64,000 nucleotides of DNA from Frigidibacter mobilis (GTDB lineage: Bacteria; Pseudomonadota; Alphaproteobacteria; Rhodobacterales; Rhodobacteraceae). The stretch is taken from NCBI RefSeq assembly GCF_001620265.1, contig NZ_CP012661.1:620001-684000 (forward strand), written 5' to 3'. Shown here one piece after another: positions 1-64,000 of this stretch. How positions within the stretch are numbered: position 1 is the stretch's first letter; each line of letters begins with the position of its first letter. The notes under the pieces were generated by a model. That model was not told where the DNA came from. It made no database searches and worked only from the letters and a program-made list of their open reading frames with translations. The position numbers were made by a program, and so were the translations under genes.

Positions 1-749
1 AGCCCCGCCGCGGCAAAGCCATGCCCCAGCAGCCGGTGGCACAGCTCCAGGTCCAGCTGATGCGAGAAGGTCAGGATCAGGTGCTCCGCCTCCCCCGGCG
101 CATGGGCCACAAGCTCCGCCGGGTTGGCCGCGACCAGTTGCGCCACGCCCGTGGGAACCGCCTCGGGGAAGCGCTCCGCCCCGGTATCCACCCAGGTGAT
201 CGCCAGGCCCGGCAGCGGCGCCAGCACCGCGACCAGCGCCCGCCCGACATGGCCCGCGCCCCAGATCCACAGCGGCCGGGCAGGTTGCGCCGCGCATTCC
301 ACCAGCCAGCCGCCCTCCAGCAGCGGGTCGCGGGGCAGGGCGCCTTGCCCCCGCGCCCGCGCCAGCAGCCGCGAGACTGCCAGCGGCATCGCCGAGCCGT
401 CCAGCGCCCGCGCCACCAGCGCATCCGTACCCAGCTGCGCCAGCCGGGCCGCATCCAGCCGCTCGAAGGCCAGCACCACCGCCCCGCCGCAGCACTGCCC
501 CAGCGCCGGCCCCAGCGGCACCCGGCTCACGGCGCCCGCCGCGCCCGCTGCCAGCAGCTCCCGCGCCCGCAGCGTCGCCTGCCATTCCAGCGTGCCGCCG
601 CCGATGGTGCCCTCCTGCGCCGCGGCGCCGACCAGCATCTCGGTCCCCGCCTCGCGCGGCACCGATCCCGCCGATCCGGCCACCAGCACCCGCACCAGCG
701 GCCCCAGCCTTTCCACAGCCGCAGCAAGGGCTTGCGCGTCAAAGCTCAT
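1..749 (-). CDS. xdhC: Xanthine dehydrogenase accessory protein XdhC (3' end cut by window edge)
   Basis: XdhC binds the molybdenum cofactor, protects it and helps insert its sulfurated form into XdhB in the cytoplasm. Translating the minus strand from the ATG at 749 gives an uninterrupted frame of about 249 residues to the window edge. It begins [16 protein letters not shown] and has the family N-terminal segment with GSAGSVPREAGTEM and GGGTLEWQ (about residues 25-55). A central IWGAGHVGRALV (near 165) is the Rossmann-like glycine motif, and LILTFSHQLD lies near the edge. The start overlaps the xdhB stop as ATGA, so it is the last gene of the xdhA-xdhB-xdhC operon and is translationally coupled. 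Its C-terminal end is outside the window. Confidence 0.92.
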   Translation of the reverse strand, partial: MSFDAQALAAAVERLGPLVRVLVAGSAGSVPREAGTEMLVGAAAQEGTIGGGTLEWQATLRARELLAAGAAGAVSRVPLGPALGQCCGGAVVLAFERLDAARLAQLGTDALVARALDGSAMPLAVSRLLARARGQGALPRDPLLEGGWLVECAAQPARPLWIWGAGHVGRALVAVLAPLPGLAITWVDTGAERFPEAVPTGVAQLVAANPAELVAHAPGEAEHLILTFSHQLDLELCHRLLGHGFAAAG

Positions 750-3178
750 CCGGCACCCCGCGCCCGCGCCACCGCCGCCAGCACCCGTTCCGGCGTCGCC
801 GGCGCATCCAGCGCCGGGTACCCGGGCCCGCAGGCCGCGCAGGCCGCCGACAGCGCCAGAAAGGCGGAAATCCCGTGCATGAACGGCGGCTCGCCCACGG
901 CTTTCGACCGATAGATCGTCTCCTCGCGGTTCTCGCTTTGCCACAGCGCGACGTTGAACTGCCCCGGCCGGTCCGAACAGGCCGGGATCTTGTAGGTCGA
1001 GGGCGCATGGGTCCGCAGCCGGCCCTTGCCGTCCCAGACCAGTTCCTCGGTCGTCAGCCAGCCCGCGCCCTGCACATAGCCGCCCTCGATCTGGCCCCTG
1101 TCCAGCGCCGGGTTCAGGCTGGCGCCGCAATCATGCAGGATATCGGCGCGCAGGATCCGGTATTCGCCGGTCAGCGTGTCGATCACCACCTCCGACACCG
1201 AGGCGCCATAGGCGAAGTAGAAGAATGGCCGCCCGAGGCCCTTGACCCGGTCCCAGGTGATCTTCGGCGTCGCATAGAAGCCGGTGGCCGACAGGCTCAC
1301 CCGCCCCTGATAGGCCGCGGCCACCGCCTGCTCCCAGCTCAGTTCCTCGGTTCCGACAAAGACCTTGCCGTCCGCAAAATGTACCTCTGCCGCCGTCCCG
1401 CCATGCCTTTCCGCCACAAACGCCGCGATCCGCCCCCGCAGCCTGTCACAGGCCGCCTTCACGGCCATCCCGTTCAGATCGGCCCCAGAGGAGGCCGCCG
1501 TGGCCGAGGTATTCGGCACCTTGCCGGTATCGGTCGCGGTGACACGGATACGTGCGTCGGCAATCCCGAACGCTGCCGCCGCCACCTGCGCCACCTTCCG
1601 GTGCAGCCCTTGCCCCATTTCGGTGCCGCCGTGGTTCAGCTGCACCGAGCCATCCTGATAGACATGCACCAGCGCCCCCGCCTGGTTCAGATGCGTCAGC
1701 GTGAAGCTGATCCCGAACTTCACCGGCGTCAGCGCGATCCCCTTCTTCAGGATCGGGTTTGTGCTGTTCCACTCGGCAATCGCCGCCTGCCTTGCGGCGA
1801 AATCGCTGGATTTCTGCAACTCCTCCGTCAGCCCATGCAGGATGAAATCCTCAACCTCCATCCCGTAGGGCGTTGTATTCGTTCTGGTGGAAGTATCCCC
1901 GGGGGGCCGGGGGGCTGGCCCCCCGGCGCCGGCCGCCTGCACCGCCACTTCCGCCCCGCGCGAGGTCAGATCGCCATGCGCCGCCGTCACCTCCGGCTCA
2001 TCCTGCGTCACCGCGCCGGGGCCGGCATCGGCCACCACCGCCTCGGGGTAGTAATTCGCCCGCCGCACCGCCAGCGGGTCGAGGCCGAGCGCATGGGCCA
2101 CATGGTCCATCACCCGCTCCATCCCGATCATCCCCTGCGGCCCGCCGAAGCCGCGAAAGGCGGTGGCGCTCTGGGTATTCGTGCGCAGGCGGTGGCTCTC
2201 GATCCGCACCGCGGGCAGCCAATAGGCGTTGTCGGCATGCAGCATCGCCCGGTCTGCCACCGGCAGCGACAGGTCCATCGACCAGCCGCAGCGCACCAGA
2301 TGCGTCACCTCCAGCCCCAGCACCCGGCCCGTGCCGTCCATCCCCGCCCGGTAGCGGATGCGGAAATCATGGCGCTTGCCGGTAATCATCATGTCATCGT
2401 CGCGGTCATAGCGCATCTTGCAGGGCCGCCCGGTGCGCGCCGCTGCCACGGCGCAGGCGACGGCCAGCGCATTGCCCTGGCTCTCCTTGCCGCCAAAGCC
2501 CCCCCCCATCCGCCGCATCTCCACCCGCACCGCGTGCATCGGCACATCGAGCGCCTCGGCCACCTTGTGCTGGATCTCGGTCGGATGCTGGGTGGAGCTG
2601 TAGACCACCGCGCCATCCTCCTGCGGCAGCACCAGCGCGGCCTGGCCTTCCAGATAGAAATGCTCCTGCCCGCCGATCTCGAAGCTGCCCTCGACCACCC
2701 GCGCCGCCCCGGCAATCGCCGCCGCCGCATCGCCCCGCGCCCAGATCACCGGCCCGCCCTCGAACCGGCTGCCGGCCGCCAGCGCGTCGTCCACCGTCAG
2801 GATCGCCGGGCGCTCGTCATAGCTCACCCGCCCCAGCCGCGCCGCCCGCCGTGCCGCCAGATGGCTTTCGGCGACCACAAGGAACACCGGCTGGCCAAGG
2901 TAATGCACCTCGCCCGTGGCCAGCAGCGGCTCGTCATGCAGGCTGGGCGAGCAATCGGGCATCACCGCGAAATCCGCCGCGGAATAGACCGCAACCACCC
3001 CCGGCGCGGCGCGCACCGCCTCAAGGTCAACGCCGGTGATCGCCCCATGCGCGACCGAGGACATCCCGAATGCCAGGTGCAGGCACCCCGCCGGCACCGG
3101 CAGGTCGTCGACATAGCGCGCCTGCCCGGTGACATGCAGCCCGGCCGACTCATGCGCAAGCGGCTTTGAAACGCTCAT
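746..3178 (-). CDS. xdhB: Xanthine dehydrogenase, molybdopterin-binding (large) subunit
   Basis: This subunit carries the molybdenum cofactor and oxidises hypoxanthine and xanthine to urate. It is 810 aa. Visible motifs are [10 protein letters not shown] (about residue 225), [11 protein letters not shown] (about 333), GGTEMGQGL (about 500) and the C-terminal [11 protein letters not shown], whose Glu is the catalytic base in the family. It overlaps xdhA upstream (ATGA at 3175-3178) and xdhC downstream. The protein is about 30 residues longer than the roughly 777-aa family form known from Rhodobacter. The extra residues (about 390-435) lie between RRANYYPE and [10 protein letters not shown] and are Ala/Gly/Pro-rich. 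The DNA for part of this insert (1887-1930) is a copy of a GC-rich repeat found in two intergenic sites of this window. Confidence 0.95.
1887..1930 (+). repeat. GC-rich hairpin repeat, copy inside xdhB
   Basis: The plus strand reads AAGTATCC, then CCGGGGGG, a second CCGGGGGG run, and CCCCCCGGCGCC. It therefore matches the copies at 9441-9490 and 13281-13328 in order and spacing: an ATATCC-like head, then inverted G and C runs. Here it lies in frame within xdhB, antisense to the gene, and encodes part of the low-complexity insert at about residues 416-431. Confidence 0.6.
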
Positions 3179-4534
3179 GCCCGCACCTCCAGCACCGAAA
3201 CCGCATCCCCCGAGAGGTCATGGAAATAGCGCCTGAGCAGGTTCTGCGCCGTGGCCAGCCGGTACTCCGCACTCGCCCGCATATCGCTCAGCGGCGCGAA
3301 ATCCGTCGCAAAGGCCGGCAGCGCCGCCTCCACCGCCTTCAGCGACCACTCCCGCCCGATCAGCGCCTCCTCCACCGCCGCAGCCCGCTTCGGCACGCCT
3401 GCCATGCCGCCGAAGGCGATCCGGGCGCTTGCGATTTTCCCACCTTCCAGCTCCAGGTTGAAGCAGCCGCAGACCGCCGAGATATCCTGGTCGAACCTTT
3501 TCGACAGCTTGTAGCAGCGCAGCCCCGGCGCGGTCTCTGGCACAGTCACCGCCTCGACAAACTCGCCCGGCAGCCGGTCCTGCTTGCGGTAATCGAGGAA
3601 GAACGCCTCCAGCGGCATCTCCCGCCGCTCTTCGCCCTGCCGCAGATGCAGCACCGCCCCCATCGCAATCAGCGCCGGCGGGCCATCCCCGATGGGCGAG
3701 CCATTGGCGATATTGCCGCCGATGGTCGCGGCCGAGCGGACCTGCTCGCTGGCAAAGCGCCGCAGCAGTTCGGCAAAGGCCGGATGCGGCCCCTCCATTG
3801 CATCCCGCAGTGCTGCAATCGTCACCCCCGCGCCGATGCGCAGCCCGCCCGGCCCGGCTCGATGGTCTGCAAGTCGCGCGCGGCGTGCAGGAAGGCCACC
3901 GGCCCCAGCGGGCGCAGCTCCTTGGTCACCCACAGCCCCACATCGGTGGCCCCGGCGATCAGCGTGCCTTGCGGATGCTCCAGGCACCAGGCCGCCAGCG
4001 CATCGCTGCTGGCCGGCGCATAGGGGGCAGGGCCTTCCGCGCCGAAACTGTCCCGCATCCATTCGGGACCGGCGCCGCTTCCGCCGCCTCGGCCGCCCGC
4101 ACAATCGGTGCATAGCCGGTGCAGCGGCACAGGTTCCCCGCCAGCACATCGTCATGATCCTGGCGCCCGTTCAGATGCGCCACCGCCATCGAGGCCACGA
4201 ACCCCGGCGTGCAGAACCCGCACTGGCTGCCGTGGTGATCCACCATCGCCTGCTGCACCGGGTGCAGCGCGCCGCCCGGCCCGGCGATCCCCTCCACCGT
4301 GCGCACCGCCCGCCCGTGCAACTGCGGCAGCAGCAGGATGCAGGCGTTCAGCGCCCGCACGCCCGAGCCATCCGTCACCATCACCGTGCAGGCCCCGCAA
4401 TCGCCCTCGTTGCAGCCCTCCTTGGTGCCTTTCAGGCCGCGATCCTCTCGCAGCCAGTCCAGCAAGGTGCGCGCAGGATCCAGCGCCGAGGCCCGGACCG
4501 GCGTTCCGTTCAGCAGAAACGCGATCTCCGTCAT
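3175..4534 (-). CDS. xdhA: Xanthine dehydrogenase small subunit (2Fe-2S and FAD), broken by two apparent frameshifts
   Basis: XdhA passes electrons from the Mo site through two 2Fe-2S clusters to FAD and NAD+. The frame starting [13 protein letters not shown] at 4534 has the plant-type ferredoxin motif [12 protein letters not shown] and the second-cluster motifs CGFCTPGF and CRCTGY. It then has to change frame twice to stay homologous. The first change is near 4065-4067, into [19 protein letters not shown] and the FAD-domain start ([15 protein letters not shown]). The second is near 3851, into [30 protein letters not shown] and the C-terminal FAD domain ending at 3175. Adding one G on the plus strand (C in the gene) to a short run at each site restores the protein. 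Both changes look like base-call errors, but real decay cannot be excluded. The ATG at 4534 begins the conserved domain directly. Confidence 0.85.
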
Positions 4535-4706
4535 TCGTGAAAAACCTGCCGCTGTCTCCTGGCTTGGGCTGTGGCGCGCCCGCCCGATGCGGCGGAAAGC
4601 GGGGCGCGCGCCCTGTTTGCTGCCCTCCACACAACCGCGGGGGGCGGCCCTTGGCAAGCGTTTTCGCGGCCTTCCGCCCGGCGCGCCCAAAGGCTAGGCT
4701 GCGCGG

Positions 4707-8213
<3,507 letters not shown>

Positions 8214-8222
8214 CCGGCGCCT

Positions 8223-9302
8223 TTACCGCTTCAGCCGCCGCGAGAAGACCTGCGCCACCGTCACCGCCAGCACGATGCGCAGCACGTGATGCGCGGTGAC
8301 ATAAAGCACGCTGATCTGCAGCGACAGCGCGATCAGGCTCATCTCGGCCAGCCCGCCCGGGGCGAAGGCCAGGAACACCGCCGCCCAGGGCTCATGCACC
8401 AGCGGCGCCAGCCCCACCGCGATCAGCCCGGCCAGCGCCAGGGTCAGCGCCACGTTCAGCGAGGCCAGCCGCAGCGCCACCACGAAGGCCCGCGGCGCCA
8501 CCCCGGCAAAGCGCACCCCCAGCGTGGTGCCGATGATGACCTGCGTCGCCCCGATCAGCCAGCCAGGCGGCAGCGCCGCGGTCAGCCCGGCCAGATGTGC
8601 AGCCCCGGACATCAGCACCGGCCCGGTGATGATCCCCGCCGGAATCCCGCTCCGCCGTCCCAGCAGCGCGCCGAGGATGCCGGACGCCAGCAGGATCGCC
8701 GCATCCGCCAGCCCCGGTGCCGCGCGCCCCCCCATGCTGGCGCCGCCCGCCGAGCCCACGGCATGGCCGGTCATCCAGGCAAAGAAGATCGGCACCAGCA
8801 CGATGGTCAGGATCAGCCGCATGAACTGCAGCATGGTCAGCATCGGCACATCGGCGCCCATCTCCTCGCCCATCTGCACCGTCTCCATCAGCCCGCCCGG
8901 CGCGGTGCCGAAGAAGGCCGTGACCGGGTCCAGTTGCCCGGTGGCGCTCAGCGCCTTGAAGCCCATCCAGTGCGCCGTCGGAATGAACAGCGCCAGTGCC
9001 AGCAGGGATGGCCACCACAAGGCCGCCTCGCGCAGGATCTCGGGGGTGAAGGCGCCGCCGATCGACACGCCGATCACCGGCACGAACAGCAGCCGCACAT
9101 CCTGCGGCAGCGCCGGCAGGCGCCCGGCCAGCTTCACCCCGCCCACCGCCGCCCCGGCCACCGCCAGCAGCGAGCCCAGCATCAGCGCCAGCGGCACATG
9201 CAGCGCCCGCGCCGCCAGCCCTCCCGCCGTGCCAAGCGCCAGCGTCAGAACCGCGGTCGGCAGATGCACTTCGCTGCGGCCGATGTGAAAGGTCAGGGGC
9301 AT
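8223..9302 (-). CDS. AbrB-family integral membrane protein
   Basis: The protein has about 359 aa and is almost entirely hydrophobic, with roughly ten predicted membrane segments arranged as an internal duplication. Examples are LALGTAGGLAARALHVPLALMLGSLLAVAGA near the N-terminus and ILLASGILGALLGRRSGIPAGIITGPVLMSGAAHLAG in the second half. FGTAPGGLMETVQMGEEMGADV and FAPGGLAEMSLIALSLQ are typical of the membrane AbrB (AbrB-duplication, YkrB/AbrB) family. The family is proposed to act in transport or as an ammonia-monooxygenase-like regulator, and its substrate is unknown. I chose the ATG at 9302 (MPLTFHIGRSEV) because the upstream in-frame extension to 9365 is charged and unlike the family. 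The stop lies 10 bp from the dnaE stop. Confidence 0.85.
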   Translation of the reverse strand: MPLTFHIGRSEVHLPTAVLTLALGTAGGLAARALHVPLALMLGSLLAVAGAAVGGVKLAGRLPALPQDVRLLFVPVIGVSIGGAFTPEILREAALWWPSLLALALFIPTAHWMGFKALSATGQLDPVTAFFGTAPGGLMETVQMGEEMGADVPMLTMLQFMRLILTIVLVPIFFAWMTGHAVGSAGGASMGGRAAPGLADAAILLASGILGALLGRRSGIPAGIITGPVLMSGAAHLAGLTAALPPGWLIGATQVIIGTTLGVRFAGVAPRAFVVALRLASLNVALTLALAGLIAVGLAPLVHEPWAAVFLAFAPGGLAEMSLIALSLQISVLYVTAHHVLRIVLAVTVAQVFSRRLKR

Positions 9303-9440
9303 ATGCGCACTCGGGGTCAGGGCCTGTCGGGAGCGGGCCGAGTCAGCCTGCCGCGCTTGTGGCACCTCCCCCCGCCCGGTGCAAGCCGGGGAGGCGGGCG
9401 AGCCCCGGTCCAGCCTCGCGCCGCTTCCCCCCTTCTTGCT

Positions 9441-9490
9441 GGCCCAAATATCCTCGGGGGGCTGCGGGGGGGCAGAAAGCCCCCCGCCCT
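9441..9490 (+). repeat. GC-rich hairpin repeat between slyX and the AbrB gene
   Basis: The repeat reads GGCCCAAATATCCTCGGGGG followed by a GCGGGGGGGC/GCCCCCCGC hairpin with an AGAAA loop. It shares the AAATATCCT head and G-run/C-run arms with 1887-1930 and 13281-13328. It lies downstream of slyX (minus), so the hairpin may also end that transcript. No other feature is seen in the 9303-9585 gap. Confidence 0.65.
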
Positions 9491-9585
9491 TTCGCTTCGG
9501 GCGAGGCAGAAGGCCCCGCCGTGTCGCGCCCGCCGTGTCGCCCCCGGTGCGCCCGCCCCCCCCCGGGGCTGCCGTCAGCGCCCCC

Positions 9586-9810
9586 TCACCAATGCGGCGG
9601 CCGCTGGTCCGCCAGCGGGATCGTTCCGCCCCCGTCGGTCTCGCGTTCCGCCTCGCGTTGCATCAGCATCGCCACCCGGCGCGTCAGCACGTCGATCTCG
9701 CGCTGCTGGCGGGCGACCACCTCCGACAGCTCGTCCACCGCGCGGCTCAGATGCGCGATCGCCTCCTCGCCGGCCTGAAGCCTCGCTTCCATCGGCTGTT
9801 CCATCGCCAT
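9586..9810 (-). CDS. slyX: SlyX family protein
   Basis: This is a 74-aa acidic coiled-coil protein, [11 protein letters not shown]...[21 protein letters not shown]...[10 protein letters not shown], with the conserved C-terminal [10 protein letters not shown] (family pattern P-x-x-PPHY/W). Length, heptad pattern and tail fit SlyX (about 72 aa in E. coli), a small cytoplasmic protein of unclear function. An internal ATG at 9804 is an alternative start. It is divergent from hisS, and the AT-rich element at 9841-9880 lies between the two genes. Confidence 0.85.
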
Positions 9811-9840
9811 TCCGGCCCCCTATGCCCTACGGTTTCACTT

Positions 9841-9880
9841 TACATATGCTATCCATATGGGTTCTGCATGGTTTCCATAT
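9841..9880 (+). repeat. AT-rich dispersed element, copy A (hisS upstream region)
   Basis: This 40-bp AT-rich island contains TACATATG, ATCCATATGG, CAT and GGTTTCCATAT. About 32 of 40 positions match the reverse complement of 56695-56735. It sits in the slyX-hisS divergent region, about 73 bp before the hisS start, so it could be a protein-binding site or a mobile repeat. The extended open frame through it (from 9857) is not considered coding. Confidence 0.55.
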
Positions 9881-9952
9881 CGCCTGCAAACCCTCGCCGC
9901 TTGTCCCGCGCCCGCCCATCCGCTACACCCCCGCCCGACAGCAAGCGAGGCG

Positions 9953-11459
9953 ATGATGGCCAAGGATAAAGCCCCCCGCAGACCGCGCGCGGAAAGCCCC
10001 AAGGGTTTCCGCGACTATTTCGGCGCCGAGGTGACCGGGCGCCGGGCGATGCTCGATGCCATCGCCGCGGTCTATCATCGCTATGGCTTTGATCCACTTG
10101 AAACTTCTGCCGTGGAAACGGTCGAGGCGCTGGGCAAGTTCCTCCCCGATGTCGACCGCCCGAACGAGGGTGTCTTCGCCTGGCAAGAGGATGCCGAGGG
10201 CGACAGGCCGGGCGACTGGCTGGCGCTGCGCTATGACCTGACGGCCCCGCTCGCCCGCGTCGCCGCCCAGTATCGCAACGACCTCCCCAGCCCCTACCGC
10301 CGCTACGCGATGGGCCCGGTCTGGCGCAATGAAAAGCCGGGGCCGGGGCGGTTTCGTCAATTCTATCAATGTGATGCAGACACCGTCGGGTCTGGCAGCG
10401 TCGCCGCCGACGCCGAGATCTGCGCCATGCTCGCCGACACCCTCGAAGCCGTCGGCATCCCCCGCGGCGACTACATCGTCCGCGTCAACAACCGCAAGGT
10501 GCTGAACGGGGTGATGGAGGTCGCTGGCGTCCTCGATCCCACTGATCCTGAACGCTTTTCCGAAGAGCGCGGCATCGTCCTGCGCGCCATCGACAAGCTG
10601 GATCGCCTCGGGCTGGACGGCGTCCGCGCCCTCCTCGGCGAAGGCCGCAAGGACGAATCCGGCGACTTCACCAAGGGCGCGGGCCTCAGCCCCGATCAGG
10701 CCGAAGTGGTCATGGGCTTCATGGCCGCCAAGCGGGGCACCGGCGCCGCCACCGTCGCCCGCCTGCACGAGCTTGCGGGCGGCTCCGCCATCGGCCTTGA
10801 AGGTGTGCAAGAGCTTGAGATGATTTCGGAAATTCTCGACGCTCAAGGCTACGGCCCCGACCGCATCGTCATCGACCCCTCCGTCGTCCGCGGCCTTGGC
10901 TACTACACCGGCCCGGTGTTCGAGGCGGAACTGACCTTTGAAATCCTCGACGAAAAAGGCCGCAAGCGCCAGTTCGGCTCCGTCGCCGGCGGCGGGCGCT
11001 ATGACGATCTGGTCAAGCGCTTCACCGGCCAGTCTGTTCCCGCGACCGGCGTCTCCATCGGCGTCGACCGCCTGCTCGCCGCCCTGCAAGCCAAGGGCCG
11101 CGCCGGTTCGGCCAGTCCCGGTCCGGTGGTCGTCACGGTGATGGACCGTGACCGCATGGCCGATTATCTGGCGATGGCGGGCGACCTCCGCCGCGCCGGG
11201 ATCCGCGCCGAGGTCTATCTCGGCAACCCCAAGAACTTCGGCAACCAGTTGAAATACGCCGATAAACGCGGCTCCCCCGTCGCGGTGATCCAGGGCGGGG
11301 ATGAGGCGGGCCGCGGCACGGTGGTGCTGAAGGACCTGATCCTCGGTGCCCGCATCGCCGAGGGCGCGAGCCTCGAGGAATGGAAGGCCCGCCCGCCCAG
11401 CAGGAGGTCCCCGCGCCGATCTGGTCGCCGCCGTCCGGGCGATGCTGGAGCAGGGCTGA
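9953..11459 (+). CDS. hisS: Histidyl-tRNA synthetase (3' end disturbed by two apparent frameshifts)
   Basis: HisS is a class II aminoacyl-tRNA synthetase that charges tRNA-His. The start MMAKDK at 9953 is preceded by a short purine-rich site and leads into [16 protein letters not shown]. Class II motif 2 is visible around [29 protein letters not shown]. The histidyl-specific motifs are [11 protein letters not shown] and [17 protein letters not shown], and the C-terminal anticodon-binding domain includes [29 protein letters not shown]. The last 20 or so codons read correctly only if one C is restored near 11388-11399 and one near 11409-11412. This gives a normal ending ([21 protein letters not shown]) with TGA at 11457-11459 overlapping the hisZ ATG. 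As printed, hisS reads straight into hisZ, which is probably an artefact. Confidence 0.93.
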
Positions 11460-12562
11460 TGTCTGTCCCCGGCAAGGCCGAAGCCCGCGCCACCGGCCAG
11501 CGCCTGCTGGCCGCCTTCCGCGCCGCCGGTGCCGCCGAGGTCGAGGCCGATATCCTGCAGCCCGCCGAGGTATTGCTGGACCTCTACGGCGAGGATATCC
11601 GCGCCCGCGCCTTCGTGACCCAGGATCCGCTGCGCGGCGAGATGATGCTGCGCCCCGACTTCACCGTGCCGGTGGTGCAGATGCACATGGCGAACGGCGC
11701 CGATCCGGCCCGTTATTGCTATTTCGGCGAGGTGTTTCGCAAGCAGGACCATCGCGGCCCGCGTGCACCCGAGTATTTCCAGGTCGGCTACGAGGTCTTC
11801 GCCCGCGATGACGCCCCCGCCGCCGATGCAGAGGTCTTCGCGCTGTTCGCGGGCCTGCTGGCGCCGCTCGGGCTGCGCGCGGCGGTCGGCGATATCGGCA
11901 TCCTGATGGCGGCGGTGAGCGGCCTCGATACCATCCCTGGTCGCAAGGCGGCGCTTTTGCGCCATATCTGGCGCCCGCGACGGTTCCATGCGCTGCTGGA
12001 CCGCTTCGGCGGCACCGCGCCGGTGCCCGCCGCCCGCGCCGCCCTTCTGGCCCGGATCGCGGCTGGCACGGCGACGACGGACGCGCCCCAGATCGGCCTG
12101 CGCTCTGCCGCCGAGATCGACGCCCGCCTTGCGGCGCTGGCCGAGGATGCCGCCGCGCCTCCGATCGCAGCCGCGGAGGTTACCCTGCTGAACACGCTCT
12201 TCGACCTCGCCGCCCCGGCGCCCGAAGCGCTGGCGCGCCTGCAGGATCTGGCGGGCGAGATGCCGGCGATTGCCCCCGCCGTCGCCGGTCTCGCCCGGCG
12301 GCTGGAGGCGATGGCCGCCCGCGGCGTCGATGTCGCGGCGCTGGATTTCGAGGCGAGCCACGGCCGCAGCACGATGGAATATTACGACGGCTTCGTCTTC
12401 AGCTTCCGCGCCGCCGACCCGGGCCTGCCCCCGGTCGCTTCGGGTGGCCGCTATGACGCGCTGACCCGGGTGCTGGGGCGGAGCGGCGGCCGCTCGATCC
12501 CCGCCGTGGGCGGCGTGATCCGGCCGGGGCTGGTGGCCAGTCTGGAGGCGCAGGAATGCTGA
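11459..12562 (+). CDS. hisZ: ATP phosphoribosyltransferase regulatory subunit HisZ
   Basis: HisZ is a catalytically inactive paralogue of histidyl-tRNA synthetase. It assembles with short-form HisG to make the first enzyme of histidine synthesis feedback-sensitive. The 367-aa protein keeps the synthetase-like core ([46 protein letters not shown], and [29 protein letters not shown]) but lacks the anticodon-binding domain. It starts at 11459 within the restored hisS stop (TGATG) and its end overlaps the hisG ATG, so the three genes form one coupled operon. Confidence 0.93.
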
Positions 12563-13262
12563 AGCTCGGGTGCCCTCCAAGGGCCGGCTGATGGAACAGA
12601 CCTTCGAGTGGTTCGGTGCCCGCGGCCTGATGCTGGCCCGCACCGGCTCCGACCGCGAATATGCCGGGGCGGTGACGGGCTGCGACGGGGTGGAACTGGT
12701 GCTGCTCTCGGCGGGTGAGATCCCGCGCGAACTGGCGGCGGGGCGCATCCACCTCGGCGTCACCGGGTCGGACCTCGTGCGCGACCGGCTGGCCGACTGG
12801 CCCGACCAAGTCGCCGAACTGGCCGCGCTCGGCTTCGGCCATGCCGACCTGATCCTTGCGGTGCCGGCCTGCTGGGTAGATGTCGAAACGCTGGACGATC
12901 TCGACGCCGCCGCCGCCGCCTTCCGCCGCAGGCATGGCTTCCGGCTTCGGATCGCCACCAAGTATCACCGGCTGGTGCGGGAATACCTGCAAGACCAGGG
13001 GGTTGCCGATTACCAGCTGGTCGACAGCCAGGGCGCGACCGAGGGCACCGTCAAGAACCTCACCGCCGAGGCGATTGCCGACATCACCTCCAGCGGCGAG
13101 ACCTTGCGGGCGAACCACCTCAAGATCCTCTCCGGCGGCCCGATCCTGCAAAGCCAGGCGATGCTGTTCGCCGCCCGCGGCGCCGACTGGAGCAATGGCG
13201 CCGGCGAGGTGCTGGACCGGCTGCTGCCGGTGCTTGGCCTGACCCGGCCTGAGGGGCTCTGA
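12556..13262 (+). CDS. hisG: ATP phosphoribosyltransferase catalytic subunit, short form (one apparent frameshift)
   Basis: HisG joins ATP and PRPP to form phosphoribosyl-ATP, the first step of histidine synthesis. It is about 235 aa, the short form without the C-terminal regulatory domain, which fits the adjacent hisZ. Motifs include [41 protein letters not shown] and the PRPP-site-like [22 protein letters not shown]. The natural ATG at 12556 gives MLKLG and then loses frame at GGG 12568-12570. One extra G restores MLKLGVPSKGRL. The alternative is a GTG start at 12570 with a truncated N-terminus, which I consider less likely. Confidence 0.92.
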
Positions 13263-13280
13263 CCCCTCACCTTTGCCTTG

Positions 13281-13328
13281 TCCCAAATATCCTGCAGGGG
13301 GTCCGGGGGACGCAAAGTCCCCCGGCGC
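13281..13328 (+). repeat. GC-rich hairpin repeat downstream of hisG
   Basis: The repeat reads TCCCAAATATCCTGCAGGGG, then GTCCGGGGGAC, a short GCAAA loop and GTCCCCCGGCGCC. The GTCCGGGGGAC/GTCCCCCGG arms form a strong hairpin between the convergent hisG and DUF1489 genes. It may serve as a bidirectional terminator there. It is the same family as 1887-1930 and 9441-9490. Confidence 0.65.
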
Positions 13329-13339
13329 CAGCCAGGGGC

Positions 13340-13762
13340 TCAGCGCAGCCCGATCTCGGCCAGGGCCTGCAGCAACTCGCGCGGCAACGGCTCCTCGCGC
13401 CCCCGGCCCTTGGGCAGGTCGCGCGGGCTGTCGGCGGGGGCCATGTAGCGCCAGCCCTGGAACGGGCGCTTGGGCATCGGTTCGGTGCGGATCACCTCGG
13501 GGTCCATCACGATGGCGCAGCGGGCAATGCCATCGGCGCCGGTGCGCGGCTCCAGCGCCACGATCCGCTGCCGGGCCAGCACCGCGCCCTTGAACACCCA
13601 GTAGAGCGAGCCGCCCGCCAGGATCTCTTCGGCGCGCCTCGGCCACATCCTCGTGACATGCACGGGATTGCCCTCTGCAAAGCGGGCTTTCTGCCAGGCG
13701 AGCAGGTCTTCCACCGCATCGGCGCCCACGCAGAGTTTCACGAGATTTATGTGATCGGTCAC
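13340..13762 (-). CDS. DUF1489 family protein
   Basis: A GTG start at 13762 gives a 140-aa protein, VTDHINLVKLCVGADAVEDLLAW, with HVTRMWPRRAEEILAGGSLYWVFKG, RQRIVALE and the ending PFQGWRYMAPADSPRDLP. These features fit the DUF1489 family, conserved in alphaproteobacteria and of unknown function. The longer frame extending upstream to 13975 runs through the nrdJ leader and is unlikely to be coding. The gene is divergent from nrdJ and convergent with hisG. Confidence 0.8.
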   Translation of the reverse strand: MTDHINLVKLCVGADAVEDLLAWQKARFAEGNPVHVTRMWPRRAEEILAGGSLYWVFKGAVLARQRIVALEPRTGADGIARCAIVMDPEVIRTEPMPKRPFQGWRYMAPADSPRDLPKGRGREEPLPRELLQALAEIGLR

Positions 13763-13860
13763 CTGGCACCCCCAAGACCGGGTATATAGGCGAGCTGCCC
13801 CCGGCTGCAATGGGCGCGGCAATGGGTGGACTGGCCCGGCCGGCGCGGGTATCCTGCAGC

Positions 13861-13900
13861 CCCGCGGGCGCGGGTTGCCCCGGCAGCCCGCGCCCGCGGG
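13861..13900. promoter_or_regulatory. Perfect 14-bp stem-loop in the nrdJ leader
   Basis: CCCGCGGGCGCGGG (13861-13874) and its exact reverse complement CCCGCGCCCGCGGG (13887-13900) flank a 12-nt loop. The hairpin ends 31 bp before the nrdJ ATG. It could be a protein-binding palindrome or an mRNA structure controlling nrdJ. No T-tract follows, so it is not a typical terminator. Confidence 0.55.
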
Positions 13901-13931
13901 ATTCCTGACCAAAAACGCGCAAGGACATTCG

Positions 13932-16199
13932 ATGACCCGCTTCGCCGCCCCCATCGCCGAGCAGATCTGGGACATGAAATACCGCCTGAAAGAGGCGGAT
14001 GGTACCCCGGTCGATCAATCGGTGGACGACACCTGGCGGCGAATCGCCCGCTCGCTCGCCGCCGTCGAGGCCGAGCCCGAGCTCTGGGAAGGGCGGTTCT
14101 ATTCCGCACTGGAGGATTTCAAATACCTGCCCGCCGGGCGGATCATCGCCGGCGCCGGCACCGCGCGCAGCGTGACGCTGTTCAACTGCTTCGTCATGGG
14201 CACGATTCCCGACAGCATGGGCGGCATCTTCGACATGCTGAAGGAAGCCGCGCTGACCATGCAGCAGGGCGGCGGCATCGGCTATGACTTCTCCACCATC
14301 CGCCCGCGCGGCGCCGAGGTGCATGGCGTCGCCGCCGATGCCTCGGGCCCGCTGTCCTTCATGGACGTGTGGGACGCGATGTGCCGCACCATCATGTCGG
14401 CGGGCAGCCGCCGCGGCGCGATGATGGCGACCATGCGCTGCGACCATCCCGATGTGGAGCAGTTCATTGAGGCCAAGCAGGACGCCGCCCGCCTGCGCAT
14501 GTTCAACCTGTCGGTTCTCATCACCGATCCGTTCATGGAGGCGGTGAAGGCCGACGGATCGTGGGATCTGCAGTTCAAGGGCCGGATCTACCGCACCGTT
14601 CAGGCGCGCGACCTGTGGAACAAGATCATGCAGGCGACCTATGATTTCGCCGAGCCGGGCGTGATCTTCATCGACCGGATCAACCGTATGAACAACCTCG
14701 GCTATGCCGAGACCATCGCCGCGACCAATCCCTGCGGCGAGCAGCCGCTGCCGCCCTATGGCGCCTGCCTCCTTGGCTCCATCAACATGGCGCGGCTGGT
14801 CAGGAACCCGTTCGAGGCCGGCGCCGATCTTGACCCCGAGGCGCTCGATGATCTGGTGCGCCTGTCGATCCGCATGATGGATAACGTCGTCGATGCCAGC
14901 CGCTTTCCGCTGCCGCAACAGGCGGAGGAGGCCCGCGCCAAGCGCCGGATCGGGCTTGGCGTCACCGGCCTCGCCGATGCGCTGCTGATGACCGGGCTGC
15001 GCTACGGCTCCGAAGAGGCCGCGGCGCAGACCGAGGCCTGGATGAAGCGGATTGCGCGGGCTGCCTATCTGGCCTCGGTCGATCTGGCCAGGGAGAAGGG
15101 CGCCTTCCCGCTGTTCGATGCCGAGAAGTATCTTGCCAGCGGCAACATGATGCAGATGGACGAGGACGTGCGCGAGGCGGTCCGCACGCATGGCATCCGC
15201 AATGCGCTGCTGACCTCGATTGCCCCTACCGGCACCATCAGCCTCTATGCGGGCAATGTGTCCTCGGGCATCGAGCCGGTCTTTGCCTATGCCTACAAAC
15301 GCAAGGTGCTGCAGAAGGATGGCAGCCGCACCGAAGAGGAAGTGGTCGATTACGCCGTGAAGCTGTGGCGCGACAAGTTCGGCGATGCGCCGCTGCCGGA
15401 CTATTTCGTCAACGCCCAGACCCTGCCGCCGCTGGACCATGTGCGCATGCAGGCCGCTGCGCAGAAATGGATCGACAGCTCGATCTCCAAGACCATCAAC
15501 TGCCCCGAGGATATCGACGTCGAGGCGTTCAAGGATGTCTACATGGCGGCCTGGGACCAGGGTTGCAAGGGCTGCACCACCTACCGGCCCAATGCGGTGA
15601 CCGGCTCGGTGCTCTCGGTGTCGGAATCCACCGAGTCGGCGCCCGAGGTCGATCAGGGCGCCGAGGTGGTCTACCTGACAGAGCCGCTGGACCGCCCACA
15701 ATCGCTGGAAGGCGCCACCTACAAGCTGAAATGGCCCGACAGCGAGCACGCGATCTACATCACCATCAACGACATCGTGCAGGGCACCCGGCGGCGGCCG
15801 TTCGAGGTGTTCATCAACTCCAAGAACATGGAGCATTTCGCCTGGACCGTGGCGCTGACGCGGATGATCTCGGCGGTGTTCCGGCGCGGCGGCGATGTCA
15901 GCTTCGTGGTCGAGGAACTGAAGGCGGTGTTCGATCCGCGCGGCGGCGCCTGGATGCAGGGGCGCTATGTGCCCTCGATCCTCGCGGCGATCGGCGGCGT
16001 GATCGAGCGGCACATGATCGCCACCGGCTTCCTGGCAGGCGAGGGAATGGGGCTGAAATCCGATCCGCAGGCCGAACGCATGGTCGCGGGCGGCGAAGCC
16101 CCGCGCGGCAAGGCCTGCCCGTCCTGCGGCAGCTATGCGCTGCGCATGGTCGAGGGCTGCATGACCTGCGCCGATTGCGGCTTCTCGAAATGCAGCTGA
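13932..16199 (+). CDS. nrdJ: Adenosylcobalamin-dependent (class II) ribonucleotide reductase
   Basis: NrdJ makes deoxyribonucleotides using coenzyme B12 and needs no oxygen-dependent radical subunit. The 755-aa protein starts MTRFAAPIAEQIWDMKYRLKE. It shows VTLFNCFVMGTIPDSMGGIF, the finger-loop region ATNPCGEQPLPPYGACLLGSINMARLV with the active-site Cys, and the phosphate-binding SIAPTGTISLYAGNVSSGIEPVFA. A C-terminal tail carries paired cysteines (CPSCGSYALRMVEGCMTCADCGFSKC), a zinc-ribbon-like module common in this subfamily. It stands alone behind the 13861-13900 stem-loop. No NrdR box or cobalamin-riboswitch consensus was recognised by eye. Confidence 0.95.
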   Translation: MTRFAAPIAEQIWDMKYRLKEADGTPVDQSVDDTWRRIARSLAAVEAEPELWEGRFYSALEDFKYLPAGRIIAGAGTARSVTLFNCFVMGTIPDSMGGIFDMLKEAALTMQQGGGIGYDFSTIRPRGAEVHGVAADASGPLSFMDVWDAMCRTIMSAGSRRGAMMATMRCDHPDVEQFIEAKQDAARLRMFNLSVLITDPFMEAVKADGSWDLQFKGRIYRTVQARDLWNKIMQATYDFAEPGVIFIDRINRMNNLGYAETIAATNPCGEQPLPPYGACLLGSINMARLVRNPFEAGADLDPEALDDLVRLSIRMMDNVVDASRFPLPQQAEEARAKRRIGLGVTGLADALLMTGLRYGSEEAAAQTEAWMKRIARAAYLASVDLAREKGAFPLFDAEKYLASGNMMQMDEDVREAVRTHGIRNALLTSIAPTGTISLYAGNVSSGIEPVFAYAYKRKVLQKDGSRTEEEVVDYAVKLWRDKFGDAPLPDYFVNAQTLPPLDHVRMQAAAQKWIDSSISKTINCPEDIDVEAFKDVYMAAWDQGCKGCTTYRPNAVTGSVLSVSESTESAPEVDQGAEVVYLTEPLDRPQSLEGATYKLKWPDSEHAIYITINDIVQGTRRRPFEVFINSKNMEHFAWTVALTRMISAVFRRGGDVSFVVEELKAVFDPRGGAWMQGRYVPSILAAIGGVIERHMIATGFLAGEGMGLKSDPQAERMVAGGEAPRGKACPSCGSYALRMVEGCMTCADCGFSKCS

Positions 16200-16207
16200 G
16201 CTAGGCC

Positions 16208-16281
16208 GGATCGACATCACCGTAGCCAGATCCTGGCTTCAGCGGATTTGGGAATCCTGAATGTCGATCCGTCCCAGGATT
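16208..16281. other. Nested inverted repeats in the nrdJ-iclR intergenic region
   Basis: GGATCGACAT (16208-16217) is perfectly repeated inverted as ATGTCGATCC (16261-16270). AATCCTG (16253-16259) pairs with CAGGATT (16275-16281). These lie just after the nrdJ stop in a 200-bp region with no convincing gene, and could fold as alternative hairpins that end nrdJ and/or iclR transcription. Confidence 0.35.
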
Positions 16282-16400
16282 GAACCGCCTCCCGATCGCC
16301 GTGCAGGACGCGACTTCACCTCTTGTCGTGGGAGTTGGTGGGGATTGGTCCAGGTGATGGCCGGATGCCCCGCAAGCTCTCGCACCGTCGGGCGTCCGCA

Positions 16401-17168
16401 TCATGGAGATGTGGCGCCCAACGCTGCAGATACGCTTCGGGTCAGCGCGAGCAATCTGCTTACCAGCATCTGGTCGGGGACGCTGGCGATGTGCTGCACG
16501 CTTCCGATTAGGCCGATGCTTGCGACCAGTTTTCCTTCGTAGTTCCAGACCGGGGCCGCGATCACGTTGATGCCCAGCAGGCTCTCTCCCGGGGCAACCG
16601 CGTATCCATTCTGACGGACATTTTCGACCTCGGCGCGGAGGATGTTGGGGTCTGTGATCGTGCGGGGCGTCACCGCGGCCAGGGGGGCATCACAAATCCG
16701 CTCCAAGGCTTCGCGCGGGCCGAACGCAAGGTATACCTTGCCCTGCGCCGAGGCGTGAAGGGAGAGTTGGCTGCCTGGCCTGACGCCGATTTCGATCTGG
16801 TGGTTGCTTGCCACCGTGGCTACCACGAATGCCGATTGCGGCGTCGGCGAACTCAGCACAACGCCAAGTCCCAGTTCGTTACGCGCCGCTTGCATCAAGG
16901 GCAGCGCATTGGCAGCCACATCATCCAGGTTGGGTGCATTGCGCGCCAGAAGCCAGGCCTTCGGGCCAAGCCGGTAGCGGGAAGAGCTGACATCCTGGGT
17001 GACGAAACCATGATCGATCAGCGTTTGCAGGTGCTTGAAGATGGCGCTTTTTGCCATGCCAACATGACCTGCGATCTGGGTCACGCCAGCTCCGTCACTT
17101 TCGAAGGCGACAAACTCCAAGATGCGCAGGCACATGTCTGCCGCCTTCACTCCCTCCTGTGCCGCCAT
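16401..17168 (-). CDS. IclR-family transcriptional regulator
   Basis: This 255-aa regulator has an N-terminal winged helix-turn-helix (AADMCLRILEFVA...GVTQIAGHVGMAKSAIFKHLQTLIDHGFVTQD, residues about 9-60). A C-terminal IclR effector domain follows (LQLSLHASAQGKVYLAFGP-like region, YAVAPGESLLGINVIAAPVWNYEGKLVASIGLIG). I chose the ATG at 17168 (MAAQEGVK) because GGAGGAAGG lies about 10 bases upstream. ATG 17192 and a GTG near 17238 are alternatives. The gene is divergent from the TRAP/catabolic operon, and GAGAAC/GTTCTC half-sites lie between them. It most likely controls that operon and possibly itself, responding to the substrate or an intermediate. Confidence 0.88.
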   Translation of the reverse strand: MAAQEGVKAADMCLRILEFVAFESDGAGVTQIAGHVGMAKSAIFKHLQTLIDHGFVTQDVSSSRYRLGPKAWLLARNAPNLDDVAANALPLMQAARNELGLGVVLSSPTPQSAFVVATVASNHQIEIGVRPGSQLSLHASAQGKVYLAFGPREALERICDAPLAAVTPRTITDPNILRAEVENVRQNGYAVAPGESLLGINVIAAPVWNYEGKLVASIGLIGSVQHIASVPDQMLVSRLLALTRSVSAALGATSP

Positions 17169-17242
17169 CTCGTGCTGACCTTCCTCCCGCATTCGGCGGG
17201 CAAACAACGATTCATTGACTTTCTCTACCACACATTGATTAT

Positions 17243-17269
17243 AGAGAACAGCGTTCTCTGATAGAGAAC
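17243..17269. promoter_or_regulatory. Triple half-site operator for the IclR regulator (inferred)
   Basis: AGAGAAC (17243-17249), GTTCTCT (17253-17259) and AGAGAAC (17263-17269) are spaced exactly 10 bp apart. They form two overlapping perfect palindromes with 3-bp centres (AGC and GAT). A further partial site, TTCTCT, is at 17221-17226. The cluster is about 20-45 bp before the dctP ATG in the divergent iclR-dctP gap, where an IclR dimer or tetramer would be expected to bind. Confidence 0.65.
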
Positions 17270-17288
17270 ATCTTTGGGAGGAGATTCG

Positions 17289-18281
17289 ATGAAACCTGTT
17301 CTGGCGCTTTCTGCGTTGCTGCTCGCCTCGACGTCGCTGACGGCATCTGCCGAACCCGTTACCCTGCGGCTCGGTCATGCTGTCTTCGAGGCGCATCCGA
17401 ACCACGACACCGCCGTTCGCTTCAAGGAAGCCGTCGAGCGCATTTCTGCGGGCGAGGTGAAGATCGAGATCTTTCCCGCACGCCAGCTTGGCGATGTGAA
17501 GGAGCTTATGGAGGGCGTGCAGCTCGGGACGGTCGACATGACGGTCAACTCCTCTTCGGCGCTGGCCACGCTGGAGCCGTCGATGGACGCATTTCAGCTT
17601 CCAGGGGTGATCCCCGACTATGAGGGGTTTGCGAAGCTCGCGGTCTCGGAACCGGCTCGCAGGATCATGGATACGCTGGGCAAGCATGACATGGTTGCTC
17701 TTGGCCTCTACGACGGCGGTCAGCGGCATTTTCTGACTGTAGGCGAGCCGGTGACAGCGATGGAGGGGTTTAAGGGGCTGAAAACCCGCGTGGCGCCGGT
17801 CAAGCTGTTCCTCGACGTCTGGTCGGCAGCCGGCACCAACCCGACGCCAATGGCCTATGGCGAGGTCTATTCCGCGCTGGAAACCGGCACACTGGACGCG
17901 GTGGAGATCAACCTGACATCCATCGAGTCGGAGAAGTTCTTCGAGGTGGCCAAGGGCGTGACGCTGACCGGGCACTACTTCTGGCCGAGCCTTATGCTGG
18001 TGAACAAGGGCGTGTTCGACGGCCTGACGCCCGAGCAGCAGGAGGCCATGCGCGCCGCCGCTCAGGAAATCACCGAGCCGCAGGTCATGGCGGTGAAGGA
18101 GCTCGATGAAAAGGTGCTCGCGCATCTGGCCGAGCTGAAGGTTCCGGTCATTACCCCCGACGCGAGCTTCAAGGCAGCCTTCCGCGACGCGATGAAGCCG
18201 GTGGTGGAAAGATACCGCGCTGCGGATCCGCTGATCGACGCTTTCGCAATCGAGGCGGAAGCGCTCCCGGCCACCAACTGA
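17289..18281 (+). CDS. TRAP transporter substrate-binding protein (DctP family)
   Basis: This periplasmic binding protein captures the imported compound, probably a carboxylate, for the DctQM permease. It is 330 aa with a signal peptide (MKPVLALSALLLASTSLTASA) and starts at the ATG at 17289 behind GGGAGGA. Family features are LRLGHAVFEAHPNHDTAVRFKEAVE, IEIFPARQLGDVKELMEGVQLGTVDM, GLKTRVAP (the Arg corresponding to the carboxylate-binding Arg) and NLTSIESEKFFEVAKGVTLTGHY. It is the first gene of the operon, separated from dctQ by a strong hairpin. Confidence 0.92.
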   Translation: MKPVLALSALLLASTSLTASAEPVTLRLGHAVFEAHPNHDTAVRFKEAVERISAGEVKIEIFPARQLGDVKELMEGVQLGTVDMTVNSSSALATLEPSMDAFQLPGVIPDYEGFAKLAVSEPARRIMDTLGKHDMVALGLYDGGQRHFLTVGEPVTAMEGFKGLKTRVAPVKLFLDVWSAAGTNPTPMAYGEVYSALETGTLDAVEINLTSIESEKFFEVAKGVTLTGHYFWPSLMLVNKGVFDGLTPEQQEAMRAAAQEITEPQVMAVKELDEKVLAHLAELKVPVITPDASFKAAFRDAMKPVVERYRAADPLIDAFAIEAEALPATN

Positions 18282-18286
18282 GCCCT

Positions 18287-18307
18287 GGGCGGGGCCTCGC
18301 CCCGCCC
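18287..18307. terminator. GC-rich hairpin between dctP and dctQ
   Basis: GGGCGGGGC and GCCCCGCCC form a perfect 9-bp stem with a CTC loop a few bases after the dctP stop. No T-run follows. Such a hairpin probably stabilises or partly terminates the message so that more binding protein than permease is made. Confidence 0.5.
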
Positions 18308-18334
18308 GTTCGAACTGGATCGGGAGGAGAACCG

Positions 18335-18820
18335 ATGTCCACTCTGCTGCGCGGCTATCGCATGGCCGCAGAAACCCTCTGCATCCTCGGCATCTGCATC
18401 GTCGCGGTGCTCGGCGGGCTTCAGGTCGTCTTCCGCTACGGCCTCGGATCGTCGCTGGTCTGGTCGGAGGAGGTCATGCGCCTGTCGATGATCTGGACCG
18501 TGATGCTCGGCTCTGGTCTTGCCTATTCACGCGGCCATTTCCTTGGGATGCGCTTTGCCGTCGACGCCCTGCCCGCTGGCCTGCGCCGCGGCTGCGATGT
18601 GCTGGCCGCGCTCTTGGTGCTGGGATTTCTGGGCGCGATTGCCTGGTATGGCAGTGTCTTTGCCTGGAAGACCCGCCTGCAAAGCTCCAGCACGCTTGGC
18701 TATTCGCTGATCTGGCTGAACGGTGCCGTGGTCATCGGTGCGCTGTCGATGGGGGCGCATGTTCTGGCCGAAACACTCTGGGGCAAGGGCGCCCCGCAGG
18801 GCGGCGAGGGCGTGGAATGA
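18335..18820 (+). CDS. TRAP transporter small permease (DctQ)
   Basis: This 161-aa inner-membrane protein has four hydrophobic segments (LCILGICIVAVLGGLQVVFRYGL; LSMIWTVMLGSGLAYSRGHFLGM; VLAALLVLGFLGAIAWYGSVF; LIWLNGAVVIGALSMGAHVLAE). The DctQ hallmarks VVFRYGLGSSLVWSEEVMRL and a central charged RGHFLGMRF are present. It forms the membrane complex with DctM. It starts behind GGGAGGAG, and its end overlaps the dctM ATG by 4 bp. Confidence 0.9.
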   Translation: MSTLLRGYRMAAETLCILGICIVAVLGGLQVVFRYGLGSSLVWSEEVMRLSMIWTVMLGSGLAYSRGHFLGMRFAVDALPAGLRRGCDVLAALLVLGFLGAIAWYGSVFAWKTRLQSSSTLGYSLIWLNGAVVIGALSMGAHVLAETLWGKGAPQGGEGVE

Positions 18821-20103
18821 TCTGGCTGGGATCGCTTTTTTTCTTCACGCTGATCCTCGGCGTGCCGATCGCCTTCGTGCTTGGCATCAGCGGGCTGGGC
18901 TATGTCCTCATGACGGACCAGACCCGGTTTCTGGTCGCCCTGCCGCAGCGCATGGTTGCCGGCATGGACCAGTTCGTGCTGCTGGCCATTCCGCTCTTCG
19001 TGCTGGCGGGCAGCATCATGGATGTGGGCGGGCTCACCAGCCGCCTCGTTGGACTGGCCAATTCGGTGGTCGGCCGGTTTCGTGGCGGGCTTTCGCTGAC
19101 CGCGGTCTGGGGCGCCTTTCTCTTCGGCGGCGTTTCAGGCTCGGCTGCGGCGGATGCGGCGGCGCTCGGCACCGTTCTGGTTCCCGACATGAAGCGTCAG
19201 GGCTATGACCCGGACTATTCCGCGGCGCTTATTGCGGTCTCGTCGCTGATGGCCCCGCTGGTGCCGCCGTCCATCGCCATGATTATCTATGGCGCGCTGT
19301 CCGGCACCTCGATTTCGCAACTGCTGATCGCCGGAATCGTGCCTGGCGTGCTGCTGGCGACGATCCTGTCCTTCTATGCGATCTATATCGCCAGGAGGGA
19401 GAACTACCCGCGGGCCCAGGCGCTGCCGATGGCAGAAATCACCCGCAATGCCGTGCAGGCGCTTCCGGTGATGTTGTTGCCGGTAATCATTGTCGTCGGC
19501 ATCCGTGGCGGGGTCTTCACCGCGACAGAGGCGGCGGCCGTTGCAGCGATCTATGCGCTGCTGGTATCCGGGCTAGTCTATCGCGCGCTCAGCTGGCGCT
19601 TCCTGCGGCAGGCGCTGCTTTCGACCGCGATCATCTCCTCCGCCATCTACATCCTGATCGCGATGGCGAACATCGCGTCCTTCATCTTTGCGCTGGAGCA
19701 GTTGCCGCAAAAAGCGGTGGCGGGACTGACCGGGCTGACGGACAATCCGTATCTTATCTTGCTGATGGTGAACCTCATCCTGCTGGTGCTGGGGATGTTC
19801 CTCGACACCATCGGGGTGCTGATCCTCACCGTTCCGGCGTTGACCGCGATCGGCACGACCTTGGGGATGGACCCGGTGCATCTTGGCGTCATGGTGGTGT
19901 TCAACGTGCTGATCGGCTTCGTGACCCCGCCGGTCGGGCTGTGCCTCTTTGTCATAGCGGGGGTAACCGGGCGGCCGATGGAGTTGATCGCCCTCAAGGC
20001 CCTGCCGATGCTCGGGCTGGCATTTATCGTGCTGGCCATCATCACGCTTCTGCCCGACATTGTGCTGTTCCTGCCGCGCGCCATCGCAGGGGGCGGCGCA
20101 TGA
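18817..20103 (+). CDS. TRAP transporter large permease (DctM)
   Basis: This 428-aa protein has about twelve membrane segments and is the ion-coupled translocating subunit. It shows family motifs AIPLFVLAGSIMDVGGLTSRLVGLANSVVGRFRGGLSL, FGGVSGSAAADAAALGTVLVPDMKRQGYDPDYSAALIA, LMAPLVPPSIAMIIYG and GFVTPPVGLCLFVIAGVTG. It overlaps both dctQ and the following flavoprotein gene (ATGA), indicating one polycistronic message. Confidence 0.93.
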   Translation: MIWLGSLFFFTLILGVPIAFVLGISGLGYVLMTDQTRFLVALPQRMVAGMDQFVLLAIPLFVLAGSIMDVGGLTSRLVGLANSVVGRFRGGLSLTAVWGAFLFGGVSGSAAADAAALGTVLVPDMKRQGYDPDYSAALIAVSSLMAPLVPPSIAMIIYGALSGTSISQLLIAGIVPGVLLATILSFYAIYIARRENYPRAQALPMAEITRNAVQALPVMLLPVIIVVGIRGGVFTATEAAAVAAIYALLVSGLVYRALSWRFLRQALLSTAIISSAIYILIAMANIASFIFALEQLPQKAVAGLTGLTDNPYLILLMVNLILLVLGMFLDTIGVLILTVPALTAIGTTLGMDPVHLGVMVVFNVLIGFVTPPVGLCLFVIAGVTGRPMELIALKALPMLGLAFIVLAIITLLPDIVLFLPRAIAGGGA

Positions 20104-21176
20104 GCCGGCTGGAAACCCGCATCGGCCGGCTGCGGCTGAAAAACCCGGTCATCGCCGCTGCCGGCGAGCATATGATCGACGCTGCCGGCATCCGCTCGGC
20201 GATCCTTGCCGGGGCAGGGGCGGTGGTCGGCAAATCCACCAACGAGTCCGAGGCCGCGAAGGATCAGCTGACAAGGGCGGAATACGTGGCCCTTGATTGC
20301 GACTGGCGGCCGGTTTCCTGGGGGCCAGAAGCCCCGCCGGTGACGGTGCTGACCCGGTCCGGCCTGTCGCCGCTGGGTTTTAGCGACTGGCTGGCGCAAT
20401 GCGTGGCGATGGACAGGTTCGCACGGGAGCACGATTGCCTTTATGTGCCTTCGCTGATCCTCGCGGCCCCGGAGCCTGCCATACAGATGGCGCGAGCTGT
20501 AGAGGCTGCCGGCCTGAAGGTCCTGGAGTTCAACATCGGCACGCCCTATGCGAGCCAAGCCGCAAAGGGCGCCGTTGCGACGGAGCTTTCCCCGGAACGC
20601 GTCGGAATGCTTGCCCGGATGATGGTCGAGGCCATCGACATTCCCGTCTGGGTCAAGATCACCGGCCAGAGTGAGCGGGTACCCGATCTCGCGGCGGCCG
20701 CCTTTGCCGCTGGCGCGGATTCGGTGGTGATGGCGGGAAGGGCGCTCGGGATGCTGCCTGATCTCGAGACGATGGCGCCGGTGCTCCATACCAGTTGCGG
20801 CATTGGTGGCTGGTGGAACCTGCCGCTCACCTGTCACTGGCTGGCGAGTACCCGCGCGGCGTTGGGGCCCCAGCCCGCCCTGATCGGCATCAATGGCGCG
20901 ACGAACGGCGCCGATGTGGCGCGCATGATCCTGGCCGGGGCCTCGGGGGTGGGTCTCGCGTCGGAGGTCATGCTGCGGGGCTGGCCGGTGCTGACCGAGG
21001 CGATAGCGGCGCTCGAGGCCTATTGCGCCGAAAAGGGCCTGTGCGTGGCCGAGCTGGTCGGCCGCGCCGCGGATTCCCGCAGGCGCTTTGCCGAGATGCC
21101 GCAACTGGATGCGCAATGGCGCGCCTTTATTCCCGCGCCGCTGCCCGGTGCAATCAAGGAGACCGAACATGACTGA
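20100..21176 (+). CDS. Dihydroorotate / dihydropyrimidine dehydrogenase-like flavoprotein
   Basis: The protein has 358 aa and an FMN TIM-barrel fold like dihydroorotate dehydrogenase or the PreA half of dihydropyrimidine dehydrogenase. N-terminal LKNPVIAAAGEH is the family start. VLEFNIGTPY replaces the usual ExNxSCPN-type signature. IPVWVKITGQ supplies a conserved Lys. GGWWNLPLTCHWLASTR is the equivalent of the GGLSGxALxP strand. IGINGATNGADVARMILAGASGVGLASEVM is the FMN-phosphate region. The family reduces or oxidises a C=C next to a carbonyl or amide, usually in a ring. The substrate here is unknown, and operon context rules against pyrimidine biosynthesis. It starts within the dctM stop and overlaps the next gene by 8 bp. 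Confidence 0.8.
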   Translation: MSRLETRIGRLRLKNPVIAAAGEHMIDAAGIRSAILAGAGAVVGKSTNESEAAKDQLTRAEYVALDCDWRPVSWGPEAPPVTVLTRSGLSPLGFSDWLAQCVAMDRFAREHDCLYVPSLILAAPEPAIQMARAVEAAGLKVLEFNIGTPYASQAAKGAVATELSPERVGMLARMMVEAIDIPVWVKITGQSERVPDLAAAAFAAGADSVVMAGRALGMLPDLETMAPVLHTSCGIGGWWNLPLTCHWLASTRAALGPQPALIGINGATNGADVARMILAGASGVGLASEVMLRGWPVLTEAIAALEAYCAEKGLCVAELVGRAADSRRRFAEMPQLDAQWRAFIPAPLPGAIKETEHD

Positions 21177-22071
21177 CCTTTCAAGCCGCGTCGACGCCTT
21201 CATGCAGGGCGCGGTCGACCTCCATATCCATTCCGGTCCGTCTCTGCACCCGCGGAAGGTCGATCATATCGAAGTGCTCCGCGCTGCCGATGAGGCCGGG
21301 ATGCGCGCGATCTTGTTGAAGGACCATTACTATCCGACCATGCCGATCACCCGGCTGATGAACGACAACCTCGGCTACAAGACCGAGGCCATTGGCGCCA
21401 TCGTGCTGAACAATCCGGTTGGCGGGCTGAATCCCTCCGCGGTGGACTATGCGCTGAAGCAGGGCGCACGGGTGGTCTGGATGGCCACAGCCCATGCGAA
21501 AAACCACATGGAGCACGAGGCGAAAGAGGCCGACTTCAAGAACAAGTTCCCCGTGAACTCCAGGAAGACCGTGGCGGCCATCCCGGCGACACTTACAGAT
21601 GACAGCGGCGCCGTGCGTGACGAGGTGAAGCTGATCCTCGACCTGATCGCCGAGGCCGACGCCGTGGTCTCTGCCGGCCATCACCACATCAGCGAGTGCT
21701 TCCCCTTCTATGAAGAGGCGAAGGCGCGCGGGGTGAAGCGGCTGTTCCTCAACCACCCGACCTATGTGAACGAGGGCAACCTCGAGGATATCCGGTCGCT
21801 GGTCGGCATGGGGGTGAAGATGGAGCATTCGATCTGCATGTTCGTGCCCTCGACCTTCCATCTGTTCGATGACACCCATCTGCAGGAGGTCATCGCAGCA
21901 GCGGGTGTCGAAAACACCTTCTTCGGCTCCGATCTCGGGCAGAGGAACAATCCCACCCCGGTGGAGGGGTTCCGGCAGATCATCGAACTGCTGATCCGGC
22001 TGGGCTATGACGATGCTCAGATCCGGCTGATGACCTCGACCATCGCTGCCGACCTGGCGGGGCTCGCATGA
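21169..22071 (+). CDS. DUF6282 family protein, amidohydrolase-like
   Basis: This 300-aa protein has the pattern of a metal-dependent amidohydrolase TIM barrel. DLHIHSGPS gives an HxH pair (H19, H21), ILLKDHYY gives K51/H53, SAGHHHISE and FLNHPTYVNEG give further histidines, and FFGSDLGQRNNP gives a late Asp. These positions fit the metal-ligand order of the superfamily, but the name rests on the DUF6282 family and no reaction is established. I infer hydrolysis of a cyclic amide, lactone or similar intermediate. It is translationally coupled to the flavoprotein upstream (8-bp overlap) and to the aldolase downstream (ATGA). Confidence 0.75.
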   Translation: MTDLSSRVDAFMQGAVDLHIHSGPSLHPRKVDHIEVLRAADEAGMRAILLKDHYYPTMPITRLMNDNLGYKTEAIGAIVLNNPVGGLNPSAVDYALKQGARVVWMATAHAKNHMEHEAKEADFKNKFPVNSRKTVAAIPATLTDDSGAVRDEVKLILDLIAEADAVVSAGHHHISECFPFYEEAKARGVKRLFLNHPTYVNEGNLEDIRSLVGMGVKMEHSICMFVPSTFHLFDDTHLQEVIAAAGVENTFFGSDLGQRNNPTPVEGFRQIIELLIRLGYDDAQIRLMTSTIAADLAGLA

Positions 22072-22814
22072 CCGATCTGCGTGCCCGTGTCAGGGCAGGG
22101 GAGCGGCTGACCGGCTGTTTCGTGAAGACCCCGAGCCCGCAGGTCGTGGAACTGCTGGGGATGGCGGGGATGGATTTCGTCGTCGCCGACCGCGAACATG
22201 CGCCGATCGGCACTGGTGCGCTGGACCTGATGGCGCTGGCAGGCCGCGCGGTTGGTCTGCCGCTACTGATCCGCTCGCGCACTGCCGAGGCTGCCGAGAT
22301 CTGGCCTGCGCTCGACATGGGCTGCAGCGGCGTAATGGTGCCGCATGTGCGCACCGCAGCCGAGGCGCGGGCGGTGGCTGGCGCGATGAAATACGCGCAC
22401 GGACGCGGGTTCTCGCCATCGGGGCGCGCCGGTGGCTATGGCTCGCTGCCGGCAGTGGACTATCGCCGCGCGCAGGACGAGACCACCGTGTTTCTGGCGC
22501 AGATCGAGGATGCCGCGGCGCTGGAGCATCTGGACGAGATCGCGGCGGTGCCCGAGGTCGACGCGTTGTTCGTCGGGCCCGCCGATCTGTCGCTCTCGCT
22601 CGGCTGTGCCGCGGATGCGCCAGAGCTGGCGGCGGCGATCGGGCGGGTGACGCAAGCCGCGCACCGGGTGCGCAAGGCGGCAGGGCTTTTCGTCACCGAT
22701 CCGGCCAGCATTGCCGCCCATGCCGCGCGCGGTGTCACCGTATTCGTCTGCGGCTCCGATCAGGGGCTGATACTCGGCGGGGCCCGCCGGCTGATGGCCG
22801 CGGCACGCGCCTAA
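22068..22814 (+). CDS. HpcH/HpaI family aldolase
   Basis: This 248-aa class II pyruvate aldolase is of the 2-oxo-acid type (hydroxyketoacid to pyruvate plus aldehyde). It shows DFVVADREHAPIG, LLIRSR, ALDMGCSGVMVPHVRTAAEARAVAGAMKYAHGRGFSPSGRAGGYG, the metal-ligand Glu in FLAQIEDAAAL and the Asp in LFVGPADLSLSLG. These are family hallmarks, and the exact substrate cannot be read. Its ATG lies in the DUF6282 stop codon. Confidence 0.85.
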   Translation: MTDLRARVRAGERLTGCFVKTPSPQVVELLGMAGMDFVVADREHAPIGTGALDLMALAGRAVGLPLLIRSRTAEAAEIWPALDMGCSGVMVPHVRTAAEARAVAGAMKYAHGRGFSPSGRAGGYGSLPAVDYRRAQDETTVFLAQIEDAAALEHLDEIAAVPEVDALFVGPADLSLSLGCAADAPELAAAIGRVTQAAHRVRKAAGLFVTDPASIAAHAARGVTVFVCGSDQGLILGGARRLMAAARA

Positions 22815-22829
22815 AATCAGGAGCAACTT

Positions 22830-23177
22830 ATGAACATCCATCAAGTAGACTGGTCCACCCAGGACTGGAAAACCATCCGGCCGGGCGTCGAGCAGAAGGC
22901 CTTCTCCGGCCAGGGCGCGACCATCGCGCTGCACCGGCTGCAGCCGGGGCACGAGCCGAAGCCGCACAAGCACCCGAACGAGCAGATCGCCTACATCGTC
23001 TCGGGCACCGTCGATTTCCACGTGGCGGCCTGCGTGACCCGGCTGGGTCCGGGCGGTATCATCGTGATCCCTGGCGAGGTGATGCACCATGCCGTCGTCG
23101 TGGGTGATGAAGAGGTAATCAACCTCGATGTGTTCACCCCCGCGCGCCCGGAATATGCGCCGCTGCCCGATGTGTAA
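22830..23177 (+). CDS. Cupin-domain protein
   Basis: This 115-aa single-cupin protein has motif 1 as PGHEPKPHKHPNEQIAYIVSG (two His and a Glu in the metal pattern) and motif 2 as PGEVMHHAVVV. It lies 15 bp after the aldolase behind AGGAGC. Small cupins in such operons act as isomerases, epimerases or oxygenases, or assist ring-opened intermediates. No specific role can be assigned. Confidence 0.85.
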   Translation: MNIHQVDWSTQDWKTIRPGVEQKAFSGQGATIALHRLQPGHEPKPHKHPNEQIAYIVSGTVDFHVAACVTRLGPGGIIVIPGEVMHHAVVVGDEEVINLDVFTPARPEYAPLPDV

Positions 23178-23271
23178 GCCGAAGCCGCCCGCCGCGCTGG
23201 ACCTCATCCCCTCTGTCCACAGGTGTGCCGCATGGCCCGCCTCTCGTTCCTGCATCTCGGAGATCCCTCTC

Positions 23272-24699
23272 ATGACCGACCTTCTGTTCATCGACGGCCA
23301 GTGGACCGCTGGCTCCGGCACCCGTCGGGGCGATGTCTTCAACCCGGCCACGGGCGGGGTGATCGGATCGGTGCCTTTCGCCGAGGCTGTCGATCTCGAT
23401 CGCGCGCTTGCTGCGGCGGGCCGCGCATTTCCCGGCTGGGCCGCGACTTCGGCGCATGACCGGGCGATCCTGCTGAAGAAGTCGGCGAACATAGCGCGGG
23501 ACAACGCGGAAGAAATGGCGCAGGCGATCAGCCGCGAACAGGGCAAGCCCTTGTCCGAGGCGCGGATGGAGGCTGGCGGCGCAGGCGATCATATCGATTG
23601 GTATGCCGAAGAGGCCCGCCGCAGCTACGGCCGCATCATTCCCTCGCGCGCGCCGCAGGTGATGCAGAGCGTGATCCTCGAACCCGTGGGTCCGGTCGCG
23701 GCGTTCAGCCCGTGGAACTTCCCCGTCGGTCAGCTGGTGCGCAAGATCGCCGGCGCTCTGGCCGCTGGCTGCACGATCATCGCAAAGGGGCCGGAAGAGA
23801 CGCCGACCTGCATCGCACTTCTGGTGCGCTGCTTCGAGGAGGCCGGCATTCCGGCAGGGGTGGTGAACCTCGTCTTCGGGGTCCCGGCCGAGATCTCCGC
23901 GCATCTGATCCCGTCGCCGGTGATCCGCAAGGTTTCGTTCACCGGCTCGGTGCCGGTGGGGCGGCATCTGGGGGCGATGGCCGCGACCCATCTGAAGCGC
24001 ACGACGATGGAGCTTGGCGGCCATGCGCCCTTCATCGTCTTCGACGATGCCGACGCCGAGACTGTCAGCAGCCTCGGCGTCGGGCTCAAGTTCCGCAACG
24101 CCGGTCAGGTCTGCGCGTCGCCGACCCGCTTTCTGGTGCAGGAGGCGCTGTTCGACGGCTTCCTTGCCCGCTTCGCGCAGAAGGCGGAGGCGTTGACGCT
24201 GGGCGCTGCCGAGGAGCCCGGTGTGCAGATGGGGCCGCTGGCCCATGCGCGGCGGCTGCAGGCGATGCAGGACTATGTGGCGGACGCCGTGGCGCAGGGC
24301 GCGCGTCTGGTGACGGGCGGGGCACGGCATGGCAACGAGGGCTGGTTCTTCCAGCCGACGGTGCTCGCGGATGTTCCGCTTTCGGCGCGCATCATGACCG
24401 AAGAGCCGTTCGGGCCCATCGCTGTGGTCAACCGCTTTGCCACGGTGGAGGAGGCGATCGGTGAGGCCAATCGGCTGCCCTACGGCCTTGCCGCCTTCGG
24501 CTTTTCCAACCGTATCGAGCGCACCCATGCGATGGTGCGCTGGGTGGAAACCGGCATGTTGTCGATCAACCATTTCGGCCTTGCCGCACCCGAGACGCCC
24601 TTCGGCGGCATCAAGGATTCGGGTCATGGCTCCGAGGGGGGCTCCGAGGGGATCATGGCCTATCTCACCCCCAAGTTCGTCTCGCAGCGTAACGGCTGA
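23272..24699 (+). CDS. NAD(P)-dependent aldehyde dehydrogenase (succinate-semialdehyde dehydrogenase-like)
   Basis: This 475-aa ALDH-superfamily enzyme oxidises an aldehyde to an acid. It shows GPVAAFSPWNFPVGQLVRKIAGALAAGCTIIAKGPEETP, KVSFTGSVPVGRHL (nucleotide-binding turn), the catalytic-base Glu in TTMELGGHAPFIVF, the catalytic Cys in FRNAGQVCASPTRFLV, and EEPFGPIAVVNRF. The ATG at 23272 begins MTDLLFIDGQW, the usual N-terminal strand. It most likely acts after the GMC oxidoreductase or on an aldehyde released by the aldolase. Confidence 0.92.
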   Translation: MTDLLFIDGQWTAGSGTRRGDVFNPATGGVIGSVPFAEAVDLDRALAAAGRAFPGWAATSAHDRAILLKKSANIARDNAEEMAQAISREQGKPLSEARMEAGGAGDHIDWYAEEARRSYGRIIPSRAPQVMQSVILEPVGPVAAFSPWNFPVGQLVRKIAGALAAGCTIIAKGPEETPTCIALLVRCFEEAGIPAGVVNLVFGVPAEISAHLIPSPVIRKVSFTGSVPVGRHLGAMAATHLKRTTMELGGHAPFIVFDDADAETVSSLGVGLKFRNAGQVCASPTRFLVQEALFDGFLARFAQKAEALTLGAAEEPGVQMGPLAHARRLQAMQDYVADAVAQGARLVTGGARHGNEGWFFQPTVLADVPLSARIMTEEPFGPIAVVNRFATVEEAIGEANRLPYGLAAFGFSNRIERTHAMVRWVETGMLSINHFGLAAPETPFGGIKDSGHGSEGGSEGIMAYLTPKFVSQRNG

Positions 24700-24702
24700 G
24701 CG

Positions 24703-26280
24703 ATGGAGAGCTTCGACTATATCGTGGTTGGCGCAGGTTCGGGTGGTGCGGTGGTGGCGCGCCGCTTGGTTGAGGCCGGCAAATCCGTCCTGCTGCTTGA
24801 GGCGGGGCCGAGCGACCGGGTGCCTTTCGTCCATATTCCCGGTGCTTTCGTCAAGGTGATCGGCACGAAACGGACCTGGGCCTATGCGACCGAGCCGGAG
24901 CCGGGTGCCCAGGGGCGTGTGATGCATGTGCCGCAGGGCCGAATGCTGGGTGGCAGCTCCTCGGTCAATGCGATGATCTATATCCGCGGCGATGCGCAGG
25001 ACTATGACGACTGGGTGAAGGCAGGGGTCTCCGGCTGGGGTTACGCAGATGTGCTGCCTTATTTCCGCAAGGCTGAATCCAACCAGCGCCTGGCTGACGC
25101 CTATCACGGCACAGACGGGCCATTGCGGGTCTCCGATCCCTCCTACCGTCATCCGTTGGCCTATGCCTTCCTGCGCGCGGCGCAGCAAACGGGGCTGCAG
25201 CTGACCCAGGATTTCAACGGCGCCCGGCAGGAGGGGGTCGGGTTCTTCCAGACCACGACCTTTGACGGGCGGCGCGGATCAACAGCTGTGTGCTACCTTG
25301 ATCCGGTGCGCAGGAATCCGCGGCTGACGATCCGCACCGGGGCACATGTCGAACGGCTGATCCTCAAGGCCGACGAGGTGTGCGGCGTGGTGTGTTGCAT
25401 GGGCAACGGCCAGAGGAAGAGCTTTACGGCCCGTCATGAAGTGGTGCTGTCGGCGGGCGCTCTGGCCTCGCCCAAGATCCTGATGCTGTCCGGAATCGGC
25501 GCCGAAGCCGATCTGGCCCCGCACGGGATTGCTGTGGCGCATCATCTGTCGGGTGTCGGGCAGGGATTCCAAGACCACGTCGCGGCCTCGGTTTATGGCC
25601 GGCTGCGCGAGCCGGTCGGCGTTTACGGCGCCGACAAGGGGCTGCGTGCCGTCCGCCACATGCTGCAATATCTTCTGACCCGGACCGGGCTGCTTACCTC
25701 TAACGTGATCGAGTGCGGCGGCTTTGTGGATACCGGCGGCGCGGGGCGCCCCGATGTGCAACTGCATGTGGTGCCGACCATGCTGGGCGACGTTGGCCGG
25801 CCCGCGCCGGCCGGCCACGGTATCTCGCTCAATCCCTGCTGCCTACGGCCAACCTCTCGGGGGTCGATGACCCTGCGCAGCGCCGATCCGCGCGATCTGC
25901 CGGTGCTCCGGGCCAACAACCTGACGACGCGGGAGGATGTGGAGACGGTGATGCGCGGCGTTAGCCTCTGCCGCCGGATCCTGAAGGCTCCGGCGCTGGC
26001 CGCGATGGTGCGCGAGGAACTGGCTCCCGGTCCGGCAGGCGACACGGCCGAGGGGCTGGAGGCGCATGCACGGCACTTTGCCAAGACCGTCTATCACCCA
26101 TCTTGCACAGCGCGCATGGGCACCGACGCGCTGGCAGTGACCGATCCGGAGCTGCGGGTCCGTGGCCTGAAACGGCTTCGTATCGCCGATGCCTCGGTTA
26201 TGCCGAAACTGGTCAGTGGCAACACCAACGCGCCCTGCGTCATGATCGGGGAACGCTGTGCCGCGTTCTTGCTGGGCTGA
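24703..26280 (+). CDS. GMC-family FAD-dependent oxidoreductase (choline dehydrogenase-like)
   Basis: The protein has 525 aa. The FAD dinucleotide motif is DYIVVGAGSGGAVVARRLVEAGKSVLLLEAGP (residues 4-35). GRMLGGSSSVNAMIYIRGDAQDYDDW is GMC signature 1, and VVLSAGALASPKILMLSGIG is signature 2. The C-terminal active-site region is KTVYHPSCTARMG with SGNTNAPCVMIGERCA. Such enzymes oxidise an alcohol to an aldehyde and pass electrons to the respiratory chain or oxygen. It is the last gene of the TRAP operon, 3 bp after the aldehyde dehydrogenase, and the two probably form an alcohol-to-acid pair. Confidence 0.92.
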   Translation: MESFDYIVVGAGSGGAVVARRLVEAGKSVLLLEAGPSDRVPFVHIPGAFVKVIGTKRTWAYATEPEPGAQGRVMHVPQGRMLGGSSSVNAMIYIRGDAQDYDDWVKAGVSGWGYADVLPYFRKAESNQRLADAYHGTDGPLRVSDPSYRHPLAYAFLRAAQQTGLQLTQDFNGARQEGVGFFQTTTFDGRRGSTAVCYLDPVRRNPRLTIRTGAHVERLILKADEVCGVVCCMGNGQRKSFTARHEVVLSAGALASPKILMLSGIGAEADLAPHGIAVAHHLSGVGQGFQDHVAASVYGRLREPVGVYGADKGLRAVRHMLQYLLTRTGLLTSNVIECGGFVDTGGAGRPDVQLHVVPTMLGDVGRPAPAGHGISLNPCCLRPTSRGSMTLRSADPRDLPVLRANNLTTREDVETVMRGVSLCRRILKAPALAAMVREELAPGPAGDTAEGLEAHARHFAKTVYHPSCTARMGTDALAVTDPELRVRGLKRLRIADASVMPKLVSGNTNAPCVMIGERCAAFLLG

Positions 26281-26656
26281 TGCGCCAGACTCCAGACTGC
26301 GCGGGCCGTCCCGGACAGCGGCACGCTGGGACCCGAACCCTTGCCCTTCATGCTGCGGGGACTTCAGCTTGGCCCCCTTGTCTTCGGGCGGTGTTCTTGT
26401 CTTGGATGTAAGGTTCTCGATGGCCATTGATCGCGTTTAGACTGGTCATGTCTACAAGACATCAAGCCTGAAGGACTACCGCCTGGCTTGAAGGCCGCAC
26501 CGCCCTTGCCGCCCATATGGCGAAGCTCGGGCCGCCGATCGAGTTTGGCGAGATGACGCTGGGACGGCGCTGGCGGAGTACGCGGGGCAGGTATGAGCTT
26601 GGAGCAGCGCATCCGTGTGGCCGCTCGCCTGGCCGTGGCGGTATGGGGCTGACGCC
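26281..26656. other. 376-bp region without a recognised gene
   Basis: No convincing coding frame was found between the GMC oxidoreductase and the ABC ATPase. The only small structure noted is the inverted repeat ATGTCTACAAGACAT at 26448-26462, which resembles a dimeric regulator site. Short protein-like stretches occur but are broken by stops in all frames, so a decayed gene is possible. Confidence 0.4.
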
Positions 26657-27463
26657 TCACCCTCGCCCGTAGAAATCCGACTGCGGGTCCGACAGCACCA
26701 TCGCGCGCAGCCGGTCCCACAGGTGCTGGCGCAACCGGGCGAAGTCCGGCCCGTGCCGCGGGTCGGCCTGCCAGCGCGGGCGCGGGAACGGCACCGGCAG
26801 GACCTGGTCGATGCGCCCCGGCCGCGGCGACATCAGCACGATCCGGTCCGCCAGCATCAGCGCCTCGTCGACGCTGTGGGTGACGAAGACGATACCGGGC
26901 GCCGGCCCCTCGGCCCCGGCGATCAGCCGCATGGTTTCCATCTGCATCAGCTCGCGCGATTGCGCGTCGAGCGCGGCAAAGGGCTCGTCCATCAGCAGCA
27001 GCCGTGGCTGGCAGGCCAGCGCCCGGGCCAGCGCCACCCGCTGCCGCATCCCGCCTGACAGCGCGGCGGGATAGGCGCCCGCAAACTTCGCCAGCCCCAC
27101 CAGCTCCAGATAGCGCGCCACCCGCGCCTCGCGCTGCGGGGCGGGTAGGGCGTGTAGCGCAAAGCCGATGTTCTGCGCCACCGTCTTCCACGGCAGCAGC
27201 CGGTACCCCTGGAACACGATGGCGCTGTCCTGCCCGGGCACCGGCGCGCGCCCGGCCACCCGCACCGTGCCCGGTTCGGGGTGCAGCAGCCCGGCGATGA
27301 TGCGCAAGAGCGTGGTCTTGCCGCAGCCGGAAGGCCCCAGTACGACCACGACCTCACCGGCGGCGACCGTCAGATCCACCCCTTGCAGCACCGGCGCCGG
27401 GCTGCCGTCAAAGTGCCATGACACGCCACTCAGTGTGACCAGCGCGCCGCCTGTTCCTGTCAT
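26657..27463 (-). CDS. ABC transporter ATP-binding protein (nitrate/sulfonate/taurine type)
   Basis: This 268-aa SsuB/TauB-like ATPase starts MTGTGGALVTLSGVSWHF at the ATG at 27463, which overlaps the stop of the binding protein. It has Walker A GPSGCGKTTLLR, Q-loop FQGYRLLPWKTV, signature ALSGGMRQRVALARAL, Walker B LLLMDEPFAALD and the H-loop FVTHSVDEA. It energises import by the permease at 28535-29281. It is the last gene of the unit permease-binding protein-ATPase. Confidence 0.93.
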   Translation of the reverse strand: MTGTGGALVTLSGVSWHFDGSPAPVLQGVDLTVAAGEVVVVLGPSGCGKTTLLRIIAGLLHPEPGTVRVAGRAPVPGQDSAIVFQGYRLLPWKTVAQNIGFALHALPAPQREARVARYLELVGLAKFAGAYPAALSGGMRQRVALARALACQPRLLLMDEPFAALDAQSRELMQMETMRLIAGAEGPAPGIVFVTHSVDEALMLADRIVLMSPRPGRIDQVLPVPFPRPRWQADPRHGPDFARLRQHLWDRLRAMVLSDPQSDFYGRG

Positions 27464-28479
27464 CGTGTCAGCGCATCCGATCCGTCCGTGGTGCCGATCC
27501 GGGCCAGCACAGCCTCCACCGGGCCGAAGTCCGTCCAAGCCTCCAGCGGCGCCGGCGTCACGCCCTTGAAGTCCTCGCTGGCGTAAAGCCAGCCGGCCGA
27601 GAACTCCAGTTCCTCGCGCTGCAGCCCGCCATTCACGCTCCACGATCCGGCAAAGGCGGCGCCCAGCTTTTGCAGGTCTGCCTCGGCCACATCGGGACGC
27701 GCCTTTTGCATCGCCGCGACCCACAGCTGGGGATCGGCGGCAAAGTCGCGTGCCGCCAGCGTCAGCGCCTCGATCACCGCCTCGACCTCGGGGCCGCGGC
27801 TGGCGAGCGTCTCGGCCGTCACGGCGTTCACCTTCGACACCACCGGCGCCGCGCGGTAATAGGCGTCCACATCCACCAGCACCTGCACCGACCCGGCGGC
27901 CTGTGCCTCGATCGCGGTATAGGTGCCGATCGACATGGTGGTGGCGTCGATCTGGTCGGCCAGCAGCGCCTGCGCCCGCGCGCTCGGTTGGCCAAGCGCC
28001 ACCATCTGCAACGAGCCGGTATCGACCCCGGCGGCAGTCAGCACCTGCAGGCTCAGCGTGTGGTCAAGGCTGCCGATCCGGCCGATGCCGAACCGCTTGC
28101 CGGCCAGATCGCCCGCGCTGCCGATGCCGTTCTGCGCGGCGATCAGGAAGGGCAGCGACTTGTTGGGCGACATCACCGCGCGCAGATCATCGGCCCCCTG
28201 CGCCACCGATTGCAGCAGGGATTCCACGGCGACATTCGCCATCTCGCCCTCGCCGGATCGCAGTGCCGCCATTGCCATCGGCGTCTGCTGCACGCGCACC
28301 AGCTCCACCTCGACGCCCGCGCGTTCGAAATATCCCTCCTGCAGGGCCAGATCCATCACCGAGTTCGGCACCAGCGGCGCCTCCATATCGGTCACGATCA
28401 GCCGGAACGGCTCTGCCGCCGCCGGGCCTGCCAGCGCCGCCGTGGCCAGCGCCAGTGCGAAAAGTCTTGAGGTCTTCAT
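27460..28479 (-). CDS. ABC transporter substrate-binding protein (NMT1/SsuA-like)
   Basis: This 339-aa periplasmic binding protein has a signal peptide (MKTSRLFALALATAALAGPAAA) and a family pattern of EGYFERAGVEVELVRVQQTPMAMAALRSGEGEMANVAVESLLQSVAQG and GDLAGKRFGIGRIGSLDHTLSLQVLTAAGVD. Relatives bind sulfonates, nitrate or pyrimidine precursors, and the ligand here is unknown. GGAGGAG precedes the ATG. It is divergent in orientation from gfa, but its permease lies in between, so a C1 link is only positional. Confidence 0.88.
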   Translation of the reverse strand: MKTSRLFALALATAALAGPAAAEPFRLIVTDMEAPLVPNSVMDLALQEGYFERAGVEVELVRVQQTPMAMAALRSGEGEMANVAVESLLQSVAQGADDLRAVMSPNKSLPFLIAAQNGIGSAGDLAGKRFGIGRIGSLDHTLSLQVLTAAGVDTGSLQMVALGQPSARAQALLADQIDATTMSIGTYTAIEAQAAGSVQVLVDVDAYYRAAPVVSKVNAVTAETLASRGPEVEAVIEALTLAARDFAADPQLWVAAMQKARPDVAEADLQKLGAAFAGSWSVNGGLQREELEFSAGWLYASEDFKGVTPAPLEAWTDFGPVEAVLARIGTTDGSDALTR

Positions 28480-28534
28480 CGTGTTTCTCCTCCCGATGTG
28501 TTGCCCCGGCGTCTCCCCCGCCGGGCCGGTCCTG

Positions 28535-29281
28535 TCACGTCGTCTCTTGCGGGCGCCAGCGGGTCAGCCGGCGTTCGGCCAGCCGCAGCCCCTCCGTCAC
28601 CGTCACCCCGATCAGCGACAGGGTCAGCACGACGACGAAATATTCCGCCATCTGGAACCGGCTGCCATAGAGCGCCAGAAGCCCGCCAAGCCCGGTGACG
28701 GCGGTGTAAAGCTCTGCCACCACCGTGTTGATAAGCCCGATGGTCGCCCCCAGCCGGATCCCGGTCAGCAGGAAGGGCAGGGTTCCCGGCAGCACGATAT
28801 GCCAGAAGATCCGCCCCTGCGAGGCGCCCGTGGCCCGCGCCATTTCCACGAGGTCGCGGTCGGTGTTCAGCACGCCGGTATAGGTGTTCAGGATCACCGG
28901 CATCACCGCGCCCAGGAAGATGATGAGCGTCTTCGCCTCGACCCCCAGCCCCAGCAGGGTGATGATGAGGGGAATGAACGCCACCCGCGGCGTCGCCGCC
29001 AGCGCATAGACGAAGATGTCGAGCGTGCGCCCGAACGGCCGCCACAGCCCCATCGCCGCGCCAAGCGCGATCCCCGCCACCGCCGCCAGCAGGGTGCCGG
29101 TGGCATAGACGCGCAGGCTGGCCATCAGCGCCGGGGCCAGCCGGTCCTCGGCCAGCATCCGCCCCGCTGCCGCCGCGGTCTCCAGCGGCGAGGCGAACAG
29201 CCCCCGCGGGACCTGCACCGAGGCGACCCACCACAGCAGCACCAGCCCCGCCAGGAAGCCAAGGCGCAGTAGCGCGATCAT
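28535..29281 (-). CDS. ABC transporter permease (SsuC/TauC-like)
   Basis: This 248-aa inner-membrane protein has six or so membrane segments. It begins MIALLRLGFLAGLVLLWWVASVQVPRGLF and has the cytoplasmic EAA loop VEMARATGASQGRIFWHIVLPGTLPFLLTGIRLGATIGLINTVVAELYTAVTGLGG. It is the first gene of the unit. The 249-bp gap to gfa holds the divergent promoters, but no clear operator is visible. Confidence 0.9.
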   Translation of the reverse strand: MIALLRLGFLAGLVLLWWVASVQVPRGLFASPLETAAAAGRMLAEDRLAPALMASLRVYATGTLLAAVAGIALGAAMGLWRPFGRTLDIFVYALAATPRVAFIPLIITLLGLGVEAKTLIIFLGAVMPVILNTYTGVLNTDRDLVEMARATGASQGRIFWHIVLPGTLPFLLTGIRLGATIGLINTVVAELYTAVTGLGGLLALYGSRFQMAEYFVVVLTLSLIGVTVTEGLRLAERRLTRWRPQETT

Positions 29282-29530
29282 CTGGCGGCCCCCAAGCCGC
29301 CGGGCAGGCAGCCGGGTATGGGGCCGCCATAGCGGGCATCCGCTGCGTCACGATCCGGGCCGGGGCGCTTGAGGAAACACATGCTTTGTTGTCCGCCATG
29401 CCCGCGGCCAAGACAACCCTCCTTTCGGATGAGGGGGGCGGCCCGCACCCGGCCTCCCCCCTTTGGCTGAATCGACGGACGGGCCGCAGCAGTGACAGAG
29501 TTGCGCCGTCAGATGGACGGGGAGGAAGTC

Positions 29531-30112
29531 ATGACCTACGAGAATATCAAGATCCATCCCGCGGTGGACGGCGGGGTGCATCCCGGCCGTTCCGGCTTCG
29601 CGGGCGGCACGCTGCGCTGCAAATGCGCCACCGATCCGGTCGAGGTGCAGGTCGGCGCGCAGACCGCGCATAACCATGTCTGCGGCTGCACCAAGTGCTG
29701 GAAACCCGAGGGCGCGATCTTCAGCCAGGTGGCGGTGGTTGGCCGCGATGCGGTCAGCGTGACGAAGAACGCCCACAAGCTGAAGGTGGTCGATCCCTCG
29801 GCGACGATCCAGCGCCATGCCTGCACCGGCTGCGGCACCCATATGTATGGCCGCATCGAGAATACCGGGCATCCGTTCTACGGGCTCGACTTCGTGCATA
29901 CCGAGCTGTCGGATGCCGATGGCTGGTCGGAACCGCAATTCGCCGCCTTCGTGTCTTCGGTGATCGAAAGCGGGGTGGATCCGTCGCGCATGGACGGTAT
30001 CCGCGGCCGGCTCAAGGAGCTGGGGCTGGAGCCCTATGACGCGCTCTCGCCGCCGCTGATGGATGCCATCGCCACCCACATCGCCAAGAGCACGGGCGCG
30101 CTGGCGGCCTGA
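29531..30112 (+). CDS. gfa: S-(hydroxymethyl)glutathione synthase (glutathione-dependent formaldehyde-activating enzyme)
   Basis: Gfa speeds the condensation of formaldehyde with glutathione in the cytoplasm. The 193-aa protein starts [15 protein letters not shown] at the ATG at 29531 behind GGGGAGGAAG. It has the zinc-binding cysteine groups [26 protein letters not shown] and [15 protein letters not shown] typical of the family. It is followed by frmA and fghA, so all three steps of the glutathione formaldehyde pathway are adjacent. Confidence 0.95.
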
Positions 30113-30218
30113 TCCGGCAAGGACCGGGCCGGGTGCCAGGCCCGGCCCACCTGCCACACGATATTGCCACAAAGATTGCCGCCGGCCGATCCCGCGGCGA
30201 GGGACAAGGAGACGACAC

Positions 30219-31349
30219 ATGCGCACGCGCGCCGCGGTAGCCGTAGCAGCGGGGAAACCGCTTGAGATCATGGAGGTGAACCTCGAGGGGCCGAAGGCCG
30301 GCGAGGTTCTGGTGGAGATCAAGGCGACGGGCATCTGCCATACCGACGAGTTCACGCTGTCGGGCGCGGACCCGGAGGGGCTCTTCCCGGCGATTCTCGG
30401 GCATGAGGGGGCGGGGGTGGTGCTGGAATGCGGGCCCGGCGTCACCACGCTGAAGCCGGGCGACCATGTGATCCCGCTCTACACGCCCGAATGCCGGCAA
30501 TGCCCCAGCTGCCTCAGCCAGAAGACCAACCTGTGCACGGCGATCCGCTCGACGCAAGGCCAGGGCCTGCTGCCCGACGGGACCACGCGGTTCTCGATGC
30601 TCGACGGCACGCCGATCCACCATTACATGGGCTGCTCGACCTTCGCCAACCACACGGTTGTGCCGGAAATCGCGCTGGCCAAGGTCCGCCCGGACGCGCC
30701 CTTCGACAAGATCTGCTACATCGGCTGCGGCGTCACCACCGGCATCGGCGCGGTCATCAACACCGCGAAGGTGGAGATCGGGGCCAAGGCGGTGGTCTTT
30801 GGCCTTGGCGGGATCGGGCTCAACGTGATCCAGGGCCTGCGGCTGGCGGGGGCCGACATGATCATCGGGGTCGACCTCAACAACGACAAGAAGGAATGGG
30901 GGGAGCGCTTCGGCATGACCCATTTCGTGAACCCGCGCGAGATCGAGGGCTCGATCGTGGCGCATATCGTCGAGCTGACCAAGACCCCGTTCGACCAGAT
31001 CGGCGGGGCGGATTACAGCTTCGACTGCACCGGGAATGTGAAGGTGATGCGCGACGCGCTGGAATGCACGCACCGGGGCTGGGGCGTGTCGGTGGTGATC
31101 GGCGTCGCGCCGGCGGGGGCCGAGATCCAGACCCGGCCGTTCCAGCTGGTCACCGGGCGGGTGTGGAAGGGCACGGCCTTCGGCGGCGCCCGCGGCCGGA
31201 CGGATGTGCCGCAGATCGTGGACTGGTACATGCAGGGCAAGATCGAGATCGACCCGATGATTACCCACACGCTGAGCCTCGAGGACATCAACAAGGGCTT
31301 CGACCTGATGCATTCGGGCGAAAGCATCAGAAGCGTGGTGGTGTTTTGA
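30219..31349 (+). CDS. frmA: S-(hydroxymethyl)glutathione dehydrogenase / class III alcohol dehydrogenase
   Basis: The enzyme oxidises S-hydroxymethylglutathione to S-formylglutathione with NAD+. It is known as FlhA in Paracoccus and AdhI in Rhodobacter. The 376-aa protein starts [20 protein letters not shown] at 30219. It has catalytic-zinc residues in [14 protein letters not shown] and LGHEGAGVV, the structural-zinc loop [32 protein letters not shown] (class III region) and the NAD motif [20 protein letters not shown]. It is 106 bp after gfa and 5 bp before fghA. Confidence 0.96.
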
Positions 31350-31354
31350 GCGGG

Positions 31355-32197
31355 ATGGAAACCGTTTCCGAAACCGGCGCTTTCGGCGGTGTCCAGGGCG
31401 TCTATCGCCACGCCTCGGAGCTCTGCGCCTGCGACATGACTTTCGCGGTCTACCTGCCGCCGGCCGCCAAGGCCGGCCCGGTTCCGGTGCTGTGGTATCT
31501 GTCGGGGCTGACCTGCACGCATGAGAATGCGATGACCAAGGCCGGGGCACAGGCCTGGGCCGCGGCGGCGGGGATGGCGGTGATCTTCCCCGACACCTCG
31601 CCCCGCGGCGAGGGTGTGGCCAATGACGAGGCCTATGACCTGGGGCAGGGCGCGGGTTTCTACGTCAACGCCACCCAGGCACCCTGGGCCGCGCATTTCC
31701 GCATGTGGGATTACGTGGTCACGGAGCTGCCGGAGCTTGTCTTCGGCCGCTTCCCGCTGGACCGGGCGCGGCAGGGCATCACCGGGCATTCGATGGGCGG
31801 CCACGGCGCGCTGACCATCGCCATGACCCATCCCGACACCTATCGCTCGGTGTCTGCCATCTCGCCCATCGCGCATCCCGCCGCCTCGGACTGGGGCCGC
31901 AAGCAGTTCACCGCCTATCTGGGGCCCGATGAGGTGACATGGGCCCCGCATGACGCGACGCTGCTGATGCGGGACCGCGGCTATCCGGGGCCGGTGCTGA
32001 TCGACCAGGGCGCGTCGGACCAGTTCCTGCACCTGCTGACGCCGCAGGCGCTGATCGAGGCCGCCGCGGCTCGGGGCCAGCCGACCGAGTTCCGGCTGCT
32101 GGCGGGCTATGACCACAGCTATTTCTACGTCTCCAGCGTGATGGAACACCATGTCCGCTGGCACGCGGTGCAGCTGGCGCTTGTCGGCGCGAACTGA
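31355..32197 (+). CDS. fghA: S-formylglutathione hydrolase
   Basis: FghA hydrolyses S-formylglutathione to formate and glutathione, the last step of the pathway begun by gfa. The 280-aa serine hydrolase has VLWYLSGLTCTHENAMTKAGAQ, the nucleophile elbow GHSMGGHGAL, the Asp-containing LIDQGASDQFL, and a terminal His in AGYDHSYFYVSSVMEHH. I chose the ATG at 31355 (METVSETGAFGG). A TTG a few codons upstream overlaps frmA and is an alternative. Confidence 0.95.
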   Translation: METVSETGAFGGVQGVYRHASELCACDMTFAVYLPPAAKAGPVPVLWYLSGLTCTHENAMTKAGAQAWAAAAGMAVIFPDTSPRGEGVANDEAYDLGQGAGFYVNATQAPWAAHFRMWDYVVTELPELVFGRFPLDRARQGITGHSMGGHGALTIAMTHPDTYRSVSAISPIAHPAASDWGRKQFTAYLGPDEVTWAPHDATLLMRDRGYPGPVLIDQGASDQFLHLLTPQALIEAAAARGQPTEFRLLAGYDHSYFYVSSVMEHHVRWHAVQLALVGAN

Positions 32198-32274
32198 CGC
32201 GGCCCGCCCGAACGACAGCGAGGCCGCAAGCTGTGGCCCGCTTGGCATGTCTGCCAATGGGCACGCGCCGCCAC

Positions 32275-32339
32275 CCTCATACTTTGGGTTGAAACTCTGC
32301 CAACTTCGTTGACTCGCCCAAGGCCGGATCGCCAATAAT
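32275..32339 (+). promoter_or_regulatory. Candidate xoxF promoter with activator motif
   Basis: CCTCATACTTTGGG (32275-32288) lies about 20 bp upstream of a -35-like TTGACT (32309-32314) and a -10-like AATAAT (32334-32339; spacing 19, longer than ideal). The motif recurs as TCATACTTTGG at 37394-37412 (reverse) and CCTCATACTTGCGG at 55175-55188. Position and recurrence suggest an activator site for the C1 response regulators encoded downstream. This is inference. Confidence 0.5.
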
Positions 32340-32459
32340 AAGAGCACAATAAGAAGCCCGCCGCGCCCTGCCAGACCGGCACAGCTGCGGCCCGGCCTGC
32401 CCGATTGCCTGCAGCCAGCGGCTGCGCGCCCGATTTTTCAGACTTCAGGGAGGAAGCAC

Positions 32460-34265
32460 ATGAAAAGGTTCACCACCAGTCTTGTCGCCACATTGCTGCT
32501 TGGCACGGCCGCTCCGGTCTTTGCCAATGACAGCGTGCTTGCGGCGACCGGCGATTCAAAGCAGTGGGCGGCGCAGCTTGGCAATTATGCCGGCACCCGC
32601 TATTCGGAGCTCGACCAGATCAACGCCGGAAACGTCGGCGACCTGCAGGTCGCCTGGACCTTCTCGACCGGCGTGCTGCGCGGCCATGAAGGCGCGCCGC
32701 TGGTGGTGGGTGACATCATGTATGTCCACACCCCGTTCCCGAACATGGTCTATGCGCTGGACCTGAACAATGACGGCAAGATCCTGTGGCGCTATGTGCC
32801 CCAGCAGGACGCCGACGTGATCGGCGTGATGTGCTGCGACACCGTCTATCGCGGGCTGGCCTATTCCGACGACACCATCTTCCTGCACCAGGCCGATACC
32901 ACGCTGGTTGCACTCGATGCCAAGACCGGCGACGTGAAGTGGAGCGTCGTGAACGGCGATCCGGCCAAGGGCGAGACCAACACCGCGACCGTGCTGCCGG
33001 TCAAGGACAAGGTCCTGGTCGGCATCTCGGGCGGCGAATACGGGGTGCGCGGCCACCTGACCGCCTACAACATCGCCGACGGCTCGATGGCCTGGCGCGC
33101 CTATTCCACCGGCCCGGATGACGAGATGCTGGTCGACCCCGAGAACACGATGGTTCTGGGCAAGCCGGTTGGCCCGAACTCCTCGCTCGACAGCTGGGAG
33201 GGTGACCAGTGGCAGATCGGCGGCGGCACCACCTGGGGCTGGACCACCTATGACCCGGATCTGAACCTGGTCTATTACGGCACCGGCAACCCCTCGACCT
33301 GGAACCCCTCGCAGCGCCCGGGCGACAACAAGTGGTCGATGACCATCATGGCGCGGGATGCCGATACCGGCATCGCCAAATGGATGTACCAGAAGACCCC
33401 GCATGACGAGTGGGACTTCGACGGGGTGAACGAGAACATCCTTGTCGACAAGGAAATCGACGGGCAGATGCGCAAGCTGCTGGTCAACTTCGACCGCAAC
33501 GGCTTTGCCTATACGCTCGACCGCGAAACCGGCGAGCTGCTGGTGGCCGAGAAGTATGACCCCGCCGTGAACTGGGCCACCCATGTCGAGATGGACCCGG
33601 CGTCGGACCAGTATGGCCGCCCGCAGGTCGTGGCCGAATACTCGACCGCGCAGAACGGCGAGGATGTGAACTCCACCGGCATCTGCCCGGCGGCGCTTGG
33701 CTCCAAGGACCAGCAGCCCTCGACCTACTCGCCGAAGACCGGCCTCTTCTACGTGCCGACCAACCATGTCTGCATGGATTACGAACCCTTCCGCGTCAGC
33801 TATTCGGCCGGCCAGCCCTATGTCGGCGCGACGCTGTCGATGTTCCCGGCGCCGGACAGCCACGGTGGCATGGGCAACTTCATCGCCTGGGATGCTGTTG
33901 CGGGCGAGATCAAGTGGTCGCTGCCGGAACAGTTCTCGGTCTGGTCGGGCGCGATGGCCACCGCGGGTGACGTGGTGTTCTACGGCACGCTCGAGGGCTA
34001 CCTGAAGGCGGTGGACGCCAATACCGGCGAAGAGCTGTACAAGTTCAAGACGCCCTCGGGGATCATCGGCTACGTGATGACCTACGAACATGGCGGCAAG
34101 CAGTATGTCGGCGTGCTGTCGGGCGTCGGTGGTTGGGCGGGCATCGGCCTTGCGGCGGGTCTGACCAACTCCAATGACGGGCTTGGCGCCGTGGGCGGCT
34201 ATGCGGCGCTGTCGGACTACACCGCGCTTGGCGGGCAGCTGACAGTGTTTGCGATCCCGGACTGA
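32460..34265 (+). CDS. xoxF: Lanthanide-dependent PQQ methanol dehydrogenase XoxF
   Basis: XoxF oxidises methanol (and often formaldehyde) in the periplasm, passing electrons to XoxG. The 601-aa protein has a signal peptide ending near FAN and eight propeller (W-motif) repeats. It also has the vicinal disulfide C125-C126 ([10 protein letters not shown]) that contacts PQQ. Metal-site residues are E193 (SGGEYGVRG), N277 ([10 protein letters not shown]), catalytic D319 and the extra D321 in [10 protein letters not shown]321 is the aspartate that marks lanthanide rather than calcium enzymes, where an Ala is usual. Sequence style suggests the XoxF5 clade. The gene is followed by a terminator, then xoxG-xoxJ. 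No mxaF was found in this window. Confidence 0.97.
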
Positions 34266-34291
34266 CGGATCGGCACTGCGCTGGCACGTGA

Positions 34292-34327
34292 ACGCCGCCC
34301 CGGGCTTCGGGGCGGCGTTTTTCTTTT
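34292..34327 (+). terminator. Rho-independent terminator after xoxF
   Basis: ACGCCGCCCC and GGGGCGGCGT pair around GGGCTTC and run straight into TTTTCTTTTTT. This strong intrinsic terminator lies 27 bp after the xoxF stop and separates the highly expressed xoxF from xoxG. Confidence 0.85.
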
Positions 34328-34375
34328 TTGCCAACATGTTGCGAGGCGATCTTCATCCAATCTCTCAACAGGCCA

Positions 34376-34391
34376 GACTAAAGTGCTAGTC
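34376..34391. promoter_or_regulatory. Short inverted repeat upstream of xoxG
   Basis: GACTA (34376-34380) and TAGTC (34387-34391) flank AAGTGC in the xoxF-xoxG gap, about 70 bp before the xoxG start. It could be an operator or part of a promoter. The evidence is only the symmetry and position. Confidence 0.3.
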
Positions 34392-34459
34392 CGCCGCCGG
34401 TGACAGCCGATCCCGGGCCGACTAACCTTGCCGGGAACTCTTTGGGAGGAGAGCCCTGC

Positions 34460-34972
34460 ATGAAAATCACTGTGCCGATTCTGGCGCTTGCGCTGTTGCC
34501 GTTTGCCGCCCTGGCGGCCGATGTGCCTGCCGTCGACGTTGCCGTCGCCTCGGAGGACGGCGTCCGGTCCTACAACGCGGAGGAAGTGCCGACCTACAAC
34601 ATTGCCGCCGATGGTACGCTCGACTGGCCGACCTTCTCGGGCTACCGGCGCTATCACGCGGAATGCCATGTCTGCCACGGGCCGGATGGCGAGGGGTCGA
34701 GCTACGCCCCGGCGCTGAAGAACTCGGTGCTGCGGATGGATTATTACGACTTCGTCGGCGTCGTCGCCAGTGGCCGGCAGAAGGTGGACGCGGCCGACAA
34801 CTCGGTGATGCCGTCCTTTGGCACCAACCCCAATGTCATGTGCTATCTGGATGACATCTATACCTATCTGCGCGCCCGCGGCACCGATGCCGTTGGCCGT
34901 GGCCGTCCGGCCAAGCGCGCCGACAAGTCCGAGGCCTTTGCCGAGGCCGAAGCCGCCTGCATGGGCGGATGA
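34460..34972 (+). CDS. xoxG: Cytochrome c XoxG (cytochrome cL / c553i type), electron acceptor of XoxF
   Basis: This 170-aa periplasmic monohaem cytochrome has a signal peptide (MKITVPILALALLPFAALA) and the haem-binding CHVCH at residues 69-73. A Met ligand candidate lies in NSVMPSFGTNPNVMCYLDDIYTYLRARG. Length and the C-terminal ARGTDAVGRGRPAKR fit the cytochromes encoded beside xoxF (CycB in Paracoccus). GGGAGGAG precedes the ATG at 34460. The stop overlaps the xoxJ start by 4 bp. Confidence 0.93.
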   Translation: MKITVPILALALLPFAALAADVPAVDVAVASEDGVRSYNAEEVPTYNIAADGTLDWPTFSGYRRYHAECHVCHGPDGEGSSYAPALKNSVLRMDYYDFVGVVASGRQKVDAADNSVMPSFGTNPNVMCYLDDIYTYLRARGTDAVGRGRPAKRADKSEAFAEAEAACMGG

Positions 34973-35805
34973 TGGGCCGGGGGCTGGCACGGGCACTGGT
35001 GCTGGCGCTGGTGCCGGCACTTGGTGCGGCCGCTCCGGCGGCGGCCCAGGTGGCCGATCTGGTGGACCGCACTGCGTTTCGCGTCTGCGCCGATCCGGGC
35101 AACGCACCGCTGTCGCATCAGGACGGCTCGGGCTTCGAGAACAAGCTGGCGGCGATGTTCGGCGAGAAGCTGGGGGTCCCCGTCACCTATGTCTGGTTCC
35201 CGATGGTTACCGGCTTCATCCGCAAGACCCTGCAGGCGGGGCGCTGCGATGTGGTGATCGGCTATGCCCAGGGCGACGAGATGGTGTTGAACACCAACCA
35301 TTACTACGTGTCGACCCATGTGCTGATCGCCCGCGCAGGCAGCGAACTGGCCGATGTCGACACGCTGACCGACGCGCGGCTGCTGGGAAAGCGCATCGGC
35401 GTGGTGGCGGGCACTCCGCCCGCGACGCATCTGGCGCGCAACGGGCTGATCGCGCAGGCCAAGGGCTATGACCTGGTGGTGGACCGGCGGGTGGAGAATC
35501 CGGCGGGCGACATGCTGGCCGACCTGCAGTCGGGCGAGATCGACCTGGCGATCCTGTGGGGACCCATCGGCGGGCCGCTGGCCAAGGGCAATGACGCGCT
35601 GGTGGTGACGCCGCTGCTGAAGGAAACGGCCACGCCGCGGCTGTTCTACCGCATCACGATGGGGGTACGGGCCGGCGAGGATGAGTGGAAGCACGAGTTG
35701 AACTCGCTGATCCGCCGCAACCAGGCTGAGATCGACGCGATCCTGATGGAGGCGGGGGTGCCGCTGGTCGATGATTACGGGACCAGGTTGAAGCCCGCCG
35801 GTTAG
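34969..35805 (+). CDS. xoxJ: XoxJ/MxaJ-like periplasmic binding protein
   Basis: This 278-aa protein belongs to the family-3 solute-binding fold, with a signal peptide (up to about AAPAAAQ). It contains FRVCADPGNAPLSHQDGSGFENKLAAMFGEKLG, YVWFPMVTGFIRKTLQAGRCDVVIGYAQGDEMVLNTNHYY and DLAILWGPIGGPLAKG, all typical of MxaJ/XoxJ. Its proposed role is activation or assembly of the methanol dehydrogenase rather than transport. It starts in the xoxG stop (ATGA) and ends 12 bp from the convergent beta-propeller gene. Confidence 0.92.
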   Translation: MMGRGLARALVLALVPALGAAAPAAAQVADLVDRTAFRVCADPGNAPLSHQDGSGFENKLAAMFGEKLGVPVTYVWFPMVTGFIRKTLQAGRCDVVIGYAQGDEMVLNTNHYYVSTHVLIARAGSELADVDTLTDARLLGKRIGVVAGTPPATHLARNGLIAQAKGYDLVVDRRVENPAGDMLADLQSGEIDLAILWGPIGGPLAKGNDALVVTPLLKETATPRLFYRITMGVRAGEDEWKHELNSLIRRNQAEIDAILMEAGVPLVDDYGTRLKPAG

Positions 35806-35817
35806 GGCACGTTCAGC

Positions 35818-36762
35818 TCAAGGCGCAGAGCCGATGAAGGCGCCAAGGCCGCGCGGGCCTTCGGGCAAGACAACCTCGTCCAGCAGGGTGAGGCTTTGCG
35901 CATCGAGGATGCTGAGCGTGTCGGAAAACCAGTTCGCCACCAGCACCCGGCGCCCGTCTGCGGTGGTGGCGATGCCCTCGGGGTATTCGCCGACCGTTAC
36001 CGTTGCCAGCCCCTCGAAGCTGCCTGCGTCGAACACGCTGATGCTTTCGCCATACTGGTTGGTGACGAAGCCCTTGCCGGCTGCGAAGGCGATGGCATAG
36101 GGCCGCTCGCCCACCGGGATGGTGGCGATCAGGCCGCGGCTGTCCAGATCGACGACCGAGACCGTGTTGCTCATTACATCGGCCGTGAAGGCGCGCCCGT
36201 CGTGCAGGGTGATGCCGAAGGGATGCGCGCCGACTGCCACCTGCGCCAGCGCCGCGCCTGTGGCGGTGTCGATCAGGCTGATGCTGTCCGCGTCCCGCTC
36301 TGCCGTGACCAGCCGCGCGCCATCCTCGCTGACCGCGATGCCGGAAGGGGCAGGGCCGGTGGCGAAGCGGCGCAGGATCCTGCCCGCTGCGGGGTCGATC
36401 TCCAGCAATTGCCCGGCCTGCCAGTCGGACACATAGACCACGCCCGAGGCCGGGTTGACCGCCACCCCGAAGGGCGCGCCGGGCAGGTCCATCACCCGGA
36501 CCGTCTGCGCGGTCAGCAGGTCCAGCACATGCAGCCGCCCCGGTTCGACGGCGACCACATAGGCGCGGCCGCGCGGCCCGTCCACGGCCACCGCCGCCGG
36601 TTTGCCGGGCAGCGGCACCGTGGCGCGGATGGCGCCGGTGGCCGGGTTAAGGAATGTCACCGCCGCGGCATTTTGCGACGGGATCACCGCCACCTCTTGC
36701 GCCGCGGCTTGGGTCCCGGCAGCGGCCAGAGCCGCCGCCAGCAGCGCGCAAAGCCGGGTCAC
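35818..36762 (-). CDS. YncE-like beta-propeller periplasmic protein
   Basis: This 314-aa exported protein has a signal peptide MTRLCALLAAALAAAGTQAAA. It is built of repeated blades such as GKPAAVAVDGPRGRAYVVA, GAPFGVAVNPASGVVYVSD, GPAPSGIAVSEDGARLVTAE, GAHPFGITLHDGRAFTAD and GEYPEGIATTADGRRVLVANWFSDTLSILD. Similar seven-bladed proteins accompany PQQ alcohol dehydrogenases, but their function is not established. It is the second gene after the SRPBCC protein (ATGA overlap at 36759-36762). Confidence 0.85.
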   Translation of the reverse strand: MTRLCALLAAALAAAGTQAAAQEVAVIPSQNAAAVTFLNPATGAIRATVPLPGKPAAVAVDGPRGRAYVVAVEPGRLHVLDLLTAQTVRVMDLPGAPFGVAVNPASGVVYVSDWQAGQLLEIDPAAGRILRRFATGPAPSGIAVSEDGARLVTAERDADSISLIDTATGAALAQVAVGAHPFGITLHDGRAFTADVMSNTVSVVDLDSRGLIATIPVGERPYAIAFAAGKGFVTNQYGESISVFDAGSFEGLATVTVGEYPEGIATTADGRRVLVANWFSDTLSILDAQSLTLLDEVVLPEGPRGLGAFIGSAP

Positions 36763-37307
36763 TCTGCCGCGCCGAACCGTTCCACCAGCGCGGCAAAGCC
36801 CGCCTGATAGACCGCGTTCACCGCCGCGATCGCCGCTTCGTCATTCAGTTCGGGCGGCGGGTCGTTGTTCGGGTGGCCGCGATAGAAGGCGCCGCGCCAT
36901 TCCACCAGCGCCTTGCCGCCTGCATCCATCACCGTCAGGTGCGAGGAATAGTTGGTGACCGGCAGTGCCGCTACATTGTCCACCGTCATGCGGTAGGAAT
37001 AGCTGCGCTTGGTCGCGTCGTATTTCGTCAGTTCCTCACTCAGCGTCTCGCCGCCTTGCAGGGTCAGTACCCGGACCGCGCCGATCTCGGCGCCTGCGGG
37101 GGCCTCGGTCGCGGCGACGGCGGGGTGCCAGCTCATGTCGGCAAAGTCGCCGATCACTGCCCAGACCTCATCTGGCGTGGCGTTCAGGGTGATCTCCTGC
37201 GTGGTCTTCTGCCGCGAGGGGCCATGAGCCTCGGCCGGCGGTGCGGCCAGCGCGAGGCTGGCGAAAAGGGCTGCTCCGGCGACCAGGGCCCGGACGGTAT
37301 TGCGCAT
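36759..37307 (-). CDS. SRPBCC-family periplasmic protein (MxaD-like)
   Basis: The ATG at 37307 behind GGAGACAG gives a 182-aa protein with a signal peptide (MRNTVRALVAGAALFASLALA, cleaved near AEA). The START/SRPBCC fold follows: KTTQEITLNATPDEVWAVIGDFADMSWHPAVAATEAPAGAEIGAVRVLTLQGGETLSEEL. MxaD proteins of methanol-oxidation clusters share this architecture and help electron transfer between dehydrogenase and cytochrome, so an equivalent role for XoxF is plausible. It is divergent from the PQQ-associated operon. Confidence 0.83.
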   Translation of the reverse strand: MRNTVRALVAGAALFASLALAAPPAEAHGPSRQKTTQEITLNATPDEVWAVIGDFADMSWHPAVAATEAPAGAEIGAVRVLTLQGGETLSEELTKYDATKRSYSYRMTVDNVAALPVTNYSSHLTVMDAGGKALVEWRGAFYRGHPNNDPPPELNDEAAIAAVNAVYQAGFAALVERFGAAE

Positions 37308-37393
37308 TCTGTCTCCTCCGTTTCGAGGGGCGGCAGCGCTTTGCGCCGCTGGCCCCGCCGGGCCAACGATACGGGGCGGCGGCCCGGCGGCAA

Positions 37394-37412
37394 TCAAACC
37401 AAAGTATGACTG
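37394..37412 (-). promoter_or_regulatory. TCATACTTTGG motif in the divergent control region
   Basis: Read on the minus strand the site is GTCATACTTTGGTTTG. It shares TCATACTTTGG with the xoxF upstream motif at 32275-32288. It lies between the divergent starts at 37307 and 37505, just upstream of a possible plus-strand TTGATA (37416-37421). Confidence 0.5.
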
Positions 37413-37504
37413 CCTTTGATATCAGGGCCTTATTTTCTTCTTATCAGAACAAAGCGTTTTGCGGGGCGGCGCTGCCATGCCCCAATGCCGGCAGGGAGGA
37501 CGTG

Positions 37505-38707
37505 ATGGGAAAGACTGGCTTGACGATGGCCGGCGCGCTGCTGGCTTGCGCTGCGCTCTGTGCCCCGGCACAGGCGCAGACCGAGTACCGCGCCGCGGTG
37601 CTGCGGGTGGATACGCCCGGCCCGCTGCCGATCTCGCGGCTGGACCTGCCGCCGGATGACCTGGGCTTCGCGGGCGGGGCGCTTGGCACCGCCGACAATG
37701 CCACCACCGGCAGCTTCATGAAGCAGACCTTCGTGACCGAGGATGTGCTGGCGACGCCGGGCACCGCCGAGGCCGAGATGCAGCGGTTGCTGGATGGCGG
37801 CACCCGGTTCGTGGTGGTGCTGGCGGATGAGGCGATGACGGTGAGGCTGGCGGATCTGGCCGGGGACCGGGCGCTGCTGTTCAACGCGGGCGCCAGCGGC
37901 GACGTGCTGCGCAATGCCGAGTGCCGCGCCAACCTGCTGCACACTGCGCCCTCGGATGCGATGCTGGCCGATGCGCTGGCGCAGTTCCTGGTCTGGAAGC
38001 GGTGGGGGAATTGGTTCCTGATCGAGGGCAGCCACCCCGAGGATACCGCGCTGGCCGAGGCCTATCGGCGCGCCGCGAAGAAGTTCGGCGCCAAGATCGT
38101 GGAAGAGCGGGTGTTCGAGGATACCGGCGGCGCCCGGCGCACCGACAGTGGCCATGTGCAGGTGCAGGCGCAGATGCCGGTCTTCACGCAGCGCGCCAAG
38201 GCGCATGACGTGGTGGTGGCCGCCGATCACGCCGGCGTCTTTGCCGCCTGGCTGCCGTTCCACACCTGGGAGCCGCGGCCGGTGGCGGGATCGGGCGGGC
38301 TGATGCCGGTCAGCTGGCATCCGGCGCATGAGGCCTGGGGCGCGATGCAGTGGCAGACGCGGTTCGAGAAGCAGCATGGCCGCCCCGCGCGGCCCGAGGA
38401 TTACCAGGTCTGGATGGCGCTGCGCAGCCTGGGAGAGGCGGCGACGCGCACCACCTCGGATGATTTCGACACGCTGGTGGAGTTCATCACCGGCCCGCGG
38501 TTCGAGCTGGCGGCCTTCAAGGGCCAGAAGCTGACCTACCGCGACTGGGACGGCCAGTTGCGCCAGCCGGTGCTGCTGAGCATGGGGCCGGTGACGGTAT
38601 CTGTCTCGCCGCAGGACGGGTTCCTGCACCAGGTCTCGCAGCTTGATACTCTGGGCACCGACCGGGCCGAAACCGGCTGCACCCGCATGACAGCAAGGGA
38701 GGATTAG
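37505..38707 (+). CDS. Periplasmic substrate-binding-like protein of the PQQ-alcohol-dehydrogenase system
   Basis: This 400-aa protein starts MGKTGLTMAGALLACAALCAPAQAQ (signal peptide). Its mature part resembles branched-chain-amino-acid-type ABC binding proteins of the subfamily found only with PQQ alcohol dehydrogenases (TIGR03863-like). It shows FVTEDVLATPGTAEAEMQRLLDGGTRFVVVLADEAMTVRLADLAGDRALLFNAGASGDVLRNAECRANLLHTAPSDAMLADALAQFLVWKRW. The ligand is unknown. It abuts the next beta-propeller gene (TAG then GTG), forming an operon towards the ABC genes. Confidence 0.88.
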   Translation: MGKTGLTMAGALLACAALCAPAQAQTEYRAAVLRVDTPGPLPISRLDLPPDDLGFAGGALGTADNATTGSFMKQTFVTEDVLATPGTAEAEMQRLLDGGTRFVVVLADEAMTVRLADLAGDRALLFNAGASGDVLRNAECRANLLHTAPSDAMLADALAQFLVWKRWGNWFLIEGSHPEDTALAEAYRRAAKKFGAKIVEERVFEDTGGARRTDSGHVQVQAQMPVFTQRAKAHDVVVAADHAGVFAAWLPFHTWEPRPVAGSGGLMPVSWHPAHEAWGAMQWQTRFEKQHGRPARPEDYQVWMALRSLGEAATRTTSDDFDTLVEFITGPRFELAAFKGQKLTYRDWDGQLRQPVLLSMGPVTVSVSPQDGFLHQVSQLDTLGTDRAETGCTRMTARED

Positions 38708-39691
38708 GTGACACGATTTACCGCAGAACTCGTTGCCGCAGCATTGGCCTGCGCGGCGCTGACCGCGACGCCGGCACTGGCCGACAAGATCTTTGTCAGC
38801 AACGAGAAGGGCAACACCATCACCGTGCTGGATGGCACCAGCTTCGAGGTAATCCACACCTTCAACGGCGGCCAGCGCCCGCGCGGCATCACCGCCTCGC
38901 CCGATGGCAAGGTGTTGTATGTCTGCGCCTCGGATGACGACCTGGTGCGGGTGTTCGACACCGAGACCTATGAGGAGCTGCCCTCGCTGCCCTCTGGCCC
39001 CGATCCGGAACTGTTCGTGCTGCACCCCTCGGGCAACCCGCTTTATATCGCCAACGAGGATGACAACATCGTCACGGTCGTCGATGTGGAAACACGGCAG
39101 GTGCTGGCCGAGGTGCCGGTGGGGGTGGAACCCGAGGGGATGGGCATTCACCCCGACGGCTCCATCGTGGTCAACACGTCAGAGACCACCAACATGGCCC
39201 ACATGATCGACACCACCACCTTCGAGATCGTGGCGAATGTGCTGGTCGACAGCCGCCCGCGCTTTGCCCAGTATGACAGCGACGGCAGCCACCTGTTCGT
39301 GACCGCCGAGATCGGCGGCACGGTTTCGGTGATCGACACCGCCAGCAACGAGGTGATCCACAAGATCACCTTCGAGGTGCCGGGCGTGCTGCCCGAGGCG
39401 TTGCAGCCGGTGGGCCTGCGCATCACCGCCGACGACTCGAAGATCTTCGTCGCGCTCGGTCCCGCGAACCGGGTGGCGGTGGTCAATGGCGAGACCTTCG
39501 AGGTGGAGAAGTATCTGCTGGTCGGCCAGCGGGTCTGGCAACTCGCCTTCTCGCCCGACGGCAAATACCTGTTCACCACCAACGGCAATTCCAACGACAT
39601 CTCGATCATCGACGTGGCCCGCAACGAGGTGCTGAAGTCGGTGCAGGTCGGCCAGCAGCCCTGGGGCGTGGTGGCGACGCAATCGAACTGA
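38708..39691 (+). CDS. PQQ-dependent catabolism-associated beta-propeller protein
   Basis: This GTG-started 327-aa exported protein (signal peptide to about TPALA) is made of YVTN-type repeats: KIFVSNEKGNTITVLDGTSFEVIHTFNGGQRPRGITASPDGKVLYVCASDDDLVRVFD, NPLYIANEDDNIVTVVDVETRQVLAEVPVGVEPEGMGIHPDGS and YLFTTNGNSNDISIIDVARNEVLKSVQVGQQPWGVV. It fits the TIGR03866-type family, found beside PQQ enzymes, with unknown biochemical role. The start directly follows the preceding stop. Confidence 0.9.
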   Translation: MTRFTAELVAAALACAALTATPALADKIFVSNEKGNTITVLDGTSFEVIHTFNGGQRPRGITASPDGKVLYVCASDDDLVRVFDTETYEELPSLPSGPDPELFVLHPSGNPLYIANEDDNIVTVVDVETRQVLAEVPVGVEPEGMGIHPDGSIVVNTSETTNMAHMIDTTTFEIVANVLVDSRPRFAQYDSDGSHLFVTAEIGGTVSVIDTASNEVIHKITFEVPGVLPEALQPVGLRITADDSKIFVALGPANRVAVVNGETFEVEKYLLVGQRVWQLAFSPDGKYLFTTNGNSNDISIIDVARNEVLKSVQVGQQPWGVVATQSN

Positions 39692-39719
39692 GGCCAAGAA
39701 ACTGAGGGAGGGAGACCCA

Positions 39720-40151
39720 ATGAAACGGATACTTGCCGCTGCCGTTCTGGCTGCAGGGGCCGCCTTGCCGGCGCTGGCGCATGACTATGGCTTTGCGGGG
39801 CTCTTGTCGAAGGACAACCGCGAGACGCTGGAGCCGCTGACGCTGGGATCGGGCAAGCCGGTCGCTGCCGCGCCCTATGAGCTGAAATCCGGCACCTATT
39901 ACAAGATGAAGATCGTGGCCGACGGCTCGGCGGAACTCGCCCTGTCGGGGGGCGATTTCTTCCGGGCGGTCTGGATCAACGAGATCGTCATCAACCAGAT
40001 CGAGGTGCGACCGATGGGCGTGCATTCGCTGGAATTCGATGCCGCGGGCGAGGCGGAGCTGTCCTTCATCGCCATCACTCCCGGCAGCTATGAGCTGAAA
40101 ATCCCCGGCTCGTCTGGCGACAGCCAGAAAGCCATCTTCAACATCCGCTGA
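39720..40151 (+). CDS. Small exported protein of unknown function in the PQQ/methanol cluster
   Basis: This 143-aa protein has a signal peptide MKRILAAAVLAAGAALPALA. The mature part begins HDYGFAGLLSKDNRETLEPLTLGSG and ends with VRPMGVHSLEFDAAGEAELSFIAITPGSYELKIPG. The all-beta look is cupredoxin-like, but no copper-ligand set is evident. GAGGGAGGGAG precedes the ATG. I do not recognise a characterised family. Confidence 0.8.
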   Translation: MKRILAAAVLAAGAALPALAHDYGFAGLLSKDNRETLEPLTLGSGKPVAAAPYELKSGTYYKMKIVADGSAELALSGGDFFRAVWINEIVINQIEVRPMGVHSLEFDAAGEAELSFIAITPGSYELKIPGSSGDSQKAIFNIR

Positions 40152-40165
40152 GAGGAGAGACCCTG

Positions 40166-40411
40166 ATGAAACACCTGCTTGCCACCGCTGCCCTGATGCT
40201 GCTGGCCGCCCCGGCCTTTGCCGACGCGACCCCCGAGCAGATCGCCGCCATCGACGCCAAGCTGGCGGAGATGCAATGCGAGGTCGATCCCGACAATATC
40301 GAGGTCGAGGATGATGGCGGGTTCGACCTCGACGACGTGATCTGCGCCGATGGCCAGTATGACGTGGTGATGGATGCCGATCTGAACGTCACGGAGAAGC
40401 GCAAGGAATGA
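40166..40411 (+). CDS. Small exported PepSY-like protein
   Basis: This 81-aa protein has a signal peptide (MKHLLATAALMLLAAPAFA). Its mature domain, TPEQIAAIDAKLAEMQCEVDPDNIEVEDDGGFDLDDVICADGQYDVVMDADLNVTEKRKE, is acidic and has the helix plus strand order of a PepSY unit. Two cysteines may form a disulfide. It sits 14 bp after the preceding gene and its TGA overlaps the ABC ATPase ATG. Function is unknown. Confidence 0.78.
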   Translation: MKHLLATAALMLLAAPAFADATPEQIAAIDAKLAEMQCEVDPDNIEVEDDGGFDLDDVICADGQYDVVMDADLNVTEKRKE

Positions 40412-41159
40412 TCCCCGCTTCGGGCGCGCCCGGTTCGGCGCCCGCGCTGGTCGTGGACGGTGTCAGCCACAGTTTCGGCGCCGTGCAGGCGCTGAAGGAG
40501 GTGTCCTTCACCGTGGCCCGCGGCGCCTTTACCGCCTTGCTGGGGGTGAACGGCGCGGGCAAGACCACGCTGTTTTCGCTGATAACGCGGCTTTATGACA
40601 GCACCAGCGGCACAATCGCGGTGGCGGGCTTCGATGCCCGCCGCTCCCCCGGCGAGGCGCTGGCCCGGCTGGGCGTGGTGTTCCAGACCCGCGCGCTGGA
40701 TACCGACCTGACGCTGCGCCAGAACCTGCGCTATCACGCCGCGCTGCATGGCATTGCCCGGCGCCCGGCCGATACGCGGATTGCCGAGGTGCTGGCGCTG
40801 GTCGATCTGGCAGAGCGCGTCGACCATCGCACCGGCGCGCTGTCGGGCGGGCAGCAGCGGCGGGCCGAAATTGCCCGGGCGCTGCTGCACCGGCCCGAAC
40901 TTTTGCTGCTGGACGAGGCGACGGCGGGCCTTGACGTGCGGGCGCGGGCCGAGGTGCTGGCGCTGGTGCGGCGGCTGATCCGGCACGAGAATGTGTCGGC
41001 CCTGTTCGCCACGCATGTGATGGACGAGATCGAGGCGGCCGACGATGTGGTGCTGCTGCACCGGGCGAGGTGCTGGCGCGCGGCCGGGCAGACAGCATCG
41101 CCGGGGCGGGGGGCGACCTGACCACGGCCTTCCTGCAGCTGACGGGGCAGGCGGCATGA
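40408..41159 (+). CDS. ABC transporter ATP-binding protein, PQQ-alcohol-dehydrogenase associated (one apparent frameshift)
   Basis: This is a CcmA/DrrA-type ATPase of about 250 aa. It has Walker A LLGVNGAGKTTLFSLITRLY, Q-loop LGVVFQTRALD, signature GALSGGQQRRAEIARALL, Walker B LLLLDEATAGLD and a His in FATHVMDEIE. After VVLLHR the printed frame ends at 41121. Adding one G to GGG at 41063-41065 restores GEVLARGRADSIAGAGGDLTTAFLQLTGQAA, with a stop at 41157-41159, a normal family C-terminus. It pairs with the permease starting at 41170. Confidence 0.9.
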
Positions 41160-41169
41160 GGGCGGGCCA

Positions 41170-41967
41170 ATGAAACGGGGCTGGACCATCGCCTTCGCCG
41201 GCATCGCGCGGCGCGAGGTGCTGCGTTTTACCCGCCAGCGCGAGCGGTTCCTGGCGGCGCTGGTGCGACCGCTGGTCTGGCTGTTCATCTTTGCCGCGGG
41301 GTTCCGGTCGGTCCTGGGCCTGTCGATCACCGCGCCGTACGAGACCTACGTGCTCTACGAGGTCTATGTGGTGCCGGGCCTCTGCGCGATGATCCAGCTG
41401 TTCAACGGGATGCAGTCCTCGCTGTCGATGGTCTATGACCGCGAGACGGGGGCGATGCGCACGCTGCTGGTCAGCCCCTATCCGCGCTGGTTCCTGCTGG
41501 GGGCCAAGCTGGTGGCGGGGGTGCTGGTGTCGATCCTGCAGGTCTATGCCTTCCTTGGCATCGCCTGGCTGTGGGGGGTGAAGCCGCCGGTGATCGGCTG
41601 GCTGACGGTGCTGCCGGCGCTGCTGCTGGCGGGGGTGATGCTGGGATCCTTGGGGCTGCTGATCTCGTCCACCATCCGGCAGCTGGAGAATTTCGCGGGG
41701 GTGATGAACTTCGTGATCTTTCCGATGTTTTTCGCCTCCAGCGCGCTTTACCCGCTGTGGCGGATGAAGGAATCCAGCGTGCTGCTGCATGACATCTGCG
41801 CGCTGAACCCCTTCACCTATGCGGTGGAGCTGATCCGGTTTGCGCTTTACGGGCAGGTGAACGGGATGGCGCTGGCGGTGGTCGCGGGCTGCACGGCGGT
41901 GTTCTTCGGGGCGACGGTCTTCATGTATGATCCGGCCAAGGGCCTGTGGCGCAAGCGCGCAGGGTAG
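41170..41967 (+). CDS. ABC-2 type transporter permease, PQQ-alcohol-dehydrogenase associated
   Basis: This 265-aa inner-membrane protein has six hydrophobic segments. Motifs include FLAALVRPLVWLFIFAAGFRSVLGLSITAPYETYVLYEVYVVPGLCAMIQLFNGMQSSLSMVYDRETGAMRTLLVSPYPRWFLLGAKLVAGV and NFAGVMNFVIFPMFFASSALYPLWRM. Relatives (PedC-like) occur with alcohol-oxidation clusters. The substrate is unknown, and export of a metabolite or cofactor-related compound is possible. Confidence 0.9.
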   Translation: MKRGWTIAFAGIARREVLRFTRQRERFLAALVRPLVWLFIFAAGFRSVLGLSITAPYETYVLYEVYVVPGLCAMIQLFNGMQSSLSMVYDRETGAMRTLLVSPYPRWFLLGAKLVAGVLVSILQVYAFLGIAWLWGVKPPVIGWLTVLPALLLAGVMLGSLGLLISSTIRQLENFAGVMNFVIFPMFFASSALYPLWRMKESSVLLHDICALNPFTYAVELIRFALYGQVNGMALAVVAGCTAVFFGATVFMYDPAKGLWRKRAG

Positions 41968-41979
41968 GGAGTTAGTCCG

Positions 41980-42576
41980 ATGAAAAACACGATCCTGATG
42001 GTGGCGGCGCTGATGCTGGGCGGGGCGGCGCAGGCCGCGGGGCCGGTCGATCCCGACTGGCCCTGCATCCAGCGGCGGGTGCCGCATCTGTCGCTGGGGC
42101 AGGTCTGGGCCGGGCCGCTGCCGGACCCGGCCATAGAGGACCTGGCGCAGACGGCGCCCGTGCAGGGCGTCGCGCGCGCATTGGCGCTGCGCCGCACGCC
42201 GATGCCCGAGGCCGAGGCGCTGATCGCCGAGTTCGCCGCAGATGCCGATGCCGCCACACTGACCGCGCTGTTCGTGGCGACACTGGAGCATATCGACACG
42301 GCCCGGGGCCGGGTGCTGGCGGGCATCACCCGCTATGCCCACAAGCAGGCCGATCTCGACCATCACATCAAGGAGGCGCGCAAGGAGTTCGCGGCGCTGA
42401 CCGAAGCCGAATCGCAGGATTTCGACCGGCTGGATGCGCTGGAGGCCGATATCGACTGGTCGACCCGCATCTTCCTCGACCGGCAGCAATCGCTGACCTA
42501 TGTCTGCGAGACTCCGGTGATCCTGGAGCAGCGGGCCTTTGCACTGGGGCGCGCGGTGATGGCGCATCTGCCGTAG
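41980..42576 (+). CDS. Exported protein of unknown function
   Basis: This 198-aa protein has a signal peptide MKNTILMVAALMLGGAAQAAG, a DPDWPCIQRRVPHLSLGQVWAGP segment and a long helical region, TARGRVLAGITRYAHKQADLDHHIKEARKEFAALTEAESQDFDRLDALEADIDWSTRIFLDRQQSLTYVCETP. Two cysteines (near residues 30 and 178) could form a disulfide. It is 12 bp after the permease gene and ends the operon begun at 37505. No characterised family is recognised. Confidence 0.8.
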   Translation: MKNTILMVAALMLGGAAQAAGPVDPDWPCIQRRVPHLSLGQVWAGPLPDPAIEDLAQTAPVQGVARALALRRTPMPEAEALIAEFAADADAATLTALFVATLEHIDTARGRVLAGITRYAHKQADLDHHIKEARKEFAALTEAESQDFDRLDALEADIDWSTRIFLDRQQSLTYVCETPVILEQRAFALGRAVMAHLP

Positions 42577-42705
42577 CCCCGGCCTGGCGGGGGCCTGCTG
42601 AAAATGCGGGCAAAGTGAAAAAAACCGTTCTCGTCCGCGACATGTCGTCCTACACTGAACTTCCGGCGGGGGTGTGGAGGCTTGCGCCGGACTGGGAGGA
42701 CTATC

Positions 42706-43410
42706 ATGGAGCTACGCCCGAACCGGGATGTCGCCAGCGACGTCTCGCGCGGAGCCAACGGTCATGCGGTGCAGGATGTCCTGATCGTCGATGACCACCC
42801 GCTGATCTGCCACGCCCTTTCGGTGACGCTTGGCCATGCCTTCGGGCTGCGCAAGGTGCGCACCGCCACCAGCATCGCCACGGCGCTGGCCAATATCGCC
42901 GCCGAAGGGCCGCCCGATGCGGTGGTGCTGGACCTCAACCTGCCGGATGTGGCGGGGGTGGAGGGTGTGATTGTGCTGCGCCAGCACATCGGGGATGCGC
43001 CGGTGACGGTGATCTCGGCCGAGCTGGACCCGGGCCGGGTGACGGCGGTTCTGGCCGCCGGGGCGCGCGGCTATGTGACCAAGAGCCTGGCCCGCAGCCG
43101 CATGGTCGAGGCGTTCGAGCGGATGTGGGCCGGCGAGGTGGTGACGCCCGAAGGCTATGAGCAGGCCGGGCGCAGCGATGCCGACGAGCTGGCGGCGCTG
43201 GCACGGGACTTCGCCACGCTGACGCCGCAGCAGATGAACATCTTGCGGCTGATTTGCCAGGGCCGGCCCAACAAGCTGATCTCCTACGAACTCTCGATCG
43301 CCGAGGCCACGGTCAAGACCCACATCGCCGCGATCATGACCAAGATCAACGTGCGCAACCGTACCCAAGCCGCGCTGCTGGCCAGCAAGGCGCGGATCTT
43401 CATGCGCTGA
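42706..43410 (+). CDS. LuxR-type response regulator (FlhR-like)
   Basis: This 234-aa cytoplasmic regulator has a receiver domain (DVLIVDDHPLICHAL; phospho-Asp in AVVLDLNLPDVAG; Lys in YVTKSLARS) and a C-terminal LuxR helix-turn-helix (LTPQQMNILRLICQGRPNKLISYELSIAEATVKTHIAAIMTKINVRNRTQAALLA). Position next to a FIST protein and hybrid kinase inside a C1 cluster resembles Paracoccus FlhSR, which controls formaldehyde and methanol genes. The upstream region holds the palindrome CGACATGTCG. The partner kinase is probably the hybrid at 44603. Confidence 0.88.
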   Translation: MELRPNRDVASDVSRGANGHAVQDVLIVDDHPLICHALSVTLGHAFGLRKVRTATSIATALANIAAEGPPDAVVLDLNLPDVAGVEGVIVLRQHIGDAPVTVISAELDPGRVTAVLAAGARGYVTKSLARSRMVEAFERMWAGEVVTPEGYEQAGRSDADELAALARDFATLTPQQMNILRLICQGRPNKLISYELSIAEATVKTHIAAIMTKINVRNRTQAALLASKARIFMR

Positions 43411-43443
43411 TCGCAGCGACCCAGCAGCGGAGGAGACAAGGCC

Positions 43444-44625
43444 ATGCCGGACATGTCCGCGGCCGCGGCACTTGCCGCGGCAAGTGCCACCAGTTCCGGT
43501 CCGCGCGCGATCACCGCCTATGGCTCTGCGGCAGAGATCGAGGCGCAGATCGGGGCGGCCTTCGGGGGCGCGGCGCCGGGACTGGTGCTGATCTTCGCCT
43601 CGGACGGGTCCTTGATCGCACCCTTGACCGGGGCGCTGGCGGCACGGTTCGGCCCCGGATGCCGGGTGGTCGGCTGTTCCTCGGCCGGCGAGTTCGCCTT
43701 TGGTCGCTACGACAATCGCGGCGCCGTCGCCATCGCCTTTCCTGCGGCGCATTTCGAGGGCGAGGCGGTCTGGCTGCGGCGGCTGCGCGATCATGCGGCG
43801 CTGGACTGGATGGCCACGCTGCGCGCCGCCAGCACCCGCGTGCCCGACCGGCCGGGCCGGGTGCGCTTCGGCATCTTGCTGATCGACGGGCTGAGCAAGC
43901 GCGAAGAGCTGGTGACGGCGACGGTGGAGGCGACCTTGCCCGGCGTGCTGGTCCTGGGGGGATCGGCCGGCGACGGGTTGCGCTTTGGGCGCACGCACCT
44001 TGCCATCGACGGCGAAAGTTGCCCCGAAAGCGCGATCCTGTGCCTGATGTCCACCGATTTCCGCATCGAGGAGGTGGTGTTCGACCATTTCACCCCCTCG
44101 GACCTGCGGATGGTGGTGACGGAGGCGCTGCCCGACGAACGGCTGATCCTCGAGATCAACGCCGAGCCGGCGGCCGAGGAATACGCGCGGATGATCGGCC
44201 TGCCGGTGGCGGATCTTGGCCCGCGGGCCTTTGCCGAAAACCCACTGCTGGTGCGGATCGGTCGGCGGCATTTTGTGCGCGCCATTGTCGAGGTGACAGA
44301 GGACGGCGGGTTGCGCATGATGTCGGCGGTGGATGAGGGGGTGATGATGACCCTGGGACGCGCCGAAGACCTGACCGACGGGCTGGAGGCACGGCTGGCG
44401 CAGATGGACGGGCCGGCCGCGCTGATCCTGGGCTTTGACTGCATCTTGCGGCGCATCGCGCTGGAGCAGGCGGGGCTGCAGGACACGGTGGGCCGGATCT
44501 TCCGCGACTACGGCATCGCCGGGTTCAACACCTATGGCGAGCAGCATGGCGGCATCCATGTGAACCAGACCTTCGTCGGGCTGGCCTTCCTGCAGGGCGA
44601 GGATGGCGATGCTGCGCAGCTCTGA
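43444..44625 (+). CDS. FIST domain sensory protein
   Basis: This 393-aa protein is without signal peptide or membrane segments. The FIST N domain spans about 35-240 (LVLIFASDGSLIAPLTGALAARFGPGCRVVGCSSAGEFAFGRYDNRGAVAIAF; LVLGGSAGDGLRF). The FIST C domain spans about 245-385 (LILEINAEPAAEEYARMIG; NPLLVRIGRRHFVRAIVEVTEDGGLRMMSAVDEGVMMTLGRAEDL; FNTYGEQHGGIHVNQTFVGLAF). FIST proteins are thought to bind small ligands and feed two-component systems. It lies between the LuxR-type regulator and the hybrid kinase, and overlaps the kinase gene. Its 5' coding end carries a 22-bp perfect palindrome (43467-43488). Confidence 0.9.
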   Translation: MPDMSAAAALAAASATSSGPRAITAYGSAAEIEAQIGAAFGGAAPGLVLIFASDGSLIAPLTGALAARFGPGCRVVGCSSAGEFAFGRYDNRGAVAIAFPAAHFEGEAVWLRRLRDHAALDWMATLRAASTRVPDRPGRVRFGILLIDGLSKREELVTATVEATLPGVLVLGGSAGDGLRFGRTHLAIDGESCPESAILCLMSTDFRIEEVVFDHFTPSDLRMVVTEALPDERLILEINAEPAAEEYARMIGLPVADLGPRAFAENPLLVRIGRRHFVRAIVEVTEDGGLRMMSAVDEGVMMTLGRAEDLTDGLEARLAQMDGPAALILGFDCILRRIALEQAGLQDTVGRIFRDYGIAGFNTYGEQHGGIHVNQTFVGLAFLQGEDGDAAQL

Positions 44626-45956
44626 CACTGCCGAGCGGCAGATCCAGAAGCTGCAGCGCATCAATGCCGCGCTGATCCGGCGGATGGATGCCATCGACGA
44701 GGCGCGCGGGTCGACCCATGCCCTGTCGCAGGCGGCGGCGGTGCTGGAACGCGAGGTGGTGGCGCGGAACCTGGATCTGGAACGCGCGCTGGCCGATCTG
44801 GGGGCGATCAACGCGGAGCTTGCCTCGGCCCGCACCGCCGCGGATGAGGCGAACCGGGCAAAGTCGCGGTTTCTGCGCGCGGCGAGCCACGACCTGCTGC
44901 AACCGCTCAGCGCCGCCAAGCTGCTGCTGTCGCATCTGGAAGACGTGACCACCGATCCCGGACAGGCCGATCTGGTGCACCGCATCGCCGCCACCTTCGA
45001 ATCCGCCGAGGACCTGATCCGTGCGCTGCTGCAGATCGCCCGGCTGGATTCGCAGCGGGTCGAGATGAATGTGGGGCCGGTCTCGCTGGGGCGGCTGTTC
45101 CAGCGGCTGTCGATCGACGTGCAGGCACAGGCCGAGGCGCGGGGGCTGGACCTGCGCTTCGTGCCCTCCTCCGCCGCGGTGCTCAGCGACCCGGTGCATT
45201 TGCGCTCCATCGCGCAGAACCTGATCTCGAACGCGCTGAAATACACGCTGTCGGGGCGGGTTCTCGTCGGGGTGCGGCACGCGCCGGGTGGGGTCTGGCT
45301 GCAGGTGCACGATACCGGGCCGGGCATCGCGGTGAGGGATCAGGAGCGGATCTTCAACGAATTTGAACGGCTCTCGCAGTCCGACCAACCGGGCACGGGG
45401 CTTGGCCTGACCATCGTGCGCCGCGCCTGCGAGCAGCTTGGCCACAAGCTCGAGGTGCACAGCGCCCCCGGGCGCGGATCGCTGTTCCGGGTACTGCTGC
45501 CGCTGGCCGATGCCGCCGCGCTGGCGCCCGGCGACAAGGCGGCCGACCCGCGCGGGGCGCCGGGGCCGGACGCGGCCTTTCACGGGCGCACGGTGCTGGT
45601 GGTGGAGAACGACCCGGCAATGCGGCAGGCCTTCTCGTTCCTGCTGGGGGCTGGGCATGACGGTGCTGGCCACCGACGGGATCGAGGGCGTGGGTAGGTT
45701 GCTGCAGGGCCCGCGGCCGCGGCCCGAGATCGTGCTGACCGATTACCGGCTGGACCAGGGCGAGACCGGCGTGCAGGTGATCGCGCAGGTCCATGCCGCG
45801 CTTGGCCGTGCGGTGCCGGCGCTGATCGTCAGTGCGGAATGCGCCGAGACCATCGGCGCGGCCTCGGCGCATCTGCGGGCGGGGGTGCTGGAAAAGCCGG
45901 TGGCCGAGGCGGACCTGCGGCAGATGATGCGCAGCCTGCTGACGGCCGTGCCATGA
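44603..45956 (+). CDS. Cytoplasmic hybrid histidine kinase (FlhS-like), one apparent frameshift
   Basis: The protein has no membrane segment. It has an N-terminal coiled coil (IQKLQRINAALIRRMDAIDEAR...), a HisKA motif (AKSRFLRAASHDLLQPLSAAKLLLSHL) and an HATPase (N box NLISNALKYT, DTGPGIAV, GTGLGLTIV). A C-terminal receiver follows (TVLVVENDPAMRQAFSFLL, then EIVLTDYRLDQGETG and VLEKPVAE). Homology changes frame at the G-run 45646-45656 and ends at TGA 45954-45956. Either one extra or two missing G would explain this. It overlaps the FIST gene and the next kinase (ATGA). It probably phosphorylates the LuxR-type regulator under control of the FIST protein. Confidence 0.88.
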
Positions 45957-47493
45957 GCCGCGGCGCCCCGAACCTGCGGCAGAAATTCACGCTGGCGGCG
46001 CTGCTGCTGGCGGCGCTGGCGGTGCTGGCCGCGGGCATTGCCGTCTATGGCCTGTCGCGCACGCAGCGGCACGCGGCCGAGGCGATGGCGGCGCAGCAGC
46101 GGATCGAAGGCTATGCCGCGCTGTCGGCGCGGGTGAACGAATGGATGCTGGGCTGGCTGTCGCCGGGCACCGGGCCCGGGCCGGACCGGCCAGCTTTCCG
46201 GTGACGGCGACCTTCGGGCTGATGGACAGGCTGATCGCCGAGGATGTGGAGGCGGCGCCGAATGCCACCGAGACCGTCACCCGCGCCCGGCAGGGCATCA
46301 CCCTGGCGCGGGTGCGCGGCCAGTTCACCCGGCTGGAGCGGACCTTGCAGCAGGCGCCGCCCGGCACCCCGGAGGGCGATGCGGCGCTGGCGCTGTACGG
46401 GGCGCAGGTGCCCGGGCTGATCGCGGCGCAGATCCACCAGGAGACCCGGCGGCGCGAGGCGGCGCTGGCGGCGATGGCGGGCTTGCGCGGCCCGCTGCAC
46501 GCGCTGGCGCTGGCCATCGCCATCGGCGCGCCGCTGCTGCTGGTCGCGCTCTACCTGGCGCTGCTGCGCCCGGTGCTCCGGCGGCTGGCGGCGGGCGGTG
46601 AAGGTGCCGTGGTGCATGACGAGCTTGGCCTGCTCTTCGCCCGGGTGCGGCAGATGACGGCGCGGCTGGACCGCCGTGCCCGAAGCCTGGCCGCCGACCG
46701 CGCCCGGCTGGAGGCGCTGGTGGCCGAGCGGACCGCCGATCTCAGTGCCGCGAATGCCCGCCTGTCGCGGGCGGATGTCGAGCGTCGCCGGTTCTTTGCC
46801 GATGTCGGGCACGAGCTGCGCACGCCGCTGACGGTGATCCTGGGCGAGGCGGAACTGGGCGAGCGGCACGATGACCCGGCCCTGCGCGCCAGTTTCCGCA
46901 CTATCCACAGCCGGGCGCTGCGGCTGGCGCGGCGGATCGAGGATCTGCTGCGCATCGCCCGGTCCGACAGCGGAAGGCTGGATCTCGACTGCCAGCCGGT
47001 CGATCTGGCGGCGGCAGCGCGGGCGGCGCTGGACGACATGGCCCCTTGCTGCGCCGCGCCGGGTGGAGGCGGAGCTGGAGCTTGAGGGCGATCTGTCCGT
47101 GGCGGGCGATGCCGACTGGCTGCGGCAGGTGCTGGCCGGGCTGCTGGAGAATGCCGCGAAATATGCCGGACGGGGGCCGGCGTCCGCATCAGCGGCCAGT
47201 CCCTCGGCGCACGGGTGCGCCTTGATGTGACCGATACCGGGCCGGGCATCGCGCCCTCGCTGCTGGAACCGGCGCTGGCGCGGTTCGGGCGCGGCGACAC
47301 GCGCGAGGCGGGCTTTGGGGTGGGTCTTGCGCTGGCGCGGTGGGTCATCGAGGCTCAAGGAGGGCGGCTGACCGCGATCAGCCCGGTGGCGATGGGCCGC
47401 GGGCTGGCGATTCGTATCGATTTGCCGCGTGCGGGCGCGGCGGGCCGCATCGACGGGCCGCGCCCGACCGCGGCGGAAAGCGAGGTTGCGTGA
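45953..47493 (+). CDS. Membrane sensor histidine kinase (MxaY-like), three apparent frameshifts
   Basis: The architecture is a first membrane segment (FTLAALLLAALAVLAAGIAVYGL), a periplasmic sensor region of about 150 aa and a second segment (HALALAIAIGAPLLLVALYLALL). A coiled coil is followed by the H box FFADVGHELRTPLTVIL, and an HATPase with LLENAAKYAG and DTGPGIAPSLLEPALARFGRGD. Reading must shift near 46190, near 47042-47045 and near 47177, each within a short C or G run. The protein is therefore complete if these are base-call errors. It starts in the stop of the hybrid kinase and ends in the GTG of the response regulator. The kinase-regulator pair resembles MxaYX of Paracoccus methanol-oxidation regulation. 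Confidence 0.85.
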
Positions 47494-48172
47494 AACAGGT
47501 GCTGATCGTCGAGGATGATCCCGACATCGCCTCGCTTCTGCAGCGCGGGCTGGGGCGGCGGGCTTTGGCACCGCCTGGGAGGCGGCGGGCGAACCGGCGC
47601 TGGCGCGGCTGCGGCATCAGGCCTTTGACGCGGCGATCATCGACATGATGCTGGGCGAGGAGAGCGGTGCCGATCTGCTGGCGGAAATGCGCGCCCGCGG
47701 CCACCGGATGCCGGCCATCGTGCTCAGCGCGCTGTCGCGGGTCGAGGACCGGGCCGAGGGGCTGGATGCGGGGGCGCAGGATTACGTGGTCAAGCCGTTC
47801 CAGCTGGGCGAGTTGATCGCGCGGCTGGAGGTGCAACTGGTGCGCGGTGCGGCTGCCATGCCTGCCCTGGCGCTTGGCGGGCTGCGCTATGATCCCGCCG
47901 ACCGCACCGTCAGCGGCGCCGGCCGCAAGCTGGTGCTGACCGAGCGCGAGGGCGAGTTGCTGGCCTATCTGATCGCCCGTCCCGGGCAGGTGCTGACGCG
48001 CGGCGAGATCTTCGACGCGCTCTGGGCGCCGCATGGCGGATCGACCGAGAATGTCGTCGATGTGTATCTGGGATATCTGCGGCGCAAGCTGTCGGACCTG
48101 TCGCCCTATGGCCTCAGCCTGCGCACCCTGCGCGGGCGTGGCTTTGTGCTGATGCTGGAGGAAAGCGAATGA
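47490..48172 (+). CDS. OmpR-family response regulator (MxaX-like), one apparent frameshift
   Basis: The GTG start at 47490 gives VKQVLIVEDDPDIASLLQRGLGRR. The frame then breaks at GGG 47560-47562, and one added G restores GFGTAWEAAGEPALARLRHQAFDAAIIDMMLGEESG with the phospho-Asp. VVKPFQLGELIAR supplies the Lys. The C-terminal winged helix (LTEREGELLAYLIARPGQVLTRGEIFDALW...STENVVDVYLGYLRRKLSD...LRTLRGRGFVL) identifies the OmpR/PhoB class. It overlaps the kinase (GTGA) and the next gene (ATGA), so these are co-translated. Confidence 0.88.
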
Positions 48173-48816
48173 CCCGAGTTGTTGCCTGTGCGCTGGCGCT
48201 GCTGCTGGCGGCGGAGCCCGCCGCCGCGGGGCCGTTGTCGGAGCTGATCTTTGCGCCGGGGGCAGAGGCGGGGGCGGTACCGGAGCTGTCCTATGCGCAT
48301 GAGCGCAGGATGCCGGAAGGCTTGCCCGAGGATGCCGCGCTGCCCAAGCCGGTGAGCGATGAGGTGCTGACGCTGGCGCGCACCGGCGGCGAGGCGCCGC
48401 GCCGGGCGCTGATGCGGCAGGGGCCGGGCGAGGCCGCCCCGGCGCCAGTGTCGGAGTTTCCGCTGTCGGGGCCGGACCCGGTGCTGCTGTTCTTCCTTGA
48501 ATCCACCGCGCGCAACATGGCGGCCCTGACCGGCGGCAGCCCGTTCTACATCCGCAACCGCATCCGCGAGGCGCTGGGGCAGGCCGATCTGGGCACCGAG
48601 GTGATGGCAGGGGATCGCCCCGCCCGGCAGGTCGTGCTGCATCCCTTTGCCGCCGATCCGCACCGCGCCAGCATGGGCGCCTTTGGCGAACTGGCCCTGG
48701 TGCTGGTGCTGGAGGCCGGCGCCGAACCGCCGCGCTTTCTCAGCCTTTCGGCCGATACCGCTGTGGCGGAGGGTGGCTATCATGAAAGCCTGACCCTGAT
48801 GGCGGAGGACGGATGA
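48169..48816 (+). CDS. Exported protein of unknown function (after kinase/regulator pair)
   Basis: This 215-aa protein has an N-terminal signal peptide (MTRVVACALALLLAAEPAAAG) and GPDPVLLFFLESTARNMAALTGGSPFYIRNRIREALG in the middle. The tail is beta-rich (ELALVLVLEAGAEPPRFLSLSADT). It is co-transcribed with the regulator, in the place held by MxaZ in Paracoccus clusters, but I cannot confirm homology. A periplasmic role in signal input or enzyme maturation is possible. Confidence 0.75.
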   Translation: MTRVVACALALLLAAEPAAAGPLSELIFAPGAEAGAVPELSYAHERRMPEGLPEDAALPKPVSDEVLTLARTGGEAPRRALMRQGPGEAAPAPVSEFPLSGPDPVLLFFLESTARNMAALTGGSPFYIRNRIREALGQADLGTEVMAGDRPARQVVLHPFAADPHRASMGAFGELALVLVLEAGAEPPRFLSLSADTAVAEGGYHESLTLMAEDG

Positions 48817-49178
48817 TGCGCGCGGCGATGATCCTGGCGGGCGCGGTGGTGGCTGGGCTGGCGGGGGTGGCCCTGGCGGCGGACCCGCCGCTGCCGCCCG
48901 TGCTCAACGACTACCCGACCGAAGCGCGGGCGGAATATGTCTTTGCCTGCATGGCCGCGAACGGGCAGACCCGCGATGCGTTGACGCGCTGTTCGTGCTC
49001 GATCGACCAGATCGCGGCGATCCTGCCCTATGATGGCTATGTCGCCGCCGAGACCGTGCTGATGCTGCGGCAGACCTCGGGTGAGCGCTCGACGCTGTTC
49101 CGTGGCACCGCCGCGACTACCGCGGTGGTGGCAGAGCTGCGCCGGGCGCAGGCCGAGGCCGAGATCCTGTGCTTCTGA
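48813..49178 (+). CDS. Small exported Cys-containing protein of unknown function
   Basis: This 121-aa protein has a signal peptide (MMRAAMILAGAVVAGLAGVALA) and a mature domain with YVFACMAANGQTRDALTRCSCSIDQIAAILPYDGYVAAETVLMLRQTSGERSTLF and C-terminal EILCF. Four cysteines suggest disulfides or metal/cofactor binding. It overlaps the previous gene (ATGA), and its last 62 bp overlap the convergent BatD gene. No characterised family is recognised. Confidence 0.78.
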   Translation: MMRAAMILAGAVVAGLAGVALAADPPLPPVLNDYPTEARAEYVFACMAANGQTRDALTRCSCSIDQIAAILPYDGYVAAETVLMLRQTSGERSTLFRGTAATTAVVAELRRAQAEAEILCF

Positions 49179-50349
49179 GGCCGCGGCGCGCAGCCCGCCG
49201 CAGGTCGGCGGCAAACCTCGCAGTGTCGAACACCGCCGGCCCCCGCCCGTAGATCGCCGCGTCCAGCCGCGCCAGGGCCGCGTGGCGCAGGGCCGGGTCC
49301 ACCGCTTCCTCGGGGCGCAGGTACTGCTCCGCCGCCCCCCGCAGTGCCAGCAGATCGCCCGACCGCGCCGCCTGCCGCAGGTGCCAGCGCGGCACGGGCG
49401 ACCAGTGCCGCACCAGCCGCGCCGCCACCAGCCGTGCCCGATCCGGCCGATACCAGCGCGCCAGTACCGCCGCCCCGGCGCCGAGGCCTGCCAGGAAGGC
49501 CGCCGCCAGCAGCCAGCGGCTGCCGGCTGAGAAGCGCCCCGCATCCACCTGGTTCTCCTTGAAACTGGCATAGCCGATCGGCAGCGCCGGGATTTCCACC
49601 TGCGCCATCTGCCGGGTTTCGGTATCGAAATACGGGATCACCACCGGTTCCAGCACCCCCGGCTCGCCCGTCTCGGGGCGGAACTGCCAGGTCCAGGTCA
49701 CGCTGGCCACCGGGCCATCCGGCGTCAGCTCCAGTTGCCTCTCCACCGGCGCGGCAAAGGTGATGAGCCAGTTTTCCGACACCACGGGCCGCGGCGGCAG
49801 CATTTCGGGCAGCACGCCATGCGCGCGCAGCGTCACGGTGCGGGTCACGGTGGCGCCATCCTCCAGCGCGGCGGGATCGGTGCTGAGATCGTCCTGCAGC
49901 GTCACGTCCGAGGCGGCGAACTTCCAGCCGCGCTCCATCGGGAAGGCTCCGACCGACAGCTCTATCGGCGAGGCGCGCACCATCGCCTCGGCGCGCTGGC
50001 TGGCGGCGGTGATGATCGTCAGGCTGTGCTCGGCGGGGCCGAAGCGGCCCGGCCCCGAGCGCTTGGGGAACAGTGCCAGCTTGCGCTCCATCACCATATA
50101 GCTGCGCCCGTCGATGCGCTCGCGGTGCCAGTCGTCCTGCGCCAGCTGGATCCAGTCGAAGGCATCGGTGGGGGCGATCACCAGATCCTCGCGCGCGATG
50201 GAGCGTTCATAGATGCCGCGCAGGGTGACGGGGACCATCTCGCCCACCACGATTTCCTTGTGGGTGGGGCGGGCGATCAGGTCCAGCTCCAGCCGGCCCT
50301 CGGCGAGCGCGGGCAGGGGGAGCAGCAGCAGGCACAGGGCAAGGCGCAT
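49117..50349 (-). CDS. BatD-like membrane-anchored protein
   Basis: This protein of about 410 aa has a signal peptide MRLALCLLLLPLPALA. Two or more immunoglobulin-like beta domains follow (RLELDLIARPTHKEIVVGEMVPVTLRGIYERSIAREDLVI; DGATVTRTVTLRAHGVLPEMLPPRPVVSENWLITFAAPVERQLEL). One membrane segment (WLLAAAFLAGLGAGAAVLARWY) and a cytoplasmic helical tail complete it. This fits BatD of the MoxR/Bat operon. The ATG at 50349 overlaps the upstream stop (TGATG), and a GTG at 50355 is an alternative. It is last in the operon, with a 3' end overlapping the convergent gene. Confidence 0.83.
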   Translation of the reverse strand: MRLALCLLLLPLPALAEGRLELDLIARPTHKEIVVGEMVPVTLRGIYERSIAREDLVIAPTDAFDWIQLAQDDWHRERIDGRSYMVMERKLALFPKRSGPGRFGPAEHSLTIITAASQRAEAMVRASPIELSVGAFPMERGWKFAASDVTLQDDLSTDPAALEDGATVTRTVTLRAHGVLPEMLPPRPVVSENWLITFAAPVERQLELTPDGPVASVTWTWQFRPETGEPGVLEPVVIPYFDTETRQMAQVEIPALPIGYASFKENQVDAGRFSAGSRWLLAAAFLAGLGAGAAVLARWYRPDRARLVAARLVRHWSPVPRWHLRQAARSGDLLALRGAAEQYLRPEEAVDPALRHAALARLDAAIYGRGPAVFDTARFAADLRRAARRGLRSTGSRPRPAPGAALPPPR

Positions 50350-50951
50350 CACCACGGGTCGCCCTCCTCTGGCGGGGTCAGGCCGATGGACAGGCGCCGC
50401 AGATGCTCATCCGCCAGACGCAGGCGCAGGAACTCGCCCGGATCGTCGGGCAGCGCCTCCAGCCAGGCGGCATCGGCGACGCGGCGCCCGGCATCCAGCG
50501 GTTTGCCAAGCACGTTGAACTTCTCCACCGGCGGGCCGTCCGGCGGGGTGACGGGGGTGACGGCGATGCGCCCGGTCTCGTTGCCCTTGCCGACCACCGG
50601 AGGGATCAGCGCATCGACCACGGCGCGGTTGTCGCGCGCCTCGGAATCCGCCGGGTTGGCGAAGAGCACGGCATCGAAATAGGCGCGGGCGAGGGGGTAG
50701 TTTCCGGTGGCGGCCAGCGACAGGCCGCGGTTGTAGGTGGCGCTGCGCCCGGCCGCGCGGAAGGCAAGGTCGGCGGCGGCATAGTCCCCGGCGCGGTAGA
50801 GCGCGACGCCGCGGATCTGCGGGTCCAGGACCAGCCGCGCCGCCGGGCCGGGCAGGCCAGCCACCAGCGCCAGCTTGCCGATGCCCTCGCGCCCGGCCAG
50901 CGCCAGGGCCAGCAGGGCGCAACCGGCAAGGATCAGCGCGGCGCGGGTCAT
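50349..50951 (-). CDS. TPR-containing BatC/MxaK-like protein
   Basis: This 200-aa protein has an N-terminal membrane anchor (TRAALILAGCALLALALAG) and a TPR pair (IRGVALYRAGDYAAADLAFRAAGRSATYNRGLSLAATGNYPLARAYFDAVLFANPADSEARDNRAVVDAL). The C-terminal tail contains RLRLADEHLRRLS. The order VWA-VWA-TPR-BatD matches Bat operons, and MxaK of methanol clusters holds a comparable position. The start overlaps the preceding VWA gene stop. Confidence 0.82.
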   Translation of the reverse strand: MTRAALILAGCALLALALAGREGIGKLALVAGLPGPAARLVLDPQIRGVALYRAGDYAAADLAFRAAGRSATYNRGLSLAATGNYPLARAYFDAVLFANPADSEARDNRAVVDALIPPVVGKGNETGRIAVTPVTPPDGPPVEKFNVLGKPLDAGRRVADAAWLEALPDDPGEFLRLRLADEHLRRLSIGLTPPEEGDPW

Positions 50952-51877
50952 GCGCGCCTCCGCATCAGGGCCAGCGCCGGGATCAGGGCGACCAGCAGCA
51001 GCCAGCGGCCCAGATGCTGAAAGACCATCGCCGCGCGGTCGCTGCGGGCGAGTTCCCCAGCCGTGCCGCCTCGATCTGCGCCAGCAGCGGGCGGGGGCAG
51101 TGGCGGGGGCATGGGCGCCGCCCGCGGCCTCGGCCAGCCGGGCCAGCGCTGCGGGGTCGGCGGGCGGGGCCCCCTCGGGCGCGGCAGAGGTCAGCCCCAG
51201 CGTCCAGAGCCGGGCCCCGGCCTCGGCCAGCCGCTGCGCTTGCTCAAGCGCAGGGGGGCTGATACCGCCGCCATCCGAGATCAGGATCAGGTCCACGCCG
51301 CCCACGCCCGGATGCCCGCCCCGCCGCTGGGGCACGAACAACTCGCGCGCGGTGGCCAGCGCGATGTCGGGCGGCTGCCCTGCACCGGCATGGTCTGCGC
51401 ATCCAGCACCGCGATCAGGCTTTCCAGCGTCGCCGCGTCACTGGTGGGGGCGCTGGCGAGGTAGGCGTCGGCGGCATAGAGCATCAGGCCGACGGGGCGC
51501 CCCTGCGCCGATTGCAGCACCAGCGCCGCTGCCGCCTGCGCATCGGCCAGCGCCGGCCCCTGCGCGACCGAGGGCGACAGGTCAAGCATCAGCACCACGG
51601 GATCCATCGGCGCGAAGGCGGTGGCCGAGGCGCGCAGCCGCGCCGGGCCAGCGAGCGCCAGCGCCAGCAGCGCCGCCAGCACGAAGGGCGCAAGACTGGG
51701 CGCCGCGCCGGCGCCGACCAACCCAAGCGCCCGCATCCGGTGCAGCAGGGGCGGGGCGACCAGCCGTTCCCACCCGCCGCTGCCCATTCGCCGCCGAACC
51801 CAGACCGCCGCCACCGCCACCGGCAGCAGCGCCAGCAGCCATAGGGGCCGCAGCAAGACCAGGTCGCCGGGGCTCAT
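50948..51877 (-). CDS. VWA-domain protein (BatB/MxaL-like), three apparent frameshifts
   Basis: The gene starts MSPGDLVLLRPLWLLALLPVAVAAVWV with two N-terminal membrane segments. A von Willebrand A domain follows, with MIDAS sequence LMLDLSPSVAQG (DxSxS) and LILISDGGGIS, and a C-terminal membrane segment (HLGRWLLLVALIPALALMRRRA) at the stop at 50948. Homology requires frame changes near 51378, 51089 and 51057, each explained by one missing G or C in a run. The ATG overlaps the previous VWA gene (ATGA). It is thought to work with MoxR ATPase in folding or metal insertion of periplasmic or membrane complexes. Confidence 0.83.
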
Positions 51878-52845
51878 GCCGTCCCCCTCGGATCGAGGCC
51901 AAGCCACAGCCCTGCCAGCAGCGCCACCATCGCCGGCCAGATCCAGACCGGCTGCGGCACCAGCACCGGCGGGCGGCGCGAGGGGTTCGGCTCCAGCCGG
52001 TCCAGATCCGTCGCCATTGCCGCCAGATCGGCCATGTCGCGCACCCGGTAGCTGGTGCCGCCGCTGGCCGCCGCGATCTCGCGCAACATGGCGATGTCCA
52101 CGGCATCGCGGCTGGCGGGGCGGGTTTCCAGATCGTCGGGGCCAAGCGCGATGGTGTGGACGCGCACCCCGCGTTCGGCGGCCAGCGCCGCGACCTGCCG
52201 TGCATCCATCCGCGCTCCGGTTTCCTTGCCGTCCGACAAGAGCACGATCACCTGCCCCCGCGCCGCGCCCGCCACCACCCGTTTCAGCGCCAGCCCCAGG
52301 CCCTCGGCAATGGCGGTAGAGCGGCCGGTGATGCCGATCCCCGCCTCCTCGATGGCGCGGGACACAGCGGCAAGGTCATGGGTCAGCGGCGCCGCGACAT
52401 AGGCGCGGTCGGCAAACAGCACCAGCCCGATACGGTCGCCCGCCCGCGAGGTGACGAAGCCCTGCGCCACCTGCTTGACGGCAGCGAGCCGCGAGATGCG
52501 CTGCCCGCCGAGGTCGAAATCCTCGATCGCCATGCTGCCCGACAGGTCCAGAGACAGCATGATGTCACGGCCGGAGGCGCTGGTATCGGCAGTGGCGACC
52601 AGCCGCGCCGGGCCGGACAGGGCCAGCACCAGCGCGCACCACAGCAGCGCCTTCAGGGCCCGGGAGCGGCCGAGGCTGCGGCGCCGGGCGTCTGCCGGCA
52701 GGGCCGCCGCGCCGATGGCCCCGGGCAGGCGCATCGCGGCCAGTTGCGCGGGGCGCGGCGGCAGCAGGCGGCGCGCCAGCAGCGGCAGCGGCAACAGCAG
52801 CAGCGCCTGCGGGGCGGCGAGGATGAGGCCGAAGAGGTCAGTCAT
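51874..52845 (-). CDS. VWA-domain protein (BatA/MxaC-like)
   Basis: This intact 323-aa protein has an N-terminal membrane segment and a second one (ALLWCALVLALSGPARL). The VWA domain has a complete MIDAS (LSLDLSGSMAIEDFD; later GITGRSTAIAEGLGLALKR and VIVLLSDGKETGA), and a C-terminal anchor (WIWPAMVALLAGLWLGL) follows. It overlaps DUF4381 by 8 bp and the next VWA gene by 4 bp. It is a likely partner of the second VWA protein in a heteromeric chaperone complex with MoxR. Confidence 0.92.
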   Translation of the reverse strand: MTDLFGLILAAPQALLLLPLPLLARRLLPPRPAQLAAMRLPGAIGAAALPADARRRSLGRSRALKALLWCALVLALSGPARLVATADTSASGRDIMLSLDLSGSMAIEDFDLGGQRISRLAAVKQVAQGFVTSRAGDRIGLVLFADRAYVAAPLTHDLAAVSRAIEEAGIGITGRSTAIAEGLGLALKRVVAGAARGQVIVLLSDGKETGARMDARQVAALAAERGVRVHTIALGPDDLETRPASRDAVDIAMLREIAAASGGTSYRVRDMADLAAMATDLDRLEPNPSRRPPVLVPQPVWIWPAMVALLAGLWLGLDPRGTA

Positions 52846-53232
52846 GCTTGCCTCGCCGGTAGGCGGCGCGGATCAGCGGCTCCAGCTCGGGGCCTTTGGC
52901 ACCGGCGCGCCCGCGTAGAGCGCCGGGCGCAGACCCTCCGGCACGGTGCCGCCATAGCGCGCCAGCAGCGCCGCCTGTGCCAGCAGGCGATCCTGCGGCG
53001 GCAGGGGGCGCAGGGCGGCCAACGCGGCCTCCAGCGCCTCGGCAGGGCGGCGGCGGCGGTGCAGGGCGGGGCGCAGCAGCGCCATCAGCGCCAGCGCCGC
53101 CAGCAGGCCGAGGCCAAGGGCCGCCAGCACCTCGCCGGCGCCAAGCTGCACATAGTCCAGCGGCAGGCGCGGCGGGTGCAGGTCCTGCACGATCTGGGTC
53201 TTGTGCAGGTCCTGCACGATCTGCGGGGTCAT
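52838..53232 (-). CDS. DUF4381 family membrane protein (one apparent frameshift)
   Basis: The ATG at 53232 gives MTPQIVQDLHKTQIVQDLHPPRLPLDYVQLGAGEVLAALGLGLLAALALMALLRPALHRRRRPAEALEAALAALRPL, with a single membrane helix followed by a cytoplasmic helical domain. After LYAGAP the frame must change near 52902-52904 (one C) to give GAKGPELEPLIRAAYRRGKHD, stopping at 52838. DUF4381 proteins are fixed members of MoxR-DUF58-VWA operons. The N-terminus shows a tandem duplication (9 residues) caused by a 27-bp repeat. The function is unknown. Confidence 0.83.
53176..53223 (-). repeat. 27-bp tandem duplication at the DUF4381 N-terminus
   Basis: GTGCAGGTCCTGCACGATCT occurs at 53176 and again at 53203, 27 bp apart, so the duplication is in frame (nine codons; QIVQDLH appears twice). 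Each copy contains the 15-bp inverted repeat GTGCAGG-T-CCTGCAC. Confidence 0.85.
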
Positions 53233-54110
53233 GGCGCGGGCTCCAACGTCCGCGGCGCGTCGGTGGCGAGCTGGTCCACCTGGGCGCCGAGCCGCGCCAG
53301 CCGCCGGACCAGATCGGCGCGGGCGGCGGGCAGGGTGGTGAAGTCACCCAGCCGGGCCGGGCCGGTGCCAAGACGGTAGGGCAGGGGACCTGCAGGCGGG
53401 TTGCGCTCGAAATGGTCCTCGGTCAGCACGATGCGCAGCGGGCCGCGGCGCAGGAGATCGGCCAGCACCTGCTCGATCCCGGCGCCCGGATCGTCGAAGC
53501 CGGTCGCCAGCACCAGCGCCGCCCCGCGCGGGGCGAGGCGGGCGGCACCGGCCAGCATCTGCGCAAGGCCCGGCACCGGCGCGCCCGGGGCTGCCAGCGC
53601 GGCGGCATGGGCGCGGGCAAGGCACCCCGCCACCCGCGCCATGCCGCGCCCCCGTGCGGCGGGGCGTTCCGCCATGAGCCCCCCGGCCGTCAGCGCCGCC
53701 ACGCCCGCGCTGCCGCCTGCCAGCACCGCCAGCCAGCCGGCCAGTGCCAGCGCCTCGGCCGCCGCAATCGAGCGGAAGCGCCCGCGCGTGCCCCACAGCA
53801 TCGGCGGGCGGAAATCGGCGATCAGCATCACGCTGCGGTCACGGTCCTCCTGAAAGCTGCGCACTTGCAGCACGCCGCTGCGCGCGGTGGCAGCGGCATC
53901 GAGATGGCGCAGGTCGTCGCCCTCGGCATAGGGCCGAATCTCGCGGATCTCATGGCCCTGCCCGCGCAGGCGCGTCGCCGTCACGCCGGCGCGGCGGGTG
54001 ATCTGCACCGCGCCGCGCCCGGGCCGCCCCAGCCGCGCGCCGATGGCCAGCAGATCCTCGGCCCGCAGGTCGGTGGCGGCGTCAAAGGCGGGAAGGCTGG
54101 GGGCAAGCAT
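53229..54110 (-). CDS. DUF58 family protein (MxaS-like)
   Basis: This 293-aa protein is without a signal peptide. It has the DUF58 core GRPGRGAVQITRRAGVTATRLRGQGHEIREIRPYAEGDDLRHLDAAATARSGVLQVRSFQEDRDRSVMLIADF, which carries the conserved RxYxxGDDxRxxDW-like region. A degenerate VWA fold follows (LVLATGFDDPGAGIEQVLADLLRRGPLRIVLTEDHFE). Such proteins always accompany MoxR, as MxaS in methanol clusters. I chose the ATG at 54110 (MLAPSLPAF). It lies 10 bp after moxR and overlaps DUF4381 by 4 bp. Confidence 0.9.
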   Translation of the reverse strand: MLAPSLPAFDAATDLRAEDLLAIGARLGRPGRGAVQITRRAGVTATRLRGQGHEIREIRPYAEGDDLRHLDAAATARSGVLQVRSFQEDRDRSVMLIADFRPPMLWGTRGRFRSIAAAEALALAGWLAVLAGGSAGVAALTAGGLMAERPAARGRGMARVAGCLARAHAAALAAPGAPVPGLAQMLAGAARLAPRGAALVLATGFDDPGAGIEQVLADLLRRGPLRIVLTEDHFERNPPAGPLPYRLGTGPARLGDFTTLPAARADLVRRLARLGAQVDQLATDAPRTLEPAP

Positions 54111-54120
54111 CTGCGGCCCC

Positions 54121-55104
54121 TCAATACGGCCGGACCTGCGCCAGCAGCCGGGCCACGATATCCCGCGACGACAGCCCTTCCGATGTGGCGCGCCAGCTTG
54201 GCACCAGCCGGTGTGCCAGCGCATCGGGGGCCAGCGCCTCGACATCCTCGGGCAGCGCGTGACCGCGCCCTGCCAGCGCCGCCCGCGCCCGCGCCGCGGC
54301 AGCCAGCGCCAGCGTGCCGCGGGGCGAGACGGCATGTTCGATCAGCCCGGCCAGCGGCGCATCCTCGCCGGTGGCGCGCGTGCCCATCACCAGCCGCACG
54401 ATGAAGTCCTTCAGCGCCGGCGCCAGATGCACCGCCGCCACTGCGCCGCGGGCGGCGCGCAGCTGCGCATGGTCCAGTCGCGGGCCATCGGCAACCGGCG
54501 GCGCGCGCAGTTCCCCCTCGACCAGATCGAGGATTGCGCGTTCCGCCTCGGCCCCCGGCAGCGCCAGCTGGACATGCAGCAAGAAGCGGTCCAGCTGCGC
54601 CTCGGGCAGCGGAAAGGTACCTTCGTGTTCGATGGAGTTCTGGGTGGCGATGACCATGAACGGGTCGGGGAGCGGCCTTGTGCTACCGCCCACAGTGACC
54701 TGATGTTCCGCCATCGCCTCCAGCAGTGCCGATTGCACCTTGGGCGGGGCGCGGTTGATCTCGTCCACCAGCACCAGCGAGTGGAACAGCGGGCCGGGTG
54801 CGAACTCGAAGCTCTCGGAGGCACGGCGGAACAGCTGGGTGCCGATCATGTCCGACGGCATCAGGTCGGGTGTGCACTGGATGCGGGCAAAGCTGCCGTC
54901 CAGACCCATCGCCAGCCGCTTGACGGCGCGGGTCTTGGCAAGGCCCGGCGGCCCCTCGATCAGCACATGTCCATCTGCCAAGAGCGCGATCACCAGCCGC
55001 TCGACCAGATGGCCATGCCCGATCAGCCCCGCCGCCATCGCGGCTGTCAGCTCTGCAACCTCGGTCGCCGCAGAGGGCGCCGGAACGCTGTCCAAGAGTG
55101 CCAC
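54121..55104 (-). CDS. moxR: MoxR-family AAA+ ATPase
   Basis: This 327-aa cytoplasmic ATPase has Walker A LIEGPPGLAKTRAVKRLA, Walker B HSLVLVDEINRAPPKVQSALLEAMAEHQV, sensor-1 VIATQNSIEHEGTFPLPEAQLDRF and the sensor-2 region SPRGTLALAAAARARAALAGRGHALPEDVEAL. MoxR ATPases with VWA partners act as chaperones for cofactor insertion or complex maturation. MxaR is the form needed for active methanol dehydrogenase in methylotrophs. It is the first gene of the seven-gene minus-strand operon, and the motif CCTCATACTTGCGG lies 71 bp upstream. Confidence 0.94.
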   Translation of the reverse strand: MALLDSVPAPSAATEVAELTAAMAAGLIGHGHLVERLVIALLADGHVLIEGPPGLAKTRAVKRLAMGLDGSFARIQCTPDLMPSDMIGTQLFRRASESFEFAPGPLFHSLVLVDEINRAPPKVQSALLEAMAEHQVTVGGSTRPLPDPFMVIATQNSIEHEGTFPLPEAQLDRFLLHVQLALPGAEAERAILDLVEGELRAPPVADGPRLDHAQLRAARGAVAAVHLAPALKDFIVRLVMGTRATGEDAPLAGLIEHAVSPRGTLALAAAARARAALAGRGHALPEDVEALAPDALAHRLVPSWRATSEGLSSRDIVARLLAQVRPY

Positions 55105-55174
55105 GCCTCACCTCCCCGATCGGCCATGTCCGGGTCAGAGTGGCAGAGGAATGCGCGCCCCGCCACCGCCCGCG

Positions 55175-55188
55175 CCTCATACTTGCGG
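55175..55188 (+). promoter_or_regulatory. CCTCATACTT motif upstream of moxR
   Basis: CCTCATACTTGCGG matches the xoxF upstream site CCTCATACTTTGGG at 12 of 14 positions. It lies between moxR (minus) and tRNA-Gln, in a position where it could control the moxR operon. Orientation relative to the gene is opposite to that at xoxF. Confidence 0.4.
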
Positions 55189-55271
55189 ATGACCGGGACG
55201 GCGCTTCAGCCGGGGCATTGCCCGCCGCGGGCCTGCCGGGCCGGCGCAAAGCGTCGATCAGGATGGAAGGT

Positions 55272-55346
55272 TGGCTGGGGCGCCAGGATTCGAACCTGGG
55301 TATGGCGGTACCAAAAACCGCTGCCTTACCGCTTGGCGACGCCCCA
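55272..55346 (-). tRNA. trnQ: tRNA-Gln (anticodon TTG)
   Basis: On the minus strand the RNA begins TGGGGCG and ends CGCCCCA-G-CCA, giving a 7-bp acceptor stem, discriminator G and an encoded CCA. The anticodon arm GCGGT-TTTTGGT-ACCGC has TTG at positions 34-36. The T arm CCAGG-TTCGAAT-CCTGG is perfect. The D arm GCCAAGCGGTAAGGC is typical. Confidence 0.95.
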
Positions 55347-55473
55347 ACTGGCGCGCTGTTTACTCAAGCGGCGGGGGGGCCGCAAGCCCAAAAATCGGCG
55401 GGCGGGGGCGGGTTGTGAAATCCGCAGCGGCAGTCCCGTTGCGCCGCGCGCGGGGCGGCGCTAAGGGCAGGGG

Positions 55474-56658
55474 ATGGAAACAACCGATGTCCTGATCCTG
55501 GGGGCCGGCGCGGCTGGCCTGTTCGCGGCGGCCGAGGCCGGGCGGCGCGGGCGGCGGGTGATCGTGCTCGACCATGCCGCGCGGCCGGGCGAGAAGATCC
55601 GCATCTCGGGCGGGGGACGGTGCAACTTCACCAACCTCTCCACCGCGCCGGAACGATTCCTGTCGAAAAACCCGCGGTTTGCGCTGTCGGCGCTGCGCAG
55701 GTTCACGCCGCAGGACTTCATCGCGCGGGTCGATGCCGCCGGGATCGCCTGGCACGAAAAGACGCTTGGCCAGCTGTTCTGCGACGGCAAGGCCACGCAG
55801 ATCGTGGACATGTTGCTGACCGGCGCAGCTAGGGCCGGCGCGCAACTGGTGACCGGGGCCGAGGTCGGCGCGGTGCGGCGCGAGGGCGGGCGGTTCACCG
55901 TGGAGTCCTCGCGCGGGGGCTTTGCGGCGGGCAGCCTGATCGTGGCGACGGGGGGCAAGTCGATCCCGAAAATCGGGGCGTCCGGGCTGGGCTACAAGGT
56001 CGCCGAACAGTTCGGTTTGCCGGTGCTGGAAACGCGTCCGGGCCTTGTTCCATTGACGTTTGCGGAGCAGGAGCTGGAGCGGCTCAGGCCCCTGGCGGGG
56101 GTGTCGGTGAGGGCGCGGGTGACCTGCGGCAAGACCGGGTTCGACGAGGCGCTGCTGTTCACGCATCGCGGATTGTCGGGACCGGCGGTGTTGCAGGTCT
56201 CCAGCTACTGGCGCGAGGGGATGCCGATCACGGTCGATCTGGCGCGCGGGCAGGACGTGGCGGCGGCGCTGAAGGCGGCGCGGGGCGCGGCGGGGCGGGT
56301 GGCGCTGCAGAGCGCCTTGGCGCGGCTGCTGCCCGAGAAGGTGGCGGCGCTGGCGCTGGCGGAGGCGGGGGTGGACGGCGCCAAGCGCTTGGCGGATCAG
56401 GGAAATCCGGTGCTGGAGCGGCTGGCATCCGGCATCCACGGCTGGGTGCTGCGGCCGGTGGGGACGGAGGGCTACCGCACCGCCGAAGTGACGCTGGGCG
56501 GGGTGGATACGGACGCGCTCGACGCCCGGACGATGGAGGCGAAGGCGGTGCCGGGGCTCTATTTCGTCGGCGAAGTGGTGGACGTGACCGGCTGGCTGGG
56601 CGGGTACAATTTCCAGTGGGCCTGGTCCTCGGGCTGGGCGGCGGGGCAGGTGGCGTGA
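55474..56658 (+). CDS. HI0933/BaiN-family NAD(P)/FAD-dependent oxidoreductase
   Basis: This 394-aa flavoprotein starts METTDVLILGAGAAGLFAAAEAGRRGRRVIVLD (dinucleotide motif, residues 5-33). It contains the family hallmark GEKIRISGGGRCNFTN (about residues 40-55), the second FAD-contact segment LIVATGGKSIPKIGASGLGYKVAEQFG, a mid-domain with FTHRGLSGPAVLQVSSYW, and the C-terminal LYFVGEVVDVTGWLGGYNFQWAWSSGWAAG. Substrate is unknown. Characterised relatives reduce bile-acid enone intermediates. It stands alone, divergent from the tRNA gene. Confidence 0.92.
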   Translation: METTDVLILGAGAAGLFAAAEAGRRGRRVIVLDHAARPGEKIRISGGGRCNFTNLSTAPERFLSKNPRFALSALRRFTPQDFIARVDAAGIAWHEKTLGQLFCDGKATQIVDMLLTGAARAGAQLVTGAEVGAVRREGGRFTVESSRGGFAAGSLIVATGGKSIPKIGASGLGYKVAEQFGLPVLETRPGLVPLTFAEQELERLRPLAGVSVRARVTCGKTGFDEALLFTHRGLSGPAVLQVSSYWREGMPITVDLARGQDVAAALKAARGAAGRVALQSALARLLPEKVAALALAEAGVDGAKRLADQGNPVLERLASGIHGWVLRPVGTEGYRTAEVTLGGVDTDALDARTMEAKAVPGLYFVGEVVDVTGWLGGYNFQWAWSSGWAAGQVA

Positions 56659-57088
56659 GGTGGGGCGCAAGGGGTTGATTCCGTTGAAAAGCCCTATGTG
56701 GAAACCATATGGAAGGCGTATGGATTTCATATGTATAGGGAAAGGGTCGGGAATTTGGGGATGTCGCCCGAAATTCTGTGCTCGGTTGCAAGGCACAGTC
56801 TGAGGGCAGGGCCTGTCCGCCGGGTGGGCGAGCAACGGCTGTTCTAGGCGCTTTATGGTGCGGCCTACCTCCACCGAATTTCTAGGCGGGACCGTGGAGT
56901 AGCGCCCGCCCGAGGGGGCGGACGGGCGCTGCCCGGCGGCGCTGAAGCGCCTTGTTCCGGGCAAGAGAGCGGTGTGCAATGTCCGGCAGCGGCTTGGGGC
57001 CGTGCTTGGCCTGCCGCTGTCCGCAGAGTGTGCGGCAGTGCTTTTTGGTATATCCTTCCCCCACCCACCAACCCCAAAGGCAATCCCC
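56659..57088. other. 430-bp intergenic region with AT-rich element
   Basis: No gene was found between the flavoprotein and the ParD-like antitoxin. The region holds the AT-rich dispersed element (56695-56735). It also has a GC-rich hairpin around 56896-56944, where GGGGCGGACGGGCGCTGCCC can pair locally, and a short AT-rich stretch (TTTTTGGTATATCC) just before parD that may be its promoter. Confidence 0.4.
56695..56735 (-). repeat. AT-rich dispersed element, copy B
   Basis: Reverse-complemented, the element reads TACATATGAAATCCATA, then CCTTCCATATGG and TTTCCACATA. It aligns with 9841-9880 over 40 bp with about 80% identity, including identical TACATATG, ATCCATA and GGTTTCCA blocks. It lies about 37 bp after the flavoprotein stop. 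Confidence 0.55.
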
Positions 57089-57337
57089 ATGCCACGCAAC
57101 ACCTCCGTGACCATCGGCGACCATTTCGCCAGCTTCATCGCCGAGCAGGTGAAGACCGGGCGCTATGGGTCCACCAGTGACGTGATCCGGGCGGGCCTGC
57201 GGCTGCTGGAGGAGCACGAGGCAAGGGTGAAGGCGCTGCAAGGGGCGCTGGTCGCCGGCGAGGAGTCCGGCGCGCCGGCGGAGTTTGACTTCGAGGCGTT
57301 CAAGGCCCGCAAGCGGCCTGGTCAAGCCGGGCGATGA
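57089..57337 (+). CDS. parD: ParD-like type II antitoxin, without a recognisable ParE partner
   Basis: This 82-aa protein has the ribbon-helix-helix pattern of ParD/CopG-like antitoxins: MPRNTSVTIGDHFASFIAEQVKTGRYGSTSDVIRAGLRLLEEHEARVKALQGALVAGEESG. A C-terminal toxin-binding tail (DFEAFKARKRPGQAGR) follows. ParD normally overlaps or abuts parE. Here an ATG overlaps the stop, but the following frames show no ParE-like sequence, and the next gene is unrelated in sequence. It is an orphan antitoxin, or a toxin has been lost or replaced. Confidence 0.85.
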   Translation: MPRNTSVTIGDHFASFIAEQVKTGRYGSTSDVIRAGLRLLEEHEARVKALQGALVAGEESGAPAEFDFEAFKARKRPGQAGR

Positions 57338-57430
57338 AGGGTCTTGGGCTTTCGCCTACGACGCTTCCAGCGGAGGGGTGGTGCGGGACGAGGCATTGCC
57401 GTGTGTGCGACGTGCTTCAACCGTGTTGCC

Positions 57431-58026
57431 ATGAAGAATGAGTGGGCCGACTTTCTTAATCCAGATGTTGTCCGGGCGCGTTTCGTGCGGGCAGGGCTGT
57501 TTCTAGTCGCACATGAAATGCTCGTCAGCGCTATCGTGGGTCGGCTGCACGACTTCTACGCGGACCGTTGGGATGCCAAAACTGGCTGGAAAGCCAGCCC
57601 GGCATATCGGGAAAAAGTCCTATCACTTGACCCAAAGAACAAAAGCGACCCGTGGAGAGCAAGTTTGGCTTGGCTCTGCCATATGGACGCGATCGACGAC
57701 GATGATGAAAAGGCAATTCGAGAGCTTACCCTTGAACGGAATCGCCTTGCTCACGATCTGCGCAAGGTAGTGGGAAGCTCGTATCATCATGATTTCGAGA
57801 GTTTGTTCCCATACTCTTGGCACTTGTAGCGAAGATCGACAGATGGTGGATTGTTAATGTGGACATTGAGACCGACCCCGAGCTGATGGACGAAGAAATC
57901 GACGCTGCTAGCGTGGTTCCCGGGTCGCAGATCCTGCTACAGGTTTTGGCCGAGGTCGCACTCGGTAAAGATGAGAAAGCATGGGCCCTATACAGAGAGT
58001 TCATGGCCAGTCCGGGTAGTACCTAG
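57431..58026 (+). CDS. HEPN-like protein of unknown function (one apparent frameshift), low-GC accessory gene
   Basis: MKNEWADFLNPDVVRARFVRAGLFLVAHEMLVSAIVGRLHDFYADRWD begins a helical protein of about 198 aa. The first frame stops at 57829. Restoring one C at 57808-57810 joins it to VAKIDRWWIVNVDIETDPELMDEEIDAASVVPGSQILLQVLAEVALGKDEKAWALYREF, ending at 58026. A RNRLAH sequence (ELTLERNRLAHDLRK, near residue 115) resembles the R-x4-6-H catalytic motif of HEPN ribonucleases. Base composition is clearly more AT-rich than the neighbours, suggesting recent transfer. It follows the orphan parD by about 90 bp. Toxin activity is only a hypothesis. Confidence 0.65.
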
Positions 58027-58381
58027 CCTTCGTGAGTGCGGGCATCGAAGCGAAATCGGCGATACTATGCCAGCGACGGTGACGCCCGGCGTTCCATTCA
58101 TCGTTCTCCTTGGCGAAGGCCATCGCCTTCGCCACTCACCGCAGTCTCAACCTGCACCGGACGGGCCCCCAAAGGGCCCGGCCAGCGCCCGCCCCGCCCT
58201 CGGCGGGCGCTTCTCGCCCGCCAGGTCGGGCGCTGTCCTCACCGGGTTTTGGGTTGCCAGCGGCTCCGGGAGCATCCGGCGCGCGCGGGCGGGGGCGAGG
58301 CAGTGCCTCGCCTTTTCCCGCCCGAGGTGACTGGCCCGAAGTTCGCAAGGCTGGCCCGTAGTCCGCGAAGCCCCGCCCCCC
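58027..58381. other. 355-bp GC-rich region without a gene
   Basis: No convincing coding frame was found between the HEPN-like gene and kdsA. The region contains several inverted GC-rich stretches (GGGCCC pairs, GCCCGCC/GGCGGGC) and the terminator at 58294-58316. Confidence 0.5.
58294..58316 (+). terminator. Rho-independent terminator after the accessory gene pair
   Basis: GGCGAGGCA and TGCCTCGCC form a near-perfect hairpin directly followed by TTTT. It lies downstream of the HEPN-like gene and before the convergent kdsA stop. Confidence 0.65.
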
Positions 58382-59215
58382 TCACACCCTGACCGGATCC
58401 GCCTTCGCCACCTTATCCAGCGCCATCAGCACCCGCAGCAGGGCCGGCATCTGGTCCAGCGGGATCATGTTCGGCCCGTCGGAGGGCGCGGTGTCGGGCG
58501 CCTCATGGGTCTCGATGAACACGCCGGCAATGCCGAGGCTGACGGCGGCGCGGGCCATTGCCGGGGCGAATTCGCGCTGGCCGCCGGTCGATCCGCCCTG
58601 GCCGCCGGGTTGCTGCACGGAATGGGTGGCGTCCATGATGACCGGGTAGCCGGTTTTCGCCATGATCGGCAGGCTGCGCATGTCGGCCACCAGCGCGTTG
58701 TAGCCAAAGCTGACGCCGCGCTCGGTCAGCAGGATCTTCTCGTTGCCGGTGGAGGCGACCTTCTCGGCCACGTTCGCCATGTCCCAGGGCGCCAGGAACT
58801 GGCCCTTCTTGATGTTGATGACGCAGCCGGTCTGGCCCGCGGCCAGCAGCAGGTCGGTCTGCCGGCACAGGAAGGCCGGGATCTGGATCACGTCGACCGC
58901 CGCCGCCGCCTCGCGCGCCTGATCGGCATCGTGGATATCGGTCAGCACCGGGCAGCCGAAGGCGGCGCGCACGCCCTGCAGGATCTTCAGCCCCTCGTCG
59001 ATGCCAAGCCCGCGCTTGCCCGACAGCGAGGTGCGGTTGGCCTTGTCATAGCTGGCCTTGAAGATGAACTGCGCGCCGACCGCGGCGCAGGCCTCGGCCA
59101 TCGCCCCGGCGATCATCTGGGCATGGTCCGCACTTTCCAGCTGGCAGGGGCCGGCGATCACGGTCAGGGGCCGGTCATTGCCGGTGGTCAGCCCGCCGAT
59201 GGTCACGTCTTTCAT
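58382..59215 (-). CDS. kdsA: 3-deoxy-D-manno-octulosonate 8-phosphate (KDO8P) synthase
   Basis: KdsA condenses phosphoenolpyruvate with arabinose 5-phosphate to give KDO8P for lipopolysaccharide or capsule. I chose the ATG at 59215 (MKDVTIGGL; AAGGAGA lies upstream), giving 277 aa. A longer frame from 59233 adds MAKEKT. Motifs are VIAGPCQLESADHA, FKASYDKANRTSLSGKRGLGIDEGL, LTDIHDADQA, IQIPAFLCRQTDLL (PEP/phosphate contacts), LTERGVSFGYNALVADMRSLPIM and DATHSVQQPGGQGGSTGG. It is 30 bp downstream of the capsule-export genes. Confidence 0.95.
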   Translation of the reverse strand: MKDVTIGGLTTGNDRPLTVIAGPCQLESADHAQMIAGAMAEACAAVGAQFIFKASYDKANRTSLSGKRGLGIDEGLKILQGVRAAFGCPVLTDIHDADQAREAAAAVDVIQIPAFLCRQTDLLLAAGQTGCVINIKKGQFLAPWDMANVAEKVASTGNEKILLTERGVSFGYNALVADMRSLPIMAKTGYPVIMDATHSVQQPGGQGGSTGGQREFAPAMARAAVSLGIAGVFIETHEAPDTAPSDGPNMIPLDQMPALLRVLMALDKVAKADPVRV

Positions 59216-59244
59216 GGTCTTCTCCTTGGCCAAAACCTGTTCTG

Positions 59245-60942
59245 TCAGGCCGAAACCTGTTCTCTGAGGATCGAGGCGGTCAGCGACAGCATCAGGTAGA
59301 GCCCCGAAAAGATCAGCATGGCCACCAATGTGTTTTCGAAGGCCCGCGGATAGGTCGGCTCGTCCGGCGCCAGCGGCCTGACGCCGGTGGACAGGTAGCG
59401 CACCTGCTTGTTGGCCTCGATCCGCGCCACCTCCATCTGCTGCGCGGCCTGGCTGAGCATCAGCTGCCGGGTCTGCAGCTCTGCCTCGGCAATGCGCATC
59501 TGGCCCGAGATCATCGCCAGCGAGGCGGTGCCGCCGGTGCTTTCGGTCAGCTGGGCGCGCAGCGAACCGATCATGTTCTGCAGGCGGGCGATATCGCCCT
59601 CGACCCCGGAGACGCGGGCGGCGTTGGGCTGGGCGTTGTCGTTGAGTTGCTGCAGTTCCAGACGTTTCTGTGCCAGCTGCACCTCGAAGGTGCCGATCTG
59701 CTGCATGACGACAGAGTTCTCGCTGATCGGGTCCAGCACGCCCAGCTTTTCCTGCATCTCCAGCACTCGGGCCTGCGCGGCCTGCACCTTGGCCTCGGCA
59801 TCGGCATAGCTTTCGCGGGCACCCTGCATCTGGTCTGCACGCAGGCGCTGCGTCAGGTGGTCGACCTGCTCTTCGGCATAGCCGATCAGCGCCTCGGCAA
59901 AGGCGGTGGAGACCTCGGGATCGGCGGCGATCACCTCCATCTTGATGATGCCCTCGGTGGGGTCATAGCCGATCTTCACGTTGCGCTTGTAGGTGCGGTA
60001 GGCCGCCTCGTCGGTGGCATCCGGCGCGAGGCGCTGAAGCGGGTCGATGCCAGGCTGGCTCCAGTGATTGCGGAAGCCAAGGTCGCGGTCCAGCCGCTTC
60101 ATCGCCTCGCGCGATTGCATGTAGCCCTGCACGGTGATCGAATCCTGGCTGGTGGCGAATTGCGTGCCCGAGAACAGCGAGCCCAGCCCCCCCGCCTGGC
60201 TTTCCGCCTGCTGGATCACGAATTCGGAGCGGGTGGCGTAAAGCGGCGTGGCGATGGCGAAGTAGTACCAGCCGGCGATCAGCGTCGGCAGCATCACGAA
60301 GAAGGCCAGCCGGGTCATCAGCAGGGCCAGCTTGCGGCGGCGGCGCCTGGCGATACTGCGCTGGACCTTGAGGATTTCGGCAGCGCGCCGTTCGGGCGTC
60401 AGTTGCTGGGCCGCGGGCAGCTGCGGGGTCTGGCGGGTGGTCTGCGGCAGCTGGATCTTGCTCTCCTGCGCCTCCGAGACCACGAGGTCCAGTATGTTCG
60501 ACCGCTGGAACGGGTCGATGCCGCGGCGGCGCAGCACGCGCACCGCCTCGAAATCCGAGGTGACCTCGATCCCGTGGCGCTGGGCGACGCGGCGGGCCAT
60601 GCGCAGCTGGCGGCCGGTCAGGCCCTCGGCGCGGATCGCGGCGATCTCTTCCTCGGGTGTGCGCTCGGTCGGGCCAAGCACGGTATCGGGCGCGGCGGTG
60701 GGATAGCGGTCGGGGCCGAAGCCGTCATCTTCCGCGGTATCGGGCACCACTATCATCGGCGCCTCGGTCGGGTGCTGGCGCTGCATCGGGGCCCGCACCG
60801 GGGTGCCGTGCGTCGGGCGCTGCGGATCGGGCGCCACGGGCATGTCGGGAAGGGCCGTCGACGCAGGTTCCGCTGCGGCGATGGAGGGGGTGGGTGTGGC
60901 CCTGCGGATGCGGAATTTCTTAGCCTTGGTGGGAGTAATCAT
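59245..60942 (-). CDS. Polysaccharide export / chain-length determinant protein (KpsE-Wzz type) with long N-terminal extension
   Basis: This 565-aa inner-membrane protein is of the polysaccharide co-polymerase class. Residues 1-200 are Pro/Ala-rich and charged (PTHGTPVRAPMQRQHPTEAP; RRRGIDPFQRSNILDLV) and probably cytoplasmic. A first membrane segment follows at about 205-230 (LALLMTRLAFFVMLPTLIAGWYYFAI). The periplasmic part has SEFVIQQAESQAGGLGSLFSG and long coiled coils. A C-terminal membrane segment (ENTLVAMLIFSGLYLMLSLTASIL) completes it. It starts at 60942, overlapping the ABC ATPase gene by 23 bp. The extension is longer than in classical KpsE. Confidence 0.88.
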   Translation of the reverse strand: MITPTKAKKFRIRRATPTPSIAAAEPASTALPDMPVAPDPQRPTHGTPVRAPMQRQHPTEAPMIVVPDTAEDDGFGPDRYPTAAPDTVLGPTERTPEEEIAAIRAEGLTGRQLRMARRVAQRHGIEVTSDFEAVRVLRRRGIDPFQRSNILDLVVSEAQESKIQLPQTTRQTPQLPAAQQLTPERRAAEILKVQRSIARRRRRKLALLMTRLAFFVMLPTLIAGWYYFAIATPLYATRSEFVIQQAESQAGGLGSLFSGTQFATSQDSITVQGYMQSREAMKRLDRDLGFRNHWSQPGIDPLQRLAPDATDEAAYRTYKRNVKIGYDPTEGIIKMEVIAADPEVSTAFAEALIGYAEEQVDHLTQRLRADQMQGARESYADAEAKVQAAQARVLEMQEKLGVLDPISENSVVMQQIGTFEVQLAQKRLELQQLNDNAQPNAARVSGVEGDIARLQNMIGSLRAQLTESTGGTASLAMISGQMRIAEAELQTRQLMLSQAAQQMEVARIEANKQVRYLSTGVRPLAPDEPTYPRAFENTLVAMLIFSGLYLMLSLTASILREQVSA

Positions 60943-61579
60943 ACAACTGTTTCGCTTCTTCCAAGGTGTCGAACATGTGCAACCGGCCATCGCGCAGCAC
61001 AGCTGCGGAACGGCAGAATTTTTCCAGCGTCTGCGCCTGGTGCGAGACCACGATCACCGTGGCGTTCTGCAGACGGTCGCGTAAGATGGTGCCAGCCTTG
61101 CGGTTGAACTCGGCATCGGTGGTGGCCGGCATACCCTCGTCGATCAGATAGATGTCAAATTCCAGCGCCAGCAACAGCGAAAAGCTGAAGCGCGCCCGCA
61201 TCCCCGAACTGAAGGTGCCCACCGGCATGTCGAAATATTCGTCGATCCCGCAGAGCCAGCGGCTGAATGCCTCGACATAATCGGGGTCGAGCCCGTAGAG
61301 ACGGGCGATGTAGCGGGCATTCTCGGTCGCGGTATGCTTGCTGACTACGCCGCCCATGAACCCCAGCGGAAACGACACCCGGCAGGCGCGGGTGATGGTG
61401 CCCTCATCGGGTTTCTCCAGCCCGGCCATCATGTTGATGATCGTGGTCTTGCCGGTGCCGTTAGGCGCGAGGATGCCAAGGGAATTGCCCAGTTCGACGC
61501 GGAACGTGGCGCGGTCAAGGATCACCTTGCGCTGCCTGCCCGTCCAGAAGGACTTGCTTACGTTCTCGAATTCCAGCAT
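60920..61579 (-). CDS. Capsule polysaccharide export ATP-binding protein (KpsT-like)
   Basis: This 219-aa ABC ATPase of the capsule/O-antigen export class starts MLEFENVSKSFWTGRQRKVILDRATF. It has Walker A GILAPNGTGKTTIINMMAG (Asn where Ser is common), the KpsT-type region PLGFMGGVVSKHTATENARYIARLYG, signature GTFSSGMRARFSFSLLLAL, Walker B FDIYLIDEGMPATTD and the H-loop VVSHQAQTLEKF. Its permease (KpsM) is not adjacent on this side and may lie elsewhere. It is the first gene of the kpsT-kpsE-kdsA unit. Confidence 0.93.
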   Translation of the reverse strand: MLEFENVSKSFWTGRQRKVILDRATFRVELGNSLGILAPNGTGKTTIINMMAGLEKPDEGTITRACRVSFPLGFMGGVVSKHTATENARYIARLYGLDPDYVEAFSRWLCGIDEYFDMPVGTFSSGMRARFSFSLLLALEFDIYLIDEGMPATTDAEFNRKAGTILRDRLQNATVIVVSHQAQTLEKFCRSAAVLRDGRLHMFDTLEEAKQLYDYSHQG

Positions 61580-61729
61580 CCGCGTCTGCCCGTCCGTCCT
61601 GCCGCCCGTTGACCCACGGGCTGTGGTTCTGGGGGGCAGTCCTACCCCCCCAACTTGCCCGCATTATGGCGAAACGACCGCAAAAAAGCCAATGGCTTGC
61701 GCGCCGCAGGGCAGGGCGGCGCGCAGGGG

Positions 61730-62983
61730 TTAGTGGCCTACCTTCTGCACCCGCAGCAGCTTGCCCGCCAGCAGCGAGATTCCTGCCGCGGCAAAGCTGA
61801 ACAGCGCGCCCATCTTGGCCGCATCCTGCACCGGGCCGGCGTCGAAGGCGACCGATGCCACGAACAGCGCCACGGTGAAGCCGATGGCGGCGACGCAGCC
61901 CAGAACGAACACGTCGCGCATCGTCATGCCCTCGGGCAGGCCAAAGCCCAGCAGCCGCGCGCCGACCCAGCCTATCACCAGGATTCCCAGCGGCTTGCCG
62001 ATCAAGAGGCCGCCCATCACCAGCCAGGTCGGTTCGGAAATAGCGCTGAACTCCACCCCCGCATTCAGCAGGCCGAAGAACAGCAAGATGATCTCCACCG
62101 GGTATTTCAGGTGGTGCTCGATGGTGTTCAGCAGGTCATGCAGATGCTCTTCGGCCTCGGCGAACAGGCCGAAGCCGCGATCGGCATGGGGGATGGTCGG
62201 CACGATCGGCAGCAGGCCGAGCGCCGGGTGGATGCCCGCTTCCTGAAAGCCGTACCAGCTCAGGCAGCCGGCGATCAGGTAGGGCCAGAACGACAGCACC
62301 TTGCGCACCCAGGTGGAGTTCGGGCGCAGCTGGTTGCCACGGTCGAGGTGGCGCGGCAGCCAGTTGGCCAGCACGAAGACCACGGCCGCCGCGCCGAAGG
62401 ACAGCAGCAGCCACTCGGGCGCAAGCTCGCCCGACGGGTAGAAGACGGCCAGGATCAGCAGCCCGCCGGCATCATCGGCAATCGCCAACAGCAGCAGGAA
62501 GCGGATCGCCGGATGGCCGGCGCCGAACACCATGCGCCCGACGAGATAGGAGAACGCGATGTCGGTCGCGGTGGGGATCGCCCAGCCCTGGCTGACCAGC
62601 GAATAGACCCCCAGCACCGCCGCAAGGCCCAGGTAGACGGCAACCGGCCCCAGCATCCCGCCCAGTGTGGCGATCAGCGGGGTGACAGCCTTGGAGCCGC
62701 GCAGCGAGCCTTCCTCGAGGATGATCGCTTCCCAGACTTCCTTGGCGGCGATGGCGAAGAACAGCGCCATCAGCACGTCATTGACCAGGTAGTGCAGGGT
62801 CAGCGTGCGGTGGATCTGCCCGCCCACCTCATGGGCGTGACCGATGATGAAATCGTCGATCAGCACGAGTTCGACGATGTCGTGGTAGCTGTTGGGCGAG
62901 ATATTGGCCCAGATCAGGGCGATCAGCGCGCCCCCGATCAACAGCAGCGAATAGGTCGTGACAAAATTCCAGACGCGATACAT
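61730..62983 (-). CDS. nhaA: Na+/H+ antiporter NhaA
   Basis: This 417-aa antiporter has about twelve membrane segments. The ATG at 62983 (MYRVWNFVTTYSLLLIGGALIALIWANIS) has a purine-rich site upstream and fits family starts. The frame extending to 63073 is not needed. The essential Asp pair is visible in LLLLAIADDAGGLLILAVFY, with PTATDIAFSYLVGRMVFG and LLGFGLPEGMTMRDVFVLGCVAAIGFTVALFVASVAF. It exchanges sodium for protons in pH and salt homeostasis. It is divergent from the uracil-glycosylase-like gene. Confidence 0.95.
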   Translation of the reverse strand: MYRVWNFVTTYSLLLIGGALIALIWANISPNSYHDIVELVLIDDFIIGHAHEVGGQIHRTLTLHYLVNDVLMALFFAIAAKEVWEAIILEEGSLRGSKAVTPLIATLGGMLGPVAVYLGLAAVLGVYSLVSQGWAIPTATDIAFSYLVGRMVFGAGHPAIRFLLLLAIADDAGGLLILAVFYPSGELAPEWLLLSFGAAAVVFVLANWLPRHLDRGNQLRPNSTWVRKVLSFWPYLIAGCLSWYGFQEAGIHPALGLLPIVPTIPHADRGFGLFAEAEEHLHDLLNTIEHHLKYPVEIILLFFGLLNAGVEFSAISEPTWLVMGGLLIGKPLGILVIGWVGARLLGFGLPEGMTMRDVFVLGCVAAIGFTVALFVASVAFDAGPVQDAAKMGALFSFAAAGISLLAGKLLRVQKVGH

Positions 62984-63092
62984 CTCTGCCCCTTGTCCCC
63001 GTTTCGCCTTGGAATAGTCGATAGGTTGTGGGGGGGCAACAACCGCCGGAAGGGGGCTGTAAAATGGCTGCATCGCTGCCTAGATTTGGGGC

Positions 63093-63707
63093 ATGACCGA
63101 GTTTCCGGCCTCTTCGCTTCTGGCGCGCATCGGTGCCTGCCGGCTTTGCGCTGCCGAGTTCGCGCGCAGTGCCACCGCCCATGCGCCGCGCCCGGTGGCC
63201 TGGTTCGATCCGGGCAGTCCGCCGCGGCTGCTGATCGCCGGGCAGGCGCCGGGGATGCGGGTGCATCTGGCGGGGCGGCCCTTTGCCGACCCGTCGGGGG
63301 ACCGGCTGCGCGACTGGCTGGGGATCGGGGAGGAGGTGTTCTATGACCGCGCCCGCGTGGCGATCGTGCCGATGGCCTTCTGCTTTCCGGGCTATGATGC
63401 CGCGGGGTCCGACCTGCCCCCGCCGCCCCGCTGCGCCGCAACCTGGCGGGACGAGGTGATGGCGGCGCTTGGGCCGGTGCCGCTGACGGTGCTGGTCGGC
63501 GGCCATTCCCATCGCTGGCATCTGGGCGCGGCGGCGGTGCGCGGCGGGGTGGGGGCGACCGTCGGCCGCTGGCGCGACCATGCGCCCGCCGTGTTTCCCT
63601 TGCCGCATCCCTCCTGGCGGAATACGGGATGGCTCAAACGAAATCCCTGGTTCGCGGCCGAGGTGCTGCCCGCCCTCCGCGCCCGGGTTCAGGAGGCCCT
63701 GGCATGA
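63093..63707 (+). CDS. Uracil-DNA-glycosylase-like protein
   Basis: This 204-aa protein of the UDG fold has LLIAGQAPGMRVHLAGRPFADPSGDRLRDWLG as the motif-1 equivalent. It also has VPMAFCFPGYD and the C-terminal LPHPSWRNTGWLKRNPWF, corresponding to the HPS motif. CRLCAAEF near the N-terminus and CFPG/PPPRC give cysteines that could hold a 4Fe-4S cluster as in families 4 and 5, but not in standard spacing. The catalytic residue cannot be assigned by eye. Its stop overlaps the next gene (ATGA). Confidence 0.82.
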   Translation: MTEFPASSLLARIGACRLCAAEFARSATAHAPRPVAWFDPGSPPRLLIAGQAPGMRVHLAGRPFADPSGDRLRDWLGIGEEVFYDRARVAIVPMAFCFPGYDAAGSDLPPPPRCAATWRDEVMAALGPVPLTVLVGGHSHRWHLGAAAVRGGVGATVGRWRDHAPAVFPLPHPSWRNTGWLKRNPWFAAEVLPALRARVQEALA

Positions 63708-64000
63708 CCGATACCACCGTTCTCGACCTCGCCCATGCGGCGATGAGCGCCGCGCCCGAGGAGGACGCCGCCCGCCTGCGCTTCTACGAGCGCATCGCCG
63801 ATGCCGAGCTGTTCGTGCTGCTGCAGGAGGATCCGGCAGGCGACCGGATCACCCCGCAGGTCTTCGCGCTGGAGGAGGGGCAGTTCGTGCTGGCCTTCGA
63901 TCTGGAGGAACGGCTGACGGCCTTTACCGAGGCGCCGGCCCCCTATGCGGCGTTGCCGGGCCGGGTGGTGGTGCGGATGCTGGCGGGGCAGGGGATCGGC
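63704..64000 (+). CDS. SseB-like N-terminal domain protein (cut by window edge)
   Basis: The ATG at 63704 overlaps the previous stop and opens a frame of 99 residues to the edge: MTDTTVLDLAHAAMSAAPEEDAARLRFYERIADAELFVLLQE. VFALEEGQFVLAFDLEERLTAF follows and is typical of the SseB N-terminal fold. The rest lies outside. The function is unclear; SseB is named for enhanced serine sensitivity in E. coli. Confidence 0.8.
   Translation, partial: MTDTTVLDLAHAAMSAAPEEDAARLRFYERIADAELFVLLQEDPAGDRITPQVFALEEGQFVLAFDLEERLTAFTEAPAPYAALPGRVVVRMLAGQGIG

Follow-up and report, generated by a model that had tools for sequence, protein, structure and literature searches.

The lower pathway of protocatechuate 4,5-cleavage runs through the LigI lactonase, a tautomerase, the LigJ/GalB hydratase and the LigK/CHA aldolase, and reductive pyrimidine/orotate degradation combines PreA/DPD with dihydropyrimidinase or dihydroorotase. 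In homoprotocatechuate degradation, HpaI and SSADH act in that sequence. Amidohydrolases place their metal ligands in a set pattern: an HxH motif follows strand 1, a His follows each of strands 5 and 6, and an Asp follows strand 8. The Frigidibacter mobilis operon described here (positions refer to the window, the whole 64,000-nucleotide stretch of DNA that was analysed) shares elements with each of these systems. The initial annotation could match it to no nameable pathway, and this holds: no characterised operon was found, none of the NCBIfam equivalogs among the matches listed reached its cut-off (for the aldehyde dehydrogenase (ALDH), the best 25 of 41 models) and a literature search for the joint gene set found no paper. 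We judge the chances to be even that the operon is devoted, under IclR control, to the catabolism of a single organic acid and works by the stepwise mechanism proposed below; overall, the earlier interpretation is partly supported.

All ten genes (16401–26280) are confirmed in the order first given, a divergent iclR followed by nine genes on the plus strand, and every named Pfam family scores above its cut-off. The nine comprise dctP, the TRAP solute-binding protein (17289–18281, PF03480, 230.9 bits); dctQ, the small permease (18335–18820, PF04290, 91 bits); dctM, the large permease (18817–20103, PF06808, 360.4 bits); a DHOD-like flavoprotein distinct from housekeeping DHODH (20100–21176, PF01180 DHO_dh, 45.9 bits against a cut-off of 27); a DUF6282 protein (21169–22071, PF19799, 226.9 against 26.8 bits), a TIM barrel of the amidohydrolase superfamily and proposed hydrolase; an HpcH/HpaI-type aldolase (22068–22814, PF03328, 92.1 bits against a cut-off of 25); a small KdgF/BacB-like cupin (22830–23177, Cupin_2, 51.8 bits); an ALDH of KGSADH/SSADH type (23272–24699, PF00171, 505.1 bits); and a GMC-family FAD alcohol dehydrogenase/oxidase (24703–26280, PF00732 at 177 and PF05199 at 124.5 bits). 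Overlaps of 4–8 bp had been claimed across most junctions and exist at only four of the eight (dctQ/dctM, dctM/DHOD and DUF6282/HpcH by 4 bp, DHOD/DUF6282 by 8 bp), the remaining four being gaps of 53, 15, 94 and 3 bp. Downstream, ABC genes (26657–29281) lie on the minus strand; these were left out as a second transporter because they run opposite to the operon.

The IclR-family regulator (HTH_IclR 41.7 and IclR_C 108.6 bits, both above cut-offs) is encoded on the minus strand at 16401–17192 or 16401–17168, starting at 17192 or 17168; its best NCBIfam model is BhcR, at 132.7 against a cut-off of 350. On the plus strand, a sigma-70-type promoter-like site (TTGACT-16-GATTAT, 17215–17242) matches at 9 of 12 positions, and directly 3' of its −10 box is an operator-like site of three half-sites (GAGAAC-N3-GTTCTC-N5-GAGAAC, 17244–17269). 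Promoter-like sites number four in the region against 1.6 (s.d. 1.4) in shuffles, weak when taken alone, and by eye TTGAC-like boxes also precede the operator-like site in relatives. The triple half-site occurs nowhere else in the host genome and is free of mismatches here, the next best candidate having three. Among 24 iclR gaps of relatives, 15 hold it at the same place with at most two mismatches; counting against our preferred explanation, the other nine depart from it at 3–5 positions. Scanning 12 relatives genome-wide, these being genomes chosen because they carry the site, placed 13 of 13 triple half-sites at a DUF6282/DHOD-type system, and the reversed pattern gave none. The short palindrome alone is useless for regulon finding (five sites in the host genome, five for the reversed control). 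A local IclR gene and a conserved palindromic site at the promoter thus support the initial proposal of IclR control, with 17244–17269 as the candidate operator, and IclR is likely to be a repressor because that site abuts the −10 box.

An AlphaFold2 model of the DUF6282 protein (pLDDT 94.4) adopts an amidohydrolase barrel, with matches in Foldseek and VIA to dipeptidases, 2-pyrone-4,6-dicarboxylate hydrolase, lactonases and dihydroorotase. Set against the modelled strands of the TIM barrel, its residues follow the ligand pattern of the superfamily, and HxH, His170, His195 and Asp254 are invariant in 67 of 67 sequences. The model bears out a hydrolase fold: DUF6282 is probably a metal-dependent enzyme of amidohydrolase fold, and we propose that it is a ring-opening hydrolase of a cyclic ester or amide. 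That same fold also suits peptide or amide hydrolysis, which tells against our reading. Dipeptidases rank first in both searches; 2-pyrone-4,6-dicarboxylate hydrolases are among the Foldseek matches, and the 50 VIA matches listed include no pyrone hydrolase. We regard it as unlikely, though a real contender, that DUF6282 is a peptide/amide hydrolase whose operon breaks down an acyclic amide or an acid resembling a dipeptide, with the DHOD-like protein and the cupin processing the released fragment.

PF19799 is the only match of the protein at E 0.001, and it falls outside Amidohydro_2, the family of LigI. A Thermus gene row that includes DUF6282 also encodes an extradiol-type dioxygenase, a GntR regulator, a PIG-L protein and an aldolase of RraA type whose annotation reads 4-carboxy-4-hydroxy-2-oxoadipate aldolase; these neighbours suggest that DUF6282 would take the place of a pyrone lactonase there. 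Against this, the last gene of that row encodes a DUF1932/NAD_binding_2 protein, not a LigC-type dehydrogenase. DUF6282 reaches Firmicutes, Thermus and haloarchaea, with 568 homologues in one protein search and 599 in another (overlap uncounted). A further point against our reading is that it occurs without a DHOD orthologue in 13 of 16 DUF6282-bearing genomes of the family, as diverged copies of 25–47% identity. A literature search found no paper naming DUF6282 or PF19799.

The DHOD-like flavoprotein lacks the catalytic Cys of the N-x-x-C-P loop of DHODH/DPD, which is replaced in 18 of 18 sequences (Thr in 17, Val in one), giving N-I-G-T-P. The FMN-barrel residues Lys44, Asn144, Lys185 and GxxG are invariant in all 18. 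Two other PF01180 proteins in the host genome score 266.5 and 77.8 bits. Redox of a ring C=C, as first put forward, is weakened by the missing Cys and stays conjectural.

Other species have the same gene order, with DUF6282 68–90% identical, and judged by this co-conservation the operon is no chance arrangement; the possibility that the set is not kept together elsewhere was checked and failed. Among 39 loci related by descent, whose counts are not independent, 36 have a DHOD gene no more than 10 kb from DUF6282. The cupin and an unannotated bicupin are mutually exclusive, one or the other being present in 38 of 39 and never both: the bicupin replaces the small cupin in 15, and one locus (L027) has neither. 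HpcH is missing from 12 loci; at E 1e-30, seven of these genomes hold relatives of only 35–44% and five hold none, so that aldol cleavage to pyruvate is weakened as a universal step. A Clostridiales MAG retains DUF6282, cupin and HpcH at 32, 41 and 35% identity. In two marine genomes, the two with DUF6282 and no DHOD nearby (a distant DHOD is at 64%), the system is split into iclR-TRAP-DHOD and, elsewhere, DUF6282-HpcH-cupin. At the DUF6282 unit the site is perfect; at the iclR-TRAP-DHOD unit it has a spacer one base longer and one mismatch, and there the strict pattern fails, a point against our explanation. Co-inheritance thus persists after unlinking, and so, probably, does co-regulation.

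Of the 19 loci that carry GMC or a class III aminotransferase, 18 also have ALDH; of the 20 with neither, none does. One aminotransferase locus, L026, has only a 37% ALDH, a point against our explanation. ALDH therefore belongs to an exchangeable entry step, and comparison of gene content shows a core (DHOD-like, DUF6282, cupin and often HpcH) joined to an exchangeable entry module. This pattern agrees with alcohol-to-aldehyde-to-acid oxidation as the entry steps; the side-chain alcohol of the initial annotation need not be an alcohol, as 14 of 39 loci carry the aminotransferase, which is of omega-transaminase type (best match 5ghf). A different placement would have ALDH act downstream on a semialdehyde released by the HpcH aldolase, with GMC separate. 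By family models HpcH does resemble HpaI (121.2 bits, cut-off 368.8) and the ALDH resembles SSADH (446.3 bits), both below cut-off, and among the closest solved ALDHs, which include 9zh8 ("aldehyde dehydrogenase", 531 bits) and 5x5t (alpha-ketoglutaric semialdehyde dehydrogenase, 527 bits), is 5vbf, named NAD-dependent SSADH (512 bits); E. coli SSADH 3jz4 follows at 382 bits, and the NCBIfam GucD model (alpha-ketoglutaric semialdehyde dehydrogenase) gives 323.3 against a cut-off of 770. We consider this order quite improbable: none of the 20 loci without GMC and aminotransferase has an ALDH even though 14 of them retain HpcH (in one of these, L023, the contig stops shortly after the cupin), and ALDH is present in six HpcH-less loci (L041, L043, L044, L046, L047 and L055).

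Adjacent solute-binding, small-permease and large-permease families, all above cut-offs, define a DctP-type TRAP system. DctP Arg146 and Arg167 are invariant in 15 of 15 rows, the latter within a KTR motif in all 15; by analogy with SiaP we take Arg167 to be the carboxylate-binding Arg, and retention of both residues is in keeping with the acid import first proposed. Could the substrate be a uronate-like sugar acid, taken up by a uronate TRAP and processed by a KdgF-like cupin and a keto-deoxy-acid aldolase? The close solved relatives of DctP (4x8r, 4pf8, 4n8y and 4xfe) are uronate binders, yet they are only 30–33% identical. The cupin resembles KdgF (5fq0, 44.5 bits, E 1.3e-10; also 4e2g at 48.5 and BacB 3h7j at 43.2 bits). 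HpcH, a clear PF03328 member closest in the PDB to 2-dehydro-3-deoxygalactarate aldolase (1dxe, 101.9 bits), resembles 2-dehydro-3-deoxyglucarate aldolase (125.7 bits, cut-off 393); its score against the KDR aldolase model is 86.1 (cut-off 441). A Pfam search matched no dehydratase or isomerase family in the operon and we know of no role for DHOD or DUF6282 in known uronate routes, leaving a sugar acid a poor prospect.

We think it highly improbable that the substrate is kojic acid or a similar hydroxymethyl-4-pyrone, which would be converted to comenic acid before its ring is reduced and then opened: ring CH2OH oxidation by GMC and ALDH followed by ring reduction and opening would fit, and bacteria can reduce the kojic acid ring, but kojic acid has no carboxylate while DctP retains its putative carboxylate-binding Arg, no natural amine is known to us that would suit the loci with an aminotransferase, and a literature search found no paper on genes for its degradation. 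We rejected a thymine/uracil- or orotate-type pathway (no Cys in the DHOD-like protein, no downstream ureido enzyme), vitamin B6 degradation (GMC matches pyridoxine 4-oxidase 3t37/4ha6 at 218 bits against 380.6 for its closest PDB entry, choline dehydrogenase 9lq0, and the remaining B6 genes are absent from the operon), HMF/furoate (HMF oxidase 4udp, only 197 bits to GMC) and polyamine catabolism, to which the omega-transaminase type of the aminotransferase and the occurrence of HDAC-family proteins might have pointed, as a GABA-type route would presumably not need such a core.

In the stepwise mechanism that we favour, the TRAP transporter would import a carboxylate bearing a primary alcohol, GMC would convert CH2OH to CHO and the KGSADH/SSADH-type ALDH would convert CHO to COO−, giving a dicarboxylate. 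In rhizobial versions the class III aminotransferase would start from the matching amine, and Paracoccus versions would take up the acid itself. The DHOD-like flavoprotein would then reduce or oxidise a C=C that is conjugated or part of a ring, DUF6282 would open a cyclic ester or amide hydrolytically, the cupin would tautomerise the enol or hemiketal product and HpcH, where present, would cleave a hydroxy-oxo acid to pyruvate or another 2-oxo acid like it. Neither a CoA ligase nor a recognised oxygenase is encoded in the operon, and its core chemistry therefore probably needs neither CoA nor O2. A bolder reading, speculative as a whole, is that ring-opening metallohydrolases of a new family, founded by DUF6282, stand at the centre of a widespread CoA- and oxygenase-free module (flavoprotein, DUF6282, cupin tautomerase and, optionally, an aldolase), that one natural acid is fed into it by different entry modules from its alcohol, amine or acid form and that the flavoprotein is a DHOD-fold enzyme working without the usual cysteine base; if true, many Alphaproteobacteria would be using a shared substrate that has been overlooked.

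Comparison of the loci provides DUF6282 with partners in a pathway, links it to a regulator whose candidate operator is defined and suggests in what order the steps run; ring-opening hydrolysis thereby becomes a role for DUF6282 that can be tested, and the operon version of Paracoccus denitrificans (L030) offers a tractable host. As in protocatechuate 4,5-cleavage, we propose amidohydrolase-fold ring opening, tautomerisation and aldol cleavage, and Thermus DUF6282 sits in such a cluster; unlike it, the operon lacks both an extradiol dioxygenase and a hydratase, DUF6282 does not match Amidohydro_2, the aldolase is HpcH-type rather than RraA-type, and a flavoprotein and alcohol oxidation are involved. 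A DHOD/PreA-family flavoprotein adjoins an amidohydrolase-fold enzyme as in reductive pyrimidine/orotate degradation, but here the flavoprotein lacks its Cys, there is no PreT/PyrK partner or ureidopropionase, and a cupin and an aldolase come after. The homoprotocatechuate HpaI/SSADH and GarL/KDR aldolase pathways share the HpcH/HpaI family, from whose NCBIfam equivalog cut-offs HpcH falls far short, and the aldolase is dispensed with in 12 of 39 relatives. Uronate TRAP/KdgF systems are similar in the PDB neighbours of DctP, the KdgF-like cupin and the IclR-family regulator; identities to them are low, and the core enzymes differ.

Family scans confirmed every gene that the initial annotation had named in the operon (16401–26280): a divergent iclR followed by dctP, dctQ and dctM and by genes for a DHOD-like flavoprotein, a DUF6282 protein, HpcH, a small cupin, an aldehyde dehydrogenase (ALDH) and a GMC oxidoreductase. 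The 4–8 bp overlaps claimed for most of its junctions were overstated; start codons place them at four of eight, and the widest gap is 94 bp. Downstream, on the (-) strand and opposite to the operon, lie ABC-transporter genes (26657–29281) for an NMT1/THI5-like binding protein and a permease, with the ATPase assigned by reading alone.

Relatives were collected by scanning a DUF6282 alignment over species genomes (36 loci), to which annotated plasmid matches were added, and genes were mapped by tblastn. Counts cover 39 loci (L022–L055 and L058–L062, our labels for stretches around DUF6282 genes in other genomes) in which DUF6282 shares 65% identity or more with that of the window; L056, partial and without a mapped match, was dropped, and L057 and L063–L075 were excluded as too distant. 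A gene was counted if no more than 10 kb away and above an identity cut-off (for example, DHOD 50%, cupin 55%, bicupin 50%, ALDH 58%). These counts are descriptive only, because the loci share ancestry and one species is represented by two strains (L032 and L061).

DHOD lies within 10 kb in 36/39 loci and, by tblastn mapping, directly adjoins DUF6282 in 33; L027 and L028 have a 55–56% identical copy 4 kb off on the other strand, and the DHOD-like match of Paracoccus cavernae (L035, 8876–9322) breaks off early in its frame, perhaps through a frameshift or assembly error. Of the three loci without a counted DHOD, L038 begins at the edge of its contig, where a partial DHOD adjoins DUF6282, and its genome holds DHOD pieces on two contigs. 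The L050 and L052 genomes carry a DHOD ortholog (64%) elsewhere, within an iclR–dctPQM–DHOD unit. Across 295 genomes of the host's family, with seven candidates scored per genome, three (host included) hold a DHOD ortholog scoring more than 600 bits, always adjoining DUF6282; the other two are probably the genomes of L022 and L023. A fourth match (177 bits) comes from a genome with no DUF6282 match. Thirteen of the 16 DUF6282-holding family genomes gave no DHOD at 1e-40, which weighs against close linkage across the entire DUF6282 family; their DUF6282 copies are 25–47% identical to the window's and sit in other cluster types.

A second, DHOD-less cluster type (L067, L068, L079 and L082–L085) combines DUF6282, an HpcH-type aldolase, a bicupin, IclR and a diverged TRAP transporter (31–50% identity); in those of other Rhodobacteraceae, tblastn found no DHOD within the stretches examined. 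L067, the single such cluster scanned, has a Flavodoxin_2 reductase instead, and genes of similar size adjoin dctM in several others, judged by size and position alone. Within the same genus as the window, L076 (10400–19000) packs three diverged copies of DUF6282 into 8 kb, alongside a TctC-type binding protein, a flavin monooxygenase-like protein and IclR. In Fusobacterium vincentii (L072), the gene after DUF6282 encodes a MatC/CitMHS-type dicarboxylate carrier, with a cupin-domain protein ~4 kb upstream.

Directly behind a promoter-like site, the iclR–dctP gap of the window contains a perfect, operator-like triple half-site, GAGAAC-N3-GTTCTC-N5-GAGAAC (17244–17269), unique in the host genome, where the next match has three mismatches. 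Two of its half-sites alone, as a short palindrome, are no rarer there than a control (five sites each); the third half-site therefore matters. Among 24 iclR/divergent-operon gaps of relatives, the best match has 0–2 mismatches in 15 and 3–5 in nine. Twelve genomes, selected for having the site at their loci, yielded 13 sites genome-wide at two or fewer mismatches versus none for the reversed pattern; all 13 strings recur in loci of the DUF6282 scan, and the remainder of these genomes adds none. The operon of L037 is rearranged, with one site ahead of dctQ (5.6 kb) and another ahead of dctP (7.65 kb). The unlinked DUF6282–HpcH–cupin unit of L050 and L052 is preceded by a perfect site ~120 bp from its start; no iclR mapped near that unit within the 20 kb examined, and in L050 a GntR-type regulator lies upstream of it. 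The iclR–TRAP–DHOD unit of these genomes gave no match to the strict pattern and carries a variant whose first spacer has four bases, with one mismatch. The best evidence that these proteins make up a single pathway is the presence of near-identical sites at two unlinked halves.

The DHOD-like protein retains Lys44, Asn144 and Lys185, but in such proteins Thr (17/18) or Val (1/18) replaces the Cys of the N-x-S-C-P loop; the host genome encodes a separate PF01180 protein at 266.5 bits. The small cupin and the 300-aa bicupin substitute for each other in 38/39 loci. In Paracoccus the 300-aa protein comes after HpcH; it has no Pfam match at 1e-3 and, read by eye, shows a cupin-like HHHxxxEQ stretch and a VDIFCPPRLDF end resembling that of the small cupin. 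In Mameliella alba (L065, 9289–10187) annotation and sequence reading both split the bicupin gene in two, and it is possibly broken. The window's small cupin resembles 4e2g, KdgF and BacB, the latter two being non-oxidative enzymes. HpcH is absent from 12/39 loci, whose genomes hold 35–44% relatives in seven cases and none in five (E 1e-30).

ALDH is present in 18 of the 19 loci that carry GMC, a class III aminotransferase or, in four loci, both, and in none of the 20 without either, among them L023, which ends at a contig edge. By this pattern, ALDH probably handles the aldehyde made by one or other enzyme. Its closest solved relatives are 9zh8 (531 bits), 5x5t (alpha-ketoglutaric semialdehyde dehydrogenase, 527) and 5vbf (named NAD-dependent SSADH, 512); an Azospirillum alpha-ketoglutaric semialdehyde dehydrogenase is the subject of PMC5385487. 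Amine-type clusters also encode histone-deacetylase-family (acetylpolyamine amidohydrolase-like) proteins in L041 (11422–12450, with a SnoaL_2 protein) and L025 (12049–13071), and RidA-family and Amidohydro_2 proteins plus a polyamine-type ABC transporter in L038, L039, L042, L062 and Mesorhizobium L043, L046 and L047; the L062 Amidohydro_2 copy scores 170 bits against a 4-sulfomuconolactone hydrolase model whose cut-off is 500.

The imported substrate is likely to be a carboxylate, because DctP keeps its Arg residues. TRAP ligands include hexuronates, orotate and pantoate (PMC5812351), and D-glucuronate has been co-crystallised with some solute-binding proteins (PMC7660916); the nearest solved DctP structures, at 30–33% identity, are too distant to assign the ligand. 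We give even chances to an acid in which an omega-alcohol or omega-amine group would be oxidised, yielding a diacid, ahead of hydrolytic opening.

The operon is real and conserved, and probably co-regulated. Literature and database searches, as far as those reach, found no characterised counterpart. As a regulated TRAP catabolic operon it is of a known kind; what is new is the variant set of core enzymes.
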